Shown here: one piece after another, positions 1-64,000 of the stretch
Layout: each line of letters begins with the position of its first letter
Numbering within the stretch: the first letter of the stretch is position 1
Assembly (NCBI RefSeq): GCF_004799645.1
Contig: NZ_CP031305.1
Coordinates: forward strand, 1,116,001 to 1,180,000
DNA: 64,000 nt
Reading direction: 5' to 3'
Source: Natronorubrum bangense
GTDB taxonomy: Archaea > Halobacteriota > Halobacteria > Halobacteriales > Natrialbaceae
The notes under the pieces: model-generated
Told to the model about the DNA's origin: nothing
The model's database searches: none
Seen by the model: only the letters and a program-made list of their open reading frames with translations
Position numbers and translations under genes: made by a program

Positions 1-164
1 TCGTCACCGTCGAGGACGACAACGCCGTCCAGGTGCTCGACCCCGAAAGCTATCGGGCAAAAACCATCGCGCGTCCGGATTACTTCGATCCCAACGCCGA
101 AACGGTGCCTGTGCTGAAGAGCCGCGCTGGATTGCACATCCTTCCCGACGAAACCGATGCGTGA
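1..164 (+). CDS. C-terminal end of an NMD3-like protein (5'-truncated)
   Basis: The reading frame is open from base 3 to a TGA at 162-164 and gives a 53-residue tail ending in LPDETDA. The tail (VLDPESYRAKTIARPDYF, then VLKSRAGLHILP) resembles the C-terminus of archaeal NMD3-family zinc proteins, named after the eukaryotic 60S subunit export adaptor; their archaeal role is probably ribosome-related. The zinc-binding N-terminus lies outside the window, so the assignment rests on the tail and on the neighbour. The stop overlaps the ATG of the next gene (157-159), so the two are probably translated together. Confidence 0.5.
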   Translation, partial: VTVEDDNAVQVLDPESYRAKTIARPDYFDPNAETVPVLKSRAGLHILPDETDA

Positions 165-1308
165 GAACGACGGCGACCCAGCGTTGCCGACCGACGGCCC
201 GGTCGACGACGTCCTCGAGCACGTCGGCGCGGAGACCGACGCACCGCTTGCTGCGATCGTCGCAAAGCCACGCACCGAAACAGCCATGCAGTCGCTTCGC
301 GCCGAGGGCGTCTACGACGACTCGAGGCGGGTTCGCGAGGACGGCCCGGAGCGGGTCGCCCTCCCCGTGACGGCGCCGCCGACCGACACGCGCGTCCTCG
401 AGGTGGTGCGCCAACTCGAGCCCGAAATCCGGAATCCAGATCTCGAGGGCATGCTGGCCGACCGAGGGTGGAACGATGACGCGCTCGAGTCGGTTCCGGG
501 TTCGTGGGCCGTCATCGGCTCGGTGATCCTCCTAACGGTGCCCGACGACTGTCACGACGAGACGGCGCTGGCCGAAGCCTTGCTCGAGATCCACGGCGAA
601 GCCGACAGCGTGCTGGCAGACGAAGGGATCGCAAACAACGGCGACGCTGGCACCTATCGCGAGCCACGCACGCGTCTGCTTGCTGGCGCGCGAGATACCG
701 AGACGATCCACACGGAACACGGAACGCGCTATGGGCTCGACCCCGCGAAAGTCATGTTCTCACCGGGGAATCAGGCCGAACGCGCTCGAATGGGCGAGCA
801 CGTCGAGCCAGACGAGCACGTCTTCGACATGTTCGCTGGCATCGGCTACTTCACCCTCCCGATGGCACGGGCCGGCGCGCGAGTGACGGCAACCGAACTC
901 AATTCCACGGCCTTTCGCTACCTGCTCGAGAACGCCATGTTGAACGACGTTACCGAGCGGGTCGACGCCTATATGACCGACTGCCGCGAGATCGCCGGCG
1001 AGGTCGACGCCGATCGGGTCGTGATGGGGTACTATGGTCGTGCGGACGAGTCGGACGACGACGCCCACGGGACCAGGACCGACGAGGCCCACGAGTTCCT
1101 GCCGAGTGCGCTCGAGGCGCTCGTCCCCGGCGGCGTCGTCCACTACCACGAGGCGACGCCGGAGCCGCAGCTCTGGGATCGCCCGATAGCGCGCCTCGAG
1201 GCGGCGGGCGAGGCGGCTGGCAGGGACCTCGAAATCCTCGAGAAACGCCGTGTCAAGAGTCACAGCGCTGGCGTGGAACACGTCGTCGTCGACGCCCGAT
1301 TCGAGTAG
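157..1308 (+). CDS. taw2: Trm5/Taw2-family SAM-dependent tRNA enzyme, probable Taw2 (wybutosine aminocarboxypropyltransferase)
   Basis: This 383-residue protein has the Trm5/Tyw2 layout: an N-terminal region of about 200 residues, then a Rossmann SAM-binding domain with motif FDMFAGIGYF near residues 223-232 and the acidic ribose-binding segment TATELN at 245-250. Trm5 proper carries an N-(L/P)-P motif in the catalytic loop. Here that place reads DRVVMGYYG (286-294), which fits the Taw2 branch; Taw2 transfers the aminocarboxypropyl group of SAM to 4-demethylwyosine-37 of tRNA-Phe. The ATG overlaps the preceding stop. An ordinary Trm5 m1G37 methyltransferase is the main alternative. Confidence 0.65.
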   Translation: MRENDGDPALPTDGPVDDVLEHVGAETDAPLAAIVAKPRTETAMQSLRAEGVYDDSRRVREDGPERVALPVTAPPTDTRVLEVVRQLEPEIRNPDLEGMLADRGWNDDALESVPGSWAVIGSVILLTVPDDCHDETALAEALLEIHGEADSVLADEGIANNGDAGTYREPRTRLLAGARDTETIHTEHGTRYGLDPAKVMFSPGNQAERARMGEHVEPDEHVFDMFAGIGYFTLPMARAGARVTATELNSTAFRYLLENAMLNDVTERVDAYMTDCREIAGEVDADRVVMGYYGRADESDDDAHGTRTDEAHEFLPSALEALVPGGVVHYHEATPEPQLWDRPIARLEAAGEAAGRDLEILEKRRVKSHSAGVEHVVVDARFE

Positions 1309-1320
1309 CGCCGACGCTGT

Positions 1321-1404
1321 TATAGTAGCCACTGAAACGATTTACACACGCCTCGCACAGCCATCGTGCGATGCGGTGTGCATTGATTTTCAGTTGTTAC
1401 TATA
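1321..1404 (-). repeat. 84-bp palindromic intergenic repeat, copy 1 (inverted relative to the others)
   Basis: The element begins TATAGTAGCCACTGAA and ends TTTTCAGTTGTTACTATA, so its ends are inverted repeats (TATAGTA/TACTATA and CACTGAA/TTCAGTTG). The inner part can also fold on itself around CACAC...GTGTG and a GTGCGATG core. The same 84-bp element lies at 37479, 50007 and 57001 in the opposite orientation. It starts 12 bases after the stop of the Taw2-like gene. Confidence 0.9.
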
Positions 1405-1464
1405 GGTGCCGACTGGCGGCCGAACGTCGTGACATTCATGCTGGCGGAGTGAGTGATACCACGT

Positions 1465-1551
1465 ATGGACAGAAACCAGTTCATCGCCCTGACGTTCGCG
1501 TTCCTGATGGTCTCTTCGATGGTCGCCTGGGGCGCGCTCGCGGCGTTCTGA
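1465..1551 (+). CDS. 28-residue single-span membrane peptide
   Basis: A 28-codon frame begins MDRNQF and continues as one hydrophobic segment rich in Ala, Phe, Leu and Met that ends in ALAAF, enough for one membrane span. It is preceded by an 84-bp repeat and is convergent with the helicase gene. The codons have the G/C-rich third positions of the neighbours, and a charged head followed by a clean hydrophobic run is not expected by chance. No function can be read from the sequence. Confidence is limited by its small size. Confidence 0.55.
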   Translation: MDRNQFIALTFAFLMVSSMVAWGALAAF

Positions 1552-1637
1552 ATCGGTTTTCGACCATCGACCGCTCTTGGGGAGCGACAGCTCACCGCCA
1601 CGAGACTCGTGTTTCTTTCGAAATTCAGACCGCTCGA

Positions 1638-3467
1638 TCAGCCGTCCGTATCCCAGACGTCGGCCAGCGGACTCGAGGACGACGACCGTCCCGACCGCCG
1701 AGAGCGCGAGCGCGTCCGTCGCGAGCGCCCCGTTTGCTCGCCACCGCTGTCTCCTCGAGTCCCACCACTGTCGCCAGCGATCGCTGCGGACGGGTCGAAC
1801 GCTGGCAGATCCGGCTGCCCCATTCGGTCGACCTGCACCGCGAACCAGTCGGGCATGTCCGTTCGTGCACGTTCGAACAGATCGAGGAGGCTCGAGTCGG
1901 CGAGATACGTCGCCCCATAATCGTCGGGCGCACGGACAACGCGGCCGCAGGCCTGAATGACGGTCCGCAGCGCGGTTCGGTAGTACCACGCCCACTGGCC
2001 GTCCTCGAGTCGGTGTGCGACCCGGGAGTCGCCGGTGTTGAGAAACGGGGCCTTACAGAGCACTTGCCAGCGACAGAGTTCGCCTTTGAGATCGAGCGCT
2101 TCCTCCATCTTTACCGAGAGAAAGACGTCGGAGCCGTCGCTGGCTTTCCACTCCTCGAGGGCGGCATCGCGGCCGTCGCGATCGTGTGTCCGCACGCGGT
2201 CGCCAACGCCGAAGTCGGTGAGTAACTCGGCGAGTCGCTCCTGAATGCTGTAGGAGTGGGCGTGAATCAATCCCTTCTCGTCGGGGTGGTGTTGCATGAG
2301 TCGGACGATCGTGCGAGCGATCTTCGGCGTCGTCTCGGATCGCTGGTCATAGGTCATCTTCCCCTGCGTGACGTCGTACAGCGGCCGGTTCTCGACGGGG
2401 AAGGTGTGTTCGACGTCGACCAGCGCGACGGTCGCGGGGTCGAGGCCGACCTGTCGGCAGAACGCATCTTTGTTGAGGATCGTCGCCGACAGCAACGCGA
2501 ACGTGTTGCCTCGGTCCCAGACGGTGTGTTGGAGATACTTTTCGGGGCTCATCGGCTTGATCGTCAGCGGCCCGCCCGCGGGGTCGTCGTCCTCGTCGCG
2601 ACTCGCCGCACGCGCGCTCGAGGGGTCGGATTGGTCGACCAGCCACGTCGTCGGACTCTGTGGGTCGCGATAATCCGAGACGAACCACTCGAGTTCGCCG
2701 ATGAGTTCCTGCAGTCGATCGCGCGTGCGGACCTCGGCCGCCGAGAGCGACTCCTGGGCGAGCAGGTCGTCTTTCCGACGCGTGCAGATCTGGGCGACGT
2801 TTTCGGCGTACTGGACGGCGCGCTCGAGATCGTCGACGACCGGGACGCGGAGGTCGTCCCAGAACGGCACTGTTCGCGGGCCGAGCTGGATCGTCGCGTA
2901 CATCTCGGCCCACTCAGCGAGGCCGTGGGCCTCGTCGACGACGACGACGTCGCGCTTGCGAAACACCTCGCTGCCGGCGGTCTGCATGAAGTAGGCGAGC
3001 GTCATCGCTGCAATATCTCGGTTCGAAGCGATCGCCCGGTCGGAGAAGTACGGACAGCGGTGCTTGACCGAACAGTCGTAGCCGCGCTCGCGGACACAGG
3101 GTGCCTGGTTGACCGGCGTCTCCCGCTCGTCGGGGAGAATGCAGGTGTAGTTCGACTTCCCACGGATGACGTTCAGATCGGCGAGCAGGTCGTCGGCCGC
3201 GACGTCGTCGAGCTGTGAGACCTGCGGGGTCGTGTAGTAGGCCCCGGTGGCATCGCTAGGGTCGGCCTCGTCGACGCGACGGGCACAGCCGGCGACGGCG
3301 CGGGCGAGCAGGGACTTGCCGCTACCCGTTGGAGCCCGCACAAGCACGACGTCGTTGCCGGCCGCGAAGGCATCACGAATGTCGCGGAGGGCCTGTTCCT
3401 GAGTCCCGCGGTAGCTCGGTGCGGGAAACTCCTCGAAGATCCGCTCGGGATTCACCGTTCGTTCCAC
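1638..3467 (-). CDS. XPD/Rad3-like superfamily 2 DNA helicase with Fe-S cluster
   Basis: The 609-residue protein has a Walker A motif APTGSGKS (45-52), the DEAH box VVVVDEAHGL (174-183) and a later helicase motif around QACGRVVRAPDD. Between motifs I and II are four cysteines at about 109, 124, 132 and 138, the placing of the 4Fe-4S cluster in XPD, FancJ and DinG helicases. These enzymes unwind DNA 5' to 3' in repair; the archaeal cellular role is not well settled. The last 60 residues are a basic, Ser/Arg/Gly-rich tail that looks disordered. It is transcribed alone, convergent with the small membrane peptide. Confidence 0.88.
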   Translation of the reverse strand: MERTVNPERIFEEFPAPSYRGTQEQALRDIRDAFAAGNDVVLVRAPTGSGKSLLARAVAGCARRVDEADPSDATGAYYTTPQVSQLDDVAADDLLADLNVIRGKSNYTCILPDERETPVNQAPCVRERGYDCSVKHRCPYFSDRAIASNRDIAAMTLAYFMQTAGSEVFRKRDVVVVDEAHGLAEWAEMYATIQLGPRTVPFWDDLRVPVVDDLERAVQYAENVAQICTRRKDDLLAQESLSAAEVRTRDRLQELIGELEWFVSDYRDPQSPTTWLVDQSDPSSARAASRDEDDDPAGGPLTIKPMSPEKYLQHTVWDRGNTFALLSATILNKDAFCRQVGLDPATVALVDVEHTFPVENRPLYDVTQGKMTYDQRSETTPKIARTIVRLMQHHPDEKGLIHAHSYSIQERLAELLTDFGVGDRVRTHDRDGRDAALEEWKASDGSDVFLSVKMEEALDLKGELCRWQVLCKAPFLNTGDSRVAHRLEDGQWAWYYRTALRTVIQACGRVVRAPDDYGATYLADSSLLDLFERARTDMPDWFAVQVDRMGQPDLPAFDPSAAIAGDSGGTRGDSGGEQTGRSRRTRSRSRRSGRSSSSSPLADVWDTDG

Positions 3468-3615
3468 GGCGCGGCCGCATCCTAAAGGCTACGGACCGTT
3501 GCCCACGATGAACTGTCACGGTCCGCGAACGGTCCTCGAAGTCGATCGTAGGTGGTGTTTACCTGCGGGTAGTCAGCCGATTACAAATACGGAATCCGTC
3601 CTCGCATACAGATGC

Positions 3616-3703
3616 GGAAGGGTCGCTCAGCGGTAGAGCACCGCGGTGTCACATGACCCGCGGCGGCATTATGCCTCGTGGCGTTCAAATCCCACCCCTT
3701 CCG
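3616..3703 (+). tRNA. tRNA-like element with an aberrant anticodon arm (possible pseudo-tRNA)
   Basis: A 7-bp acceptor stem is complete (GGAAGGG at 3616-3622 with CCCTTCC at 3696-3702, discriminator G3703). The D arm is perfect (GCTC-AGCGGTA-GAGC) and a T loop TTCAAAT sits at 3684-3690. The anticodon stem CCGCG/CGCGG is perfect but encloses 13 bases instead of 7, so no anticodon can be assigned. The T stem pairs over 5 bp only if C3682 bulges out, and a GGCAT/ATGCC hairpin occupies the variable region. No CCA is encoded. It may be a decayed class II tRNA, a tRNA with unusual processing, or a tRNA-like RNA. Confidence 0.45.
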
Positions 3704-3753
3704 CTTTCACCGTTTTCACCACAGACAACTGGCACACAGCGTCGAGCCCGTTC

Positions 3754-3999
3754 TTACTGTGTCCTAAGCTGTGAGGTCTCCTCGTCGACCTGCTCGAGGC
3801 GGTCGATATCTGCAGCGGTCGGCTCCCCCTCATCGGGCAGCGCCTCGATACAGGGATAACACAGCAGATGCGTCGTCCCGTCTGCGAGTTCCAGCGTCAT
3901 CGCGGTCCCCTCGCTGCCGTCGCCAAACGTCCAGAGGTTGGCGATGCCGCCAGTGACCGTGACCTGTCGACCACAGCCATCACAGGAGTCCGTTGCCAT
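3754..3999 (-). CDS. small CxxC zinc-binding protein
   Basis: The 81-residue protein has one CDGC near residues 6-9 and one CYPC near 48-51, which together could bind one zinc ion. Between them is a beta-rich stretch with a TFGDGSEGTAMTLEL core. The second half is acidic. Similar short two-knuckle proteins are common in haloarchaea, and I believe this is one of the DUF75xx families (DUF7561-like), but the number is from memory. It is divergent from the YkgJ-type gene. Confidence 0.75.
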   Translation of the reverse strand: MATDSCDGCGRQVTVTGGIANLWTFGDGSEGTAMTLELADGTTHLLCYPCIEALPDEGEPTAADIDRLEQVDEETSQLRTQ

Positions 4000-4046
4000 G
4001 CGTGTATATGGATGGCGGGCGCTGAAAGTCGTTCCCCCCTACCGAC

Positions 4047-4058
4047 AGTATATATACG
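4047..4058 (+). promoter_or_regulatory. TATA element of the YkgJ-type gene
   Basis: The sequence AGTATATATACG ends about 20 bases before the ATG at 4079. This is the normal spacing for a leaderless haloarchaeal transcript. The 13-mer TATACGGTGTCGT starting here (4053-4065) recurs at 7000-7012. Confidence 0.65.
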
Positions 4059-4078
4059 GTGTCGTGGTAGCGCTGCGC

Positions 4079-5092
4079 ATGGAGGTGAACTGCGAGGGCT
4101 GTGCGGGCTGCTGTCTGAACTGGAAGCCGTTAGTTGAGGCGGAACTCGCGGAGACGACACACAAGCGCCGGCAGACGCCGTTTAGCGCCACGGGTGACGC
4201 TCCACGAGCATCGCTCGATGACGACACCAACTTCGTCCCGTTGACCCGTGACGAGATTCGAGCGTTTCTCGAGGCAGGGCTAGCGGCCGCACTGACGCCG
4301 CGATTCTGGCACGCTCGCGACGGACGCGAGGGATCACGTTCCTCGGACTCCTCGAGCGGAGAGACACCGCAAGCGTCCGAGGGCGTCGAGATCGACGGCC
4401 ACTCGATCGCAGCCGTTGCCGGTCGACCCGTGTTTTTTGTGGGGTTGCGAAAGCCACCGAAGCCGGTCGCGCCCATCGGTCGCGAGGAGCCGGCGTGGCT
4501 CCCGACCTGTGTCTTTCTCGACCCGACGACGCTACAGTGTCGCGTCCACGGCGGCGATCACTTTCCCGACGAGTGTGGCGCGTATCCAGCGTACAACATC
4601 GAACTCGAGCAGGAGACGGAGTGTGAACGCGTCGAGGCTGCCGGCGGTGGCGAACGCCTGCTCGATGTGGCCGTCGACGACGACCTCGACGGCCTCCTGT
4701 TGGGCTCGCAGGCACTCGGTGCGAAGCTGTTCGCTCATCCCCGGCCGGACGCACTCGAGGGAATCATCGGTCGAGCTGCGAATGAAGCACTTACAACCGC
4801 AGACCGCGCGGAGTGTCTCGCCGTCGCTGCGGCCTCGAGTCCCGGCACGCTCGCGACCTCGGAGTATCACTACGAGCAGGCAAAGACACGGATACTCGAG
4901 GGAGACAGCGACCACGACGGTGGCAGTGAGCAGGCGGAGGGCGAGTCCGAAGACTCGTGGGTCGGACCAGCGATTCGCGAGTGGCAGCGCCGACGAGAGA
5001 CGAGCGAGACAGTCCCGTCACCGAGCGTTGCCGAACGCGTTGAGGACGCTCGCGGCGCACCCGACACGCCGGGCTGGGATGCCCTCGAGTGA
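4079..5092 (+). CDS. YkgJ-family cysteine-cluster protein
   Basis: The start at 4079 puts the protein right after a TATA element and gives MEVNCEGCAGCC, with cysteines at 5, 8, 11 and 12. A second group (LPTCVFL...CRVHG...DECGAYP) lies in the middle of the protein. This double cluster is the hallmark of the YkgJ/UPF0153 family, thought to hold zinc or an Fe-S cluster; its biochemical role is unknown. The protein (337 residues) is longer than bacterial YkgJ because of an acidic, Ser-rich insertion near residues 85-110 and a long acidic C-terminal extension. Confidence 0.8.
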   Translation: MEVNCEGCAGCCLNWKPLVEAELAETTHKRRQTPFSATGDAPRASLDDDTNFVPLTRDEIRAFLEAGLAAALTPRFWHARDGREGSRSSDSSSGETPQASEGVEIDGHSIAAVAGRPVFFVGLRKPPKPVAPIGREEPAWLPTCVFLDPTTLQCRVHGGDHFPDECGAYPAYNIELEQETECERVEAAGGGERLLDVAVDDDLDGLLLGSQALGAKLFAHPRPDALEGIIGRAANEALTTADRAECLAVAAASSPGTLATSEYHYEQAKTRILEGDSDHDGGSEQAEGESEDSWVGPAIREWQRRRETSETVPSPSVAERVEDARGAPDTPGWDALE

Positions 5093-5147
5093 ACCCAACC
5101 CCGACAGCGTGGGCGACTGTTAAGCCCGTTCCGGCCGAAAGAACGCT

Positions 5148-6092
5148 ATGAACGTACTCGTGACGGGGGCAACCGGGTTCGTGGGTCGACAGCTCGTCGA
5201 CGCCATGCTCACAGAAACGGACCACGACGTGACCGTCCTCGTCAGAGACGCCACCGCCTACGAACCACCCGGCGACGTCACCGTCGTCGAGGGAAACGTC
5301 CTCGAGCCGGGCGGGTTCGAGGCGAGTCTCGAACAGATCGACGTCGCGTACTACCTGATTCACGCGATGGACGCACGCGGTGATTTCGCCGAGCGAGATC
5401 GGCGAGGCGCACGAAACTTCGCACTGGCGGCCAACGCTGCCGGGGTCGAGCGGATCATCTATCTCAGCGGGCTCGGCAGCGACGCCGACAAACTCTCGAG
5501 CCATCTCGCCTCTCGCCGGGAAGTCGAGTCGATTCTGGCGACGGGTGACGCCGAGGTGACGGTTCTCAGGGCAGCCGTCATCATCGGCGACGGCAGCGCA
5601 AGCTTTCGAATGATCCGCCAGCTTGCGACGCGGCTTCCGGTGATGGTGACCCCACAGTGGATCCGAACACCCTGCCAGCCCATCGCGATCGACGACGTCG
5701 TCGCATACTGTCTCGCCGTCCTCGAGCGACCGGAGACAGCGGGCGAAACCTACGAAATCGGCGGCCCAGATAGACTCACCTACCGGGAGATGCTGCTGAA
5801 AACAGCCGAGATCATCACCGGTCGACGACCGCTGATTATTCCGGTACCGATCCTGAGTCCACGGCTCTCGGCGTACTGGGTTGGGCTCGTCACAGATGTG
5901 CCAAAAGAGCTCGCCTATCCGTTGATCGGTGGCGTTCGTAACCCAGTGATCGTCACCGACGACCGACTGGCACAACTCGTCGACGTCGAGCCGACGCCGT
6001 TCGAGGTTGCTGTCCGGCGTGCTGTCAGTACCGAGGTCGGAACAGACGAGCGTCTCGAGGCCGTGACTCGGCCGGGTCGGGACGCCGAATGA
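5148..6092 (+). CDS. atypical SDR / NmrA-like NAD(P)-binding protein
   Basis: The N-terminus MNVLVTGATGFVG carries the TGxTGxxG dinucleotide-binding motif at 6-13. The rest of the 314 residues matches the complex I NDUFA9-like / NmrA-like branch of atypical short-chain dehydrogenases: a YYLIHAMD segment in the usual catalytic-Tyr region and a TYEIGGPDRLTYREML segment near the C-terminal third. The substrate cannot be told. The stop overlaps the next ATG (ATGA at 6089-6092), so it forms a coupled pair with the membrane protein that follows. Confidence 0.8.
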   Translation: MNVLVTGATGFVGRQLVDAMLTETDHDVTVLVRDATAYEPPGDVTVVEGNVLEPGGFEASLEQIDVAYYLIHAMDARGDFAERDRRGARNFALAANAAGVERIIYLSGLGSDADKLSSHLASRREVESILATGDAEVTVLRAAVIIGDGSASFRMIRQLATRLPVMVTPQWIRTPCQPIAIDDVVAYCLAVLERPETAGETYEIGGPDRLTYREMLLKTAEIITGRRPLIIPVPILSPRLSAYWVGLVTDVPKELAYPLIGGVRNPVIVTDDRLAQLVDVEPTPFEVAVRRAVSTEVGTDERLEAVTRPGRDAE

Positions 6093-6778
6093 CGTCATCG
6101 CCGGAGTACGGCGAGACGTGGGTGTACGAAAGCCTCGTCGGGACGGTTCCCGGGCTCAACGTATCGGCTCGAATGGCAGTCGGCATCCAGTTTGTCGGGT
6201 TCGAAGCCGCAATCCTCGTTATCGCAGCCGTCTACGACCTCCAGGCAGCCGTGCTTCCTGGAACGGTCGCCGTCGTCGTTGCGACGATCGGGAGCTGGCT
6301 TATGGTGCAGTTCAGTCGCTCCGTCCGAGAGCTTCCGACGCCGGAGCCGTATCGCCGGCTGCTGTTTGGCTCGAGCATCGACGTCGTCCTCGGCGTGTTC
6401 GCGTTCGTCACACTGGTCACCTACTTGTTCGTGGCTGATCCGGGATGGAGCGAGCAGCCGCTCGTGACCGACCTGTTCGGGGCCGATCCGCCAGTCGTCG
6501 CAATCTGGCTGGCACTGCTCGTTCTCTGGGACGTCGTCTACCGGATCGGCACCTGCTGGTGGGCGAGTCTCGTCGGGCTCTGGCGGGCGCTCGTCTACGA
6601 GTTCGATCCGGAGGTGACACGGCGGTACCGTCGGGCCGACATGATAAACGTCGGCTTCGCCGTGGTGCAGCTCCTGTTGGTTCCGTTCGTGATTGGCTAC
6701 CCGCTCTTACTTGCTATCCTCAGCGGCCACGTCGTCGCCGTCGTCACTGTGACGGCGCTCTCGAGACGGCTCCAGTAA
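6089..6778 (+). CDS. polytopic membrane protein of unknown function
   Basis: The 229-residue protein has about five or six hydrophobic segments (near residues 30-52, 55-73, 90-113, 130-150 and 185-225) and short charged loops. The sequence SLVGLWRALVYEFDPEVTRRYRRAD between spans is the most polar loop. It starts within the stop codon of the SDR gene, so the two products are probably made together. I do not recognise a transport or enzyme motif. Confidence 0.75.
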   Translation: MTSSPEYGETWVYESLVGTVPGLNVSARMAVGIQFVGFEAAILVIAAVYDLQAAVLPGTVAVVVATIGSWLMVQFSRSVRELPTPEPYRRLLFGSSIDVVLGVFAFVTLVTYLFVADPGWSEQPLVTDLFGADPPVVAIWLALLVLWDVVYRIGTCWWASLVGLWRALVYEFDPEVTRRYRRADMINVGFAVVQLLLVPFVIGYPLLLAILSGHVVAVVTVTALSRRLQ

Positions 6779-6808
6779 TCCAGAAAACAAAGTTGCGGGT
6801 AGTCGACA

Positions 6809-6982
6809 CTACTTCGACTTGATCTGCTCGAACTGGTCTAGCAACTCCTCGGCTGAGTCACCGGAGTCGTACTCGACTTCCCCATGATAGATCGTTCGCT
6901 CGTCGTCGAAATCGGCGTCGACCCTCGAGGCTTGCCGCTCGCGTCGCTCGTGTTCGTCTTCGTCATAGGCACCCATTGACAT
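6809..6982 (-). CDS. small acidic haloarchaeal protein (DUF5786-like)
   Basis: The 57-residue product starts MSMGAYDEDEHERRE and ends LLDQFEQIKSK. It is highly charged, with no cysteine and no membrane segment. It matches a family I know as DUF5786, small abundant haloarchaeal proteins of unknown role. An upstream in-frame ATG at 6997 would add only MNTLA; I chose 6982 because the family starts at MSMG. The promoter region is shared with the divergent DUF5784-like gene. Confidence 0.75.
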   Translation of the reverse strand: MSMGAYDEDEHERRERQASRVDADFDDERTIYHGEVEYDSGDSAEELLDQFEQIKSK

Positions 6983-6999
6983 GGCGAGTGTATTCATGT

Positions 7000-7015
7000 T
7001 ATACGGTGTCGTATA
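7000..7015. promoter_or_regulatory. TATACG-N4-CGTATA palindrome in a divergent promoter
   Basis: The perfect inverted repeat TATACG-GTGT-CGTATA lies between the DUF5786-like gene (start 6982, minus) and the DUF5784-like gene (start 7085, plus). Each arm looks like a TATA element for one direction, so the palindrome may be both core promoter and operator. Confidence 0.5.
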
Positions 7016-7084
7016 TCAATGTAACGGTCACACACACTACAGGATGGACGTAACATGTATGGCTTCCCACGGCGTAGTACCGAT

Positions 7085-8092
7085 GTGGCACGGCCGCTTC
7101 GCTTTCGTTATTCGCCCACGTCTTGGAGCGAACAGCGAGTTCGACAGGAAATTCTCCAGCCGCTCCGTTCGAATATCGGGGCCCGCGCGGTGACACCGCG
7201 GTTCGATATCGGCGCGAATTGGGAGACACACCGCTTCGAGATGCAAAACGGCGATATCGCTCTCTTTGCGCGAACTGACGAGGAAGCCTACTGGATGGGC
7301 AACACCGAAACGCCCTCGTCGCTATGGCGGACTGATAAGTTCGGCTGGCAATCGGTTCCCCATCACGTCGCCCGCTGGAGCAAGCGCGAACTGCTTGCGA
7401 CCCTTCACGATGAAGACCCGTGGCTCGCGGACTATCCATACATTTCGTGGTTTTTCCTCCCCGTCTTCATGTCAAAAGACGGCCGCGAGTCGACACGGGC
7501 GTTCTTTCGTGAACACGCCGCCGGCTTCCCCGATGCTGGCCGACGCGAGACGACCCGCTTTTTCGAGGAGTTCTTCGAAACCGGTGTTCTCGACGACTAC
7601 CGACACGTCATGTCCGGCAAACTGGGGACCAGCGACCACGTCGATCGCGTCCGCATGAGCGCCGCGATGGGTGAGTTCATCGCCGCCAAAATCCTCACCG
7701 ACGCCGGCTACGAGGTCGTCCCCGAGATCGAGGTCACAACCGGCCATTCGCTGGATTTCCGCGCCAAAGACGACGAGACAAACGTCTTAGTCGAGGTCAC
7801 TCGACCACAGCCGCCAGCCAACCGTGCGGCAGCCGGTCCCGTCGCCGCCGTCCGCGACACCGCAGAGACGAAAGTCAACGGCCAATTGGCCGAACACGGC
7901 GGCGGTGCCGTCCTCTTCGTCGACTGCTCGAGTTTCCGTGACGATACCTGGAACGCCGTCCGTGGGGAACAGCCTGACGTGCGTCACCGTCCCGCCGTGG
8001 TCTATCGCGCCCGTCCGGACGGGCGGGTCGAAGGCTACCGGAAAGGATCGGTGCCGCTCGAGTTTGCAGACGCAATCGAGCTACTGGACTGA
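7085..8092 (+). CDS. DUF5784-like protein with a restriction-endonuclease-like core
   Basis: With the GTG start at 7085 the product begins (V)ARPLRFRYSP, which fits the haloarchaeal family I know as DUF5784; an ATG at 7055 would add 10 residues. The first half contains EAYWMGNTETPSSLWRTDKF and YPYISWFFLPVF segments typical of the family. Near residues 200-255 the order AAMGEFIAAKILTDAGY, GHSLDFRAKDD, NVLVEVTRPQP resembles a PD-(D/E)xK nuclease core, although the usual ExK reads E-V-T. A DNA-related role is therefore possible but unproven. It is transcribed alone and a T-rich run follows. Confidence 0.75.
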   Translation: MARPLRFRYSPTSWSEQRVRQEILQPLRSNIGARAVTPRFDIGANWETHRFEMQNGDIALFARTDEEAYWMGNTETPSSLWRTDKFGWQSVPHHVARWSKRELLATLHDEDPWLADYPYISWFFLPVFMSKDGRESTRAFFREHAAGFPDAGRRETTRFFEEFFETGVLDDYRHVMSGKLGTSDHVDRVRMSAAMGEFIAAKILTDAGYEVVPEIEVTTGHSLDFRAKDDETNVLVEVTRPQPPANRAAAGPVAAVRDTAETKVNGQLAEHGGGAVLFVDCSSFRDDTWNAVRGEQPDVRHRPAVVYRARPDGRVEGYRKGSVPLEFADAIELLD

Positions 8093-8112
8093 GTTTTTCG
8101 GCGGTTTCTCGG
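8093..8112 (+). terminator. T-rich run after the DUF5784-like gene
   Basis: The stop codon is followed at once by a run of five T and then CGGCGGTTTC. A T-rich run just after a stop is the usual archaeal termination signal. No strong hairpin precedes it. Confidence 0.35.
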
Positions 8113-8161
8113 GTGCACGACTGGTAGTCAGCTCCCCCCACGAGAGTTCCGCTTCGCATAT

Positions 8162-8175
8162 CTATATGATATATG
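8162..8175 (+). promoter_or_regulatory. TATA element of the alcohol dehydrogenase gene
   Basis: CTATATGATATATG is centred about 25 bases before the ATG at 8193, indicating a leaderless transcript. Confidence 0.65.
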
Positions 8176-8192
8176 GTGACAATACACCTAGT

Positions 8193-9254
8193 ATGCGTGC
8201 AGCAGTCCTCGAGGAACATGGCGAACCGCTATCGATCAAAGACGTCGAAGCGCCCGATCCAGCGCCCGACGGTGCGGTCGTCGAGGTCGAAGCCTGTGGT
8301 GTCTGTCGGAGCGACTGGCATGGCTGGCAGGGCGACTGGGAGTGGCTCAACCTCGAAACACAGCCAGGCCAGATTCTAGGCCACGAGCCCGCCGGACACG
8401 TTGTTGCCGTCGGAGACGAGGTCGAAGGCGTCGATGAGGGCGACCACGTCGCGATTCCGTTCAACCTCGGCGACGGTGCCTGTCCGCGCTGTCAACGCGG
8501 GCATTCGAACATCTGTGAGAACGTTATGCCGCTTGGCTTCGTCGAGCCGGCCCAGGGCGCGTTCGCCGAGCAGGTACACGTCCCCGTCGCCGACCACAAT
8601 CTCGTCCACCTGCCCGACGGCGTCTCGTCGGTCGATATGGCAGGCCTGGGCTGTCGGTTCATGACGTCGTTTCATGCGCTGGCCCACCGCGCTGACGTCA
8701 GCGCTGGCGACTGGATCTCGGTCCACGGCTGTGGCGGGATCGGCCTCTCGGCGGTCCACATCGCCGACGCACTCGGTGCGAACGTCGTTGCGGTCGATCT
8801 CACAGACGACAAACTCGAGCACGCGAAAGAGCTCGGTGCTGTCGAAACAGTCAACGCCGCGGACGTCGACGACGTGCCCGGCGAAATCAAGGGAATCACG
8901 GACGGCGGCGCGAACGTCTCGATGGACGCGCTGGGTATCGCAACCACGTGTCAGAACTCCGTGCTCAGTCTCGATGCACACGGCCAGCATATCCAGGTCG
9001 GGCTGACGACACAGGACGAACAGGGGATGGTCAGCCTCCCGACCGACGCGATGGTCATGCAGGAGATCGAGTTCATCGGCTCGCTTGGTATGCCGCCGAC
9101 ACGCTACGACGAGATCTTCCGGATGGTCTCGACGGGGAAACTCAAACCCGAAAAAGTCGTCTCCGAGACGATCGGTCTCGAGGACGTCAACGACAAACTC
9201 GAGGCGATGACCGACTACGAAACGGTCGGCATTCCGGTGATCGACGAGTTCTGA
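8193..9254 (+). CDS. zinc-dependent medium-chain alcohol dehydrogenase
   Basis: The 353-residue protein has the catalytic zinc ligands C38 (GVCRSDW), H64-E65 (LGHEPAG) and C154 (GLGCRFM), and a Rossmann motif GCGGIGLSA at 179-187. It should oxidise an alcohol with NAD(P)+; the substrate is unknown. The structural zinc lobe reads CPRCQRGHSNIC: three cysteines (97, 100, 108) remain and the first position is Asp94, so a fourth Cys ligand is missing. The ATG follows a TATA element at leaderless spacing. It is a single-gene unit. Confidence 0.9.
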   Translation: MRAAVLEEHGEPLSIKDVEAPDPAPDGAVVEVEACGVCRSDWHGWQGDWEWLNLETQPGQILGHEPAGHVVAVGDEVEGVDEGDHVAIPFNLGDGACPRCQRGHSNICENVMPLGFVEPAQGAFAEQVHVPVADHNLVHLPDGVSSVDMAGLGCRFMTSFHALAHRADVSAGDWISVHGCGGIGLSAVHIADALGANVVAVDLTDDKLEHAKELGAVETVNAADVDDVPGEIKGITDGGANVSMDALGIATTCQNSVLSLDAHGQHIQVGLTTQDEQGMVSLPTDAMVMQEIEFIGSLGMPPTRYDEIFRMVSTGKLKPEKVVSETIGLEDVNDKLEAMTDYETVGIPVIDEF

Positions 9255-9413
9255 ACTGATTCGCCGATCGAAGCCGTCGTTTTCTGACGACCGCGACGAA
9301 ATCGAAGCCGCTCACAAAAGCAGTCGAAACTACCAGTACAGGCCCGCTAGACGGACGAGTTACTCACTGACTTCGTCGCTGGATCGCAGAAAACAGTCGT
9401 CTACCGAGACGTG

Positions 9414-9701
9414 TTAGAACGACATCGGCTCGGGTGCGTACGGGCTTCCCAGCGGTGTCGGGTCACGGTCGCTGTAGCCGACGCGGCCAATCGCCTTGTT
9501 GCTGACAGCACAGGAGAGCGCGAGCCGAACGTCTTCGGGTGTTTCGAACGTTTCAGACTCAAGGCGAGCGAGTACATCGCCGACCGTCTCGGAACCGTTC
9601 TGGAGTTCGAGGGTCAGATCGCCGTACTCTTCGATGAGCTCCTCGGTCGTAACGGGATAGTTGCGGTCAGCAGCGAATTCGCCGGAGCCGTTTGGGAACA
9701 T
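9414..9701 (-). CDS. small haloarchaeal protein (DUF5789-like)
   Basis: The 95-residue product begins MFPNGSGEFAADRNYPVTT and ends PLGSPYAPEPMSF. The segments ELQNGSETVGDVLARL and AIGRVGYSDRDPTPLG match a haloarchaeal family I know as DUF5789; function unknown. A longer frame to 9770 exists, but the TATA at 9727-9734 is about 30 bases before the ATG at 9701, so that start is preferred. The TATA sits inside an inverted repeat, suggesting regulation. Confidence 0.7.
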   Translation of the reverse strand: MFPNGSGEFAADRNYPVTTEELIEEYGDLTLELQNGSETVGDVLARLESETFETPEDVRLALSCAVSNKAIGRVGYSDRDPTPLGSPYAPEPMSF

Positions 9702-9720
9702 TACACCTGTTTCTGGGTGA

Positions 9721-9740
9721 ACAATGATTATAAACATTGT
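9721..9740 (-). promoter_or_regulatory. ACAATG-N8-CATTGT operator candidate over the TATA of the DUF5789-like gene
   Basis: The arms ACAATG (9721-9726) and CATTGT (9735-9740) are a perfect inverted repeat. The 8-base spacer ATTATAAA is the minus-strand TATA element (TTTATAAT). A protein bound here would block TBP. Confidence 0.5.
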
Positions 9741-9860
9741 GCATGTAGGTTCTCTAGGAGAGCCATACACCTAATATTCCTAGAACAGGGCGAGGCTGTG
9801 TGGAACACTGGCTCCGACGGAGAAACGATTTTACGCACATCGGCCTTCGCCTCGAGTGAA

Positions 9861-10658
9861 ATGCCCTACGCCGACCTCCATGTTCACACGACGCGTTCGG
9901 ATGGGTGCCTCGAACTCGAGGCAGTGCCGGACGCTGCCCGCCGTGCCGGTGTGGCCGTCGTTGCGGTGACAGACCACGACCGATTACAGCCGTTCGATGC
10001 GCCGGTGGTCGAACGCGACGGCGTGACGCTCATCAACGGGATTGAACTCCGAGTGTCGACGCCGGCCGGACAGCGCGTCGACCTGCTTGGCTACGGCGTC
10101 GACGCGACGCCGGCACTCGAGGGACTCGTCGAGGAGATTCAGCTCAACCGGGTCGAACGCGGGCAAGCGATCGTCGACTGCGTCGAAGACCGACTCGGGA
10201 TCGATCTCGGTGTCACTGTCGAGGACGGGTTCGGCCGGCCACACGTCGCCAGAGCGATCGACGCCCATCCCGAGACGGCATACGACTACGGTGACGCGTT
10301 CGAACAGCTCATCGGCAACGACAACCCCTGTTATGTCCCACGCGATGTGCCGTCGTTCGAGTATGGGTTGGGTGCGCTCACCGCGTCCTGTCGGCTCGTC
10401 TCGCTTGCCCATCCGCTGCGGTATCCCGATCCCAAAGAGGCAGTTGCACTGACAGCCGAACCCTCGCTCGAGGCTGTCGAGCGCCACTATGCGTACACGC
10501 GTGAGGGAGTCGATCACGGGCTCGTCGATCGAGCAATCGAGCGCTATGGGCTGTTCGTGACCGGCGGGTCCGATGCCCACGACGATGAGCTCGGAATTGC
10601 CGGACTGTCACGACACGAGTACGAACAGCTAGGAATCGAAGAGATACCAGAGAAATAG
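9861..10658 (+). CDS. PHP-domain metal-dependent phosphoesterase
   Basis: The 265-residue protein starts MPYADLHVHTTRSDG; the HxH pair (H7, H9) is PHP motif I. It is followed by VVAVTDHDRL (motif II), an LVSLAHPLRY histidine and TGGSDAHDDE near the end, so the metal ligands are all present. The TrpH/YciV-type PHP family hydrolyses phosphodiesters such as short oligonucleotides or 3',5'-bisphosphates. The start at 9861 was chosen because the upstream in-frame sequence is not family-like. It is divergent from the DUF5789-like gene. Confidence 0.85.
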   Translation: MPYADLHVHTTRSDGCLELEAVPDAARRAGVAVVAVTDHDRLQPFDAPVVERDGVTLINGIELRVSTPAGQRVDLLGYGVDATPALEGLVEEIQLNRVERGQAIVDCVEDRLGIDLGVTVEDGFGRPHVARAIDAHPETAYDYGDAFEQLIGNDNPCYVPRDVPSFEYGLGALTASCRLVSLAHPLRYPDPKEAVALTAEPSLEAVERHYAYTREGVDHGLVDRAIERYGLFVTGGSDAHDDELGIAGLSRHEYEQLGIEEIPEK

Positions 10659-10714
10659 TGTGAATCGTCGCCGATAGCGGAGGGTTCAATGCGACGTAGT
10701 CCCAACGGGCGGGC

Positions 10715-10879
10715 ATGAACTGCCACTACTGTGACCGGGAGGCCGCTTTCGCCGCCGAATCGGAAGGCCTCAAAGTCGGTCTCTGTGAGGAACACTTCCG
10801 CGAACGGTTACAGGAACTCGCCGAAGCCGACGGTCTCGAGACGTTGAAAGAGAAAGTCGACGTCGACCGCGCAGAGTGA
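10715..10879 (+). CDS. small zinc-finger protein (DUF6757-like)
   Basis: The 54-residue protein begins MNCHYCDREAAFAAESEG and has a second pair in VGLCEEHFRERL, giving a CxxC...CxxH zinc site. The remainder is an amphipathic charged helix. It resembles the haloarchaeal family I know as DUF6757. Function is unknown. It follows the PHP gene by 56 bases and may be co-transcribed. Confidence 0.75.
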   Translation: MNCHYCDREAAFAAESEGLKVGLCEEHFRERLQELAEADGLETLKEKVDVDRAE

Positions 10880-10934
10880 CCCGGCACGTGGTGTCGGTGC
10901 GTGTCACGCCGGTTCCGAGATCTGACTGAGCGTC

Positions 10935-11267
<333 letters not shown>

Positions 11268-11382
11268 TCACACGCAGGTGGTGCGCACGTAAAAGTGTGT
11301 ACGCATCGGTGGGCAGTAGATCGCCGGACAGTGGTGGGATACACGTGCCGGATGCGAAGAGAGTCGCGACGCGTGGCCCACG

Positions 11383-12558
11383 TCAGTAGCCGAGCGAGAG
11401 CGCCCAGTTGATGAGGAGTGCAACGAAGACGACCGCGAGCAACGCGGCGAGGACGCCGAAGGCGACACCCCAGCCGAACAGATCAGCAAGCAGGCCGGTG
11501 ATGACGGAGCCGAGTGCGCCGATGAAGCCATAGACGCTCCTGATGAGACCGAAGCCAGCCCCGCGTTCGGCCTCGGAGAGAACATCCATGAACCGAGGCA
11601 ACAGTGCCGCCCCCCAGCCGAGACCAGTCCCCACGAGGACGACTGCGACGAGGATCGCAACGGTCCCTGGGACAGCGATCAGTACGCCGAACCCAGCCGC
11701 AGCGAGGACCATACAGCCCGCCGTTGCGAAATCACGGCCGTACCGGTCTGAGATGGCACCTACGCCGACCTGTGTCGTCGCCTGGATCACGAAATACCCC
11801 GCAAAGACCGTCCCAGCGAGTTCAGTCGACTGCCCGCGGTGCTCGACGAGGAACGTCGGCAGGAACGACGCCGTCGCCTGCCAGACGAACGCCGCCGCAA
11901 TCGCGAGACAGATCGGGAACGCAATCTGTGGCCGCAAGAGGAGTTCGACCAGCGGCTCGAGTTCGAGTCGCTCGGCCATCGGCTGGTCGGGCCGGCGTGG
12001 CTCTGTCGGCCGGATTCGCCAGGCAAACAGGACGAACACCGGGATCGCCATCGCGGCACCGATGGCAACAGCGGGACGCCAGCCGTACTGCACGCCCACC
12101 CAGGCCGCGATCGGTGGGGCGATCAGCCCAGCTGCGGGGCCGCCGCTGTTGTGGACACCGATCGCCGTGCCGATCTCGTCGTAGGTCCGGGTTAGCAGCG
12201 TCGTCGCAACGCTGTAGTGGAGACCAGCGACACCCCCAAGCAGGATCGTGCCGATCACGAACAGCCCAAACAGCGGCGCGAGCGCAAGAAACGCACTCGC
12301 GATCGCGGTGCCGCCGACGGCGACGAGGATCACCGGCCGCTCACTGAACCGGTCGGCCAGAATCCCACTCGGGAACTGCGCGGCGAAGTAAGCCATCCAC
12401 ATTCCCGTCAGCGCAACCCCGACCACCGAGTTCGAGACGGCGAACTCCTCGAGGATCATCGGGACGACGGGGCTGATCACCAGTCGGCCGGCCATCGTCG
12501 CAAAAAAGGCGAGCGTACACAGTGCGAGAACGGTTTCGCGATATCGCCAGCGTCTCAT
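11383..12558 (-). CDS. major facilitator superfamily transporter
   Basis: The 391-residue protein has about 12 hydrophobic segments and the MFS loop 2-3 signature GILADRFSERPVIL near residues 65-78. A mid-protein cytoplasmic loop (RPTEPRRPDQPMAERLELEP) separates two six-span halves. A second GAISDRYGRDF copy of the signature marks the start of the second half. The substrate is not evident; drug or organic-anion exporters are the nearest type. Confidence 0.85.
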   Translation of the reverse strand: MRRWRYRETVLALCTLAFFATMAGRLVISPVVPMILEEFAVSNSVVGVALTGMWMAYFAAQFPSGILADRFSERPVILVAVGGTAIASAFLALAPLFGLFVIGTILLGGVAGLHYSVATTLLTRTYDEIGTAIGVHNSGGPAAGLIAPPIAAWVGVQYGWRPAVAIGAAMAIPVFVLFAWRIRPTEPRRPDQPMAERLELEPLVELLLRPQIAFPICLAIAAAFVWQATASFLPTFLVEHRGQSTELAGTVFAGYFVIQATTQVGVGAISDRYGRDFATAGCMVLAAAGFGVLIAVPGTVAILVAVVLVGTGLGWGAALLPRFMDVLSEAERGAGFGLIRSVYGFIGALGSVITGLLADLFGWGVAFGVLAALLAVVFVALLINWALSLGY

Positions 12559-12721
12559 TCGAATTCCATCACCAACGACGACACCTGCCAGTCAGTTCGG
12601 GACACCAGTTCGGTCGTCAGTTGCTGGGAGTCAATGAGCGTACTGATTCGATGCCGCTCGAGTCGGCGTATAGACGGCATTCTGGGACAGAATGCTGTTG
12701 AATTTCCATACTATTCAGTAC

Positions 12722-12731
12722 TCTTATATTA
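12722..12731 (+). promoter_or_regulatory. TATA element of the PH-domain gene
   Basis: TCTTATATTA is centred about 30 bases before the ATG at 12757, typical of a leaderless transcript. Confidence 0.55.
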
Positions 12732-12756
12732 GTGTGGTTTTTGATAGGCACATAGA

Positions 12757-13332
12757 ATGAGCAAGCAGGCGACACGTGGTCAGTCGATGGATGACAGAGA
12801 GGGGTCGAGCGATGAACCGGCGTCACAGCCGCAGGAACGACGGCAACCAGCACCATCCGAGGAGACGGCATCGATCCCGCTGCTCGAGGGTGAGGAGATA
12901 CTCATCGACGAACGGCCGGCGTGGTCTGCATGGAGCTACCATCTGATCGTTGCCGGACTCGTCTTGCTCGGATCGATCGCGTTCGAAGAATTACTCGTCG
13001 GCGTAATCGGGGCCGGCCTTATCGCTGCTTACGTCTGGTACCAGCGAAGCAAAGTCACGTACGTCGTCACGGACCGTCGAATCGTGGTCGTGACGGGCCA
13101 CTCGTCGAAATCGACGAACGAAACGTGGATGGAAGACGTCCGTGGACTGCAGACCGGTGCCTCCGCAGTCGAGCGACTGCTGGGACACGGTCACATCACG
13201 GTCTCACACGCCGTGCTTCCGACCGGCTTTGGCCGGTTCAAAGGGCTCAGACTGGGCGGGGTTCCGAACTACGAAGAGATCGCCGCCGTGATCCGAACGC
13301 GCCAGTCAGATCGAAAGGACGGGCGGTACTGA
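12757..13332 (+). CDS. membrane-anchored PH-domain (YdbS-like) protein
   Basis: The 191-residue protein has an acidic, Gln/Pro/Ser-rich N-terminus (1-45), two close membrane segments (about 60-90) and then a bacterial PH-like domain with VTYVVTDRRIVVVTG and NETWMEDVRGLQTG. This arrangement is common in haloarchaea. The domain may bind lipid or protein at the inner face of the membrane; no specific role is known. The ATG follows a TATA element at leaderless spacing. Confidence 0.75.
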   Translation: MSKQATRGQSMDDREGSSDEPASQPQERRQPAPSEETASIPLLEGEEILIDERPAWSAWSYHLIVAGLVLLGSIAFEELLVGVIGAGLIAAYVWYQRSKVTYVVTDRRIVVVTGHSSKSTNETWMEDVRGLQTGASAVERLLGHGHITVSHAVLPTGFGRFKGLRLGGVPNYEEIAAVIRTRQSDRKDGRY

Positions 13333-13555
13333 TACTGTCGGACAGCAGTCAGTGAAACGTTGGTCGCAAATTCGCGGCCGTCACCTCGAGGACGGCCGCA
13401 GTAGCGCGATCGAGCGTTGAATGGTTCTGTTCGACAGTATGACACGAACCCACAACGACACCCCAGCAAACGGCCGCAAAAGCCGGAACACGTTTTCACC
13501 GAGCATCGTCGTCGGAGCGGATAGACACTTATCGCGCCGGGTTCACGACCACCGT

Positions 13556-14569
13556 ATGCAGCACGAGATCCGGATCGTCAGCACTGGTGGAACGATCGCA
13601 AGCACCTCGAGCGAAGACAGCGACACGGGGAAGACACCCGCGGTCTCCGGCGACGACCTCGTCGAAGCGGTGCCGGAGATCGCCAACCACGCCACAATCG
13701 ACGTTGACGACGTCTGTCAGGTCTCGGGCTTTCAGGTAGATTTCGAAACCGGCGGGCACATCGTCGATGCAGTCGAACGTGCCGCGAGTAAGGGCGCGGC
13801 CGGTGTCGTCGTCACGCACGGCACTGATACGATGGCCGAGTCGGCCTACTATGCGGATGTCGTCCTCGAGGCCGAGTGTCCCGTCGTCTTCACCGGAGCC
13901 CAGCGGCCGTTCGACCAGTTGGGAACTGACGGGCCGACGAACCTGTTGCTGGCCGTCCGCGCTGCAGCCGACGAGCGGTTCCGAACAGCGGGTGGCAGCT
14001 ATCTGGCGTTCAACGACAGCGTCCACGCCGCGCGCTGGGTCGTCAAATCCCACACGAGCAAACTCGAGACGTTCGCCTCACCCGGCAGCGGGCCGATCGC
14101 CGAACACACGCCAAATGGGCTGCGAACGCTCCGTGAGCCGGGACGGTACTCGAGGCCAATTCCAGGTGCACGGATCGATCCCGAGGTGCGGGTCGACCTC
14201 GTCACGAACGCGATGGGCGTCGACGGTCGCCAGATCGACCGCGCACTCGAGGACGGCGTCGATGCCATCGTCGTCGCAGGGACCGGGCTGGGGAACACGA
14301 CTGGCGCGCTCGGTGCGACACTCGAGAACGCGATCGATGCGGGCGTGCCGGTCGTGCTCACCTCGCGCTGTCACGCCGGGACGACGGCCGGGCTGTACGG
14401 CGGCCCCGGTGGCGGGCAGACGCTGCTCGAGGCCGGGGCGATTTCGGGCGGCGACCTCCCGGCATGGAAAGCACGGCTCCGGGCCGCACTGGCTCTCTCG
14501 GCGATCGATGGCGCGAATGCCCACGACCGGATGCAGGAGGCGTTCGCGGGGATCGACTCGGTCGTCTGA
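13556..14569 (+). CDS. L-asparaginase
   Basis: The 337-residue protein has both catalytic signatures: VSTGGTIAS (8-16, nucleophile Thr13) and VVVTHGTDTMAESA (84-97), which holds the second catalytic Thr and the Asp of the triad. Such enzymes convert asparagine to aspartate and ammonia. There is no signal peptide when the ATG at 13556 is used, so a cytoplasmic enzyme is likely. Longer in-frame starts give no family similarity. Confidence 0.88.
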   Translation: MQHEIRIVSTGGTIASTSSEDSDTGKTPAVSGDDLVEAVPEIANHATIDVDDVCQVSGFQVDFETGGHIVDAVERAASKGAAGVVVTHGTDTMAESAYYADVVLEAECPVVFTGAQRPFDQLGTDGPTNLLLAVRAAADERFRTAGGSYLAFNDSVHAARWVVKSHTSKLETFASPGSGPIAEHTPNGLRTLREPGRYSRPIPGARIDPEVRVDLVTNAMGVDGRQIDRALEDGVDAIVVAGTGLGNTTGALGATLENAIDAGVPVVLTSRCHAGTTAGLYGGPGGGQTLLEAGAISGGDLPAWKARLRAALALSAIDGANAHDRMQEAFAGIDSVV

Positions 14570-14650
14570 GGCGATCGCTGGCGGTCGATTTCTCACCGAG
14601 GGGGAAGACATATCAGCGAATACACACATGTATCCAACAGGACACGCACC

Positions 14651-16261
14651 ATGGCTCCCCAAACAGACACACAGACGCGAACCCTGCTCGAGGAAACGCG
14701 GCTCTCGCCGGACAGACTCGAGACGCTGTCGAGGCGGATCGAGGGCGACAGCACCGCGGCGATCACCGTTCGCGCGCCGGCGACGGACACGGCAATCGGC
14801 TCGATTCCGACCTGCACCGACGCTGACGTCGAACGCGCCGTTTCGCATGCGCGCGACGCCCAGCTGTCGTGGGCTGAGACTCCGGTCGAGGAGCGCAGCG
14901 ACATCCTCGAGCGCTTTGGTGACCTCGTCCTCGAGCACCGTGGCGAACTGCTCGATCTGCTCCAGCTCGAGACGGGAAAGTCCCGCCAAGACGCCGTCGA
15001 AGAGGTGCTCGATATCCCGCTGACCTGCTCGTACTACGCCGACACGGGGCCGAGCGTGCTCGCTGAGAAACGCCGACGGGGCGCGCTGGCACCCGCGACG
15101 ACCGCCCGTGTCACTCACGAGCCGGTCGGCGTCGTCGGCGTCATCTCGCCGTGGAACTACCCGCTGACACTCTCGCTGACCGACGCCGTTCCAGCCCTCA
15201 TAGCTGGCAACACCGTCGTGCTCAAACCCGACGAGAAGACGCCGTTTACCGCCCTCGCGCTCGCGGAGCTGCTCGAGCGTGCCGGGCTTCCCGACGGCGT
15301 CTTCGAAATCGTCACCGGTCAGGGGCCAGTCGTCGGCCCGGCGCTGATCGGTCGCGTCGACTACGTGGCCTTCACTGGCAGCACCGAGACGGGCCGCGCC
15401 GTCGCCGAACAGGCCGGTCGAAACCTGATCGACTGCTCGCTCGAACTCGGCGGGAAGAACCCGCTTGTCGTTCTCGACGATGCCGACGTCGAACAGGCCG
15501 CCCGCGGCGCGGTTCAGGCCTGTTTTACCAACGCCGGCCAGCTCTGTCTCGCCGCCGAACAGCTCTACGTCGACGAGTCGGTGTACGACGCCTTTCTCGA
15601 TGCCTTCGTCGGCGAGACGCGCCGGCTCACACTCGGCACCGGCTTCGATTTCGACGCCGACGTCGGCTCGTTGATCGACGGCGACCAACTCGAGCGCGTC
15701 GAGGCCCACGTCGACGACGCCCTCGAGTCGGGCGCGTCGGTGCTGACCGGCGGGAGACGCCGTCCCGATGTCGGCCCGTTCTGTTACGAGCCGACGATCC
15801 TGACCGACGTCGACCCCAACGCCGCAGTCGCCTGCGAGGAGACGTTCGGACCCGTCGTTTCCGTCGAGCCAGTGTCGGACACCGAGGCAGCGATCGCGGC
15901 CGCGAACGATTCAGACTACGGGCTCAACGCGAGTGTCTGGACCGGCGACCGCGAGCGTGGCGTCGCCGTCGCTCGCCGGATCGACTGCGGCACCGTCTGT
16001 GTCAACGACGGCTACGTCTCCGGCTGGGCGGCCGTCGATGCGCCGATGGGCGGAGTCGGTGACTCCGGGCTCGGTCGCCGTCACGGCCGTGCGGGGATCG
16101 AACGTTACCTCGAGGCGAAAACGATCGCCACGTCTCGAATCGGCCCGCTCGACGCGCCACCGGGTGTGCCGGCGTCGTGGTACGCTCGCGGCATGGTCGG
16201 CCTGACGCGACTGCAACGGTGGTTGCCGTCCGTCTCGAGTCTCGTGGGGCGGCTCCGATGA
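14651..16261 (+). CDS. aldehyde dehydrogenase (succinate-semialdehyde dehydrogenase type)
   Basis: The 536-residue protein shows the ALDH landmarks in order: SPWNYPLTL, KPDEKTPFTAL, FTGSTETGRA (cofactor), LELGGKNPLVVLDDAD (catalytic Glu) and NAGQLCLAAEQLYV with the nucleophile near C299, then EETFGPVVSV. It oxidises an aldehyde with NAD(P)+; the closest type is succinate-semialdehyde dehydrogenase. A 30-residue C-terminal tail with Trp and Leu follows the domain. The stop overlaps the ATG of the next gene (16258-16261), so the two form a coupled pair. Confidence 0.88.
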   Translation: MAPQTDTQTRTLLEETRLSPDRLETLSRRIEGDSTAAITVRAPATDTAIGSIPTCTDADVERAVSHARDAQLSWAETPVEERSDILERFGDLVLEHRGELLDLLQLETGKSRQDAVEEVLDIPLTCSYYADTGPSVLAEKRRRGALAPATTARVTHEPVGVVGVISPWNYPLTLSLTDAVPALIAGNTVVLKPDEKTPFTALALAELLERAGLPDGVFEIVTGQGPVVGPALIGRVDYVAFTGSTETGRAVAEQAGRNLIDCSLELGGKNPLVVLDDADVEQAARGAVQACFTNAGQLCLAAEQLYVDESVYDAFLDAFVGETRRLTLGTGFDFDADVGSLIDGDQLERVEAHVDDALESGASVLTGGRRRPDVGPFCYEPTILTDVDPNAAVACEETFGPVVSVEPVSDTEAAIAAANDSDYGLNASVWTGDRERGVAVARRIDCGTVCVNDGYVSGWAAVDAPMGGVGDSGLGRRHGRAGIERYLEAKTIATSRIGPLDAPPGVPASWYARGMVGLTRLQRWLPSVSSLVGRLR

Positions 16262-17364
16262 GCGAGCACACCGCCAGCGGCGGTGCTCGGGAGCCACCGC
16301 AGGTCCTGCTCACCGGCTTTCCCGGCTTTCTGGGCTCGGCGCTGGTCGAACGGCTGCTCGAGCGCGGCGACGGTCCGATCGCCTGTCTGATCCAGCCGAA
16401 ATACCGCGCGCTCGCCGAGCGGCGGGCGAGCGAACTCGCCGGCTCCGACGACGCGATCCGGCTCTACGAGGGCGACATCACCGAGCCCGGAATCGGACTC
16501 GACGATGGGACGCTCGAGGCACTCGACTCCGTTACGGAGCTCTATCATCTCGCGGCGATCTACGATCTCGCCGTCGACCCCGAACCGGCCGAGGCGGTAA
16601 ACGTCCGCGGGACCGAGCACGTCCTCGACGTCGCCGAGGCCCTCGCTGTCGACCGATTCCACTACGTCAGCACGTGTTACGTCAGCGGGCGTTACGACGG
16701 GGTCTTCACCGAAGACCACCTCGAGGAGGGACAGTCGTTCAACAACCACTACGAGCGGACGAAGTACGAAGCCGAAGTCGCCGTCCAAGAGCGAATGGCC
16801 GACGGGCTGTCGGCGACGATCTACCGCCCCGCGATCGTCGTCGGCGACAGCGAGACCGGCGAGACCGCTAAGTACGACGGCCCGTACTACCTGATCCGGC
16901 TGCTGCTCGCCCAGCCAGCGGCCTGCTCGATCATGACGAGCCTCCCCGGCGGTGCCGACAGCGAACTCAACGTCGTCCCACGGGATTTCGTCATCGACGC
17001 TATCGAACATCTGAGCGGCCGTGAAGACACTGTCGGTGAGGTGTATCAGCTCTGTGACCCGTCCCCGCTGTCGGTCCCGAACGTTATCGAGGAGATGGGC
17101 GATGTGATGGACCATCGCGTCGTCTCGATTCCCGGGTCGAAAGCGCTCACGAAACGGCTACTGGGCACACTCAAGGCGCGTGGCTGGCCCGCCGAGCCGG
17201 CGACGCTCGACTACCTCGACCATCCGACGCGATACGCCTGTCCGAACACCCAGCGAGCGCTCGCCGGAACGGGACTCGAGTGTCCGCCGTTCGAGTCCTA
17301 CGTCGACGCTCTCGTCGCGTTCGTTCGCGACAACCCGGCCGTCGGCGACGAAGCGATGACGTAG
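16258..17364 (+). CDS. extended SDR, thioester-reductase-like
   Basis: The 368-residue protein has the motif LLTGFPGFLGSAL (TGxxGFLG) near residue 20, a YHLAAIYDL segment and a catalytic YERTKYEAE (YxxxK). This pattern is that of fatty-acyl-CoA reductase or NRPS thioester reductase domains, which release aldehydes from thioesters. Paired with the ALDH it could handle the same aldehyde: one enzyme making it, the other oxidising it. That link is inferred from the 4-base overlap only. Confidence 0.8.
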   Translation: MSEHTASGGAREPPQVLLTGFPGFLGSALVERLLERGDGPIACLIQPKYRALAERRASELAGSDDAIRLYEGDITEPGIGLDDGTLEALDSVTELYHLAAIYDLAVDPEPAEAVNVRGTEHVLDVAEALAVDRFHYVSTCYVSGRYDGVFTEDHLEEGQSFNNHYERTKYEAEVAVQERMADGLSATIYRPAIVVGDSETGETAKYDGPYYLIRLLLAQPAACSIMTSLPGGADSELNVVPRDFVIDAIEHLSGREDTVGEVYQLCDPSPLSVPNVIEEMGDVMDHRVVSIPGSKALTKRLLGTLKARGWPAEPATLDYLDHPTRYACPNTQRALAGTGLECPPFESYVDALVAFVRDNPAVGDEAMT

Positions 17365-17466
17365 CAGCCTGCAGTTCCCGCCTGTCTCTCGAGAGGCCGG
17401 GAGAGACGGTCGTGAGCGTGCGGCGTCGAACGCACCGCTTTTGCCCACGCCGTTAGTAACGCCGGT

Positions 17467-18495
17467 ATGAACCTCACACATCGTCCCCGGCGGCTTCGGC
17501 AGGACGGGGTTCGCGGGCTCGTCAGCGAGACGAGCCTCGAGCCTGCAGATCTCATCGCCCCGGTGTTTATCGACGCGACGACCGACGAGCGGATTCCGAT
17601 CGAGTCGATGCCCGGCCACGAACGGGTCCCGATCGACGAGAGCGTCGCCCGCGTCGAGGAGATCCTCGAGACGGGTGTCGAAGCTGTGATGCTGTTTGGC
17701 ATTCCAATCGCGAAAGACGCCCAGGGCTCGCGTGCGTGGGCAGATGACGGCGTCGTCCAGGAGGCAACCCGACGGATCACAGCCGAAACGGACGCCTACG
17801 TCATCACCGACGCCTGTCTCTGTGAGTACACCGACCACGGCCACTGTGGGGCACTCGAGGACGAACTCCGTGGCGAAGCGGGCCACGACCACAGCGAGGG
17901 CTGTGCCCACGAGCCGACGATGACGGTCGACAACGACGCGACGCTCGAGAGCCTCGAGCGGATCGCCGTCTCCCACGCCGAGGCGGGCGCGGACATGATC
18001 GCGCCGAGTGGCATGATGGACGGGATGGTTGCGGCCATCCGTGAAGGACTCGATCGCGAGGGATTCGAACACGTCCCCATCATGAGCTACGCCGCAAAGT
18101 ACGAGAGCGCTTTTTATGGACCGTTCCGGGACGCCGCCGACGGCGCGCCCGCGTTTGGCAATCGCCGCCACTACCAGATGGATCCCGCCAACGCCCGCGA
18201 GGCGATGCGCGAGGTTCGACTCGACGCCGAACAGGGGGCGGACGTCCTGATGGTCAAACCTGCCCTGCCGTATCTCGACATCGTGAACGACCTTCGACGG
18301 GAGTTTGACCACCCCATCGCTGCCTACAACGTCTCCGGCGAGTACGCGATGCTCCACGCAGCGGCCGAGAAGGGCTGGCTCGACCTCGAGGAAGTCGCTC
18401 TCGAGTCGTTGCTGTCGATCAAACGCGCTGGCGCGGATCTGATTCTGACGTACTTCGCAGAAGACGTCGCACAGGGGCTGACTGCGGGGCGGTAG
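17467..18495 (+). CDS. hemB: delta-aminolevulinic acid dehydratase (porphobilinogen synthase)
   Basis: The 342-residue enzyme joins two 5-aminolevulinates into porphobilinogen. The Schiff-base lysines are K211 ([14 protein letters not shown]) and K264 ([10 protein letters not shown]). The zinc site is the Cys-rich [13 protein letters not shown] (116-128). Just after it, residues 137-149 form an insertion with extra His and Cys ([11 protein letters not shown]) that is not in most bacterial enzymes. It is in the same 6-kb stretch as hemL, though the two are separated by other genes. Confidence 0.95.
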
Positions 18496-18807
18496 CGAGG
18501 CAGCGATGGACGCAGCCGACACGTTCGATGTCAGTTGACCGCGGATCGGCTCTTTTGCAGCATTCGGACGAACGTCCAGCCGAGATAGCCGCCGGAGATA
18601 CCAGTGACAATATCTGCCGCGCGCGAGCGAAAGGCGCGACTGAGCGGCGAAAAATGACGGTATTTGCGTGGATTCCGTGAGTGTTCTCGCGCGTTCGGGT
18701 TTACAAACTGAAAATATATAACCAACGATCGAAAAATGCGCAAGATCAGATGCCCTTATATAGATTAAATTGCCTCTAGATTTGTCTGCTTGTCCCTATT
18801 ACGCCAC
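18496..18807. other. AT-rich spacer between hemB and the amt promoter
   Basis: These 312 bases drop to unusually high AT content from about 18650 (runs such as AAAATATATAACC and TTATATAGATTAAATT). A 70-codon minus-strand frame (18531-18743) ends in a GGYLGWTFVRMLQ segment but has poor codon use; I do not call it. No tRNA or repeat was seen. Confidence 0.4.
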
Positions 18808-18843
18808 GATTAGTTGACGAACACCAACGCTAATCCTTATATG
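18808..18843 (+). promoter_or_regulatory. inverted repeat and TATA element before the amt leader
   Basis: GATTAG (18808-18813) and CTAATC (18830-18835) are inverted, with inner TTG/CAA pairs. The TATA element CCTTATATGG follows at once (18835-18844). The arrangement fits a repressor or activator site touching the promoter of the ammonium transporter. Confidence 0.5.
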
Positions 18844-18884
18844 GAGTTGTTCCATCCAGCTTAAACGTGATTCAGAAGACAACC

Positions 18885-18965
18885 ATGATCTCGAACGAAT
18901 CGAGCGTGGACAAACGTCTACAACGCAGCGAGAGCAGAGCGGTATCGATGGAGGGCCAGCGATGA
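18885..18965 (+). CDS. 26-residue upstream ORF coupled to amt
   Basis: A short frame begins [13 protein letters not shown] and ends MEGQR. Its TGA overlaps the ATG of amt (ATGA, 18962-18965). It begins about 45 bases after the TATA. The overlap suggests translational coupling, so the small peptide may only serve to control amt translation. Chance cannot be excluded for so short a frame. Confidence 0.4.
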
Positions 18966-20695
18966 TCGAGTCAGTGTTCCTCGAGGTCAGCGCTGGTGAC
19001 CTCGAGTCGCTTGCGACGGGGATGAACCTGATGTGGGCGCTGACGGTCACGTTCCTGATTTTCTTCATGCACGCCGGCTTCGCGATGCTCGAGGCAGGGC
19101 AGGTGCGCTCGAAGAACGTCGCGAACCAGCTGACGAAGAACATGCTGACCTGGGGGGTCGGCATCTTCGTGTTCTTCATCATCGGGATGGGGATCTCGAA
19201 CAACGTCGGCGCGGCACTCGGTGGCGGCGACTCGAGCCCACTGACGATGTTCGGCGAGGGATCGTTCGACTGGGTGATGTGGCTCTTTAGTGCGGTGTTC
19301 GCGATGACCGCGGCCACGATCGTCTCCGGTGCCGTCGCCGGCCGCGCGAAACTCCGCGCGTACGTCACCTACACCTTCTTGCTGGCGGCAGTGATCTACC
19401 CCGTCGTCGCGGCGATGGTCTGGTACGCCCCCGGTGGCGAACCGATCCTCGCTGCCTTCGGCTTCGCCGACTTCGCGGGCGGGATGGTCGTCCACGGCGT
19501 CGGTGGTATCGCGGGGCTCACCGCAGCCTGGATCCTCGGGGCACGGATGGACAAGTACAACGACGACGGTTCCTCGAACGTCATCCCCGGTCACTCGATG
19601 ACGTTCGCCGTTCTCGGCACGCTGATCCTCTGTTTCGGCTGGTTCGGCTTCAACGTCGGCACGGCCGCGACCGTGATCGATACCGGCACCTTCGAACTCG
19701 CCGACTTCGACTACGTCGGCAGCGTCGCGATGGTCACCGCACTCGGGATGGGGCTTGGAGCGCTCGGTGCCTCGGCAGTCTCTCTCGCGATCAACGGGAA
19801 AGTCGATACGCTGTACGTCGCAAACGGCATGCTCGCTGGCCTGGTCGGTGTGACGGGTCCGACTGACCTGATCACGCCAATGGGCGCGATCGCAATCGGC
19901 TTCCTGGCTGGCGCACAGCTCCCGATCGTCTTCCGATTCGTCGAACAGAAACTCAAGATCGACGACGTCTGTGCGGTCTTCCCGGTCCACGGGACTGCAG
20001 GGATGCTCGGCCTGATTATCTACCCGCTGTGGTCCGTCGAGGGCACGGCAATCGGCGGTGGCCTCATCGCTGGCGGCATCCTCTCGATCGAAGCGAGCGC
20101 GTTCGTTCCACAGATCGTCGGCGTCGCCGTCATCACGATCTGGACGGTCGTCGCGACCGCAGCCGTCTGGGGTGCGTTCAAAGCCGTCGGCCAGGCTCGA
20201 GTCACCTCCGACCACGAGCGTGATGGACTCGACATCGCCGAACACGGCGTCGACACCTACCCCGAGTTCGGCCAGCCCGACCTCGCAACCGACGGCGGAT
20301 ACACTGATGACGACAGCGTCATCCGAGCCGACGGCGGCGAGCCAAACGACGGCGAGATCAAGATGGTTACCGCGATCGTCCGTCCGGACCGTCTCGGTGC
20401 GATCAAGCAGTCACTCGCTGAAATCGGTGCCCCATCGTTGACCGTCACCAACGTCTCCGGACGTGGCTCCCAGCCCGCAAAGAAAGGCCAGTGGCGTGGC
20501 GAGGAGTACACTGTCGACCTCCACCAGAAGATCAAAATCGAGTGTGTCGTCGCCGACATCCCCGCTGACGAAGTCGTCGACGCGATCGGAACGGCCGCAA
20601 ACACCGGCGAGCCGGGTGACGGGAAGATCTTCGTGATTCCCGTCGAGGACGCCTACCAGGTCCGAACCGAGAAGACCGGCCCGGACGCCGTCTGA
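18962..20695 (+). CDS. amt: ammonium transporter with a fused C-terminal PII domain
   Basis: Residues 1 to about 415 are a complete Amt channel with 11 expected spans; [28 protein letters not shown] and [12 protein letters not shown] hold the conserved family histidines. After a 45-residue acidic linker, residues 465-577 are a full PII (GlnK) domain: [19 protein letters not shown], the T-loop [20 protein letters not shown] with the Tyr (516) used for modification in bacteria, and the B-loop [14 protein letters not shown] normally is a separate trimer that plugs Amt when nitrogen is plentiful. Here channel and regulator are one chain. Confidence 0.93.
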
Positions 20696-20710
20696 GCGGA
20701 ATCAGCTATC

Positions 20711-20740
20711 AAGTTTTGATCTTCGGCGTTCTTTTTTCGC
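20711..20740 (+). terminator. T-rich terminator after amt
   Basis: Two T-runs (GTTTTGATC, then a run of six T) follow the amt stop within 45 bases. This is the form of archaeal intrinsic terminators. Confidence 0.45.
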
Positions 20741-20765
20741 GACCAGGACACTGTGTGGGACACGT

Positions 20766-21656
20766 TCAGAGATCAAGGAGCCGTGCCAGCGCACGCCGCT
20801 TGACGAGCCCAAAGCCGACCGCAACGACGAGGAATCCGACGATCGTCGTTGACTCGAGTCCTTCGTCGAGAGCCAGCCAGCCGACGAGTGCGGCGAAGAC
20901 GGGCAGCAGGTAGCTGACGAGGTTGATCTCAACCGACCCGATTCGATCGAGCAGGTCGAAATACAGCAGATATCCCAGTCCACCCGCGATGGGGACGAGA
21001 TAGACAAGCGCCAGCAGTGCAGCGGGGGTCCAGTCGACCGACTGGGGTTCGCCAAGCGAGAGGCTCGCGGCGTGCAACACCGGCGCACCGGCGAGCATCA
21101 TCCAGCCCTGGAGTGATGCGACCGGGAGTTCGGTTCTGGTTCGCTGGGTGAGCACTGCGCCGAGTGCGAACGCGATGGCAGCGGCGAAAATAAGCGCGAC
21201 GCCGAGCGACTCGGCGGTGTACAGCGCCGCCGGGTCCGGGTTGGCGACGATTGCCGTCCCGAGGAATCCAAGGCCGAGGCCGAACACCCCTACCGCACCA
21301 AGGGCGGTGCTCGGGAGCAGGAGTCTCGAGAGCGCGGCAGTCAGGATCGGCACCGTTGCGACGACGACTGCGGCGACAGCACTCGTAACGTACTGCTGGC
21401 CCGCAAACAACAGCGCATGGTGGAGCGCGATCAGGAACACACCCCCAGCGAGGATGCTGGCCCACTCCCCTCGGGTTGGACGGACACGATAGCCTCGTAC
21501 AGCAGCGTAGCCGAGGATTAGCAGGGCCGTCGCGTCGAAGCGAAGGGCTGCAAACAGGACTGGCGGGACGACGTCGACCGCGGCGCGAACGGCCGGGAAC
21601 GTCGTTCCCCAGATTGCACCGACAAGCACGAACAACAGCGGCGTTCGATAGCGCAC
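20766..21656 (-). CDS. EamA-family (DMT) transporter
   Basis: The 296-residue protein has ten hydrophobic segments arranged as two five-span EamA repeats. It starts LLFVLVGAIWGTTFPAVRA, the typical first span with the WG(T/S)xF motif. Such proteins export or import small metabolites; substrate unknown. It is divergent from hemL and convergent with amt. Confidence 0.83.
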   Translation of the reverse strand: MRYRTPLLFVLVGAIWGTTFPAVRAAVDVVPPVLFAALRFDATALLILGYAAVRGYRVRPTRGEWASILAGGVFLIALHHALLFAGQQYVTSAVAAVVVATVPILTAALSRLLLPSTALGAVGVFGLGLGFLGTAIVANPDPAALYTAESLGVALIFAAAIAFALGAVLTQRTRTELPVASLQGWMMLAGAPVLHAASLSLGEPQSVDWTPAALLALVYLVPIAGGLGYLLYFDLLDRIGSVEINLVSYLLPVFAALVGWLALDEGLESTTIVGFLVVAVGFGLVKRRALARLLDL

Positions 21657-21760
21657 GGTAGTATCTGACAGGTCAGCAAAGCACCCTTGTAATCGTACCG
21701 ATCGTCCGATGTGGGCCGAACCCCGGTACTACTTTGCCGTCCCGTTTCCAACCGTGGCGT

Positions 21761-23107
21761 ATGACCGACGAAAATTCGCGCGCGCTGTACGACCGAGCGC
21801 TCTCAGTGATGCCCGGCGGCGTCAACTCCGCGGTTCGAGCGGCGATCGAACCCTACCCCTTCTTCGTCCAGAAAGGCGACGGCGGCCACGTCATCGACGC
21901 CGACGGTAACCGTTACATCGACTGGGTGATGGGGCTTGGCCCGCTGCTGTTGGGCCACAGCCTGCCCGAACAGGTACAGGCAGCGATCCAGAAACAGGCA
22001 AGCGCAGGGCCGATGTACGGCACGCCGACGGAAATCGAAGTCGACCTCGCGGAGTTCGTCGTCCGCCACGTCCCGAGCGTCGAGAAGATCCGCTTCGTGA
22101 ACTCGGGCACCGAAGCGACCGTCTCCGCAGTTCGCCTCGCTCGCGGGTACACCGGCCGCAACAAGATCGTCGTCATGCAGGGCGGCTACCACGGCGCACA
22201 GGAATCGACGCTGGTCGAAGGCGACGCCGAAAACCCAGCGCCCTCCTCGGCGGGGATCCCACAGTCTTTTGCCGAGCACACCCTGCCAGTACCGTTTAAC
22301 GACGAAGCTGCCGTACGCGAGGTGTTCGACGAACACGGCGACGACATCGCCGCAGTCCTCACCGAACCCATTCTGGCCAACTACGGCATCGTCCACCCCG
22401 AAGACGGCTATCACGAGTTCCTCCGAGAGATCACGGCCGAACACGGTTCGCTGCTGATCTTCGACGAAGTGATCACCGGCTTCCGCGTCGGTGGCCTCGG
22501 CTGTGCCCAAAGCGAGCTCGGCGTCATACCCGATCTGACGACGTTCGGCAAGATCATCGGCGGTGGGTTCCCCGTTGGCGCGATCGGTGGCCGCGCCGAG
22601 ATCATCGAGAGCTTTGCCCCCTCCGGACCTGTCTTCCAGGCTGGCACCTTCTCCGGCCATCCCGTCACGATGGCTGCCGGCCTCGAGACCCTGCAGTTTG
22701 CCGCCGAAAACGACGTCTACAATCACGTCAACGACCTCGGAGAGCAGCTTCGAAGTGGGCTGACCGATATCGTTGCCGACCAGGCACCCAGCTACACGGT
22801 CACCGGCACCGACAGCATGTTCAAGGTGATCTTCACCCGCGATGGACCCGGACCCGACTCGCTCGAGGAACAGTGTAAGACCGGCTGCCGGCAGAATCCG
22901 ACCTGTCCGCGCTACGACTACTGTCCGAAAAACTCGGCTGACGTCAAAAACGCCGAAACTGAACGCTGGCGGCGGATCTTCTGGGGCAAGATGAAAGCCC
23001 AGGACGTGTTCCTCTCACAAAACCAGTTCGAGTGTCAGTTCGTCAGCTACAACCACACCGAAGCAGACGTCGAGAACACGCTCGAGGCGTACAAGAACGC
23101 GCTGTAG
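21761..23107 (+). CDS. hemL: glutamate-1-semialdehyde 2,1-aminomutase
   Basis: With the ATG at 21761 the 448-residue protein starts [23 protein letters not shown] features are present: the aldehyde lysine in [14 protein letters not shown] and the [11 protein letters not shown] signature. It makes 5-aminolevulinate from glutamate-1-semialdehyde, the substrate of HemB. A Cys-rich insertion ([17 protein letters not shown], near residues 375-393) replaces a plain loop of the bacterial enzyme and could bind a metal. Upstream ATGs give no family sequence. Confidence 0.93.
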
Positions 23108-23177
23108 CTCGGTCGGCCGACAGCAACCACTGGAGCGGTAGACGTATCCAGCCACGCCGAAAATCACTCGCTAGCAG

Positions 23178-23861
23178 ATGGGTCGGAACGAGACACACCA
23201 CCTCGATGTCGACTGGGCGCGCATGACAGAGCGGCTGCTGTATCTGTTTCCGCCAGTGATTGGCGTCGGTCTCATCGGGATCCTCCGCGAGGCCGATCCC
23301 GGTGTCCCCGGCCTCGAGCGCGGGCTCTTACTGGTCGGGAGCTTTGGCTACACGGTTCTGACACTTGGGCTCGCAGTCGCCCTCTTTCTCGATGCCCGCC
23401 GGGTTCGAGGCCAGGGTGGCGCAAGCAGTCACTGGAAGCCGAATCCGTTGCTCAACGCCGTGTTCGCACTCATCTGGGCGCCGGCTGCGGGCGTCTACTA
23501 TCTCTTCCGCCGGCACAAGCGGTTCGGGACGAAACCAGGATGGTCGGGCTGGTGGTTCGTCGTCGCTGTCTCGCTCACAGCAACGCTTTTTGGCGCCATT
23601 ACAGCCGGTATCGCCGTAATTCTCGTCCTCCCCGGGCTCTTTTTGACCGCGGTCGGACTGGCCGGCGCAATCGCGTTCGGGACGTTCCCAATCGCAATCC
23701 ACCAGGACGCTGCCTACGTCTGTACTTACGGTGACGGCTGGCGACCGAATCCGGCGTTCTACCTCGGCGTCGCGTTCGTGAGTCTCTTCGTCCCCCCATT
23801 ACAGCCGATCGTTGCTGGCTACTATCTCACCAGACGGCGACAGGCGGTCCAAACAGTGTGA
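23178..23861 (+). CDS. membrane protein of unknown function
   Basis: The 227-residue protein has about five hydrophobic segments. A polar loop in the middle holds FRRHKRFGTKPGWSGWW, and a second one CTYGDGWRPNPAFY. I do not recognise the family. A start at 23223 (MTERLLYLFPPVIG) would remove a polar 15-residue head and is equally possible. It is read in the same direction as hemL, 70 bases after it. Confidence 0.65.
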   Translation: MGRNETHHLDVDWARMTERLLYLFPPVIGVGLIGILREADPGVPGLERGLLLVGSFGYTVLTLGLAVALFLDARRVRGQGGASSHWKPNPLLNAVFALIWAPAAGVYYLFRRHKRFGTKPGWSGWWFVVAVSLTATLFGAITAGIAVILVLPGLFLTAVGLAGAIAFGTFPIAIHQDAAYVCTYGDGWRPNPAFYLGVAFVSLFVPPLQPIVAGYYLTRRRQAVQTV

Positions 23862-24094
23862 GCCGGCGACGACAGACGCTTCCGTAGGCGTGGACACTGA
23901 ATCGCGACGGTTCCAGTCGACACCAGCCGTCGGCTCGGCTGTGAAGCGACGGGGCAGGCTGCTGCAGGCACCGGCACTTCAACGAACCACCCACAACTGA
24001 CCGGTATCCAACAGTATAGGCTGGTGTCGACAACGGCGATCGGCTCACGACCAACTGCAGAGACAGGACGACAGCCACACACCTTCCCTCGAGT

Positions 24095-25192
24095 ATGAAT
24101 ACAAGCATCGAAGTCGAATACTGGGTTATCGATACCGCCGGCGAACTCACGTCGCCGGGCGAACTCGCGGAGATCTCCGAACGGACCGAACGGGAGTTCG
24201 TCGAACCGCTGTTCGAGCTGAAAACACCTCCCTGTGAGACGATCGCAGAGCTTCGGACGTCGTTCGTCGAGCAACTCGATGAGGTCCTGTCGAAAGCCGC
24301 GGCAGTGGACAAGCGACTCGTCCCACTGGGAACGCCGATCAACTGCGAGTCGATCGACCGACGGCCAGATGAACGCGGTCGCATCCAGAAGGCAGTTGTC
24401 GGTGAGAACTTCGACTACGCGAAGTACTGCGCCGGCACGCACATCCACGTCGAGAAGCGAAACGTCACCGATCAGCTCAACACGCTCATCGCGCTGGATG
24501 CAGCGCTTGCACTGGTCAACTCCTCACCCTATTTCCACGGCGAACGGATCGCAAACAGCGCCAGGGCGTACTGCTACCGGAAAAAGAGTTACGCGGAGTA
24601 TCCCAAACACGGCCAGCTCTGGCACTACGTCGACACCGTCGGGGAGTGGCATCGCCGCCTCGAGGATCGCTACGATGAGTTCAAGCAGGCGGCACTCGAG
24701 GAAGGCATCGACGAGCGCGCAGTCGAGGACCAGTTCTCGACTGATGACGTTGTCTGGACACCAATCAGGTTGCGCGACGAGATGCCGACCGTCGAGTGGC
24801 GTTCGCCCGATGCAGCCCTGCCGAGCCAACTGCTCCGACTGGCTGATGAACTCGAGACGGTGATGGAACAGCTCCACCACACGAACGTCGAAATCGAAGC
24901 GGACAGCGACCCCAGAAACACGGGTCATGTCACGGATGATGGCATCGTCCTCCCCGAGTTCGATGTCGCCTGTGATCTCGCTGAAGCAGCGATGCACGAC
25001 GGACTCGAGTCGGCCGACGTCGCGAGCTACCTCGAGCGCATGGGGTTTACCGTCGACGACTATCATCCGATCTCGATGCAGATCGACGGCCGCCAGTACG
25101 TCCCAACCAGTGACGCCCGAGCGTTGCGCGTAGAGTCCGCGAGGCGACTCGAGGAAGACGTCAAGAGCCTGCGTCAGTCAGTCGAACACTAA
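24095..25192 (+). CDS. GCS2-family glutamate-cysteine ligase homologue
   Basis: The 365-residue protein begins MNTSIEVEYWVIDTAGELT, an E-x-E-x-W/F-type metal site, followed by ELKTPPCETIAELR, YCAGTHIHVEK and EWRSPDAALP. These are landmarks of the carboxylate-amine ligases that join glutamate and cysteine. Gamma-glutamylcysteine is a major haloarchaeal thiol, so a thiol role is plausible. The N-terminus differs from the main haloarchaeal GshA as I remember it, so this may be a paralogue with another amine substrate. Confidence 0.72.
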   Translation: MNTSIEVEYWVIDTAGELTSPGELAEISERTEREFVEPLFELKTPPCETIAELRTSFVEQLDEVLSKAAAVDKRLVPLGTPINCESIDRRPDERGRIQKAVVGENFDYAKYCAGTHIHVEKRNVTDQLNTLIALDAALALVNSSPYFHGERIANSARAYCYRKKSYAEYPKHGQLWHYVDTVGEWHRRLEDRYDEFKQAALEEGIDERAVEDQFSTDDVVWTPIRLRDEMPTVEWRSPDAALPSQLLRLADELETVMEQLHHTNVEIEADSDPRNTGHVTDDGIVLPEFDVACDLAEAAMHDGLESADVASYLERMGFTVDDYHPISMQIDGRQYVPTSDARALRVESARRLEEDVKSLRQSVEH

Positions 25193-25225
25193 CCACGCGG
25201 CGACATCGATACTGGCGGAGTCGGC

Positions 25226-26083
25226 TCAGATGAGCCCGAGAATAAACGCCAGTCCCATCCCGATCAGAACGACTGCGGTGACCGTCGGCAGATAGGGCGT
25301 CACGCGCTCAATCCGCGCCTGATGGCGTTCATAGCCCGCGATCAACAGCAGCGTTGGGGCGATGATCGCGACGATCACTGCAAGCGAGTAAATAAGCATT
25401 AGCTCAAGGCAGAGTCCAGTGCCGGCACCGCTACAGATCGCCAGTATCTGAATCGGCTCCTCGTGGGCGAAGCCGAGCAAGAGCGCTGTCGTTCCGAGAG
25501 CGACCAGTCCGCGTTCGGCGTGTTCCTCGGTCAGATGCTGGTGGCCACCACCACCCGGCAGGGCGTTTCGGAGCCGCTCGAGCACGCCTCGATCGTCGTG
25601 GTGGTCGTGTGCATGGTGGTCGTGAGTGTGCTGTCCGTGCTCGTCTGTGTGGTGGTCGCTGTGTGCTGTCTGCGTTCCGCCGTCAGTGTGATGAGCGTGA
25701 TCGTCGTGGTCGTGGTCGTGGCCATGGTCATCGTGGTCGTGACCCTCGAGTCCGTGTCCGTGACCCTCGAGTCCGTGTCCGTGACCACCGTTGCGGTACT
25801 CGTGGATGCCGAGGAAAATCAACAAGACACCGGCGACGTAGCCGAGCCATGGGCCATCAGCGAAGTCGGCGAACGTGCTGAACCAGAAGTATGCGAGCAC
25901 GAGCACGACGCTGCTGATGAGATGGCCGACCCCAAGGATCAACGCCGCGAGAAAGCCATACAGCCAGCGGCGCTGTCGATTGAGTGCGTACGTCGCCGCG
26001 ATGGGCCAGCCATGATCTGGCAAGACACCGTGGACGAAGCCGATCGCAACGACACCGAGGACGACACCGAGTTCCATACCCAA
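25226..26083 (-). CDS. NicO-like metal transporter with a long His-rich loop
   Basis: The 285-residue protein has about six spans, with a GFVHGVLPDHGWP motif in the first (compare HxxxPxH in NicO/RcnA nickel-cobalt transporters) and LLLGFAHEEPIQ later. Residues about 98-170 form a loop made almost only of His, Asp, Gly and Thr, with dozens of histidines, which probably binds nickel, cobalt or zinc. An 8-residue unit (GHGHGLEG) is duplicated in tandem at 25742-25789. Export of metal is the family role; the ion is not known. Confidence 0.75.
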   Translation of the reverse strand: MGMELGVVLGVVAIGFVHGVLPDHGWPIAATYALNRQRRWLYGFLAALILGVGHLISSVVLVLAYFWFSTFADFADGPWLGYVAGVLLIFLGIHEYRNGGHGHGLEGHGHGLEGHDHDDHGHDHDHDDHAHHTDGGTQTAHSDHHTDEHGQHTHDHHAHDHHDDRGVLERLRNALPGGGGHQHLTEEHAERGLVALGTTALLLGFAHEEPIQILAICSGAGTGLCLELMLIYSLAVIVAIIAPTLLLIAGYERHQARIERVTPYLPTVTAVVLIGMGLAFILGLI

Positions 26084-26200
26084 ACGGCATCGGTGCCGAG
26101 GTTTACGGGTTGTTATGATTCAACTCGAGGCTGCGTAATACGCCTGTTACAGATTAATAACCCAGTACGCTTCACTGCTAACGCGTGCTCTGAAAACCGT

Positions 26201-26770
26201 TCAGTTGCCGTCGCCGTACTCGTACTCTTCTTCTGGATCCTCGACGCCCTCGGTTCGAGAGCCAATCCACGCACCAAGCGAGAGGCCATAAACGAGGTGA
26301 CCAGCATGAAACAGCGCCAGTTCGTCAGCGTCGAGTCGGATATCGAGCAGTTCTTTCAACATGAACTGGGAGCCAAACGCCGACAGTGCCATCCCGTAGA
26401 CGGATCCCCAGACGAGGCCGCGTTGTTCGGGTTCGATCGACCGTTCTGCATCCTGGAGTGCGAACAGCGCACCGAAGACTGCGCCGGCCTGAATCCCGTA
26501 GGCCAGATGTAAAACGAGTCCAGCAACCGGATGCTCTTCCGGATCACCGCCAGTGACGTACTGCGCCCAGAAGTTCGCCGACGGCGGCAGTGACCGCAGG
26601 ATCGGGAGCCGGAACGCCGTCATGATGAGCGTTGCAATGAGCCCCGCCTGGAGTCCGCGGACGGCAGCGGACACGGTATGTTCCATGCGAGACTGCGTCT
26701 CGTCTGTGTCTGGTCCTTCGCGTGGCTCGCTCGTCGATTGCAGCCGTCGGAAATGATCGGAGACGGACAT
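26201..26770 (-). CDS. haloarchaeal membrane protein (DUF6789-like)
   Basis: The 189-residue product starting MSVSDHF has about four hydrophobic segments. The stretch GLIATLIMTAFRLPILRSLPPSANFW matches a haloarchaeal membrane family I know as DUF6789; function unknown. An earlier start at 26794 would add a Cys-rich octapeptide and is less likely. The C-terminus is acidic. It is read in the same direction as the NicO-like gene, about 115 bases before it. Confidence 0.65.
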   Translation of the reverse strand: MSVSDHFRRLQSTSEPREGPDTDETQSRMEHTVSAAVRGLQAGLIATLIMTAFRLPILRSLPPSANFWAQYVTGGDPEEHPVAGLVLHLAYGIQAGAVFGALFALQDAERSIEPEQRGLVWGSVYGMALSAFGSQFMLKELLDIRLDADELALFHAGHLVYGLSLGAWIGSRTEGVEDPEEEYEYGDGN

Positions 26771-27118
26771 ACTGATCACACAACAGCATCCCACGGGCAG
26801 TCCCTTAACGCTCTGGCGCGCGGCTGACGGCCCTGCCGGACGGTGTCGCCCAGCACAACGTCCTCATATCACCCGTTGTGATGGCCTCGCTGCTGACCAC
26901 CGCTCGACGGCTGCTCGGTGTCGAGTCGCGTTCCGACGCCACCGGTCGACAGTCCGATTTCGATATCGTATGGATTTAGCCGCAGGAAACCGACGGTTTG
27001 CCAAAATACAGTCTGATTCAGTATTCCTAACCCACCATTAGCGCAGTTTCTGGACCAACGTCCGAGAATATTGCACATTCCGATACGGACGTGGGGGTCG
27101 GGTTGGTATAGGTCGGTA
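26771..27118. other. intergenic stretch without a clear gene
   Basis: These 348 bases hold no confident gene. A minus-strand open frame from about 26985 to 26869 encodes FLRLNPYDIEIGLSTGG and has fair codon use, but no start codon was found and it may be a gene remnant. The part around 26990-27080 is AT-rich and may hold the promoter of the next gene. Confidence 0.35.
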
Positions 27119-27475
27119 ATGGACGCCGACGCACCGCGCGCGTGGAACAGAGAAGCGTGTCGGACATACACGCCGGCCGATAGCGACCGGGAGCTACAGT
27201 ATCGGACGTATCGCCACGAATCAGGTGACTTGCGGTTGAAAGTCGCACCAGCGTCGCTCGACGGCGAGGACCACCCCGGATACGCGCTGACCGTAACGAC
27301 GTATCCCGGGCTCGACCTCTCCGAGACGCTTCGTATCAGGACCGTCCTCACGTTCGACCGCTGTGACCGAATCGCCACCCAGTTTATGGATCTCTTTTCA
27401 GCCAGCTACGACGGCCCCGGCTCACTCGAGGACGCCCTCGAGTACGCCTCCCACCGAACGCGAGAACATCGATGA
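27119..27475 (+). CDS. hypothetical haloarchaeal protein
   Basis: The 118-residue acidic protein starts MDADAPRAWNREACRTYTP and has a regular alternation of charged and hydrophobic residues in the middle (LRLKVAPASL...YALTVTTYPGLDL), as in a small beta-rich fold, then a helical C-terminus. Two cysteines are present but far apart. I do not recognise the family. Codon use matches the neighbours, so I take it to be real. Confidence 0.6.
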   Translation: MDADAPRAWNREACRTYTPADSDRELQYRTYRHESGDLRLKVAPASLDGEDHPGYALTVTTYPGLDLSETLRIRTVLTFDRCDRIATQFMDLFSASYDGPGSLEDALEYASHRTREHR

Positions 27476-27622
27476 CGAACAGCCCTACCGGGAGGAACTG
27501 ATTGCAACGGATTCGACGCCGTGTTCTCGCGTTCGGTGGAACGGATCGTCGATTGTGGAGTGTTCACGCCAGCCGGGAGACGGCTACCCAGTACAGGACA
27601 TACCGTGAGATGGTTCCTCGAT

Positions 27623-27668
27623 AACAATTGTTGGTTTATAATTCCACAATTATATCTGCGAAAATATA
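27623..27668 (+). promoter_or_regulatory. AACAATTGTT palindrome and TATA element
   Basis: The perfect palindrome AACAATTGTT (27623-27632) is followed by another ACAAT (27646-27650) and by an A/T-rich TATA element near 27660-27668. The TATA lies about 30 bases before the ATG at 27695. Confidence 0.5.
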
Positions 27669-27694
27669 AACGTGCTAGGCTCGAAGCCGTTCGT

Positions 27695-27832
27695 ATGGCA
27701 GCAATAGAACCAACCGAGCCGACGGATACCGACACGACCGACCAGACCGATGTACCGGTTTATCTCCCCGGAACGCCGACGCTCGGATTTACGAGTCGCC
27801 TCGAGCAACTGTTCGATACGCTGGTTCGCTGA
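27695..27832 (+). CDS. 45-residue acidic peptide
   Basis: The frame starts MAAIEPTEPTDTDTTDQTD and ends in the amphipathic SRLEQLFDTLVR. Its ATG lies about 30 bases after a TATA element, fitting a leaderless gene. The N-terminal half is Thr/Asp/Glu-rich and probably disordered. No function can be assigned. Confidence 0.5.
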   Translation: MAAIEPTEPTDTDTTDQTDVPVYLPGTPTLGFTSRLEQLFDTLVR

Positions 27833-28017
27833 TTCGGCGAACGAGATGCCGGAGACGGGTTCGCGACCAGAATCGGACGTTCGGTACCCAGGCTGTTCTC
27901 TGTTGGGATAGTGAGTAGACACCACATCGTGCGGCAGTTGCAATGGTGTGTGAGCCATTGCAGCCAGTAGGGTAGCAGTGTCAGCGTGGAACGCCACAGA
28001 TCAGACAGCGTGACCGA

Positions 28018-28968
28018 TCACTCCCGTCCGACCCACTTGAGGATCAGCAACGTCCCCTCGAACAGCAGAATCATCGTGATCGCGACGAGGATGGGAGCCA
28101 TCATCGTCGGGTCCATCGTGAACATGAACGACAGCCCCGCGAAGGCAGCCCAGAAGTAGAGTCGTTTCTGGGCCAGCCAGCGGCGGGTCGTCACGCCCAT
28201 CATGATCGCGAGCATGATGAACAGCGGGATCTGGAAGACGATCGCGAGGAAGCCGATCAGCGTAATAACCAGATTGAACGTCTCACCGAGCGCGTAGGCG
28301 ATCTCTGCGCTCCCTTCGGCATAGAACGTAAAGTACTGAAACAACACCGGCAACACGAGCAGATACGAAAACAGCATCCCCAGTCCCGCAAGGATGACAC
28401 TCGAGGGGACGGCTGCGAGGTAGTACTTTCGCTCGTGGGGGTACAGCCCCGGCTTCATGAACAGGTAACACTGGTAGACGAACATCGGCAGCGCCACCAT
28501 GATGCCAAGCAGCGCGGAGACTTTGATCCGGGTCAGCCACAGCTCGAGTGGGTGATAGATGTGTGGCGGTGGAACCTCTTCGACCGTGTAGGGGAAGACG
28601 TTGAGCCAGATGTGCTCGATGGCCTGTGAGGCCCACAGCAATCCGATCGCGGTCCCGGCCGAACCAACCAGTAAGACAACTGCAAGCCGAAGCACCATCT
28701 CCTCGATGTGGTCGGCCAGCGGCATCTCCTCGTCATCCGGTGGTGTCGAGATGCCACCGACGTCGTCGTCGGGGTCAGGATAGGCAGGCTCGCCGCCCTG
28801 TTCGTGGTGGTCGCCGACAACGCCTTCGCCGTCGGTTTCGACCGGACGATCGGATCCGTCGTCAGACTCGTCTGCGGTCGGCATCCGCTCGTCGGATGAC
28901 TCCTGGGGCATTTCAGGCGCATTGACGGGGTCCTCGGCGTCACCACCGTCCGCCGGATCGTCCGACAT
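28018..28968 (-). CDS. tatC: Sec-independent translocase subunit TatC, single-domain (TatCo type)
   Basis: The 316-residue protein has an acidic 85-residue N-terminal extension, then a TatC domain with six spans. MPLADHIEEMVLRL is the N-terminal signal-recognition segment, and the loop FMKPGLYPHERKY holds the conserved F-x-PGL-x-x-E-R/K signature. TatC binds twin-arginine signal peptides of folded proteins; haloarchaea send much of their secretome this way. It is divergent from the double tatC. Confidence 0.93.
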   Translation of the reverse strand: MSDDPADGGDAEDPVNAPEMPQESSDERMPTADESDDGSDRPVETDGEGVVGDHHEQGGEPAYPDPDDDVGGISTPPDDEEMPLADHIEEMVLRLAVVLLVGSAGTAIGLLWASQAIEHIWLNVFPYTVEEVPPPHIYHPLELWLTRIKVSALLGIMVALPMFVYQCYLFMKPGLYPHERKYYLAAVPSSVILAGLGMLFSYLLVLPVLFQYFTFYAEGSAEIAYALGETFNLVITLIGFLAIVFQIPLFIMLAIMMGVTTRRWLAQKRLYFWAAFAGLSFMFTMDPTMMAPILVAITMILLFEGTLLILKWVGRE

Positions 28969-29109
28969 CTATCGGGATATCAAAAGGCCAGCGGTTATAG
29001 GCCTTTTTCTTACGAACACTGGTGGAGAGCGACAAGATCCGAAATCGACGGGTTCGGTCTACTCACTCGAAAGGTTGATAACTGGATGTCAGTTACCAAC
29101 AGCCAGTAA

Positions 29110-31449
29110 ATGAGTTCTGCCGTCGGAGAAGATACAGCCAAAGCGATCACCACTGGCCGGGAGACGATCGGCGCACTACTCTCCAGCGCGCAGACGCATC
29201 TCCAGAAGGTGTTTATCGTCTTCGTGCTCGGGTTCATCGGCTCTTTTTATGCACTGCGGGTCTTCATCTGGGACTTCCTCGAGGCGACGGCGAAAGCCGA
29301 GATGGGCCAGGAAGTCGCGCAGGCGACCGACATCATTACCAGAACGCCGTTCGAGGTGATTCTCTTACAGGCGAAGATCGGAATGCTGGTCGGCGTGATC
29401 GTTGCGCTGCCAGCGTTGCTCTACTACTCACGGGATGCACTCCGAGAGCGCGGCGTTCAGTCGGTTGTCCCAATCTCCAAGGGGTATCTGGCCGGACTCG
29501 CCACGGCCTCGTTTGTTCTGTTCTGGGTCGGTGTTACCTACGCCTATGTGATCTTCTTCCCGTATGCGTTCGACTTCCTCGGTGCCGTTGCCTTCGACGC
29601 CGGTGTCAACCCGAGTTGGGGGATCACGGAGTTCACCGAGTTCGTCGCCCTGTTGACGCTCTCGTTCGGTCTTGCAGCACAGCTGCCGCTGTTGATGAGC
29701 GTGCTGTCGTACACCGAGATCGTCTCCTACGAGACGTTCCGGGACAAATGGCGCCACGCGATCGTCGCCATCACGGTCTTCGGCGCGATGTTCTCACCAC
29801 CGGACCCGTTCACGCTGGTCATGTGGGCGCTGCCACTGGTTGCACTCTACGTGTTCAGTCTCGGCCTCGCAAAGGTCGTCGCCAACATCAGGCGACGCGG
29901 CTCGGCCGAACTCGACACGGGTACGGGGCTGATGAAACGACGCGTCTTCCAGTTCGTCGGCGGGCTGGCAGGTGTCGGCGTCCTGACGGCAGCGTTCGTC
30001 AACCAGGGCGGGTTCGACCAGCTCGAGGAGGCCGTCTACCCGCTGCTTCCCGCCGGCTACCGCCCCGAGGGAACGTTCGGTCTCGAGGCCATCGCGGTCG
30101 AACACGGGCTGCTCGGCGACGTTGCTGTTGGAGCAATCGTCGCCGCGGTCGTCGGCCTGCTCGTCCTCATCGGCTACACGACGATGGTGCTTCGCTCCCC
30201 AGTCTACCCGCGAGAGGGAGATATCCGAACTGCAGACGAGCCTGACGACGTCGATTTCGAGACGCTTGCGGCCGAGGACATCGCGGACATCCCGGCACCG
30301 GTCTTCCTCAAGATGAGCGAAGACGACGCCCTCGAGTACTCCCGACAGGCGATGTACGACGACAATCGGGAGAAAGCCGAAGCGATCCTCAATCGGTTCG
30401 ATACGCTGCAAGAACAGCAACAGGCTGGCGATGGGAAAGACGCTGCAAGCAGTGGCGGCACCGCGGCAGGCGCCACAGCCGCGTCGGAAGGCAGCGATGA
30501 GGAGGGAGGCCTCTTCTCGAGCACTGCTGCTGGGATGCTCGACCCATTTACGGAAGACGAGACGACCGAAGACGACATCGGTGGCTACGCCTACGACCTC
30601 GCGTTTATCGTCGACAGTCTCACCTCGAAAACGATCTACATCGTGGGTGTCTTCATGGCCGTGCTCGGTGGTTCCTTTATCGCGCTCTATCAGGGCGGGT
30701 TCGGGGTCATCCTCACGCAGTTCGTCGACCGGGTGCCACCCGAAGTCCTCGACGAAGTCACCGAGGAGCCGATGACGTCGGACGAGGTGACGACGGAAGT
30801 GATCGGCGACCTGGGGCTCGTTATCGCGCTCCACCCCGTGGAAGTCCTGATCTTCATGGTGAAGGTCAGTACGATCCTCGCGTTCATCGCCGTCTTACCG
30901 ATGCTCTTCTACTGGGGCTGGCCGGCGGCCAAAGAACGTGGGCTCGTTCGCGGAGACCAGCGCGTGTTCCTCATCTGGGGCGGCGCGCTGTTCGCCGGCT
31001 TCGGGCTTGGGTTGTTCCTCGGGTTTTACTGGATCGCCCCGGCGGTCATCTCGTATCTCATCACCGACGCCGTTCAGAACGGGATGGATGTTACCTACCG
31101 GATCAACAGCTTCTCGTGGCTCGTGATCTACACGACCCTCGGCGTCGGATTCCTGTTCAACATCATCGTCACGATGGCACTGTTCCACGTCGGCGGGATC
31201 ATCAGCTACCGGACGATGCTCGCTCGCTGGCGGCCAGTCGTCGTCGGCATCTTCACGATCGCCGCCTTCGCCAGCCCGAAAGGCATCCTGACGATGCTGT
31301 TGTTTGCCATCCCGATCGCGCTGACCTACATGCTAGGACTTGCCATCCTCTACGTGTTCACCGGTGGCGGACGACTGTTCGGCGGGGGCGGCGACAGCGG
31401 CGAGACCGCATCGGAACCGGAGCCAGACTCCGGTGCCGTCGCCAAATAG
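29110..31449 (+). CDS. fused double TatC (TatCt type)
   Basis: The 779-residue protein contains two TatC domains in tandem (about 15-270 and 500-760) joined by extra spans and an acidic linker. This 14-span form is the second haloarchaeal TatC. The first domain has a drifted loop (RDALRERGVQSVVPISKGY) where the canonical PGL signature would be, and the second (WPAAKERGLVRGDQRVFL) is also changed, so the two domains probably do different jobs from the single TatC. The N-terminus of each domain faces the cytoplasm in the family model. Confidence 0.92.
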   Translation: MSSAVGEDTAKAITTGRETIGALLSSAQTHLQKVFIVFVLGFIGSFYALRVFIWDFLEATAKAEMGQEVAQATDIITRTPFEVILLQAKIGMLVGVIVALPALLYYSRDALRERGVQSVVPISKGYLAGLATASFVLFWVGVTYAYVIFFPYAFDFLGAVAFDAGVNPSWGITEFTEFVALLTLSFGLAAQLPLLMSVLSYTEIVSYETFRDKWRHAIVAITVFGAMFSPPDPFTLVMWALPLVALYVFSLGLAKVVANIRRRGSAELDTGTGLMKRRVFQFVGGLAGVGVLTAAFVNQGGFDQLEEAVYPLLPAGYRPEGTFGLEAIAVEHGLLGDVAVGAIVAAVVGLLVLIGYTTMVLRSPVYPREGDIRTADEPDDVDFETLAAEDIADIPAPVFLKMSEDDALEYSRQAMYDDNREKAEAILNRFDTLQEQQQAGDGKDAASSGGTAAGATAASEGSDEEGGLFSSTAAGMLDPFTEDETTEDDIGGYAYDLAFIVDSLTSKTIYIVGVFMAVLGGSFIALYQGGFGVILTQFVDRVPPEVLDEVTEEPMTSDEVTTEVIGDLGLVIALHPVEVLIFMVKVSTILAFIAVLPMLFYWGWPAAKERGLVRGDQRVFLIWGGALFAGFGLGLFLGFYWIAPAVISYLITDAVQNGMDVTYRINSFSWLVIYTTLGVGFLFNIIVTMALFHVGGIISYRTMLARWRPVVVGIFTIAAFASPKGILTMLLFAIPIALTYMLGLAILYVFTGGGRLFGGGGDSGETASEPEPDSGAVAK

Positions 31450-31457
31450 TCCGACAG

Positions 31458-31463
31458 TATAAG
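31458..31463 (+). promoter_or_regulatory. TATA element of the ribbon-helix-helix gene
   Basis: TATAAG is centred about 33 bases before the ATG at 31494, just after the stop of the double tatC, so the small gene has its own promoter. Confidence 0.5.
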
Positions 31464-31493
31464 AGACTCCCCTTCGAACGACCACGCAGACTG

Positions 31494-31670
31494 ATGCCAA
31501 AGATCAGCGTCGAAGTCCCACAGGAACTCCTCGAAGATCTCGATGAACACGTCGGTGACGACGGCAAGTTCGTCAATCGAAGCGATGCAATCCGTGCCTC
31601 AATTCGGAAAACACTCGACATCTTAGACGAGATCGACGACCGCCACGACCGCCTCGAGACCGACGAGTAA
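31494..31670 (+). CDS. ribbon-helix-helix (CopG-type) DNA-binding protein
   Basis: The 58-residue protein starts MPKISVEVPQELLEDLDEHV and continues FVNRSDAIRASIRKTL. This is a complete RHH fold: an antiparallel beta strand for the DNA groove, then two helices. Such dimers act as small repressors or as antitoxins. No toxin gene is next to it. The target is unknown. Confidence 0.85.
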   Translation: MPKISVEVPQELLEDLDEHVGDDGKFVNRSDAIRASIRKTLDILDEIDDRHDRLETDE

Positions 31671-31689
31671 CCCGTCACGACACCGGCTT

Positions 31690-31899
31690 TCATTGCTGTA
31701 CCGAGTTCCCGGCGCGACCACAGGACAGGTCGTGGTCGTGTCGGAACTGACGGACAACGGTCCGTACCAGAGCCGTGCGCTCGACACAGCGGTCAACCAC
31801 GACGGCGCTTCTGCCGTCGGTCGTGAACTCAGTTGTTATCTCCCCATCGAAACCAACGTGTTCCGATAGCAGCCGAAAGCCGCTGGGAAACCACTTCAA
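31690..31899 (-). CDS. possible small protein with a TTG start
   Basis: A 69-codon minus-strand frame starts at a TTG (reading KWFPSGFRLLSEHVGFDG) and ends SVQQ. Third positions are about 70% G/C and the frame stays open for 14 more codons upstream to a TAA, without an ATG or GTG. A TATA-like GTATATAATT lies near 31935-31945. The segment SAVVVDRCVERTALVRTVVRQ looks protein-like. It may be real, a gene remnant, or chance. Confidence 0.35.
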   Translation of the reverse strand: MKWFPSGFRLLSEHVGFDGEITTEFTTDGRSAVVVDRCVERTALVRTVVRQFRHDHDLSCGRAGNSVQQ

Positions 31900-32107
31900 A
31901 TCGCTCGTCTCGCGGACCGTCTCGAGCCACAGTAATAATTATATACTCACAGTTAATATCTTCTTCCCAACAGCACGAGTCAGCCACTGGTCGGAACGAT
32001 CGAACGCCAGCAAACCCTCGTCTGAGGGTGCCGATAATCGGATAACAGTTTTTGGTCGTATTTCCAATCTTTGTTTCCGTTGCTTATTATGAAAGGTATT
32101 ATGTGGG

Positions 32108-32419
32108 ATGGAAGCCGTCTCGTACGGCATGACACCATCGGCTTCAGAGAGCATGGACGAGACCGAAATTCGGACGGTCAAGCTCCCAACAACAGCGACG
32201 ACACAACGTGCGCTCCACGAGGCGGTCGGGCACCTCTACGACGAACTGGCAATCGCCCACGAAGACACTGGCGAACTCGACCACGAAGACACTGGCGAAC
32301 TCGACCACGCGACGGAACTGTTCGAACAACTAGAGACACTCTACGTCGCGACTGCAGAAGAGTCGACGACGGATATCGAACTCACGTATCGCCTCGAGAA
32401 CGGACACGGGCCGCAGTAA
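32108..32419 (+). CDS. hypothetical acidic protein with a duplicated octapeptide
   Basis: The 103-residue protein begins MEAVSYGMTPSASES. A TATA-like CTTATTATG about 28 bases before supports the ATG at 32108. The middle contains HEDTGELD twice in tandem, from a perfect 24-bp duplication (32258-32281 and 32282-32305). The rest is helical and ends in a beta-like DIELTYRLENGHG. Function unknown. Confidence 0.6.
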   Translation: MEAVSYGMTPSASESMDETEIRTVKLPTTATTQRALHEAVGHLYDELAIAHEDTGELDHEDTGELDHATELFEQLETLYVATAEESTTDIELTYRLENGHGPQ

Positions 32420-32423
32420 CGGC

Positions 32424-33209
32424 TTACTCGTCGTCGACCGGCGCTGCAAACCCGAAGTTCGGTTTGACGTCCTCGACACGAACTGTCAGTTTATCACCAG
32501 TTTCAGCCCCGGAGACAAACAGTCGGTAGCCGTCGATGGAGGCGATACCGTCACCTTCGGAGCCGACGTCGATGATCTCGACCTCGAGTTCGTCGCCCGG
32601 TCGCACCGGGGCAGTGAGTCGACCCTTGGCAATGAAGTAGATCTCGGACGACTCCTCACGGCTGGCTTTCGGCGAGGTGACACGAACGTACTGGAACTCG
32701 TCTTCGACGTCGGCACGGAAGTCGTCAACGTCCGGCCCCTCGAAGATCTTGACGACGAAGTTGCCGCCGGTGTCGAGAATCTCGAGTGCGGTCTCGAACG
32801 CCTGTCGGGCGAGATACAATGACCGAGCCTGGTCCAGTGAGTACTCGCCGGACATGTTGGGTGCCATGTCCGAGACGACGGCGTCGACGGGGCCACCTGC
32901 GGCGTCGATAACGCGCTCACGGGTTTTGTCTTCGGTCATGTCGCCACGGAGCGTTTCGACCCGGTCGTTGAGCGTCGAATCCTCGAGATCCTTGATTCGC
33001 TGGAGGTCGACACCGATAACCGATCCCGGTGGGCCGACCTTCTCGGCGGCGACCTGAAGCCAGCCACCGGGTGCAGCCCCGAGGTCGACGACCGTATCGC
33101 CGCCAGAGATGACGTTCTCGAGATCGTCGAGCTGTTTGAGCTTGTAGGCTGCGCGACTCCGATATCCTTCCTGCTTCGATTTGTTGTAGTACTGATCGCG
33201 TCGTGTCAT
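32424..33209 (-). CDS. rlmE: 23S rRNA 2'-O-methyltransferase RlmE/FtsJ with TRAM domain
   Basis: The 261-residue protein has the FtsJ catalytic tetrad: K in RAAYKLKQL, D in VVSDMAPN, K in FVVKIFEGP and E in SSEIYF. The SAM site is VVDLGAAPGGWLQVAAE. Residues from about 200 on form a TRAM domain (PVRPGDELEVEIIDVGSEGDG), an RNA-binding addition in archaeal homologues. It methylates a uridine of 23S rRNA in E. coli. It is divergent from pcn. Confidence 0.92.
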   Translation of the reverse strand: MTRRDQYYNKSKQEGYRSRAAYKLKQLDDLENVISGGDTVVDLGAAPGGWLQVAAEKVGPPGSVIGVDLQRIKDLEDSTLNDRVETLRGDMTEDKTRERVIDAAGGPVDAVVSDMAPNMSGEYSLDQARSLYLARQAFETALEILDTGGNFVVKIFEGPDVDDFRADVEDEFQYVRVTSPKASREESSEIYFIAKGRLTAPVRPGDELEVEIIDVGSEGDGIASIDGYRLFVSGAETGDKLTVRVEDVKPNFGFAAPVDDE

Positions 33210-33440
33210 GAGCTGTCTCCGGTAACGATTTGCTGCCGAAGCCGGACCAACGAGTGGCCGACAGCATCGGCACGACCGATGTTACCAGTCGGATCGAGGA
33301 CGCTCGATCTGATTCGTACCCACGGTATGGGCCAGAAGCGGAAAGACCTGCTGATACGGGCCGCCGACACGAAAAACGCGAGCCGAACAGCCGCTTTGAG
33401 TGCGATATCGACCTTGCGCTGGCCACGCGCAAAGGGTGCC

Positions 33441-33448
33441 TTTTTATG
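33441..33448 (+). promoter_or_regulatory. TATA-like element of pcn
   Basis: TTTTTATG is centred about 28 bases before the ATG at 33473. It overlaps an in-frame ATG (33446), which argues against that earlier start. Confidence 0.5.
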
Positions 33449-33472
33449 GCAACCGTTCGTACCCAGAGCTAT

Positions 33473-34216
33473 ATGTTCAAGGCCATCGTGAGCGCGGAAA
33501 CGCTCACCAGCGCGCTCGATTCGGTAAGTGTGCTGGTCGACGAGTGCAAAATCCACCTCGAGGAAGACGGCCTCGAAATCCGGGCCGTCGATCCGGCCAA
33601 CGTCGGGATGGTCGACCTCTCGCTCGATGCGGCTGCGTTTGAATCCTACGAAGCCGACGGCGGGCTCATCGGTGTCGACCTCTCCCGACTCGAGGACATC
33701 GCAGGCATGGCCGAATCCGGCCAGCTCATCCAGCTCGAACTCGACGAAGAGACGCGTAAACTCCAGATCCAGATCGACGGGCTCGAGTACACGCTTGCGC
33801 TCATCGACCCCGACTCCATCCGACAGGAGCCGGACATTCCGGATCTCGATCTTCCCGCAGAGGTCATCCTCGAGGGCAAAGACGTCAACCGGTCGGTCAA
33901 AGCCGCCGACATGGTCTCCGACCACATCGCACTTGGCGTCGACGAGACCGAGGAGTACTTTTATGTCAATGCAGAGGGCGACACTGACGATGTCCACCTC
34001 GAGTTGACTCAGGATGACCTGATCGATCTCCAGGTCGGTCCGGCACACTCGCTGTTCTCGCTCGATTATCTCAAGGATATGAACAAGGCGATCCCCTCGA
34101 CGACCGAGGTCACGCTCGCACTCGGCGAGGAGTTCCCGGTCAAGATCTACTTTGGCTTCGGCGAGGGACAGGGACAGGTCACCTACATGCTCGCCCCGCG
34201 CATCCAGAGCGAGTGA
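33473..34216 (+). CDS. pcn: DNA polymerase sliding clamp PCNA
   Basis: The 247-residue protein starts [16 protein letters not shown] and contains [17 protein letters not shown], the interdomain [15 protein letters not shown] and the C-terminal [12 protein letters not shown]. It forms a trimeric ring around DNA that holds polymerases, FEN1, ligase and others. Acidic residues dominate the surface, as expected for a halophile. priL follows about 1.4 kb later, keeping replication genes close. Confidence 0.97.
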
Positions 34217-34285
34217 ACAGCCGCATTTAAAAGTCGAACATAGGAAGGAGACTGCCTACCAGTCTTTCTCCAGTATAAGACAGTA

Positions 34286-34618
34286 ATGCCCTCCAGAGAC
34301 GACGCCACAGACACACCAGCAACTGGTGAGCCACGATGTGTAACGACGTTCGATCCGGACGCCGGTGAGCAGGCGAGTGACGCGATCATCACGGCGGTCG
34401 CAACACTGCTCGAGACCAGCCAGCTCGAGCTGACGCCGCTTTATGAGGCCGTCGAGCCAGATGCGCTCGACTCGCTGGTCGCGCACGCTCGACGAGTCGA
34501 CGACGCTGGCACCCACCAACTACAGTTTATTTACGAGGGGTTCGACATCGGCGTTCGAACCGACGGGCAGATTCGAATCCACGACGCACCCGCCGCGAGG
34601 AGTTCAAACGGGACATAG
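34286..34618 (+). CDS. HalOD1 output-domain protein
   Basis: The 110-residue protein contains the HalOD1 domain: ASDAIITAVATLLETSQLELTPLYEAVEPDALDSL, then a beta-strand end (QFIYEGFDIGVRTDGQIRIHD). HalOD1 is a haloarchaeal domain found alone or after response-regulator receivers; its partner is unknown. A TTTAAAA element lies about 55 bases upstream. A second HalOD1 protein is encoded at 47416. Confidence 0.82.
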   Translation: MPSRDDATDTPATGEPRCVTTFDPDAGEQASDAIITAVATLLETSQLELTPLYEAVEPDALDSLVAHARRVDDAGTHQLQFIYEGFDIGVRTDGQIRIHDAPAARSSNGT

Positions 34619-34641
34619 CGGCTGGCAGCCGCCACGTCCGA

Positions 34642-35508
34642 TCACTCGTGTTCGTCGAGAAACGCCAGCAACTCCTCGTTGACTCGGTCGGCGTCTTCGA
34701 TGAAAAACAGGTGTGAGCCACCTTCGATCCGCTCGAGTCGCGCATCCGGGATTGCTTCTTTCAACAGTCGACCGTTCACGGCAGGAACGACCTGATCGTC
34801 AGTGCCGTGGAGGATCAGCGTCGGCACTCGCAGTCTGCTGAGCCGATCGCTCACATCGAAGTCCAGGACGGCAGCAGCCTGGGCCTCCCGTGCCGGCTCG
34901 GTGGCATCCTGCTCGAGTCGCCACTCGATGATCCGGTCCATCAGATGCGGGTTGCGGTTCGTAAAGCGTTCGTTGAACGCAGGTCGCATCCGATGGCGCA
35001 GCGTCTCACGTTCGCTTGCCCCCTTTGGAACGTCGAAGATGAACTCTTGGGTCTCCTCGGGGACCGGCGCGGCGTCGGGACCGCCGTGGCTCGTACAACA
35101 GAGCGTCAACGTCTTCGCCCGGGTGTACTCGAGGGCGTAGCGCTGGGCGATCATCCCACCCATGCTCGCGCCGACGATGTGTGCCTCGCGAACGCCGGCA
35201 TCGTCGAGGACGGCCTCGAGATCAGCCGCGAGCCCACCGATCGAGTAGCCCGCCAGTTTGAAGATGAGCAGTGCGCGGAGTTTGCGCGGCAATCGCGGGA
35301 CGAGCGGCGGAAGACCGGCATCCGACTGGCCCGTCCCGCGGTTGTCCGGGGCAACTACGTCGAAGGCGTCTCGAACAGCCTCCCGCTGCCAGCGCCACAT
35401 CCATCGACCGTAGCCCAGTCCCTGCACGAAGACGACCGGCGTGCCGCCGTCTTCACTCTCGTCGTACCCGTAGTAAATCGACACGCCGTCTCGTATCGCC
35501 CGTGACAT
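34642..35508 (-). CDS. alpha/beta hydrolase
   Basis: With the ATG at 35508 the 288-residue protein starts MSRAIRDGVSIYYGYDESED. It has the nucleophile elbow GASMGGMIAQ, the oxyanion region VQGLGYGRWMW, the acid in ILHGTDDQVVP and the His in EGGSHLFFIED. The type is that of 3-oxoadipate enol-lactonase or esterase-like enzymes; the substrate is not known. A longer frame to 35781 is open but lacks family sequence. Confidence 0.85.
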   Translation of the reverse strand: MSRAIRDGVSIYYGYDESEDGGTPVVFVQGLGYGRWMWRWQREAVRDAFDVVAPDNRGTGQSDAGLPPLVPRLPRKLRALLIFKLAGYSIGGLAADLEAVLDDAGVREAHIVGASMGGMIAQRYALEYTRAKTLTLCCTSHGGPDAAPVPEETQEFIFDVPKGASERETLRHRMRPAFNERFTNRNPHLMDRIIEWRLEQDATEPAREAQAAAVLDFDVSDRLSRLRVPTLILHGTDDQVVPAVNGRLLKEAIPDARLERIEGGSHLFFIEDADRVNEELLAFLDEHE

Positions 35509-35603
35509 ACTCGACGTGACGTATCGGATCCCCTTGAAGTCGACCCTCGAGGATCGGCGCACAATCAGCGGCTTTAACCCCGCGCAGTAACATCGGATTA
35601 CCG

Positions 35604-36686
35604 ATGCAGCGACTGCACGCCCGGTACCCGTTTCTCGAGGCAGCCCGCGACGCTGTGGCGACTGAGGCCGTCGATCTGGCCACCGTCGTCGAACAGGACC
35701 GGGCAGTCGTCGACCGCGCCCGCGAGCGCGTTGTCGCGGCACTCGAGGACGGCGAGACCGGCGACCCACACCGAGAGCCACGTGTCGAGTTGCTCTCGTA
35801 CCCCGTTGCGCGCGTTCTCGTTTCGATGGTTGACGAGCGCATTCTCGTGCGCAAGTACGCCCGTGCCGAGGCCGCGACCGCGTACGACCGGTTCACCGCC
35901 GATTTCGAGACGACAACCGAACTCAAAAGCGTCGACTCGACGGGACTGGATTTCGAGACCGTGCTCTCGGAGTTCGACCTCCAGGCTGTCGTTCGAGAAA
36001 CCACTGACGGGTATCGGATCGACGTCGGTACTTATCTCCCACTGGCGGAGGACCTCTGGGAAGACGAGTGGCATCTGGTCAATCGTGCGCTGGCCGACGG
36101 CGAGGTGCCAGTGACAGAGGCTGAACTGCTGACACTCCTGCAAGAAGCCGTTCGGAGCCGTATCGAGGATGGACTACCGTTCGACGTTCCCGACGTGATC
36201 GAGGCCGCACTCGAGGACGACGTCGCCGAGATCCGGGAGGTACTGGCGGACCTCGAGTTGACTCGCGAGATAGATACGGTCGTCCCGGAGCTGTTCCCGC
36301 CGTGTATGAAAGCCCTGCTCGATGGGATCCAGAAGGGTGAACATCTGCCACACCACTCCCGGTTTGCGATCACCGCGTTCCTATCGAACATCGGGATGGA
36401 GACCGACGAGATCGTCGATCTCTACCGGGTCAACTCGTCGTTTGGCGAGGAGATGACCCGCTACCAGACCGACCATATCCGAGGTGACTCTTCGCCTACG
36501 GAGTACTCGGCCCCATCGTGTGCGACGATGCAATCCTACGGCGACTGCGTGAACAAAGACGACCTCTGTGAACGAATTCCGCACCCGATGGCCTACTACG
36601 AGGAGCGGATCGACGACGCCGACGACGACGAGGTCGAAGACTGGCGCGACGAAGAGAGCGACGGCGAGTCCGCAAGCGGCGACTAG
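35604..36686 (+). CDS. priL: DNA primase large subunit PriL
   Basis: The 360-residue protein starts MQRLHARYPFLEAARDAV. Its C-terminal half has the four Fe-S cysteines: one in FPPCMKALL, and three in PSCATMQSYGDCVNKDDLCER. PriL pairs with the catalytic PriS to make RNA primers and helps bind the initiating nucleotides. A short acidic tail follows. The priS gene is not in this window. Confidence 0.94.
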   Translation: MQRLHARYPFLEAARDAVATEAVDLATVVEQDRAVVDRARERVVAALEDGETGDPHREPRVELLSYPVARVLVSMVDERILVRKYARAEAATAYDRFTADFETTTELKSVDSTGLDFETVLSEFDLQAVVRETTDGYRIDVGTYLPLAEDLWEDEWHLVNRALADGEVPVTEAELLTLLQEAVRSRIEDGLPFDVPDVIEAALEDDVAEIREVLADLELTREIDTVVPELFPPCMKALLDGIQKGEHLPHHSRFAITAFLSNIGMETDEIVDLYRVNSSFGEEMTRYQTDHIRGDSSPTEYSAPSCATMQSYGDCVNKDDLCERIPHPMAYYEERIDDADDDEVEDWRDEESDGESASGD

Positions 36687-36715
36687 CCGAGCGTCACACC
36701 CAGGTCGTCAAAGGG

Positions 36716-37072
36716 CTACGATTCGTGATCTCTAGACAGTTCGTCGGCCTGTTCTTGGATCTCCTGGAGCGCACGTTCTTGCTCACCACGGGCGAGACCA
36801 CCTGATTCGACGTGTCGACCCCCATACTGCCAGGATGGGATCGCGTTCCAGACGTCGGAGTCGTCGTCCTCGTGTTCGTCATCCGCCGTCGCCGTCCGAG
36901 AGCGTCTCCACACGAGTCCAGCGGCGACTCCAGCAAGGACCACACCAGCGGCGGCTGGATCGATCACGGACGTCGATCTGACGAACAGTGACGATCCGAG
37001 CAACACGGCGACAGCGACAACGAGTCCCCGAAGTCGCGAGGGCGACTGAGTCGTTGACTCTGAGTTGTCCAT
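36716..37072 (-). CDS. small membrane protein with acidic tail
   Basis: The 118-residue protein has two hydrophobic segments (about 16-33 and 40-54), the short basic WRRSRT, and an acidic, Gln-rich C-terminal half with IPSWQYGGRHVESGG. The polar half probably lies in the cytoplasm. I do not recognise the family. It is convergent with priL. Confidence 0.65.
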   Translation of the reverse strand: MDNSESTTQSPSRLRGLVVAVAVLLGSSLFVRSTSVIDPAAAGVVLAGVAAGLVWRRSRTATADDEHEDDDSDVWNAIPSWQYGGRHVESGGLARGEQERALQEIQEQADELSRDHES

Positions 37073-37114
37073 ACATCATGTTATCGAGACGACGTGAAAA
37101 CGCTGCTGCCGTTT

Positions 37115-37378
37115 TTATGCCGCGCTCTGGGCGTCCGGATCGTCGTCCGTCTCGAGTCCGTCTTCGGGCTCGTTCAAAAGAAACGCCAGAACGAGGCCGA
37201 CAGCGGTCAGCAGGAAGATAAAGCCAATGATCGCACCGACGAGTAACTCGCCCCCTTCAGGCGACAGAGTACCGTTGTCGGCCCCGTATTCGGAACCGAT
37301 ACCGATCATGACGCCAAGCATCAGGATGACAGAGGCGACGGCGACGACGATTTCAATGATTCGCTCACGCTCGAGCAT
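37115..37378 (-). CDS. two-span membrane protein (DUF7472-like)
   Basis: The 87-residue protein starts MLERERIIEIVVAVASVILM, has two spans around residues 8-27 and 48-68, and ends in an acidic tail. Similar small haloarchaeal proteins are known to me as DUF7472, function unknown. The start at 37378 was chosen because upstream in-frame sequence is basic and unlike the family. It is in the same direction as the preceding small membrane gene, 42 bases apart. Confidence 0.68.
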   Translation of the reverse strand: MLERERIIEIVVAVASVILMLGVMIGIGSEYGADNGTLSPEGGELLVGAIIGFIFLLTAVGLVLAFLLNEPEDGLETDDDPDAQSAA

Positions 37379-37478
37379 TATGGAATCGATTCCGTCGGCC
37401 GGGTCAAAAGCGCTTCGAAGGCCGCGCCGACGCACCGCCACGAGAAACGCGCCGAGATGATCGAGCACAGGCGACTAC

Positions 37479-37562
37479 TATCATAACAACTGAAACGGGT
37501 TACACACCGATCGGACAGCTGTCGTGCGACCGGGTGTGCACTGACTTTCAGTGGCTACTGTA
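37479..37562 (+). repeat. 84-bp palindromic intergenic repeat, copy 2
   Basis: Reads TATCATAACAACTGAA at the left and TTTCAGTGGCTACTGTA at the right, with GTGCGACCGGGTGTGC in the centre-right. Same orientation as copies 3 and 4. It lies in a 345-base spacer upstream of the SWIM gene; the rest of the spacer has a CATATAAAGC box near 37600. Confidence 0.88.
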
Positions 37563-37723
37563 CCCACGGTCACGAGGGCGCGCCCTCGCGCTGAAGCGGT
37601 CATATAAAGCGGGAGCTTGCAGCTGCCGGCGAGTTCGTTATCACTCTCGAGTGCCTACTATCTTCGAATAGCTAGCCGACCAACTGCGAGCCGATCAGTC
37701 GTGATCGGCACCCTTGACGCATC

Positions 37724-38365
37724 ATGAACACAACAGCGTCACCGAAAACACCACTGCCAGTACCGTCAGGCGACCGCCTCGAGGGGCGCTCGCGCCGTGC
37801 CCGCACCGAACCGATGTCGGTGCTCCCGCTCGGCGACGGGCTGTACGAAGTCGAATCAGCCAGCGAACAGACCTATCTCGTCGATCTCGAAGGGGGTCGC
37901 TGTACCTGTCCGGATCACGTCTTCCGTGGGGTTCGGTGTAAACACATCCGACGAATCGCCATCGAGATTACCGACGGGCGGACGCCACCGCCGGGCGAGA
38001 TCACCGTTCCGTGTCACGACTGCAAGACGACGGTGTTCGTCGACGAAACCGATCCCGGGCCGTTCTACTGCGAGACGCACACGATCTGGCCGGGAGATAC
38101 CGTCGTCGACCGCGAGACCGGCGACCGGCTCACCGTCGTCGACGTCTCTGTGCTGCGAGCCGACGCCGTCCGCATTGGCGCGGCCGACTGCACCGTCGCC
38201 GAGTACGGCACAAACGAGAGCTACAATCCAGACGTGCCTGTCGTCGGTGCGGTCTATCCCCACGCCACCGTGGCCCGTCACGGCGTCGTCCCCGAGTCGC
38301 TGAAGGTGTACGTCTTCCCACGGACGCGACTCGAGAAGCAGCCGGCTCGTCTCGGTTCCTCGTGA
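37724..38365 (+). CDS. SWIM zinc-finger protein
   Basis: The 213-residue protein has a SWIM motif CTCPDHVFRGVRCKHIRR near residues 60-78 (CxCx(n)CxH), a fold that binds DNA or protein. It follows a VESASEQTYLVDLEGG strand pair as in the family. After it, CHDC and a later CETH could form a second zinc site. The C-terminal half is a beta-rich domain with GDTVVDRETGDRLTVVDV. The TATA-like box is about 120 bases upstream, so the start may lie at a later Met (37814). Confidence 0.78.
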   Translation: MNTTASPKTPLPVPSGDRLEGRSRRARTEPMSVLPLGDGLYEVESASEQTYLVDLEGGRCTCPDHVFRGVRCKHIRRIAIEITDGRTPPPGEITVPCHDCKTTVFVDETDPGPFYCETHTIWPGDTVVDRETGDRLTVVDVSVLRADAVRIGAADCTVAEYGTNESYNPDVPVVGAVYPHATVARHGVVPESLKVYVFPRTRLEKQPARLGSS

Positions 38366-38426
38366 CGAACCCGGCTGCTGGTCGCCGACAACGCACACCA
38401 ACGGCGGAATCGTTGCTTCACTCCTG

Positions 38427-38449
38427 TTTTATTGTGATTCGACAACAAT
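38427..38449 (+). promoter_or_regulatory. TATA element and ATTGT-N9-ACAAT inverted repeat of the acyl-CoA dehydrogenase gene
   Basis: TTTTATTG is centred about 28 bases before the ATG at 38459. It overlaps an inverted repeat ATTGT (38431-38435) and ACAAT (38445-38449). A regulator bound here would lie over the promoter and transcription start. Confidence 0.45.
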
Positions 38450-38458
38450 AGCCATGAC

Positions 38459-40273
38459 ATGCACTCGAGCATCGACTACGGACAGTTCGATGAGGGACGG
38501 GCCATCAGTTACTGGGACCTCGACCACACGCTCGAGCGCGAGCTCCGGCGAATCTACACCGCTGCGGAGTTCGAGTGGGCAGCGCCACGACTCGCCGAGT
38601 TCGGCCACGCCGTCGGCCATACGATCGCAGACAACGCCGACTACATCGACGACCACGGGCCGGAACTCGAGCCCTACGACAAACACGGCGAGAGACAGAA
38701 CCGAGTTCGGTATCCGGCCGAACAACTCGAGAACGAGCGGCTGGCTTACGAGCTGGGCATCGTCGCAGACGCGTTCGAGGCGCCGCCGGGGCGGGACGAA
38801 CCGATGCCGTTGTCACACAACCTCGCGATGCAGTATCTACTGAGCTACGCAGACCCCGGTTTCGACTGCCCCGTCGCGATGACCGCAGGTGCGGCGCTCG
38901 TCTTGGAGAAGTTCGACGACGGCTCGCTCAGCGAGTACTACGAGGGGCTGACGAGCCGCAGCTACGACGCTCTCATCGAGGGGGCGATGTTTCTCACCGA
39001 AAAACAGGGCGGCAGCGACGTCGGTGCGAACGAGACACGAGCCGAGTGGGACGCGGACGAGGGGTGCTGGCGGCTCACCGGCGAGAAGTGGTTCTGCTCG
39101 AACATCGACGCCGAAGGCACGCTCGCACTCGCCCGGACTGACGATGCCCCCGACGGGACGGACGGTCTCTCGATGTTTCTCGTTCCCCACGCTGATCCGG
39201 ACCTCGAGAGCAGTCCGTACACCAAAGGCGACCGCCTCGAGGCTGGCCCACTCTCGCCCGAGGACGTCAACGACCAGTTATATCGCCGGCTCAAGGACAA
39301 ACTCGGCACCATCGCCGTTCCGACGGGCGAGGTCGAGTTCACCGGCGCGAAAGCACACCTCGTCGGCGAACAAGAACGCGGGTTCAAGCAGATGACCGAA
39401 ATGCTCAATCTCGAGCGACTGTCGAACGCCGCGGCCTCTTGTGGCATCATCGGCCGGGTGGTACTCGAGAGCAAGATCTATGCTGCCAACCGCGAGGCAT
39501 TCGGCGAGACGATCGACCAGTATCCGTTGATGCGGGCAGATCTGGTCGATATGGCCGTCGACCACGAGGCTGCGGTGGCGTACGTCTTCGAGACAGCGCG
39601 GCTGTTTTCGGCACGCGAACAGGCGCAGCGAGCGGGTGACACTGCCGACGAAGCCTCCCGGCTGATGCGACTGTTGATTCCGATCGCGAAGCTGCGAACG
39701 GCCCGGATGGCCGTCGAAACGGCTTCCTACGGCATGGAGATCCACGGCGGCAACGGCTACGTCGACGACTTCGTCACGAACCGCTTGCTCCGGGATGCAC
39801 AGGTGTTGCCGATCTGGGAGGGCACCGAAAACATCCTCTCACTGGACGTGCTTCGCGCACTCGAGCGTGAGAACGCCCACGAACCGCTGTTCGGGGCGAT
39901 CGAGGGCCGCCTCGAGAACGTTTCACATCCGGCCCTCACAGCGACCGCCGAGACGGTCGAAGCCGAGTCTCACGATCTTGCAAGCGCGCTCGCGACGCTG
40001 GCCGGTGCAGACACCGAGTACGCACAGCTCTCGGCCAAGCGACTCGCCCACTACATCTTCGACGTCTTTACGGCCGCGTTGTTGCTCGAGCAAGCCCAAA
40101 CGGGTCTCGAGGACGGGAACGGCCGGCTGGCGCTGGTCGCACAGCGTTTCGTTGCGACCGAACTCGAGACGCCGTCGGCACGCGGGATCACGGGCGGTGA
40201 TCGGCTGGCGCTCGAGGCGTTCGACTCGATCGTTCGGTACGCGCCGGTCGACCTCGAAACGCTCGAGCGGTGA
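38459..40273 (+). CDS. AidB-like acyl-CoA dehydrogenase
   Basis: The 604-residue protein has an N-terminal extension typical of the AidB/large ACAD branch, then FAD-domain segments MFLTEKQGGSDVGANET and LTGEKWFCSNIDAE, and the C-terminal ETASYGMEIHGGNGYVDDF with QVLPIWEGTENILSLDVLRAL. These match AidB-type FAD proteins. Some members oxidise acyl-CoA and E. coli AidB binds DNA in the alkylation response. The former is more likely here. The gene is single and leaderless. Confidence 0.87.
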   Translation: MHSSIDYGQFDEGRAISYWDLDHTLERELRRIYTAAEFEWAAPRLAEFGHAVGHTIADNADYIDDHGPELEPYDKHGERQNRVRYPAEQLENERLAYELGIVADAFEAPPGRDEPMPLSHNLAMQYLLSYADPGFDCPVAMTAGAALVLEKFDDGSLSEYYEGLTSRSYDALIEGAMFLTEKQGGSDVGANETRAEWDADEGCWRLTGEKWFCSNIDAEGTLALARTDDAPDGTDGLSMFLVPHADPDLESSPYTKGDRLEAGPLSPEDVNDQLYRRLKDKLGTIAVPTGEVEFTGAKAHLVGEQERGFKQMTEMLNLERLSNAAASCGIIGRVVLESKIYAANREAFGETIDQYPLMRADLVDMAVDHEAAVAYVFETARLFSAREQAQRAGDTADEASRLMRLLIPIAKLRTARMAVETASYGMEIHGGNGYVDDFVTNRLLRDAQVLPIWEGTENILSLDVLRALERENAHEPLFGAIEGRLENVSHPALTATAETVEAESHDLASALATLAGADTEYAQLSAKRLAHYIFDVFTAALLLEQAQTGLEDGNGRLALVAQRFVATELETPSARGITGGDRLALEAFDSIVRYAPVDLETLER

Positions 40274-40297
40274 CTGCTCGATGGTGGCCGCTTCTCG

Positions 40298-40594
40298 TCA
40301 CGTCCTGCGGCGATCGGAACGATCCTCGTCGTCCTCGAGACGACTGTACCCCCACGAGTCGGTTTCGGTGTCGTCGCTGGCACGCCCGCTTGCGTCCGCG
40401 CTCGGGCCATCTCGACCGTCGACATTTCGATCCCGGCCGCGGGTTCCGAGCCCGCCCTGTGCTTTCGCCTCGCGTTCAGCGGTTTCGCGGTCGACGAGGG
40501 TCGGGTTCGCGGTTTCGTTGCTGATCAGGAGATAGAGGGCGAGTGGGACCAGTACCGACAGGAGGAGCACGAATACGAGTAAGGCGGCGACCAT
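40298..40594 (-). CDS. single-span membrane protein with long polar tail
   Basis: The 98-residue protein starts MVAALLVFVLLLSVLVPLALYLLIS, one clear span, then a charged and disordered tail rich in Arg, Asp and Gly. The start at 40594 lies about 28 bases after a TATA element shared with the divergent zinc-ribbon gene; an upstream ATG at 40633 overlaps that element. Function unknown. Confidence 0.65.
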   Translation of the reverse strand: MVAALLVFVLLLSVLVPLALYLLISNETANPTLVDRETAEREAKAQGGLGTRGRDRNVDGRDGPSADASGRASDDTETDSWGYSRLEDDEDRSDRRRT

Positions 40595-40617
40595 GGTTCC
40601 ACGTTCGACATCACCCG

Positions 40618-40631
40618 ACAATAAAGTATTC
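40618..40631. promoter_or_regulatory. shared TATA region of two divergent small genes
   Basis: ACAATAAAGTATTC serves as TTTATT in the minus direction (about 28 bases from the ATG at 40594) and as AATAAAGTATT in the plus direction (about 30 bases from the ATG at 40656). Confidence 0.5.
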
Positions 40632-40655
40632 AACGAGCCATCACGAACGGCGAGT

Positions 40656-40862
40656 ATGGTCTCCGATAGCGATCAGGGCTGTCCGAAGTGTGGCCACACC
40701 GAGACGGAAGTCGACGACATCGCCACCTCCGGCACCGGGCTCTCGAAACTCTTCGACGTTCAGAACCGACGGTTCCGAGTCGTCTCGTGTGCCAACTGCG
40801 GCTACTCGGAACTGTACCGTGGCGACTCGAGCAACAACATGATCGATCTCTTTCTCGGCTAA
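40656..40862 (+). CDS. zinc-ribbon protein (DUF2082-like)
   Basis: The 68-residue protein has CPKCGH (9-14) and CANCGY, a classic zinc-ribbon pair, with FDVQNRRFRVVSC between. It ends NNMIDLFLG. DUF2082-type proteins of this size are thought to bind nucleic acid. The shared promoter supports the start at 40656. It is convergent with hjc. Confidence 0.8.
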   Translation: MVSDSDQGCPKCGHTETEVDDIATSGTGLSKLFDVQNRRFRVVSCANCGYSELYRGDSSNNMIDLFLG

Positions 40863-40902
40863 GTCGGCGCGGACTCAGCCGGTGCTAGGAAATCCGACTC
40901 GC

Positions 40903-41424
40903 TCACTCGAGCAATGTCGCAGCTTCCTCGATCTCCATGACGCCCTGTTCGACGGCGTTCAAGACGCGAAGGATGTCTTCATCCGGGCCGTCGTCGCCGC
41001 TGTCGCCGACTTCCTCGAGGGTGACTTTCTCCGAGCGGCCGACGAACTCGGCGAAGTCGGTGCCATCGGCGATGGCGGTTTCCTTTTTTACCCGGTAGTT
41101 GCCGCCGTCGGTGACGTAGAGGTCGGCAGGGTGGAAAAAGTACCAGTCCTCGCGGTCGAAGCGAACGCCAATACGGGGTTTCGCACCGAAGTTTTGGGCG
41201 AAGTAGATCAGCGCCTCGACCTCTTCACCGGTGAGATAGATCGGGTCGCCGGCGCTGGATTTGGCCTCGATTGCGTAGAACTGCTCGCCATCACCGGCGA
41301 GCACGTCAGGGAGTTCGCGTTCCGTTGCGGAGCCGCTTGCGGGGGCGCGCATCACCGCGAAGCCAGCGTTGTCGAGTTCGTTGACGAGTTCCCGTTCGCG
41401 GCGGTCACCCTTCGCCTGAGACAT
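40903..41424 (-). CDS. hjc: Holliday junction resolvase Hjc
   Basis: The 173-residue protein starts [28 protein letters not shown] and has the nuclease core: the early E in [10 protein letters not shown] in ELPDVLAG and ExK in YAIEAKSS. Hjc cuts four-way junctions in homologous recombination. The archaeal enzyme is usually about 120-140 residues; here an acidic C-terminal region of some 40 residues is added. Confidence 0.92.
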
Positions 41425-41509
41425 ACCTCTCTCTCACCAGCGGGCACTAATAAAAGAACGGACGGCGACGCGGACGTGGTGACGACGAAACGGTAACCGA
41501 GAACGAGCG

Positions 41510-42322
41510 CTACAGCGGAACGGCCGCGACGGCGTCGAACAACACCGAAGGCGCTGTCTGGGCTTCCTCGAGGTCGTACTCGATTGCGAGGTACAGAACG
41601 CCGAACTGGAAGGCGTTGAGCGCGGCGTGAGAGGCGGTCGGTACGAGGAGGTTATCGGTTTTCGCGTAGAGGTAGCCGAAAATAACCGAGCCGCCGAACA
41701 TGATTGCAAGCGAGGAGACGGTCGCCAGCGTCGATTCGGCGAGGGTAAGGTACATCGGGAGGTGAACGAGCGCGAAGATTGTACTCGCGAGAAGGATCGA
41801 CTGGAGCCGCGTAAAGGCGTCGTAGAGCCGTTTCTGGATGACGTTTCGGAAGAGGAACTCCTCGGCAGGTGCGTTGAAGAAAAAGACGATGACGATCATG
41901 ATCAGGATCATCGTCTGGTCCTGGCCGACGACTTCGACGACCTCGCTCTCTGCGGCTGGCACGGAAAAGAGCTGAAGCAGGATGTTGACAGCGAACAGGA
42001 AGGCAATGCTGGCGATGATGCCACCGAGGACGTACCACCAGCCGGTCTTCGTTGGCATCCGAATGTCGACATACGACCAGCCACGGCCGGTCGCAGCCAG
42101 ATAGATCGCCCCTGCCAGTGCCATCCCGACGAAGTTCAGGATCATATACAGGGTTCGGCTCTCGATCGAGGCATCAGCCATCCCCTCGAGGAGTGCTGGA
42201 TCAGCGACAATCGCTGGAACGGTTGCGATGCTGGCCCCAACCAGTCCGAAAATTGTCAGTCCAACAGCGACGAGCGCCGATCGAAGCGGCGCACCATCGC
42301 GATGATCGGAGGACGTTTCCAT
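41510..42322 (-). CDS. CPBP-family intramembrane protease
   Basis: The 270-residue protein has about eight hydrophobic segments and the CPBP/Abi motifs in order: NAPAEEFLFRNVIQKRLY (EExxxR), FALVHLPMYL (FxxxH) and HAALNAFQFG (HxxxN). These make the metal site of Rce1-like intramembrane proteases. The substrate is unknown; some family members act in bacteriocin immunity. Confidence 0.86.
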   Translation of the reverse strand: METSSDHRDGAPLRSALVAVGLTIFGLVGASIATVPAIVADPALLEGMADASIESRTLYMILNFVGMALAGAIYLAATGRGWSYVDIRMPTKTGWWYVLGGIIASIAFLFAVNILLQLFSVPAAESEVVEVVGQDQTMILIMIVIVFFFNAPAEEFLFRNVIQKRLYDAFTRLQSILLASTIFALVHLPMYLTLAESTLATVSSLAIMFGGSVIFGYLYAKTDNLLVPTASHAALNAFQFGVLYLAIEYDLEEAQTAPSVLFDAVAAVPL

Positions 42323-42435
42323 ACGACAGTCTATGTGGGCCCCATTCTTGGGTGTTCCTTTCTCGAGAGTCGTACTGCCAACTGCATACTGAGTGGCGTT
42401 CGACCGTCAGTGCAGTCGAACGCACGCCACTGGTC

Positions 42436-45400
42436 TCACTGCTCTTCGGTGAGTGAGAGTGTCGTGTCCCCGAACAACTGTTCGAGGAGTCGTTGTTGTC
42501 CGATGCGGAGATGTCGGTTGACCGTCGGCTGTGTCACCTCGAGCAGTTCGGCGATCTCCTCACCGGTGCTCTCGCGTGGCCACTCGAAAAAGCCGGCCAG
42601 ATACGCGGTTCGAAGGACCTCGAGTTGTCGATCAGTCAGTTCGTCGAACAGCGACGTCACCAGTTCCTGTCTGGTGTGGGTCGTCCGCTGGACGTGACGC
42701 CGAGCGGTGAGGTCGACGCTGGTGTAGTGATCTTCAAGCATCTCGACGAACTCACGAACGTCAGTCGTCGTCGGCACATCGACGGTGACGTCGAGGCCCG
42801 CGCTGGTCGCCTGAATCGTTCTCGGGCTTGCGCCGTGGCGGACCAGCCGCGAGGCGATAACATCGCCCGAAACGGTCGCCTCGAAGAAACAGGAGTCATC
42901 CGACTCGGAGATGAGTCGATACTCCGTGACGGAGACGAGCGTCTCGAGGGCAGCCGTGACGTCGGCTGACGGCACCCCACTGGTCTCGAAAAAGAGGACC
43001 GTCTCCGATCCAGAGTGTGTTCCAAGCCCCTCGTAGACGACGCGTGCACCAGTCTTGGATGCGATTCGAGACAGGATATCATCGTCCGCCTCGAGTGCAA
43101 GCGAGAGTTCGACAAGCGTCTCGGCGTGTAACGCCTCCTGGGTTTTCGCCGCGTTGATCGCGCTCGCGATCCCTTCACCGAGTTCGGCAAACACCGTTCG
43201 CTCGAGGTCGGTGAAGGCGTCCGGCTCGGTGGCGTACACCGACAGGACGCCGTACCCATACTCCTCGAACGAAAGCGGGACGGAGATGACCGACTGGAAT
43301 CCTGCGTCGAGTGCACTCCGTCGCCACGGCTCGCGCTTGAGCCCCTCGACGACGTTTTCGACGAGCATCGGCGTTTCTGACCGAATCGTCTGGAGCGCAG
43401 GCTCACCGGAATCGCCCTCGACGTCGAGCGACAGCGCGTCCAGATACTCCGGTTCGCTACCAGCCCAGGTTCGTGGCTCGAGCGTCGTCCCGCTTGCATC
43501 GAGGGCGCCAATCCAGGCAAACGAGACGTTGTCGGCCTCGAGCAACCGTTCGGGAACGGTTCGTTCGATCTCACCGCGGCTATCGGCACCGATGAGTGAT
43601 CTGTCGATCTCTCTGATGATGTTGGTGATCTGGATCTGGCGTCGAAGGCGGCTGTTCTGGGCTTCCAGCTCCGCATCGCGTTCTCGCACGTTCGCCTCGC
43701 TCTCGAGGCGGTCGAACGCCGCCTCCGTCGTCGCGACGAGCGTTTCGACGAGCTGTCGGGTCTCGTCGTCGATCGTCGCCGGCGAAGCAACCAGAACGAA
43801 CACGCCGTGGTTGCCGATCGGAACGAGCAGCCCTCCCGGCATATCGTCGCCAAACAGCGGCGATCGGGCACCGATGTCGGGGTCGTCGACGACCGTCTGT
43901 GTTCCCGTCACATAGGTGTTCCAGAGAACGGAATCACCGTCACCGGCCCTGATCGACGGTGCACCACCGGATTGGTCGACGAAGTCGGTCGTCGACGCGG
44001 CTGGCTCGAACCGGTTCGTCTCGGCATCGAGCAGATAGACGCTTGCAGTTCCTGACTCGAGTAACTCCGCGGCTGTCTCGACGACGAGATCGGCAACGGC
44101 TGGTGTCGTCTCTGCATTGAGCAGCTCACGGGCGGTGTCGTGAAGTGACTCGAGGGCCAGTTCCCGTCGCTTCTGGTCGGAGATGTCCTTGACCGTGCCA
44201 CGATACCTGTCGAGATTGCCGTCATCGTCGTGGATGGGTTCACTGATCGCGCGCACCCATCTGACGTCTCCGTCGTCGGACTGGAGCCGCGCTTCGAGGT
44301 CGTACCCCGTCTCGGTTTCGATCGCTGTCTCGAGCTGTTTGCGGACGAACTGGCGGTCGTCGGGGTGGTAGCACTCGATCGTCCGTTCGAGATCGGGTGT
44401 GACCCCGTGGGGGAGGTCGTGGAGCCGGTACATCTCGTCGGTCCAGATCGCCGTCCGTGGCGTTGCGTCGACGTCTAACTCCCAGCCACCGACTTTCGCC
44501 ATCCGCTGGACACGCTCGAGCAGGTCCCGCGTCCGCTCGAGTTCGCGTTCGCGTTCTTTTCGCTCAGTGATATCGCGGATGACGCCCGCGGTCCCGGTGA
44601 ACTCGCCATTATCCATCGGTAACAGTGCGACGTGTGTCTCCGTCTCGATCATGTCTCCGTTCGCGGTGACGATATCGCCTTCGTAGGCCTCGTACGGCGT
44701 TCCCTCACGGAGGAGGTCACGGACCAGTTCCCTAGCCGTTTCGAGGTCGTCCGGTGGCAGGAGGTCGGAGACATCGGCACCGATCAGGTTCGACGGCTCG
44801 TAGCCCGCGAGCGTTTCGATCGCGTCGTTGACGAACTGGAACTCGCCTTCGGCATCGAGTGTGTAGACTGGGTCACCGAGTGCCTGAATAATCGTCTCGT
44901 AGCGCTCGAGTTCGCGTTCGCGCGCCTTGCGCTCGGTGATGTCACGGAAATACACCGATAGCCCGCTCTCGGAGGGGTAGGCGTTCACCTCGACCCAGGC
45001 GTCGACGACCGGCGAGTACTCTTCGAACGTGACTGCTTCCTGTGTCTGCATCGCGCGGCGATACTCCTCCTCGAACCGAGAGTCGACGGCACTGGGGAAC
45101 TCCTCCCAGATCGAGTTCCCGATCAGGTCGCGGTCTTCTGCACCGAGTAACTCCTTGGCCTGTGTGTTGACGTAGGTAAAGTTCCACTCCGTATCCATTG
45201 CATGGAACGCGTCGCTGATCCGGTCGAGCGTGCGCTCGAGTTCGTTCTCGAGGCGCTTGCGTTCGGTGATGTCGTTGTTGATCCCGACCACCCGCCGCGT
45301 GCCGTCGTCGTCGACCACCAGCCGGCCGCGGCCGCCAACCCAGATCCAGTCGCCGTTCTCGTGTCTGATCCGGAACCCGTCCCGGTACAGTTCGTCGTTC

Positions 45401-47211
45401 TCGATGGCTCGCTCGAGTGCGGCCTCGATTCGGGGAACGTCCTCCGGATGGACGCGTTCGATGAACTCTTCGTACGTTCCCTCGAACTCGCCGGGCTCGA
45501 GGCCGACGATCTGCTGTAAGGTGTCGTTCCAGTCGAGGTCGTTCGTTTCGACGTTCAACTCCCAGATTCCCGTGTTCGTCCCCTCGAGTGCGAGCTCGAG
45601 TCGTCGTTTCGTCTCGCGTAAGTCCCGTTCACGACGCTTTCGCTCGGTGATGTCCTGTATTGACCCCTGGAGTTTGACGATCTCGCCGTTCTCCCGAACG
45701 GGTTCGCCAATAGTCCGGACCCAGCGCCGGTCGGCGTCCTCGCCGGCCGGATCGAGCCGGAGTTCGAGCTCGTACGGCTCACCCGTTTCGATCGCCCGTT
45801 CGATCGCCAGCCGGAGCGCACGCTGGTCCTCCGGATGATAGGACTCGAGTGACTTGGCCAGACCGACGTCAGGGCTGGGTTCGAGGCCGTAGATCCGGGC
45901 GACCTCGTCGGTCCACCGGAGATCGTACGGCTCCTCGCGAACGTCGAGTTCCCAGGCCCCGATGTTTGCCAGCCGCTGGGACTGCTCCAGGAGGCGGGTC
46001 GTGCGCTCGAGTTCCTGTTCGTTCTCGACCCGCTCGGTAATATCGGTGATGACGCCTTCTAATGCCTCGAGTGAGCCGTCGTCGGCGAAGACGCCGCGGC
46101 CGCGTTCGGTGACCCAGCGGCGTTCGCCGTCGGCTGTTTCGATCGGAAACGTCACGTGGTACGGTTCCCGGTCGTCGACGGATTGCTGTACCGTCTCCCA
46201 GAGCTCGTCGTGATGGTCGAGAATGATGTCCGACGACCAGTTGACAGCACCGCTCACGAGGTCGTCAGGATCGTAGCCAGTGAGTTCGAGACAGCCGTCA
46301 CTGACGAACTCGAACAGCCATTCAGGCTCGTTTCGACAGCGATAGACCATCCCGGGGACGTTGCTCATCAGCGTGGTCAGCTGGCGGTCACGCTCACGAA
46401 GAGTCCGTTCGCGTTCCTTCCGGTCGGTGATGTCTCGACTGATCACGAGAAACCGATCCTTCTCAACGAGGTCGATCCTGATCAGGTGGATCTCGACGGG
46501 GAACGTCGAGCCGTCGTGACGTTGATACTGACCTTCGAACTTCCGGCGATCGCCGATGGAGACGCCTTCAAGAAGGGTCTGGACCTCGGCTGCATCGAAC
46601 GACTGATCGTACTCCCAGATCTTCGTCCCGAGCAGTTCGGCTTCGGTATACCCCAGTTCGTCACAGAATCGCTGGTTCACCTCGACGAGGGTCCCTTCGG
46701 TGTCGAGGACGTCGATCATGTCGGGTGAGCGTTCGAACAATGCCTCGAGTCGCGCGCTCGTCGTCTGGAGTTTCTGTTCCCGCGCAGTGAACTCGCGTTC
46801 CCGGTCGACCACCGCCGTCGTCAGGTCGTCGATCGCCGTTACGAGCCGGTCGAAATCATCGGTTCGCTCGTGTTCGGTATCGACGGCCGCAGTTGCCTCC
46901 TGAATGCGATCGACCCGGTCTCGTGGCGACTGTTCGGACGCCTCGTGCTCGCCGGTGCGGACCGTCGCGACGAACGATTCGAGTTCGGTCACGAGTCGCT
47001 CGAGAGCGCCGTCCCGGTTGGAGTCGCCGTGGGCAGCAAGGCCAAACAGGACGATGGGGACTGGCAACGAGTCAGGTCCCACGAACTCCACGGCCGGTGT
47101 CACACCGAGCCACGAGCCAGAGACGAGTACGACCGCGGTGGCGACAAACAGCGCAAGCAGGCGATCGGTAGCCCACTCACCAGATCCGCTCCAGACCGAA
47201 GACACAGCCAT
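42436..47211 (-). CDS. giant 7xPAS-2xGAF bacterio-opsin-activator-type transcription regulator
   Basis: With the ATG at 47211 (a TTG lies 15 bases earlier) the protein has 1,591 residues. Two membrane spans (about 15-60) and a helical linker come first. Seven PAS domains follow from about residue 165 to 990; several end in the ITDRK/ITERK signature before the next helix. Two GAF-like domains then lead to a Bat-like middle region and a C-terminal HTH (ELTDRQLEVLRTAYLAGFFE, EEIAELLEVTQPTVNRHLR). No histidine-kinase H, N or G box is present, so it is a sensor that acts directly on DNA. Signals (light, redox, oxygen) are unknown. Confidence 0.92.
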   Translation of the reverse strand: MAVSSVWSGSGEWATDRLLALFVATAVVLVSGSWLGVTPAVEFVGPDSLPVPIVLFGLAAHGDSNRDGALERLVTELESFVATVRTGEHEASEQSPRDRVDRIQEATAAVDTEHERTDDFDRLVTAIDDLTTAVVDREREFTAREQKLQTTSARLEALFERSPDMIDVLDTEGTLVEVNQRFCDELGYTEAELLGTKIWEYDQSFDAAEVQTLLEGVSIGDRRKFEGQYQRHDGSTFPVEIHLIRIDLVEKDRFLVISRDITDRKERERTLRERDRQLTTLMSNVPGMVYRCRNEPEWLFEFVSDGCLELTGYDPDDLVSGAVNWSSDIILDHHDELWETVQQSVDDREPYHVTFPIETADGERRWVTERGRGVFADDGSLEALEGVITDITERVENEQELERTTRLLEQSQRLANIGAWELDVREEPYDLRWTDEVARIYGLEPSPDVGLAKSLESYHPEDQRALRLAIERAIETGEPYELELRLDPAGEDADRRWVRTIGEPVRENGEIVKLQGSIQDITERKRRERDLRETKRRLELALEGTNTGIWELNVETNDLDWNDTLQQIVGLEPGEFEGTYEEFIERVHPEDVPRIEAALERAIENDELYRDGFRIRHENGDWIWVGGRGRLVVDDDGTRRVVGINNDITERKRLENELERTLDRISDAFHAMDTEWNFTYVNTQAKELLGAEDRDLIGNSIWEEFPSAVDSRFEEEYRRAMQTQEAVTFEEYSPVVDAWVEVNAYPSESGLSVYFRDITERKARERELERYETIIQALGDPVYTLDAEGEFQFVNDAIETLAGYEPSNLIGADVSDLLPPDDLETARELVRDLLREGTPYEAYEGDIVTANGDMIETETHVALLPMDNGEFTGTAGVIRDITERKERERELERTRDLLERVQRMAKVGGWELDVDATPRTAIWTDEMYRLHDLPHGVTPDLERTIECYHPDDRQFVRKQLETAIETETGYDLEARLQSDDGDVRWVRAISEPIHDDDGNLDRYRGTVKDISDQKRRELALESLHDTARELLNAETTPAVADLVVETAAELLESGTASVYLLDAETNRFEPAASTTDFVDQSGGAPSIRAGDGDSVLWNTYVTGTQTVVDDPDIGARSPLFGDDMPGGLLVPIGNHGVFVLVASPATIDDETRQLVETLVATTEAAFDRLESEANVRERDAELEAQNSRLRRQIQITNIIREIDRSLIGADSRGEIERTVPERLLEADNVSFAWIGALDASGTTLEPRTWAGSEPEYLDALSLDVEGDSGEPALQTIRSETPMLVENVVEGLKREPWRRSALDAGFQSVISVPLSFEEYGYGVLSVYATEPDAFTDLERTVFAELGEGIASAINAAKTQEALHAETLVELSLALEADDDILSRIASKTGARVVYEGLGTHSGSETVLFFETSGVPSADVTAALETLVSVTEYRLISESDDSCFFEATVSGDVIASRLVRHGASPRTIQATSAGLDVTVDVPTTTDVREFVEMLEDHYTSVDLTARRHVQRTTHTRQELVTSLFDELTDRQLEVLRTAYLAGFFEWPRESTGEEIAELLEVTQPTVNRHLRIGQQRLLEQLFGDTTLSLTEEQ

Positions 47212-47274
47212 GGGGTGGCTACACAACGAGCGTAAATGATAGGTGCGGTTTTTCTAATCGATGAATATACAAAA

Positions 47275-47303
47275 TACAATTGTACTCAACCACAATATTG
47301 TGG
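47275..47303. promoter_or_regulatory. tandem palindromes between the giant regulator and the HalOD1 gene
   Basis: TACAATTGTA (47275-47284) and CCACAATATTGTGG (47290-47303) are both perfect palindromes with ACAAT/ATTGT half-sites, five bases apart. They lie 64-92 bases before the regulator start (minus) and about 115-140 before the HalOD1 gene (plus). Confidence 0.6.
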
Positions 47304-47415
47304 CAAGTCCGACGGTGAGCGTCGCACGCGTGCCGATGCAGACCCACGCAGTCGTTCGATTCCGGCACACCTTCTATACATGTAGTGTCCGACAACCGAC
47401 GAGATTACGTGTATA

Positions 47416-47715
47416 ATGGATAGCCAAATACCCATCCCTGGCATTGCTACGGATATCATGCCTGAAACGACGCTCGACTATCACAACGATTCGATCAGTC
47501 TCTCCGTCGTCGAGGCCCTCGCTGACAGCCTCGACACCGATCCCGTCGAACTCGAGCCGCTGTACCACGCTATCGACCCCGAGGCACTCGACCAGCTCTT
47601 TCAGGAAAGCACGCCAATAAGTGCGCGGGTAGAGTTTACGTACGGTGGGCATACCGTCGAGGTGCAGGGCGATGGAGCCATTCTCATCGATGGAACGGTC
47701 CACACGCGGTCGTAA
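47416..47715 (+). CDS. HalOD1 output-domain protein
   Basis: The 99-residue protein contains ISLSVVEALADSLDTDPVELEPLYHAIDPEALDQLF and a beta-rich end VEFTYGGHTVEVQGDGAILIDG, the HalOD1 domain. A TATA-like CTATACAT lies about 42 bases before the ATG; a later Met (47458) is an alternative. It lies 42 bases before a REC-PAS gene, so the pair probably forms an operon, divergent from the giant PAS regulator. Confidence 0.82.
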   Translation: MDSQIPIPGIATDIMPETTLDYHNDSISLSVVEALADSLDTDPVELEPLYHAIDPEALDQLFQESTPISARVEFTYGGHTVEVQGDGAILIDGTVHTRS

Positions 47716-47757
47716 CGACCTCGGATCGATGCAGTCGAGACAAAAAGAGGTACACCG

Positions 47758-48552
47758 ATGACTGTCCCACCACTGCAAACGGTCGTCCGGACCAGTTCGT
47801 CGGCTAGCGACTCGATTACGGCACTCGTCGTCGCCGACGACCGCCAGTATCGAACCCAGGTCGAAACGACCCTCGAGGACGATGCGCTGACGGTCCGAAC
47901 GGCGACGTCACTTCCCGACGCGTTGGGGGCGCTCGACGACATTGACTGTCTCGTCAGCGACTGTCCGACGGCTCGAGACGAAACCGTTGACGACTTCCTC
48001 GAGCGAGTCAGACAGCGAGCTCCAAACCTCCCGGTTTTGCTCCTTCTGGATCAACTCGCCGACCCAGCGGCGGCCATCGACAGGGTCCAGTCCTCGCAGT
48101 GGGTCGACTACATGATTCAGGGCCACTCAACGACCGCCGTCGAGCGATTGCGCCATCGAATTCGAACACTCGTCGAGCGACGACGGCTCGAATCGCTCTC
48201 GCAGCGCTCGTTGGCCAGCGTCGAACTCGCCAACGACGCGATCGCGACCGCCGCTCCTGACGGCGATCTCGAGTTCGCGAATCGCTCGTATGCGGTCCAG
48301 TTCGGCTACGACCGGGACGAACTCGTCGGAACGGCGTGGCAGGCGCTGTTCACCGCCGACAGCGTCGAACGGCTCGAAACGGCCGCAATTCCGACTGTCG
48401 CGGACGGCTGGCGCTGGACCGGCAGCTGTACCGGCCAACGAAAGACCGGCGAGACGTTTCCCGTCAGCATTCGGCTCGGCAGTCTCGAGGACGATAGTTT
48501 AGTGTTCATAGTCGAGACGGTCCCGACCGACGCAGACAAAGAGCTGAGCTGA
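47758..48552 (+). CDS. REC-like plus PAS signalling protein
   Basis: The 264-residue protein has a receiver-like N-terminal domain (ALVVADDRQYRTQV..., IDCLVSDCPTA, NLPVLLLLDQ) in which the phospho-acceptor Asp in CLVSD seems kept but the late Lys is not clear. A linker helix leads to a PAS domain (LANDAIATAAPDGDLEFANRS, FGYDRDELVGTAW, RKTGETFPVSIRLG). No kinase or DNA-binding domain follows, so it may pass a signal by contact. Confidence 0.8.
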   Translation: MTVPPLQTVVRTSSSASDSITALVVADDRQYRTQVETTLEDDALTVRTATSLPDALGALDDIDCLVSDCPTARDETVDDFLERVRQRAPNLPVLLLLDQLADPAAAIDRVQSSQWVDYMIQGHSTTAVERLRHRIRTLVERRRLESLSQRSLASVELANDAIATAAPDGDLEFANRSYAVQFGYDRDELVGTAWQALFTADSVERLETAAIPTVADGWRWTGSCTGQRKTGETFPVSIRLGSLEDDSLVFIVETVPTDADKELS

Positions 48553-48643
48553 GCGTTACTTCGAGACACGCAGTGCAAACCGATCAGCAGGTCCGTTCCG
48601 ACAGCGTTCCGTTCCGAACCGCACCACTGGAGCGCAGTGGCGC

Positions 48644-49933
48644 TTATGTGCCGTGGTCCCAGGAGCCCATGTACTCGCGTTGGGTCTCCGTAAGCGAATC
48701 GAACGCAACGCCTTCGGCCTCGAGTTTGATCTCGGCGATCTCTTTGTCGAGTTCGTCGGGGACGTCGTGGACGCCCGCATCGTAGGACTCACCGTTTTCG
48801 ACCAGTTCACGCACACAGGCTGCCTGCACGCCGAAGCTCTGATCCATCACTTCGACGGGGTGGCCAAGCGAGACGGGCGCGGCGAGGTTGACGAGACGGC
48901 CTTCGGCGACGACGTTGAGTCGGCGACCGTCCTCGAGTTCGTAGGCTTCGACGCCGTCACGGGCTTCGTAGCGGTCGGCTGCGAGGTCGTCGAGCGCCTC
49001 GAGGTCGATCTCGATGTCGAAGTGGCCCGCGTTCGCGAGCAACACACCGTCTTGCATCTTCTCGAAGTGCTCGCGAACGATGACGTCGCGGTTGCCCGTC
49101 GTCGTGAGGAAGACGTCGCCGACCTCGGCGGCCTCGGCCATCGGCATCACGTCGTAGCCTTCCATATGGGCCTCGAGGGCGCGGCGTGGCTCGACTTCGG
49201 TGACGATGACGTTGGCGTTCTGGCCAGCGGCCTTTTTCGCGACGCCTTTGCCACAGTAGCCAAAGCCGGAAACGACGACGTTCTTGCTGGCCCACGAGAG
49301 GTTCGTGGTCATCGCAATCGACGCCAGCGAGGATTCGCCGGTACCGTGGACGTTGTCGAACAGACGCTTCATCGGCGTGTCGTTGACTGCGAAGACGGGG
49401 TAGTCAAGCGCCCCGTCGTCGTCCATCGCGCGCAGTCGGTGGACGCCCGTCGTGGTCTCTTCTGCGCCGCCGATGATGCTCTCGATGAGTTCAGGGTAGT
49501 CCTCGTGGATCGCGGCGACGAGGTCCATCCCGTCGTCGACGGTGATCGTCGGCTCGTGGGCGATGACAGCCTCGATGGCGTCGTAGTACCCTTGGTCGTC
49601 GACGCCGCGTTTGGCGTAGCTGGTGATGTTCTCGTGGGTGTCGAGCGCCGCGCTCACGTCGTCGTGAGTCGACAGCGGGTTACAACCCGTCACCGCAACT
49701 TCTGCGCCACCCTCTGCGAGCGTCTCGACGAGGATAGCCGTCTTCGCTTCAACGTGCATCGCCATTGCGATGCGTTCGCCGTCGAACGGTTTGTCGGCGA
49801 CGAACTCCTCGCGGACGTGCTCGAGGATCGGCATATGCTGGGCGGCCCAGTCCATCTTCCGACGACCCTCCTCCTGTGCGGCGTCAAGCTCCGCCAACTG
49901 ATCGCTGATCGGCGGATACGCAGATTCGGTCAT
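48644..49933 (-). CDS. ahcY: adenosylhomocysteinase (S-adenosylhomocysteine hydrolase)
   Basis: The 429-residue enzyme cleaves SAH to adenosine and homocysteine, removing the inhibitor made by all SAM methyltransferases. Signatures: VTGCNPLSTHDDVSAAL, the NAD motif VVVSGFGYCGKGVA and NLAAPVSLGHPVEVMDQSF. The ATG at 49933 is confirmed by the MTESAYPPISDQLAEL start. An 84-bp repeat lies 74 bases upstream, so the promoter must be in or before that stretch. Confidence 0.95.
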   Translation of the reverse strand: MTESAYPPISDQLAELDAAQEEGRRKMDWAAQHMPILEHVREEFVADKPFDGERIAMAMHVEAKTAILVETLAEGGAEVAVTGCNPLSTHDDVSAALDTHENITSYAKRGVDDQGYYDAIEAVIAHEPTITVDDGMDLVAAIHEDYPELIESIIGGAEETTTGVHRLRAMDDDGALDYPVFAVNDTPMKRLFDNVHGTGESSLASIAMTTNLSWASKNVVVSGFGYCGKGVAKKAAGQNANVIVTEVEPRRALEAHMEGYDVMPMAEAAEVGDVFLTTTGNRDVIVREHFEKMQDGVLLANAGHFDIEIDLEALDDLAADRYEARDGVEAYELEDGRRLNVVAEGRLVNLAAPVSLGHPVEVMDQSFGVQAACVRELVENGESYDAGVHDVPDELDKEIAEIKLEAEGVAFDSLTETQREYMGSWDHGT

Positions 49934-50006
49934 ATCTCGACAGAAGGACAGCGGAGGCAAAACGCTACCGAAGCAGTGACGACAGTCCGCCACACCGCTG
50001 ACTGCT

Positions 50007-50090
50007 TGTAGTAACAACTGCACCGATTCACACACTGATCGCACAGCAATCGTTCGATCAGGTGTGCAGTGACGTTCAGTGGCTACGATA
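50007..50090 (+). repeat. 84-bp palindromic intergenic repeat, copy 3
   Basis: Reads TGTAGTAACAACTGCACC at the left and GACGTTCAGTGGCTACGATA at the right. It is immediately upstream of ahcY. The rest of the 326-base spacer (50091-50259) holds no gene I can support. Confidence 0.88.
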
Positions 50091-50259
50091 GTGGCGATCG
50101 ACTCGAGCACAAAAAACAGTGGTTCGAACGGGTCACAATCGGTTGTGCCGATCAGCCACGCCAGCGTCGCGCGCCCGATCGAGCCGAACACCGGCGACGG
50201 GATCGTGCCTCTGACACGACGAAACCGCCGCCGTCGACCGGAGTCCGGCGCTCAGGTCG

Positions 50260-51219
50260 TTAGTTAGGGCCAGCGTGGGACGGCGGTCCGCCGCCGTTAC
50301 CCTGGCTGGAGTTGTCGTCTTCGTCGGTTTCAGCATCCTCGTCGGCTTCTTCAGCGTCTACGTCTTCCTCACCTGGTGGGCCACCAGCGTGTTCCGGTGG
50401 GCCCTGATTGTCTGTCTCCTCGTCACCGTCACCTGATGGACCAGCGTGGCTTGGCGGGCCAGCGTGGTCGGGTGCGTTACCCGGGTTGTGCTCGAGGACG
50501 AAGTTCGCAACCGTCAGTCCGAGCGGCCCGTCGGAGTCGTCCTGTGCGTTCCCGACGAACGCGGAGACGAGCGAGCCGAAGGTGTCGTACTCGGCGGGCT
50601 CGAGCGTCTTCGTCGTCTCGACGGATTCGTTGTCGACCGTCGTGTTGAAGGCGACCTCAACGCTCTCGTTACCGAACGGTGCGTCCAGGCCCACCGTGCC
50701 GTTATCGCCCGTCGTGTACGTTCCCTCGTCGGCGTACGACGCGTTCTCGTCGACCGTCGAGACGTCGACGGTGGCGTTCGAGACGGCAGTCTCGTTGTCC
50801 GTCACCGTCACGACGACGTCACCGTTTTGCTCGACGGAGATCTCGAGGCCTTTCGGTTCTGGCTCGAGTGTTTCTTCCGTCTTATCGGTGAGTTCCTCAC
50901 CCGATGCGTTCTCATACGACGCGTTGACGGTCACGTTGACCGTCTCCTCGGGTTCGGGAAGGTCGACCGTGCCATCGGCGTCAGTCATGTTATCAACCGC
51001 GTACGGCGTGTCCTCATCGGTCGAGGTCACGTTGACAGTCGCGTTCTCGACCGCAGTTTCGTTCGATGTGACCGTTACGACAGTGTCGTCGACGGCCACA
51101 GTTATTTCATCGATCACTTCATCATCGCCTGTTTCCGCCGTGGCTGCCCCCACCGGGGCCAGCACGGACAGCATCATAACGGCAGCCAGTGCCACCACGA
51201 ACAGTCGGTTTCGATTCAT
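50260..51219 (-). CDS. secreted sequon-rich protein with Ig-like repeats
   Basis: The 319-residue protein has a Sec-type signal peptide (NRLFVVALAAVMMLSVLAPVGAATA). Two similar modules follow (ITVAVDDTVVTVTSNETAVENATVNV and ISVEQNGDVVVTVTDNETAVSNATVDV), as in carboxypeptidase-regulatory-like or Big domains. About twenty N-x-S/T sequons, such as NET, NAT and NVT, predict heavy N-glycosylation. The C-terminus is acidic with GPPSHAGP and GPPEHAGGPP repeats. No LPXTG or PGF anchor is seen, so it is probably released or held loosely. Confidence 0.78.
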   Translation of the reverse strand: MNRNRLFVVALAAVMMLSVLAPVGAATAETGDDEVIDEITVAVDDTVVTVTSNETAVENATVNVTSTDEDTPYAVDNMTDADGTVDLPEPEETVNVTVNASYENASGEELTDKTEETLEPEPKGLEISVEQNGDVVVTVTDNETAVSNATVDVSTVDENASYADEGTYTTGDNGTVGLDAPFGNESVEVAFNTTVDNESVETTKTLEPAEYDTFGSLVSAFVGNAQDDSDGPLGLTVANFVLEHNPGNAPDHAGPPSHAGPSGDGDEETDNQGPPEHAGGPPGEEDVDAEEADEDAETDEDDNSSQGNGGGPPSHAGPN

Positions 51220-51240
51220 CTCAATCGAGACATTCAGGAG

Positions 51241-51350
51241 TTTATGAATAAACCCACCCGGCGGTTTTGGACGGTTTCGGGTCGTTGAAACCGTCCGAGA
51301 ATAGTTTTGAGCGTTTATAACGACCGCTGAACGTTCGGTTTTCGTTCAGC
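51241..51350 (-). promoter_or_regulatory. promoter region of the secreted protein with two perfect hairpins
   Basis: A TATA-like box (51241-51252) is about 27 bases before the ATG. Beyond it are two inverted repeats: GGACGGTTTC (51269-51278) with GAAACCGTCC (51287-51296), and GCTGAACG (51326-51333) with CGTTCAGC (51343-51350). A second TATA-like TTATAAAC lies between them (about 51313-51320). Neither hairpin is followed by a T-run, so they look like operators rather than a terminator of the upstream gene. Confidence 0.5.
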
Positions 51351-51369
51351 CGGCTTGAGGGAAACCCGG

Positions 51370-52668
51370 TCAGTCCTCGGCACGAGCAACCAGCGTCTCG
51401 GCCGCCTCACTTGCCCGCGCTCGAACGGCCGCCTCGTCGAGCGTCAGGACCTCCCGGTCGCGCATGAGCACCTGCCCATCACAGACCGTATGGCGGACGT
51501 CCGACGCCGCGGCAGCGTAGGCGAGATGACTGACGAGGTCGTGTCGTGGGGTCAGATGTGGCTGCTCGAGGTCGATCACGGCGAGATCGGCGGGTTTACC
51601 GGCTTCGATGCGGCCGGTGTCGAGCCCAATCGCATCAGCGCTGCCCTGGGTTGCCATCGTCACAACGGCTTCGGCGGGTACCGCGCTCGCATCGTCGGCA
51701 GCGAGTTTGCCGAGCATGGCTGCGTCGCGGGCCTCATCCAGCATCGAGAGATCGTTGTTCGAGGCCGCGCCGTCGGTTCCCAGCCCGACCGTGACGCCCG
51801 CCTCGAGCAGCCGTTGGACGGGTGCCATCCCGCTGGCCAGTTTCATGTTCGAGGCCGGACAGTGGATCACACTCGTCTCTGCCTCCGCGAGCAGGCCGAT
51901 CTCGCTTTCGTCTACGTGGACGCCGTGTGCGATGAAGTCCTCAGACTCGAGCATCCCCTTCTCGGCGGCGTAGGCGAGCGGCCGGACGCCGTGGTTCTCG
52001 ACGATCGGCGTCACTTCGTCTTTGGTTTCGTTCGCGTGGTAGTGAACCGGCACGCCGAGCTCACGCGCCTTTGGGACGTACTCCGAGAGGTACTGGCCAT
52101 CGACGGTCGTCAGCGAGTGGGGCATAAACGCCGACGTGATCCGGCCGTCAGCCATGCCGTCGATCTCTGCAGCGACCTCGAGGCCTTCCTGGGCGTCCTC
52201 GTGGACTGCTGCCTCGTCTTTCCCGACGGAGATCACGCCGTGGCCAAGGCGAGCACGCAGTCCCGCTTCGTCGACGACGTCGGCGATCGTCGGCACGAAG
52301 AAGTACATGTCCGCAAACGACGTCGTCCCGGATTTGATCATCTCGAGGGTGCCGAGTTCGGTGCCAGCGCGAACGGTCTCAGCCGTTAGTTCGGCCTCGA
52401 CGGGCCAGATATCCTCCTGCAGCCACGCATCGAGGGGTTTGTCGTCGGCGTAGCCACGGAGCAACGTCATGGCGACGTGACAGTGACCGTTGACGAAGCC
52501 GGGTGTGACCAGCGACGCCGACGCGTCGAGAGTCTCGTCGGCCTCGCCAGCGAGATCGTCGCCGATCTCGAGGATCTCGCCGCCGTCCTGATCGACCAGT
52601 ACGTCCGCACGTGTCACCGTGATGTCGGGCAACAGCACGTGCCCACCGGTGATCGCCAGTGTCGTCAT
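51370..52668 (-). CDS. mtaD: MtaD-type SAH/MTA deaminase (amidohydrolase)
   Basis: The 432-residue protein starts MTTLAITGGHVLLPD. Metal ligands appear as GHCHVAMTL (HxH), VHYHANETKDE, FIAHGVHVDE and LGTDGAASNN. The MtaD/SsnA branch deaminates 5'-methylthioadenosine, S-adenosylhomocysteine or 5'-deoxyadenosine. Being near ahcY suggests it also handles SAM by-products; this is inference from position. An in-frame upstream Met (52773) gives no family match. Confidence 0.85.
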   Translation of the reverse strand: MTTLAITGGHVLLPDITVTRADVLVDQDGGEILEIGDDLAGEADETLDASASLVTPGFVNGHCHVAMTLLRGYADDKPLDAWLQEDIWPVEAELTAETVRAGTELGTLEMIKSGTTSFADMYFFVPTIADVVDEAGLRARLGHGVISVGKDEAAVHEDAQEGLEVAAEIDGMADGRITSAFMPHSLTTVDGQYLSEYVPKARELGVPVHYHANETKDEVTPIVENHGVRPLAYAAEKGMLESEDFIAHGVHVDESEIGLLAEAETSVIHCPASNMKLASGMAPVQRLLEAGVTVGLGTDGAASNNDLSMLDEARDAAMLGKLAADDASAVPAEAVVTMATQGSADAIGLDTGRIEAGKPADLAVIDLEQPHLTPRHDLVSHLAYAAAASDVRHTVCDGQVLMRDREVLTLDEAAVRARASEAAETLVARAED

Positions 52669-52823
52669 TGGCCGACGTTTCTCGTCGGGTGGCGTTATAC
52701 TGTCGATCCCGGCGATCGACCGGGGTCGGATCGTCAGCGACGGCGAGAACGGCTGCTCGAGACACAGCGACACAGTGTGTCACAGTCGGCGGGTTTAACC
52801 GTCGTTTTGTCACACATTCCACT

Positions 52824-53822
52824 ATGAACGGAAACAGAGACGAGCACGATGGACAACCCACAAGAGCGTCCGAGCGCGACGGGTCACCGGCTGCCGACCG
52901 CTCCGACAGCGACAGTCTCGGTCGCGGTCGCGACGAGTCGACCGCCGAACAGCCGACGGTCGATCCCCGAGACACCGAGGGTGCACCCTCGAGCCCCGAG
53001 CCACACACGGATCGCGGCATCGGCCCATCGGAGCCGCCGGATTCGGGAACCATCCGTAACTGGACCGGACTCACGGTCGCGCTCGCGATAATCGCGTTCG
53101 CAACCGCCGCAACGATTCTCGCCGCCTACGACGCAGCAACGGCGGCTGCCGGGGCGGCCGTCCTCGGTGCTGGGTTGGGTGCGATCGCACTCGCCGGCCG
53201 AGCGAGACCATCCGTCTTCGGGGTTCTCGACGACGCCTGGGCCGAACACCGGCTATACACCTGGTTTTCGGCTGGGCTGTTCGTCTTCGGAGCCGCCGTC
53301 GGGGCAGCGCTCTACGCTGCTGGCATCGATCTGACCGAACTGTTCCTCGAGATGATCATGGAGGAGTTCGGCGAGGACGAACTGCCCGGCGACGGTGAGG
53401 CGAGTTTCGATCTCTCGGCGACGTTTTTCATCGTCAACAACACGCCGCCGTTTCTGGCGGCGATCGCCGGCGCGCTGACGCTTGGCTTCGTGACGCTGCT
53501 CATTATGGTGTTTAACGGTGTTCTCGTCGGTAATCTCGTGGCAGTCACCGGCACAGAGGTCGGCGTGGGCGTCATTATCGCACTGATTGTGCCCCACGGG
53601 ATCTTCGAGCTGCCGGCGCTGTTCATCGCTGCCGGTGTCGGATTTCGGTTCCTGCACCGTGTTGGCGAGCGAATTGCCGGCTCACGGAGCGCGCTGTTTA
53701 CAAAAGCGTATCTCGTTCGAACGACCGCGCTGGTTGGCTTCGCGTGGCTGATTCTGGTGCTCGCAGCGTTCGTCGAGGCCTACATTACGTTCCTCATCGC
53801 GGACGCACTGTTTGCGATCTGA
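52824..53822 (+). CDS. SpoIIM-family membrane protein
   Basis: The 332-residue protein has a disordered acidic N-terminus (1-75) and about seven spans. The segment FFIVNNTPPFLAAIAGALTLG with ALIVPHGIFELPALFIAAG is the signature of the stage II sporulation M family, membrane proteins of unknown function in non-spore-formers. The start at 52824 was chosen because earlier in-frame sequence is basic. It is convergent with copA. Confidence 0.83.
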   Translation: MNGNRDEHDGQPTRASERDGSPAADRSDSDSLGRGRDESTAEQPTVDPRDTEGAPSSPEPHTDRGIGPSEPPDSGTIRNWTGLTVALAIIAFATAATILAAYDAATAAAGAAVLGAGLGAIALAGRARPSVFGVLDDAWAEHRLYTWFSAGLFVFGAAVGAALYAAGIDLTELFLEMIMEEFGEDELPGDGEASFDLSATFFIVNNTPPFLAAIAGALTLGFVTLLIMVFNGVLVGNLVAVTGTEVGVGVIIALIVPHGIFELPALFIAAGVGFRFLHRVGERIAGSRSALFTKAYLVRTTALVGFAWLILVLAAFVEAYITFLIADALFAI

Positions 53823-53847
53823 AACCGTCTCCAGCCAGATCGCCACA

Positions 53848-56454
53848 CTATCGTCGAAGCCATTCGAGTGGTTTCAAAATCGCGAGCTGGTAATCCTCGT
53901 GCGGATCGTAGGTCGCAAACGAGAGGCTGTTTGCCATCACGCTCACGCTCGAGGCAGCCATCGCCAACCCGGCAAGCGCCGGGTTCAGGAGACCAAGCGA
54001 GGCGATCGGGATCAGCGTGGAGTTGTAGACGAACGCCCAGAAGAGGTTCTGGCGCACCTTCGAGATGGTCGCCTCGGAGATGCGGATGGCTTTGAGGACG
54101 TCCGCGGGATCGTCACGCATCAAGGTCACGTCGGCGCTCTCGAGAGCGACATCGGTTCCCGAGCCGATGGCGACGCCGACCTGTGCCGTGGTCAGCGCGG
54201 GCGCGTCGTTGACGCCGTCGCCGACCATCATCACGCGGGAGCCGTCTTTCTGGAGCGCCTCGATGTGATCTGCCTTGTCCTCGGGGAGGACTTCCGCGCG
54301 CACGTTCTCGGGATCGATCCCGACCTGCTCGGCGACCGCCAGCGCGGTGCGTTCGTTGTCGCCGGTGAGCATCACGACCTCCGTGCCTCGTTCGTGCAGG
54401 GCCTCGACGGTCTCTGTTGCGCTCTCGCGAACGTCGTCAGCCACTGCGAGTGCGCCACGCAACACGCCGTCGACGGCAACTGGCATTGCCGTCTTCCCCT
54501 CGCGCTCGAGTCGAGTCAGTGTCTCCTCGACGGGTTCGGTGTCGATAGCTGCGTCCTCGAGGAGTTTCCGGCGACCGATCAGGACGGTTCCGCGGTCGGT
54601 CTCGGCCCGAATGCCGTGGCCGGGGACGTTCTCGAACGCGCTGACCTCGCCGAGTTCGACGCCGCGCTCGTCGGCTCCGTCGACGATTGCCTGGGCGATC
54701 GGGTGTTCGGAGCCGGATTCAGCCGTCGCGGCCGCCCCCAGCATGTACGACTCGGGGGATTCAGTCCGACCCGCAAGCGCGCCGCCGTCGGGAGCCGCCC
54801 CCTCGTCGACGAGTTCGACGTCCGTCAACACCATCTCGCCGTGGGTCAGCGTCCCCGTCTTATCGAAGACGATCGTGTCGATCCCACGGACCTGCTCGAG
54901 TACGTCTCCACCCTTGAAGAGGACGCCGTTGGTCGCGCTAAGCGTCGAGCCAACCATCGTTGCGGCCGGCGTCGCAAGCCCCAGCGCACAGGGACAGGCG
55001 ATGAGCAGCGCGGAGGCGAGGACGATCACCGAGAACTCGAGGATGGGGACGCCCACTCCACCGACGGCAGCGACCTCGGGACCGCCACCGACTGGCCCCC
55101 ACAGCGGCAGCCAGTCGACGACCGCGGCCAACGGTTCGGGAAAGAGAAACCAGAGCGTCGCCCAGAGGACGGCGTTTGCGATGACTGCCGGGACGAAGTA
55201 GGCGCTCACTGTGTCGACCAGTCGCTGGATCTCGGGCTGGCGCGACTGGGCTTCTTTGACTCGGTCGACGATCTGCTGGATCGCCGTCTCGGAGCCGACT
55301 TTCGTCGTTTCCACGAGGAGCACGCCGTTCTCGTTGATCGTCGAGCCGACGACCTCATCGCCCTCGCCTTTCTCGACAGGGACCGACTCGCCGGTCAGCA
55401 TGGACTCGTCGACTGCGCTCTGGCCGTCGACGACGACACCGTCGGTCGGAATCTTCTCACCCGGCCGGACTTTCAGCACGTCGCCGACCGCGACGTCCTC
55501 GAGTGGCACCTGCCGTTCCTCGCCGTCTTCGATTATGGTGGCTTCGTCGGCCTCCATCTCGAGCAGTTCCCGCAGCGCGCTGCCCGCACGGGCTTTCGAG
55601 CGGACCTCGAGCCAGTTGCCCAGCGTAATGAACCAGAGGATGAAGGCGACAGCCTCGAAATAGAGGCCAGCACCCGCGATGAGTCCGAGCAGGACGGCTA
55701 TGCTGTAGACGTAGCCTGTCGAGGTCCCCATCGCGACCAGCGTGTCCATGTTGGCCCGTCGATCGTTCGAGAACGCCCGGTAGGCTCCGACGAGGAACTC
55801 CTTGCCGAGCGTCGCCATCAGCGCCGTCGCGAGGACGAACTCGAGGGCGTCAACCCACACCATCTCGATGCCGAGCAGCTCGTGAGGTGGTGGAGCGAGC
55901 CCGAGCATCGCGAGCATGATCGGCACGAACGGCAGTGTGAGGATGCCACCACCGATCACGAGCCGACGCTGTCGGCGCAGTTCTTTCTCGACAGCGCGTT
56001 CGCGCTGGCTCGTCTCTCGGGCAGTGTCTCCCGCATCACGGACGGGCTCGTAGCCAGCATCTTCGATGGCTCGATAGATCTCAGCGAGCGAGACGTCGCT
56101 GGGGTTGTACTCGACGCGGGCTTCGTCCGAGGCGAAGTTCACGTCCGCCCGGAGCACTCCTGGCAGGGCTTCAGCCGCGTCGCCGACTGCTTCCGAGCAG
56201 GTCGAACACGACATCCCCATGACGGTGATCGTGTCTGTCTCCCCGGCTGCCTCGTAGCCAGCGTCGTCGATCGCGTCGTAGATCTCTGCCAGCGAGATCT
56301 CCTCGGGGTCGTATGCGACCGTCCCCTCGTCGGTCGCGTAATTGGCGCTCACCGACTCGACACCATCGAGATCACGGACAGCGTCCTCGACGGACCCTGA
56401 ACACGTCGAACAGGACATGCCTGTAATCTCGAGATGCGCTCGTCTCGTACTCAT
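53848..56454 (-). CDS. copA: copper-transporting P1B-type ATPase with two HMA domains
   Basis: The 868-residue pump has two metal-binding HMA domains (GMSCSTC at 12-18 and 80-86), eight spans, the ion-pore motif CPC ([10 protein letters not shown], about residue 485), the phosphorylation site [10 protein letters not shown] (about 531) and [12 protein letters not shown]. It exports Cu(I). The N-terminal MSCSTC in place of MTCxxC is a small variation. No separate copper chaperone or CopR-like regulator gene is next to it. Confidence 0.95.
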
Positions 56455-56591
56455 AGAAGTAAGTATGAACTACACGTTCAAGCCGGTTTGGGATTGTAAA
56501 TAGCTATTATTTCAAATATGAGGTTTTGAATGTAAACTAGAAGGGGGAAGAGTTTTAATGAAAAGTTAGGTCGTGTCGCCGAGCAGCGAGT

Positions 56592-56900
56592 TTACTCCTC
56601 GTCGTCCGAGCGGAGCCACCAGAGAACAGCAGCCAACACGAGGACGACACCAACCACTTTGAGGAGTGTGACGACCGTCCGTGAGTCGTCGGATGCCGTC
56701 TCCGTGTCGGGTTCGGCTTCGCTTACGGCTGTCTCGTCCTCGCGTTCGGTCGATTCCGTATCGGCTTCGTTCTCAGTCTCGTCCTCGCGTTCGGTCGGTT
56801 CCGTCTCGGCTTCGTTCTCTGCCTCATCCTCGTGTTCGGTCGTTTCCGCATCGGTCTCGTCTTCAGCCGTCTCCGCATCTGTCGACTGCGTGCTTGCCAT
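56592..56900 (-). CDS. acidic tail-anchored protein with repeated segments
   Basis: The 102-residue protein is Glu/Thr/Asp-rich for about 70 residues, with a TEREDETENEADTES unit repeated, and has one span near the C-terminus (TLLKVVGVVLVLAAVLWWL). The polar part would face the cytoplasm if the span is a tail anchor. The repetition reflects short DNA duplications in this part. Function unknown. Confidence 0.6.
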   Translation of the reverse strand: MASTQSTDAETAEDETDAETTEHEDEAENEAETEPTEREDETENEADTESTEREDETAVSEAEPDTETASDDSRTVVTLLKVVGVVLVLAAVLWWLRSDDEE

Positions 56901-57000
56901 GTGAGTTCGTTACACTCGTCATGAATATAAGAGGTGTGGATGATTCGTGCTCGCTGTGAATCGATTCCATGCGAGACAGCGCCGAGTACGCAGCGACGTT

Positions 57001-57069
57001 TATACTAACAACTGAACCGATGTCCACACGCATCGCACAGCCGTCGTGCGCTGCGGTGTGCAGTGACGT

Positions 57070-57084
<15 letters not shown>
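57001..57084 (+). repeat. 84-bp palindromic intergenic repeat, copy 4, overlapping the end of the acs gene
   Basis: Reads TATACTAACAACTGAACC at the left and TTCAGTGGCTACTATA at the right. The last 15 bases (57070-57084), read on the minus strand, give TAT AGT AGC CAC TGA, the last four codons and stop of the neighbouring acyl-CoA ligase. Confidence 0.92.
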
Positions 57085-59049
<1,965 letters not shown>

Positions 59050-59172
59050 AGATCGAGGCCTACAAGATCGGTACACCTGAGTATTGTGGTCATAGTGAAC
59101 GGTTGACACACCATGTGGCGACTGCTTTCTGAATGAAAAGACAGTTGCCCCCTCGTCGCTAACGCGTTGACA

Positions 59173-60036
59173 ATGCGAATCGCCGTTCCTAACAAGGGCC
59201 GCCTGCACGAGCCGACGATTGACCTCTTAGAGCGGGCGGGCCTCCATCTCGAGAACGGTGCCGACCGGAAACTCTACGCCGACACCGTCGACCCCGACGT
59301 CTCCGTGCTCTTTGCCCGTGCAGCGGACATCCCGGAGTACGTCGCCGACGGCGCGGCCGATCTCGGGATCACCGGCTACGACCAGGTCTGTGAGGCCCGC
59401 GTCGACAACGTCGAAGAACTGCTCGACCTCGAGTTCGGGCGCTGCCGGCTCGTTCTTGCCGCGCCGGAAGACGGTGCCCTCGAGACTGTCGCCGACATGG
59501 CCGGCAAGACCGTCGCCACGGAGTTTCCGAACATCACCGCGGACTTCTTCGCTGACACTGGCGTCGATCCCGACATCGTCGAAGTCACTGGGGCGACGGA
59601 GCTAACGCCCCACGTGGAGATGGCTGACGCCATCGTCGACATCACGAGTACGGGGACGACGCTCAAGATGAACCGACTGGCCGTCGTCGACGACGTCCTC
59701 TCGAGTTCCGTGCGGCTGTTCGGCCGCGACGACGTCCTCGAGAATCCGAAAGTCGAAGAGGTTCGGACGGCGCTGGCCTCGGTCAAACAGGCAGAAGGAA
59801 AGCGCTACCTGATGATGAACGTCCCAACAGCGAAACTCGACGACGTCCGTAATGTCATCCCCGGGCTTGGCGGCCCGACAGTGATGAACATCGCTGGCGA
59901 GGACGACGGCGACGACGCGGCGGTTGCCGTCCACGCTGTCGTCAACGAGCGTGACGTCTTCGAGACGATCACGGAGGTCAAAAATGCCGGGGCAAGCGAT
60001 ATTCTGGTGACCGAAATCGAGCGGCTGGTCGAGTAG
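59173..60036 (+). CDS. hisG: ATP phosphoribosyltransferase (long form)
   Basis: The 287-residue protein starts [23 protein letters not shown] and has [12 protein letters not shown] and [13 protein letters not shown], the PRPP-binding and catalytic landmarks. The last 70 residues ([14 protein letters not shown]...[14 protein letters not shown]) form the regulatory domain that lets histidine inhibit the enzyme, so no HisZ is needed. This is the first step of histidine synthesis. No other his gene is close by. ATG at 59173; a TTG six bases before is ignored. Confidence 0.95.
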
Positions 60037-60042
60037 CTGTCG

Positions 60043-60438
60043 CTACTCGAGTACCGATTCGAACACCGGGAGCGCCACATCCGGGAAGACGTGACCATGG
60101 TCCCGGTCGTACGTGAGAATGTGGTGTTTTTCGAGCAGCGGAAGGTGTGTCTGGCACAGCGAGACGTGGATTCGCTGACGGAGATCGAGCAGCGGCGTCA
60201 CGGCTGTCGGATCGTGCTCGGTGTCAGCGATCCGGGCGACCAGTGTGCGGACTTCGAGTGGCCCCTCCTCGGTGAGTAGACAGCGAAGTACCTCGCGGCG
60301 ACGATCGTTGTCGAGCACCCGCTGGGCCGCCACGCGTGGGATGGAGCCATCGAGCGCAAGTGACGTCTCGAGAGAATCGCCACCGCCAGACGCGCGGCGA
60401 TCCAGGGCGGTCGTCAGTCTGTCTGTGTGGATCGTCAT
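60043..60438 (-). CDS. winged-helix protein (DUF7344-like)
   Basis: The 131-residue protein has the segment VLDNDRRREVLRCLLTEEGPLEVRTLVARIA and IHVSLCQTHLPLLEKHHILTYDRDHGHVF. This is the HTH-like fold of haloarchaeal families such as DUF7344, probably regulators that bind DNA. It is convergent with hisG, with six bases between stops. The target is not known. Confidence 0.75.
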   Translation of the reverse strand: MTIHTDRLTTALDRRASGGGDSLETSLALDGSIPRVAAQRVLDNDRRREVLRCLLTEEGPLEVRTLVARIADTEHDPTAVTPLLDLRQRIHVSLCQTHLPLLEKHHILTYDRDHGHVFPDVALPVFESVLE

Positions 60439-60718
60439 CGATAACTGAATCTCAGTAACAAGGGCGATAAACGCGACCAGTCGTTCGGCTCGCTCAGGCC
60501 CAATTCAGCCCAGTATGAACCGTTCGAACTGGAATAAACAGTCGAAAACCCAGCCAAAGAAACGAGTGAGCGGGTAAACCGTCTCGTCTGAGACAACTAT
60601 CGTCGCTACTGATAGGTACCGTCTGTCACACTGTGCGGCCGCTGTGTGTCGTCTGTGCCTATCAGTTCAGTTGAGACGGGAACGACGGCGAGAAGCGATC
60701 GATCGAAAACAGATGATG

Positions 60719-61279
60719 TTACTCGAGCAAGCCGAGATCTTCGAGTCGAGAGACGATTTTGTCGACGGCGTGTTCGGCATCTTTCGGTTTTTTACCGCCA
60801 GTAATCACGAGTTTCCCGGAGCCAAACAGCAGGGCGACGACTTCGGGTTCGTCGAGTCGGTAGACCAACCCAGGGAACTGCTCGGGTTCGTACTCGATGT
60901 TCTCGAGGCCGAGCCCGATTGCGATCGCGTTCAGGTTGAGATTTCGGCCGAGGTCGGCGCTGGTGACGATGTTCTGGACGACGATCTCGGGATCTTCGTT
61001 CACCTGAATCTGGAGTTCACGGAGTTTGTCGAAGACGATACGCAGACTCTCGTGTACGTCGTCGGTGCTTTTCGCGCCGGTACAGACGATCTTCCCCGAC
61101 CGGAAGATCAGGGCGGCGGATTTTGGATTCTGCGTGCGGTAGACGAGACCGGGGAACTGCTCGGGATCGTAGTCGGCCCCCTCAAGATCCATCGCAACGC
61201 TCTGGAGGTCGAGTTCCTGTCCGATGCCGGTCGACGCCACCACGTTTTCGATGTTGATGGTGTCCTTCGGGTCGGTCAT
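60719..61279 (-). CDS. tbp: TATA-box-binding protein
   Basis: The 186-residue protein consists of two direct repeats of the TBP fold (each about 90 residues): INIENVVASTGIGQELDLQSVAMDL with FPGLVYRTQNPKSAALIFRSGKIVCTGAKS, then IVVQNIVTSADLGRNLNLNAIAIGL with FPGLVYRLDEPEVVALLFGSGKLVITGGKK. It nucleates transcription with TFB. Haloarchaea often have several TBPs; this looks like a full-length main type. An ideal TATA lies 31 bases before its own ATG. Confidence 0.97.
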   Translation of the reverse strand: MTDPKDTINIENVVASTGIGQELDLQSVAMDLEGADYDPEQFPGLVYRTQNPKSAALIFRSGKIVCTGAKSTDDVHESLRIVFDKLRELQIQVNEDPEIVVQNIVTSADLGRNLNLNAIAIGLGLENIEYEPEQFPGLVYRLDEPEVVALLFGSGKLVITGGKKPKDAEHAVDKIVSRLEDLGLLE

Positions 61280-61302
61280 AAGTCGCTTAAAAAGACGTAT
61301 TT

Positions 61303-61315
61303 AAGATTTATAAAG
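61303..61315 (-). promoter_or_regulatory. TATA box of tbp
   Basis: On the minus strand, CTTTATAAATCTT is centred about 31 bases before the ATG at 61279. More AT-rich boxes (TTAAATACG, TTTTTAAGC) lie between it and the start, where TBP could act on its own promoter. Confidence 0.7.
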
Positions 61316-61483
61316 GTTAGTACCGCCACGTGATATGTCCGGTATATACGTCGGCTGCGTCCGTCAGTTACAACCCGATTCCGTGATGTACAGCAGCTGA
61401 CAGGCCGGTTCACGAACACTGGTTTGTGGACAGCAGTCGCGAAAAACGGTAGGCTCATGGCCAGCCCACGGTGACACGTAGCC

Positions 61484-62599
61484 GTGTACGTACTCGAGCT
61501 TGGCGGCGAGGACGATGCGTTTGCAGCCCGCGAAGCAGCCAGTGGCGCGGCCGACGTCCGTCGGATCGCCCCCGGGCTCGCAATCGCGAACGCCATTGCA
61601 CCCGAACGCATCCGTGGATTGGCATACACCCATCGAGCGAGCGACCTGCTCGGCCGTACCGACGCCGACCTCGCAAGCGCCCGTGTGTTACTCGAGACGG
61701 CGCCGATCGATCGCGAGGGGACCGTTGCAGTGCGAGCGACCGATATCCACGGCTCGAGCGGCGTCGATACCGAGCGTGCCGAGCGCGAACTCGGTGGGAT
61801 TCTGGTCGATCGCGGCTTTGCGGTCGACCTCGACGATCCGGACCACGTGCTGCGGGCGACGTTCTCTGCGGGCGTCCTCAAGCGTGGTGGGCGGCTCGAG
61901 GCAGCGAGCGCCACTGGCGCGCTGTCTGCATCCACGGCGGAACTCGCCGGCGACGTGTCTCTCGGGGACGAGGTCTCCGTCTGTACGCTCGGCTGGCTCG
62001 AAGCCGAGAGCGTCCGGGACTTCGGGACTCGCGCACCGACGGACAAACCCTTCTTCCAGCCCGGGAGCATGGACCCGCTGCTCGCCCGCGCCGTCTCGAA
62101 CATCGCCGGCGCTCGTCCCGGGGCGACGATCCTCGATCCGATGTGTGGCACCGGCGGCGTGCTCGTCGAAGCCGGCCTCGTCGGCGCAGACGTCGTCGGG
62201 ACCGACGCCCAAGACAAGATGGTTGCGGGCGCACGGGAGAACCTCCAGCACTTCCTCGAGTCCGACGAGCCCGCCCCAACTGGTGTCGATCGCGGCTCGT
62301 GGCACGTCGGCCGCGGCGACGGCACCCGACTCCCGCTGGTCGACGACGCCGTCGATGGCGTTGTCTTCGACGCGCCCTACGGCCGCCAGTCGAAGATCGA
62401 ATCCCATCGCCTCGAGGACCTCGTCTCGGGTGCCCTCGCCGAAGCGCACCGAGTCGCCCGGCGGGCCGTCGTCGTTGCAGATCGCTCGTGGGCGAGCGAA
62501 GCCCGTGCAGCCGGGTGGGAACTCGAGGCTGCGTTCGAACGACGCGTCCACCGGTCGTTGACGCGGTACGTGCTCGTGCTCGAGCGCCGTTCCGAATAG
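61484..62599 (+). CDS. tRNA (guanine(10)-N2)-dimethyltransferase (Trm-G10 type)
   Basis: The 371-residue protein, started by GTG at 61484, has an N-terminal THUMP-like half with YVLELGGEDDAFAAREA, and a SAM methyltransferase domain with ILDPMCGTGGVLVEAGLVGADVVGTDAQ and the catalytic FDAPYGRQS (NPPY/DPPY-type). This pair marks Trm11/Trm-G10 enzymes that make m2(2)G10 in tRNA. The gene is divergent from tbp. The spacer of 204 bases holds no other gene. Confidence 0.88.
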   Translation: MYVLELGGEDDAFAAREAASGAADVRRIAPGLAIANAIAPERIRGLAYTHRASDLLGRTDADLASARVLLETAPIDREGTVAVRATDIHGSSGVDTERAERELGGILVDRGFAVDLDDPDHVLRATFSAGVLKRGGRLEAASATGALSASTAELAGDVSLGDEVSVCTLGWLEAESVRDFGTRAPTDKPFFQPGSMDPLLARAVSNIAGARPGATILDPMCGTGGVLVEAGLVGADVVGTDAQDKMVAGARENLQHFLESDEPAPTGVDRGSWHVGRGDGTRLPLVDDAVDGVVFDAPYGRQSKIESHRLEDLVSGALAEAHRVARRAVVVADRSWASEARAAGWELEAAFERRVHRSLTRYVLVLERRSE

Positions 62600-62651
62600 T
62601 CACCGCCGTCGAGCCACAGCACAACGGAGGCCGTTTACGGCGTTATGCAGC

Positions 62652-63308
62652 TCATAATTCCGGCGCTGTCCCACTCTTTTCGAGATAGACCATCGGCGTC
62701 TTCGCAACGAGAAACGACTCGTCTTCGGCCGCATCGACGGCGTCCCAGTAATCCCGCGGCTCGGTGTCACAGCACTCTCGGATGTCCGCACTCGAGAGGA
62801 CGTTCTCGCCGGCAAGGACGAGGTCGAACGCCTCGCGTCGCCGGCCCTCAAGCCACTGATCGAACCGGGCCGGACACTCTGGGTCGGGGTAGTTGATGAC
62901 GAGATAGCCACCGTCTGCGACGTGTGCATAGAGGTCAGCGACGGCCGCGGCGGTGTCGGGGACGAAAAACAGCGTCGCCGCAGAGTAGACCAGGTCGAAG
63001 CGCTCGTCGGTCTCGAGCGCGGGGAGTGCGTCGACGGCGAAGGTGAGGTTCTCGAGGCCGCGTTCGGCCGCGCGCTCGCGGTTGTCGGCGACGACCTGCT
63101 CGGAGATATCGATCCCGTGAAACTCGGTGTCGGGATAGCGACTCGCGAGGGCAAAAAGGACGCCGCCGGGGCCACAGCCGACCGACGCGACGCGCTCGAA
63201 CGGGCCAAAGCGCTCGAGAAAGCGCTCGAGGTAGTCGACCATCGCCTCGCCCCGGAGGTAGATACAGCGGTCGTAGTCGGCGTTTCGGTAGAACTCGTCC
63301 CAGTCCAT
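62652..63308 (-). CDS. class I SAM-dependent methyltransferase
   Basis: The 218-residue protein starts MDWDEFYRNADYDRCIYLRG and has motif I RVASVGCGPGGVLFALA (40-56), a ribose-binding TEFHGIDISEQVV and the strand DLVYSAATLFFVP. It matches the Methyltransf_11/25 type, usually acting on small molecules. No substrate can be inferred. The stop is about 50 bases from the end of the G10 enzyme and convergent with it. Confidence 0.85.
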   Translation of the reverse strand: MDWDEFYRNADYDRCIYLRGEAMVDYLERFLERFGPFERVASVGCGPGGVLFALASRYPDTEFHGIDISEQVVADNRERAAERGLENLTFAVDALPALETDERFDLVYSAATLFFVPDTAAAVADLYAHVADGGYLVINYPDPECPARFDQWLEGRRREAFDLVLAGENVLSSADIRECCDTEPRDYWDAVDAAEDESFLVAKTPMVYLEKSGTAPEL

Positions 63309-63403
63309 GTCGTCTCGTCTCACTGGACACGAACTTAACAGGTTCGAGTGCCGTGTCCACACGGACCGCAACGTTTTTCTGCCGACCACAAGTCCCTCGA
63401 ACT

Positions 63404-63490
63404 ATGGCACCCGAATCCCGCGTCAGTGCCGGTATCGACGACCAGTCAGACCGTCCACAGTCGGGATTCGGTTTCTTCTTTGCCCGGTAA
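63404..63490 (+). CDS. 28-residue Phe-rich leader peptide before pheS
   Basis: The frame starts MAPESRVSAG and ends SGFGFFFAR: four of the last seven residues are Phe (codons at 63467, 63473, 63476 and 63479), though Phe is absent from the first 21. A T-rich box (63374-63378) is about 28 bases before the ATG, as in a leaderless transcript. The stop TAA (63488-63490) sits in the loop of a perfect hairpin. pheS starts 137 bases after it. The design recalls the bacterial pheM leader, where slow decoding of Phe codons senses charged tRNA-Phe. Confidence 0.6.
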   Translation: MAPESRVSAGIDDQSDRPQSGFGFFFAR

Positions 63491-63584
63491 TCCGGGCCGG
63501 TGGAGCCGCGCTCGCCCACGCCGGGCGGGCGCGTCGAAACCGACCGCGCCGTCGACAGCGCTCGAGTTCAGACTCGAGCCGAGT
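63482..63584 (+). promoter_or_regulatory. candidate attenuator: hairpins between the leader peptide and pheS
   Basis: Hairpin 1 is GCCCGG-TAAT-CCGGGC (63482-63497), which includes the leader stop in its loop and begins just after the last Phe codon. CGCCC/GGGCG (63513-63527) forms a second. GCTCGAGT-TCAG-ACTCGAGC (63560-63579) is a perfect third. The last arm of it can instead pair as ACTCG-AGC-CGAGT (63572-63584), so two states exclude each other. No T-run follows, so the mechanism is not the bacterial terminator type. Confidence 0.5.
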
Positions 63585-63627
63585 CGGAACCGCTAACTGA
63601 CACCCACGCAGCCATACGAACAAGCGA

Positions 63628-64000
63628 ATGCAACTTCCAGCACAACAGGTTGCGGTCTTAGAGGCCGCAACCGCGGACGATGCAACGTCCGTCGACGCCC
63701 TCGCCGCGGCGACCGACCTGCCACCGGAGACCGTCACCGGAGCAGTGTTCGAACTCGAGGCCGAGGAACTGGTCGCCGTCACCGAACGCGTCGACGAAAC
63801 CGTCTCACTCACCGACGAAGGGCGGGAGTACGCCACCGATGAACTCCCCGAAGTCCGGCTCTACGAGGCCGCACTCGAGGCCGGGGCTGGCGACGAGCCG
63901 GTCCAGATGGGCCGCGTGATCGGGACCTCGGGACTCGAGGGGCCACAGGTCGATATCGCGCTCTCGAACTACGCGCGCAAGGGCTACGGCAGCATCGACA
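63628..64000 (+). CDS. pheS: phenylalanyl-tRNA synthetase alpha subunit (3'-truncated)
   Basis: The visible 124 residues begin MQLPAQQVAVLEAATADD and contain the N-terminal winged-helix region of archaeal PheRS alpha (VTGAVFELEAEELVAVTERV, LTDEGREYATDELPEVRLYEAAL). The catalytic aminoacylation domain lies beyond the window. It charges tRNA-Phe, with PheT as partner. The 137-base leader before it is long for a haloarchaeal gene. Confidence 0.85.
   Translation, partial: MQLPAQQVAVLEAATADDATSVDALAAATDLPPETVTGAVFELEAEELVAVTERVDETVSLTDEGREYATDELPEVRLYEAALEAGAGDEPVQMGRVIGTSGLEGPQVDIALSNYARKGYGSID

Follow-up and report, generated by a model that had tools for sequence, protein, structure and literature searches.

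A conserved Phe-codon leader with two covarying RNA structures upstream of haloarchaeal pheS suggests attenuator-like control

In haloarchaea pheS is mostly preceded by a short open reading frame that ends in a cluster of phenylalanine codons. Judged by sequence comparison, this leader, its Phe cluster and two associated RNA structures are conserved and real. The best explanation, which we consider likely, is an attenuator-like, Phe-tRNA-responsive control by a leader peptide that operates through ribosome stalling. In broader terms it seems fairly probable that Archaea possess their own leader-peptide control of aminoacyl-tRNA synthetases by cognate codons. In haloarchaea this would apply to at least two genes, pheS and trpS2, each behind a mini-ORF that is predicted to be leaderless and to pair its start codons with its sensing region, and the pheS version would work without a U-tract terminator via a hairpin unlike any Rfam family.

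The window analysed is a stretch of 64,000 nt of Natronorubrum bangense DNA. The leader ORF lies at 63404..63490 on the + strand with the start ATG at 63404 and the stop TAA at 63488-63490, and encodes the peptide MAPESRVSAGIDDQSDRPQSGFGFFFAR (ending in GFGFFFAR). Inspection of the window sequence thus bore out the first-pass annotation, which had described a 28-codon ORF with a Phe-rich C-terminus at this place. The ATG of pheS is found at 63628, i.e. 137 nt past the leader stop, in agreement with the gap of 137 bases reported before. pheS occupies 63628..64000 (+) and continues past the window end, followed by pheT. The pheS product of this genome (L002) has 508 aa and matched NF003210 with 604 bits in a family search; the pheT product, encoded downstream of it, has 571 aa (TIGR00471, 446 bits). 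Among the named loci the best PheS match was that of N. thiooxidans with 97%. The upstream neighbour is a divergent, methyltransferase-like gene on the minus strand (62652-63308), whose family matches remained under their cut-offs. A programmed frameshift into pheS was discarded, as the ORF list of the window has no other frame that is open at the leader and reaches pheS.

Two side observations concern the genomic surroundings. In G012, G020, G035 and G041 pheS is preceded on its own strand by a trpS1 match, the end of which is no more than about 320 nt away; in the window's genome trpS1 is located elsewhere (G000:C1:1269351). Furthermore, three matches of one pattern recurred in inverse order and with identical spacing at G000:C1:86549-230342 and G000:C2:127544-271337. 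Because of the identical spacing about 144 kb look duplicated between the two contigs; with a contamination estimate of 12.7% for this genome, the repeat may represent a near strain or an assembly duplicate.

Conservation of the leader was assessed in 233 haloarchaeal pheS upstream regions, composed of 30 best matches, 80 others, 80 named GTDB loci and 43 at one genome per genus. Some species were included twice; removal of duplicates left 211 distinct regions, and 209 after two with too little upstream DNA were set aside. A strict rule demanded an ATG start, a length of 18-60 aa and at least three Phe among the last 12 residues. It was satisfied by 166 of the 209 distinct regions, compared with 1/209 on the reverse strand, 0/1045 mononucleotide shuffles and 3/435 windows of 430 nt from other loci. 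The individual samples passed at 29/30, 67/79 and 65/80 loci, and at 25/42 in the sample of 42 genera represented by a single genome each; in the latter sample the pheS start was confidently placed at 36 loci, 25 of which passed. Thus a short ORF with terminal Phe codons, the conservation of which had been proposed as a check, is retained at most haloarchaeal pheS loci sampled, and the concern that the ORF or its Phe cluster would be absent from relatives was for the most part not substantiated. Failures amounted to 43 of the 209 distinct loci (17/42 in the one-per-genus sample). They comprised variants, e.g. a GTG start in L031, GSGLFFPRH in L091 and GPFFSA in L314, and other loci where no leader was visible by eye, e.g. 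L092, L098, L100, L121, L306 and L330. In Halomicrobium katesii (L082) the last 330 nt before pheS contain a Phe-containing remnant without a stop codon in which the motifs GGCGGA and CGAAACC persist; this seems to be a decayed copy of the leader. In 20 regions sampled from the non-haloarchaeal classes of the phylum no Phe-cluster ORF was detected near pheS: 19 were devoid of any ORF with three Phe in the last 12 residues, and one held two such ORFs far upstream of pheS.

Leader peptides ranged from 24 to 48 aa. Their termini were conserved, with M-A-x-E-(S/P) at the start and GFGFFFA at the end, and their middle was variable in sequence. The GFGFFF codons at 63464..63481 (+), the predicted stall site, were present in exact form in 74 of 145 distinct leaders. 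Within the genus a DNA signature of the leader N-terminus matched in 8 of 10 genomes; eight of the nine matches were the pheS leader and the ninth was an unrelated frame, which ties the ORF to pheS and speaks against a free-standing protein not linked to it. The pattern TTYGGNTTYTTYTTY alone proved a poor marker and was abandoned, for it matched in 287 of 391 genomes and at many unrelated places.

Translation of the leader was judged by a frame test that ignores the ORF and measures the spacing of the two DNA blocks that correspond to segments 1 and 2 of the stem described below. The block pair was found at 140 of the 211 distinct regions, 132 of which had a single pair. At 131 of these 132 loci the spacing was 2 modulo 3, i.e. 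in frame, over spans of 44-113 nt. Because the spacing of the conserved blocks keeps the frame, we count the leader ORF as translated and regard this as almost certain. In all 74 exact GFGFFF leaders the first Phe codon, which is paired in the stem, was TTC, while the next three, unpaired Phe codons were TTT in 10, 15 and 5 of the 74. The fixed paired codon next to variable unpaired ones suggests a constraint on the amino acid as well as on the pairing of the RNA.

Within the ORF a stem is formed by segment 1 (codons 3-6, 5' arm, CCGAATCCCG, 63411..63420, +) and segment 2 (the Ser-Gly-Phe-Gly codons, 3' arm, CGGGATTCGG, 63462..63471, +), which pair over 10 bp without mismatch in the window. 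Both segments could be placed in 144 leaders; the chief 1:2 combinations in these were GAATCC:GGATTC (60), GAACCC:GGGTTC (45) and GGACCC:GGGTCC (7). The wobble combination GAATCC:GGGTTC occurred in 11 of the 144, the C-A combination GAACCC:GGATTC in none; some rare combinations were not fully paired, e.g. GAACCC:GGTTTC in 2 of 144. Tolerance of U-G together with the absence of C-A points to a structure of RNA and not to a DNA palindrome. Covariation was tested with 102 thinned rows out of 145 and 1000 shuffles. Against shuffles that ignore kinship, 88.4% of the cells were paired versus 82.5% (maximum 84.3%), and 71 cells were doubly changed, where the shuffles averaged 18.7 and did not exceed 47. 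The tenth pair (63420-63462) was retained in only 33 of the 102 rows. A segment 3 complementary to segment 2 with covariation, and hence a covarying 2:3 pairing, was not found in these leaders. The conserved CGAAACC was considered as a partner of segment 2 in a 2:3 antiterminator and rejected by eye; covariation is missing there because GGC predominates as the second Gly codon (in 49 of 74 GFGFFF leaders) and GAAACC is nearly fixed.

The second structure, the P1-P2 element, covers 63491..63552 (+) and comes directly after the stop codon of the leader. A covariance model matched it with an E of 1.1e-7 (G000:C1:1179491-1179552), the sequence being among the model's own input. P1, which is weak in the window owing to a mismatch at its fourth pair, pairs 63495-63500 with 63540-63545, P2 pairs 63507-63517 with 63523-63533, and a purine-rich internal loop is made up of 63501-63505 (TGGAG) and 63535-63539 (CGAAA), all on the + strand. 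In general P1 is variable and covarying, the internal loop (5' YGGA, 3' CGAAA) is almost invariant and P2 comprises about 30 nt. A P2 length filter of 27-33 nt left 115 rows, removal of near-identical ones 103 and thinning at 80% identity 62. The test was run on 54 of the 62 with L015, L052, L101, L109, L130, L139, L169 and L186 omitted, some as gappy-looking. In these hand-selected rows 80.6% of the cells were paired compared with 60.9% after shuffling; the former percentage may be inflated by this selection. Double changes were seen in 18 of 19 pairs. The covariation score was 0.509 as opposed to 0.190 for shuffled rows; none of 500 shuffles reached 0.509, and slid controls gave 0.084-0.148. 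The outermost modelled P1 pair was unpaired in 35 of the 54 rows. With filters that lose weak matches the model detected the element in at least 80 of 145 class genomes at E <= 0.1, usually once per genome. Of the best 20 matches 19 were just upstream of pheS and one had no listed pheS position; second matches in five genomes had an E of 0.0046 or weaker. Rfam (4227 models) yielded no match at gathering score in the whole window; in 63340-63640 the best weak match was RF02828 with 18.8 bits where 88 are needed, and at E up to 5 no Phe leader family was among the matches. A kink-turn is characterized by a three-nucleotide bulge plus GA; by eye the YGGA/CGAAA loop has no such bulge plus GA and this assignment was dropped. 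The stem inside the ORF (63411-63420/63462-63471) and the P1-P2 element (63491-63552), both conserved, had been overlooked in the first-pass annotation.

An almost invariant YGGA/CGAAA loop within varying stems is what one expects of a protein-recognised motif. The P1-P2 hairpin might thus bind PheRS itself and mediate autoregulation with the leader peptide being secondary, similar to ThrRS of E. coli, which autoregulates on its own mRNA. Model matches that are nearly all single per genome, the best of them at pheS, fit this proposal, and CGAAAC includes GAA, the tRNA-Phe anticodon. Yet autoregulation leaves the in-frame Phe codons, the conservation of the frame and the 1:2 stem unexplained. 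Moreover, no more than a few nt separate the 5' arm of P1 from the leader stop, suggesting dependence on translation. We consider it unlikely.

The hairpins that had been named earlier are of a different kind. The stop codon does lie in the loop of a perfect 6-bp hairpin right after the last Phe codon, as claimed: GCCCGG-TAAT-CCGGGC at 63482..63497 (+), with arms at 63482-63487 and 63492-63497. By eye this hairpin accompanies leaders that end with Ala-Arg-stop, not those with Ala-Ala-stop or Ala-stop, and by this comparison it is lineage-specific. Likewise the hairpins at 63560-63579 (GCTCGAG/CTCGAGC) and 63572-63584 (ACTCG/CGAGT) both exist and overlap; a counterpart of 63560-63584 was not seen by eye in relatives. 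Compensatory changes, which had been put forward as supporting evidence, were encountered in the 1:2 stem and in P1-P2, but the hairpins originally named differ from the conserved ones.

A promoter-like box, CGCAACGTTTTT, consisting of a BRE-like CGCAAC and a T-rich TATA, is located at 63367..63378 (+) and precedes the leader ATG by 26-37 nt. Among 125 thinned loci the box CGNAAC-G-TTTT was position-fixed at this distance with conservation of C(-37) in 91%, of A(-34) and A(-33) in 93% and of T(-29..-26) in 94-100%. Promoter spacing in haloarchaea is the basis for expecting a leaderless mRNA from the distance between box and ATG; from 26-37 nt we infer a leaderless leader mRNA. Another promoter-like box, CGGAACCGCTAACT, is found in the window at 63585..63598 (+) close to pheS, with CGGAACCGCTAACTGAC and variants across loci and CGAAACTGCTAAC in H. 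prahovense (L111). A regular expression detected it at 114/145 leader-positive and 16/25 leader-negative loci; three more negatives were recognized by eye. Because the proximal box is also present without a leader, the leader transcript may be dispensable for pheS, and to judge by this box pheS probably has its own promoter.

For H. volcanii pheS (HVO_2948) Table 2 of Babski et al. 2016 (PMC4983044) reports an upstream uORF of 26 aa (mass 2772, pI 5.9) with a mapped start, and the passages concerned give no additional start site at pheS itself. The leader of Haloferax prahovense also has 26 aa with a pI of 5.94 and a mass of 2850, H. volcanii being compared by its listed values only (2772, 5.9). 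Given the proximal promoter-like box, transcription of pheS may also start after 63490, which had been named as a refutation, but the H. volcanii map lacks a start at pheS. The same data bear on the proposal that the leader is a separate small gene, that a proximal promoter of its own drives pheS and that any effect of the leader comes about by transcriptional interference. The box CGGAACCGCTAAC before pheS with or without a leader and the position-fixed promoter-like box of the leader itself agree with it, and uORFs as separate small genes are allowed for in general by Babski et al. 2016 (PMC4983044). On the other hand, the passages on H. volcanii assign to pheS an upstream start and none at pheS (PMC4983044), and each cluster, Phe at pheS and Trp at trpS2, is cognate to the gene that follows it. 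A separate gene is thus improbable in our view. That the leader encodes a small protein with its own function, next to pheS by chance, would fit the conserved termini M-A-x-E-(S/P) and GFGFFFA, but is highly improbable given that the codons at the two ends show covariation as RNA, that the middle and the length (24-48 aa) vary and that the genus N-terminal signature marks the pheS leader in 8/9 matches.

For Phe-tRNA-responsive control by the leader peptide, the reading which we favor, the following course is conceivable. Translation of the leader ORF would sense charged tRNA-Phe. When Phe-tRNA is scarce, the ribosome would stall on the GFGFFF codons and hold the 1:2 stem open, leaving P1-P2 free to fold. 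This would be the ON state, in which the leader transcript continues into pheST on top of the output of the proximal pheS promoter, and pheST expression would likely be raised. When Phe-tRNA is plentiful, the ribosome would reach the stop codon and keep P1 open while 1:2 re-forms, presumably the OFF state. The folding of ribosome states was computed for 68 thinned leaders with an assumed footprint that starts 17 nt 5' and ends 13 nt 3' of the first base of the A-site codon. Under this assumption P(1:2) was 0.72 and P(P1) 0.51 in the free RNA. With the ribosome placed on residue two or four of the Phe cluster P(1:2) was 0.00 and P(P1) 0.50 or 0.41, and with the ribosome at the stop codon P(1:2) was 0.62 and P(P1) 0.02. 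P(P1) was barely different between free and stalled RNA; thus it is the stop-codon state that argues for P1-P2 being the ON fold.

Between the leader stop and pheS none of the 145 distinct regions had a T run of more than 3, which renders a classical U-tract terminator unlikely. Candidate output steps are termination of the transcript, RNA decay or translation of pheS; we see the chances of an output at the transcript level as evenly balanced. That the leader responds to Phe-tRNA is very likely in our view. Taken together, the original idea of a possible attenuation gains from the conserved Phe codons, the link to pheS and the covarying RNA, but the conserved hairpins are other than those named for it, a U-tract is missing and a second promoter-like box is present.

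A parallel case is found at trpS2, the second TrpRS gene. For HVO_A0127, a tryptophan--tRNA ligase of H. volcanii, a 23-aa uORF (mass 2743, pI 5.4) with a mapped start is given in the passages of Babski et al. 2016 (PMC4983044). Leaders such as MQSAPTRWRWRTSGADSLAFAA were located upstream of trpS2 at 19 of 21 loci read, L267 having a single Trp. The trpS2 leaders of Haloferax larsenii and H. mediterranei both have 23 aa (MVSTSRATCWRWRSTWEVDSIAV, mass 2728, pI 8.0; MVSTSHANCWRWHAFREVDSIAV, mass 2703, pI 6.7); by the listed values they equal the H. volcanii uORF in length and are near in mass, but differ in pI. Here too the start codons pair with later codons around the Trp codons, GTCCGCT...AGCGGAC, and GTCCACT...AGTGGAC in Haloferax. 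The variable pairs beside the core showed 22 doubly changed cells versus 4.7 in shuffles (0/1000). This permutation used 32 rows from 28 of 42 loci, four rows being nested duplicates, and required the pattern plus in-frame Trp; nine pattern loci without TrpS2 downstream were omitted since unrelated inverted repeats would contaminate the test. In L262 and L334 the Trp codons are kept and the second arm is read in another frame (...GERTVS, not ...ADS), which speaks for RNA. Pattern searches detected the stem in 29 of 194 genomes and not in the window's own genome. Of 30 pattern loci taken, 21 had a TrpRS downstream, one of which was distant from trpS2 (L338, 32% identity); the remaining nine had none, several of them being one repeated inverted repeat.

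Some further features were noted at these loci. Trp-rich (WRW) leaders were seen upstream of trpS2 in L261-L280, L288 and L335-L361, and at L384:322-393 and L385:320-391, and by eye a pyrimidine-rich stretch follows the stop of the trpS2 leader. An inverted-repeat element, GTCCGCTTGYTGA...CAAGCGGACAGT, was present in G034, G085, G130, G166 and G046 with six copies in G034 and had no TrpS2 downstream where tested; it looks like a mobile-element end or hairpin.

The trpS2 leader thus appears to follow the same logic as the pheS leader with the cognate amino acid swapped. Both are uORFs with cognate codons and start codons that pair with later codons, supported by covariation. They differ in that the loop which separates segments 1 and 2 holds the Trp codons, as in the classical trp logic. 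The uORFs of Babski et al. 2016 (PMC4983044) correspond to our leaders as far as the 26-aa uORF at pheS and the 23-aa uORF at tryptophan--tRNA ligase with their mapped starts are concerned, but the Phe or Trp codons, RNA structure and attenuation are unmentioned in those passages; the main text had no matches for "attenuat" and "leader peptide". In searches limited to open full-text papers, archaeal leader-peptide attenuation was not among the matches listed. If the favored reading is true, a second domain also couples translation to gene output by means of a sensing mini-ORF, and an element without a canonical terminator would expose an unknown archaeal output step. A direct test would be possible in Haloferax volcanii, where the start sites are already mapped.

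Control by leader peptides that depends on the position of the ribosome is a textbook bacterial mechanism. T-box RNAs sense tRNA by a specifier loop and by the T-box sequence, which pairs with the acceptor end of the tRNA. A T-box was rejected for the haloarchaeal leader: Rfam gave no T-box match and the conserved box varies between GGUGGA and GGCGGA, so that UGGN is not kept. Bacterial attenuators of the pheM/pheST type combine a short leader ORF that is translated and carries a cluster of codons for the amino acid handled by the downstream enzyme, an intrinsic terminator (GC hairpin and U run) between leader and gene, and mutually exclusive 2:3 and 3:4 structures switched by ribosome position; expression goes up when the amino acid or the charged tRNA is scarce. 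In this manner E. coli pheST is controlled by an attenuator with the pheM leader peptide. The haloarchaeal leader has the ORF with a cognate codon cluster, translation being deduced from the conserved frame. As to exclusive structures, 1:2 and P1-P2 are supported and shift in the state folding, and a covarying 2:3 pairing was not found. The leader is not filed in the bacterial attenuator family because the intrinsic terminator was tested for and is absent (T run <=3, 145/145). Compared with E. coli pheM/pheST the start of the ORF pairs with Gly-Phe codons, the leader mRNA is predicted to be leaderless, a P1-P2 hairpin is found with no U-run terminator (145/145), and a second promoter-like box precedes pheS. 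What both have in common is a short ORF immediately before pheST in which Phe codons are clustered, and RNA hairpins around and after it.
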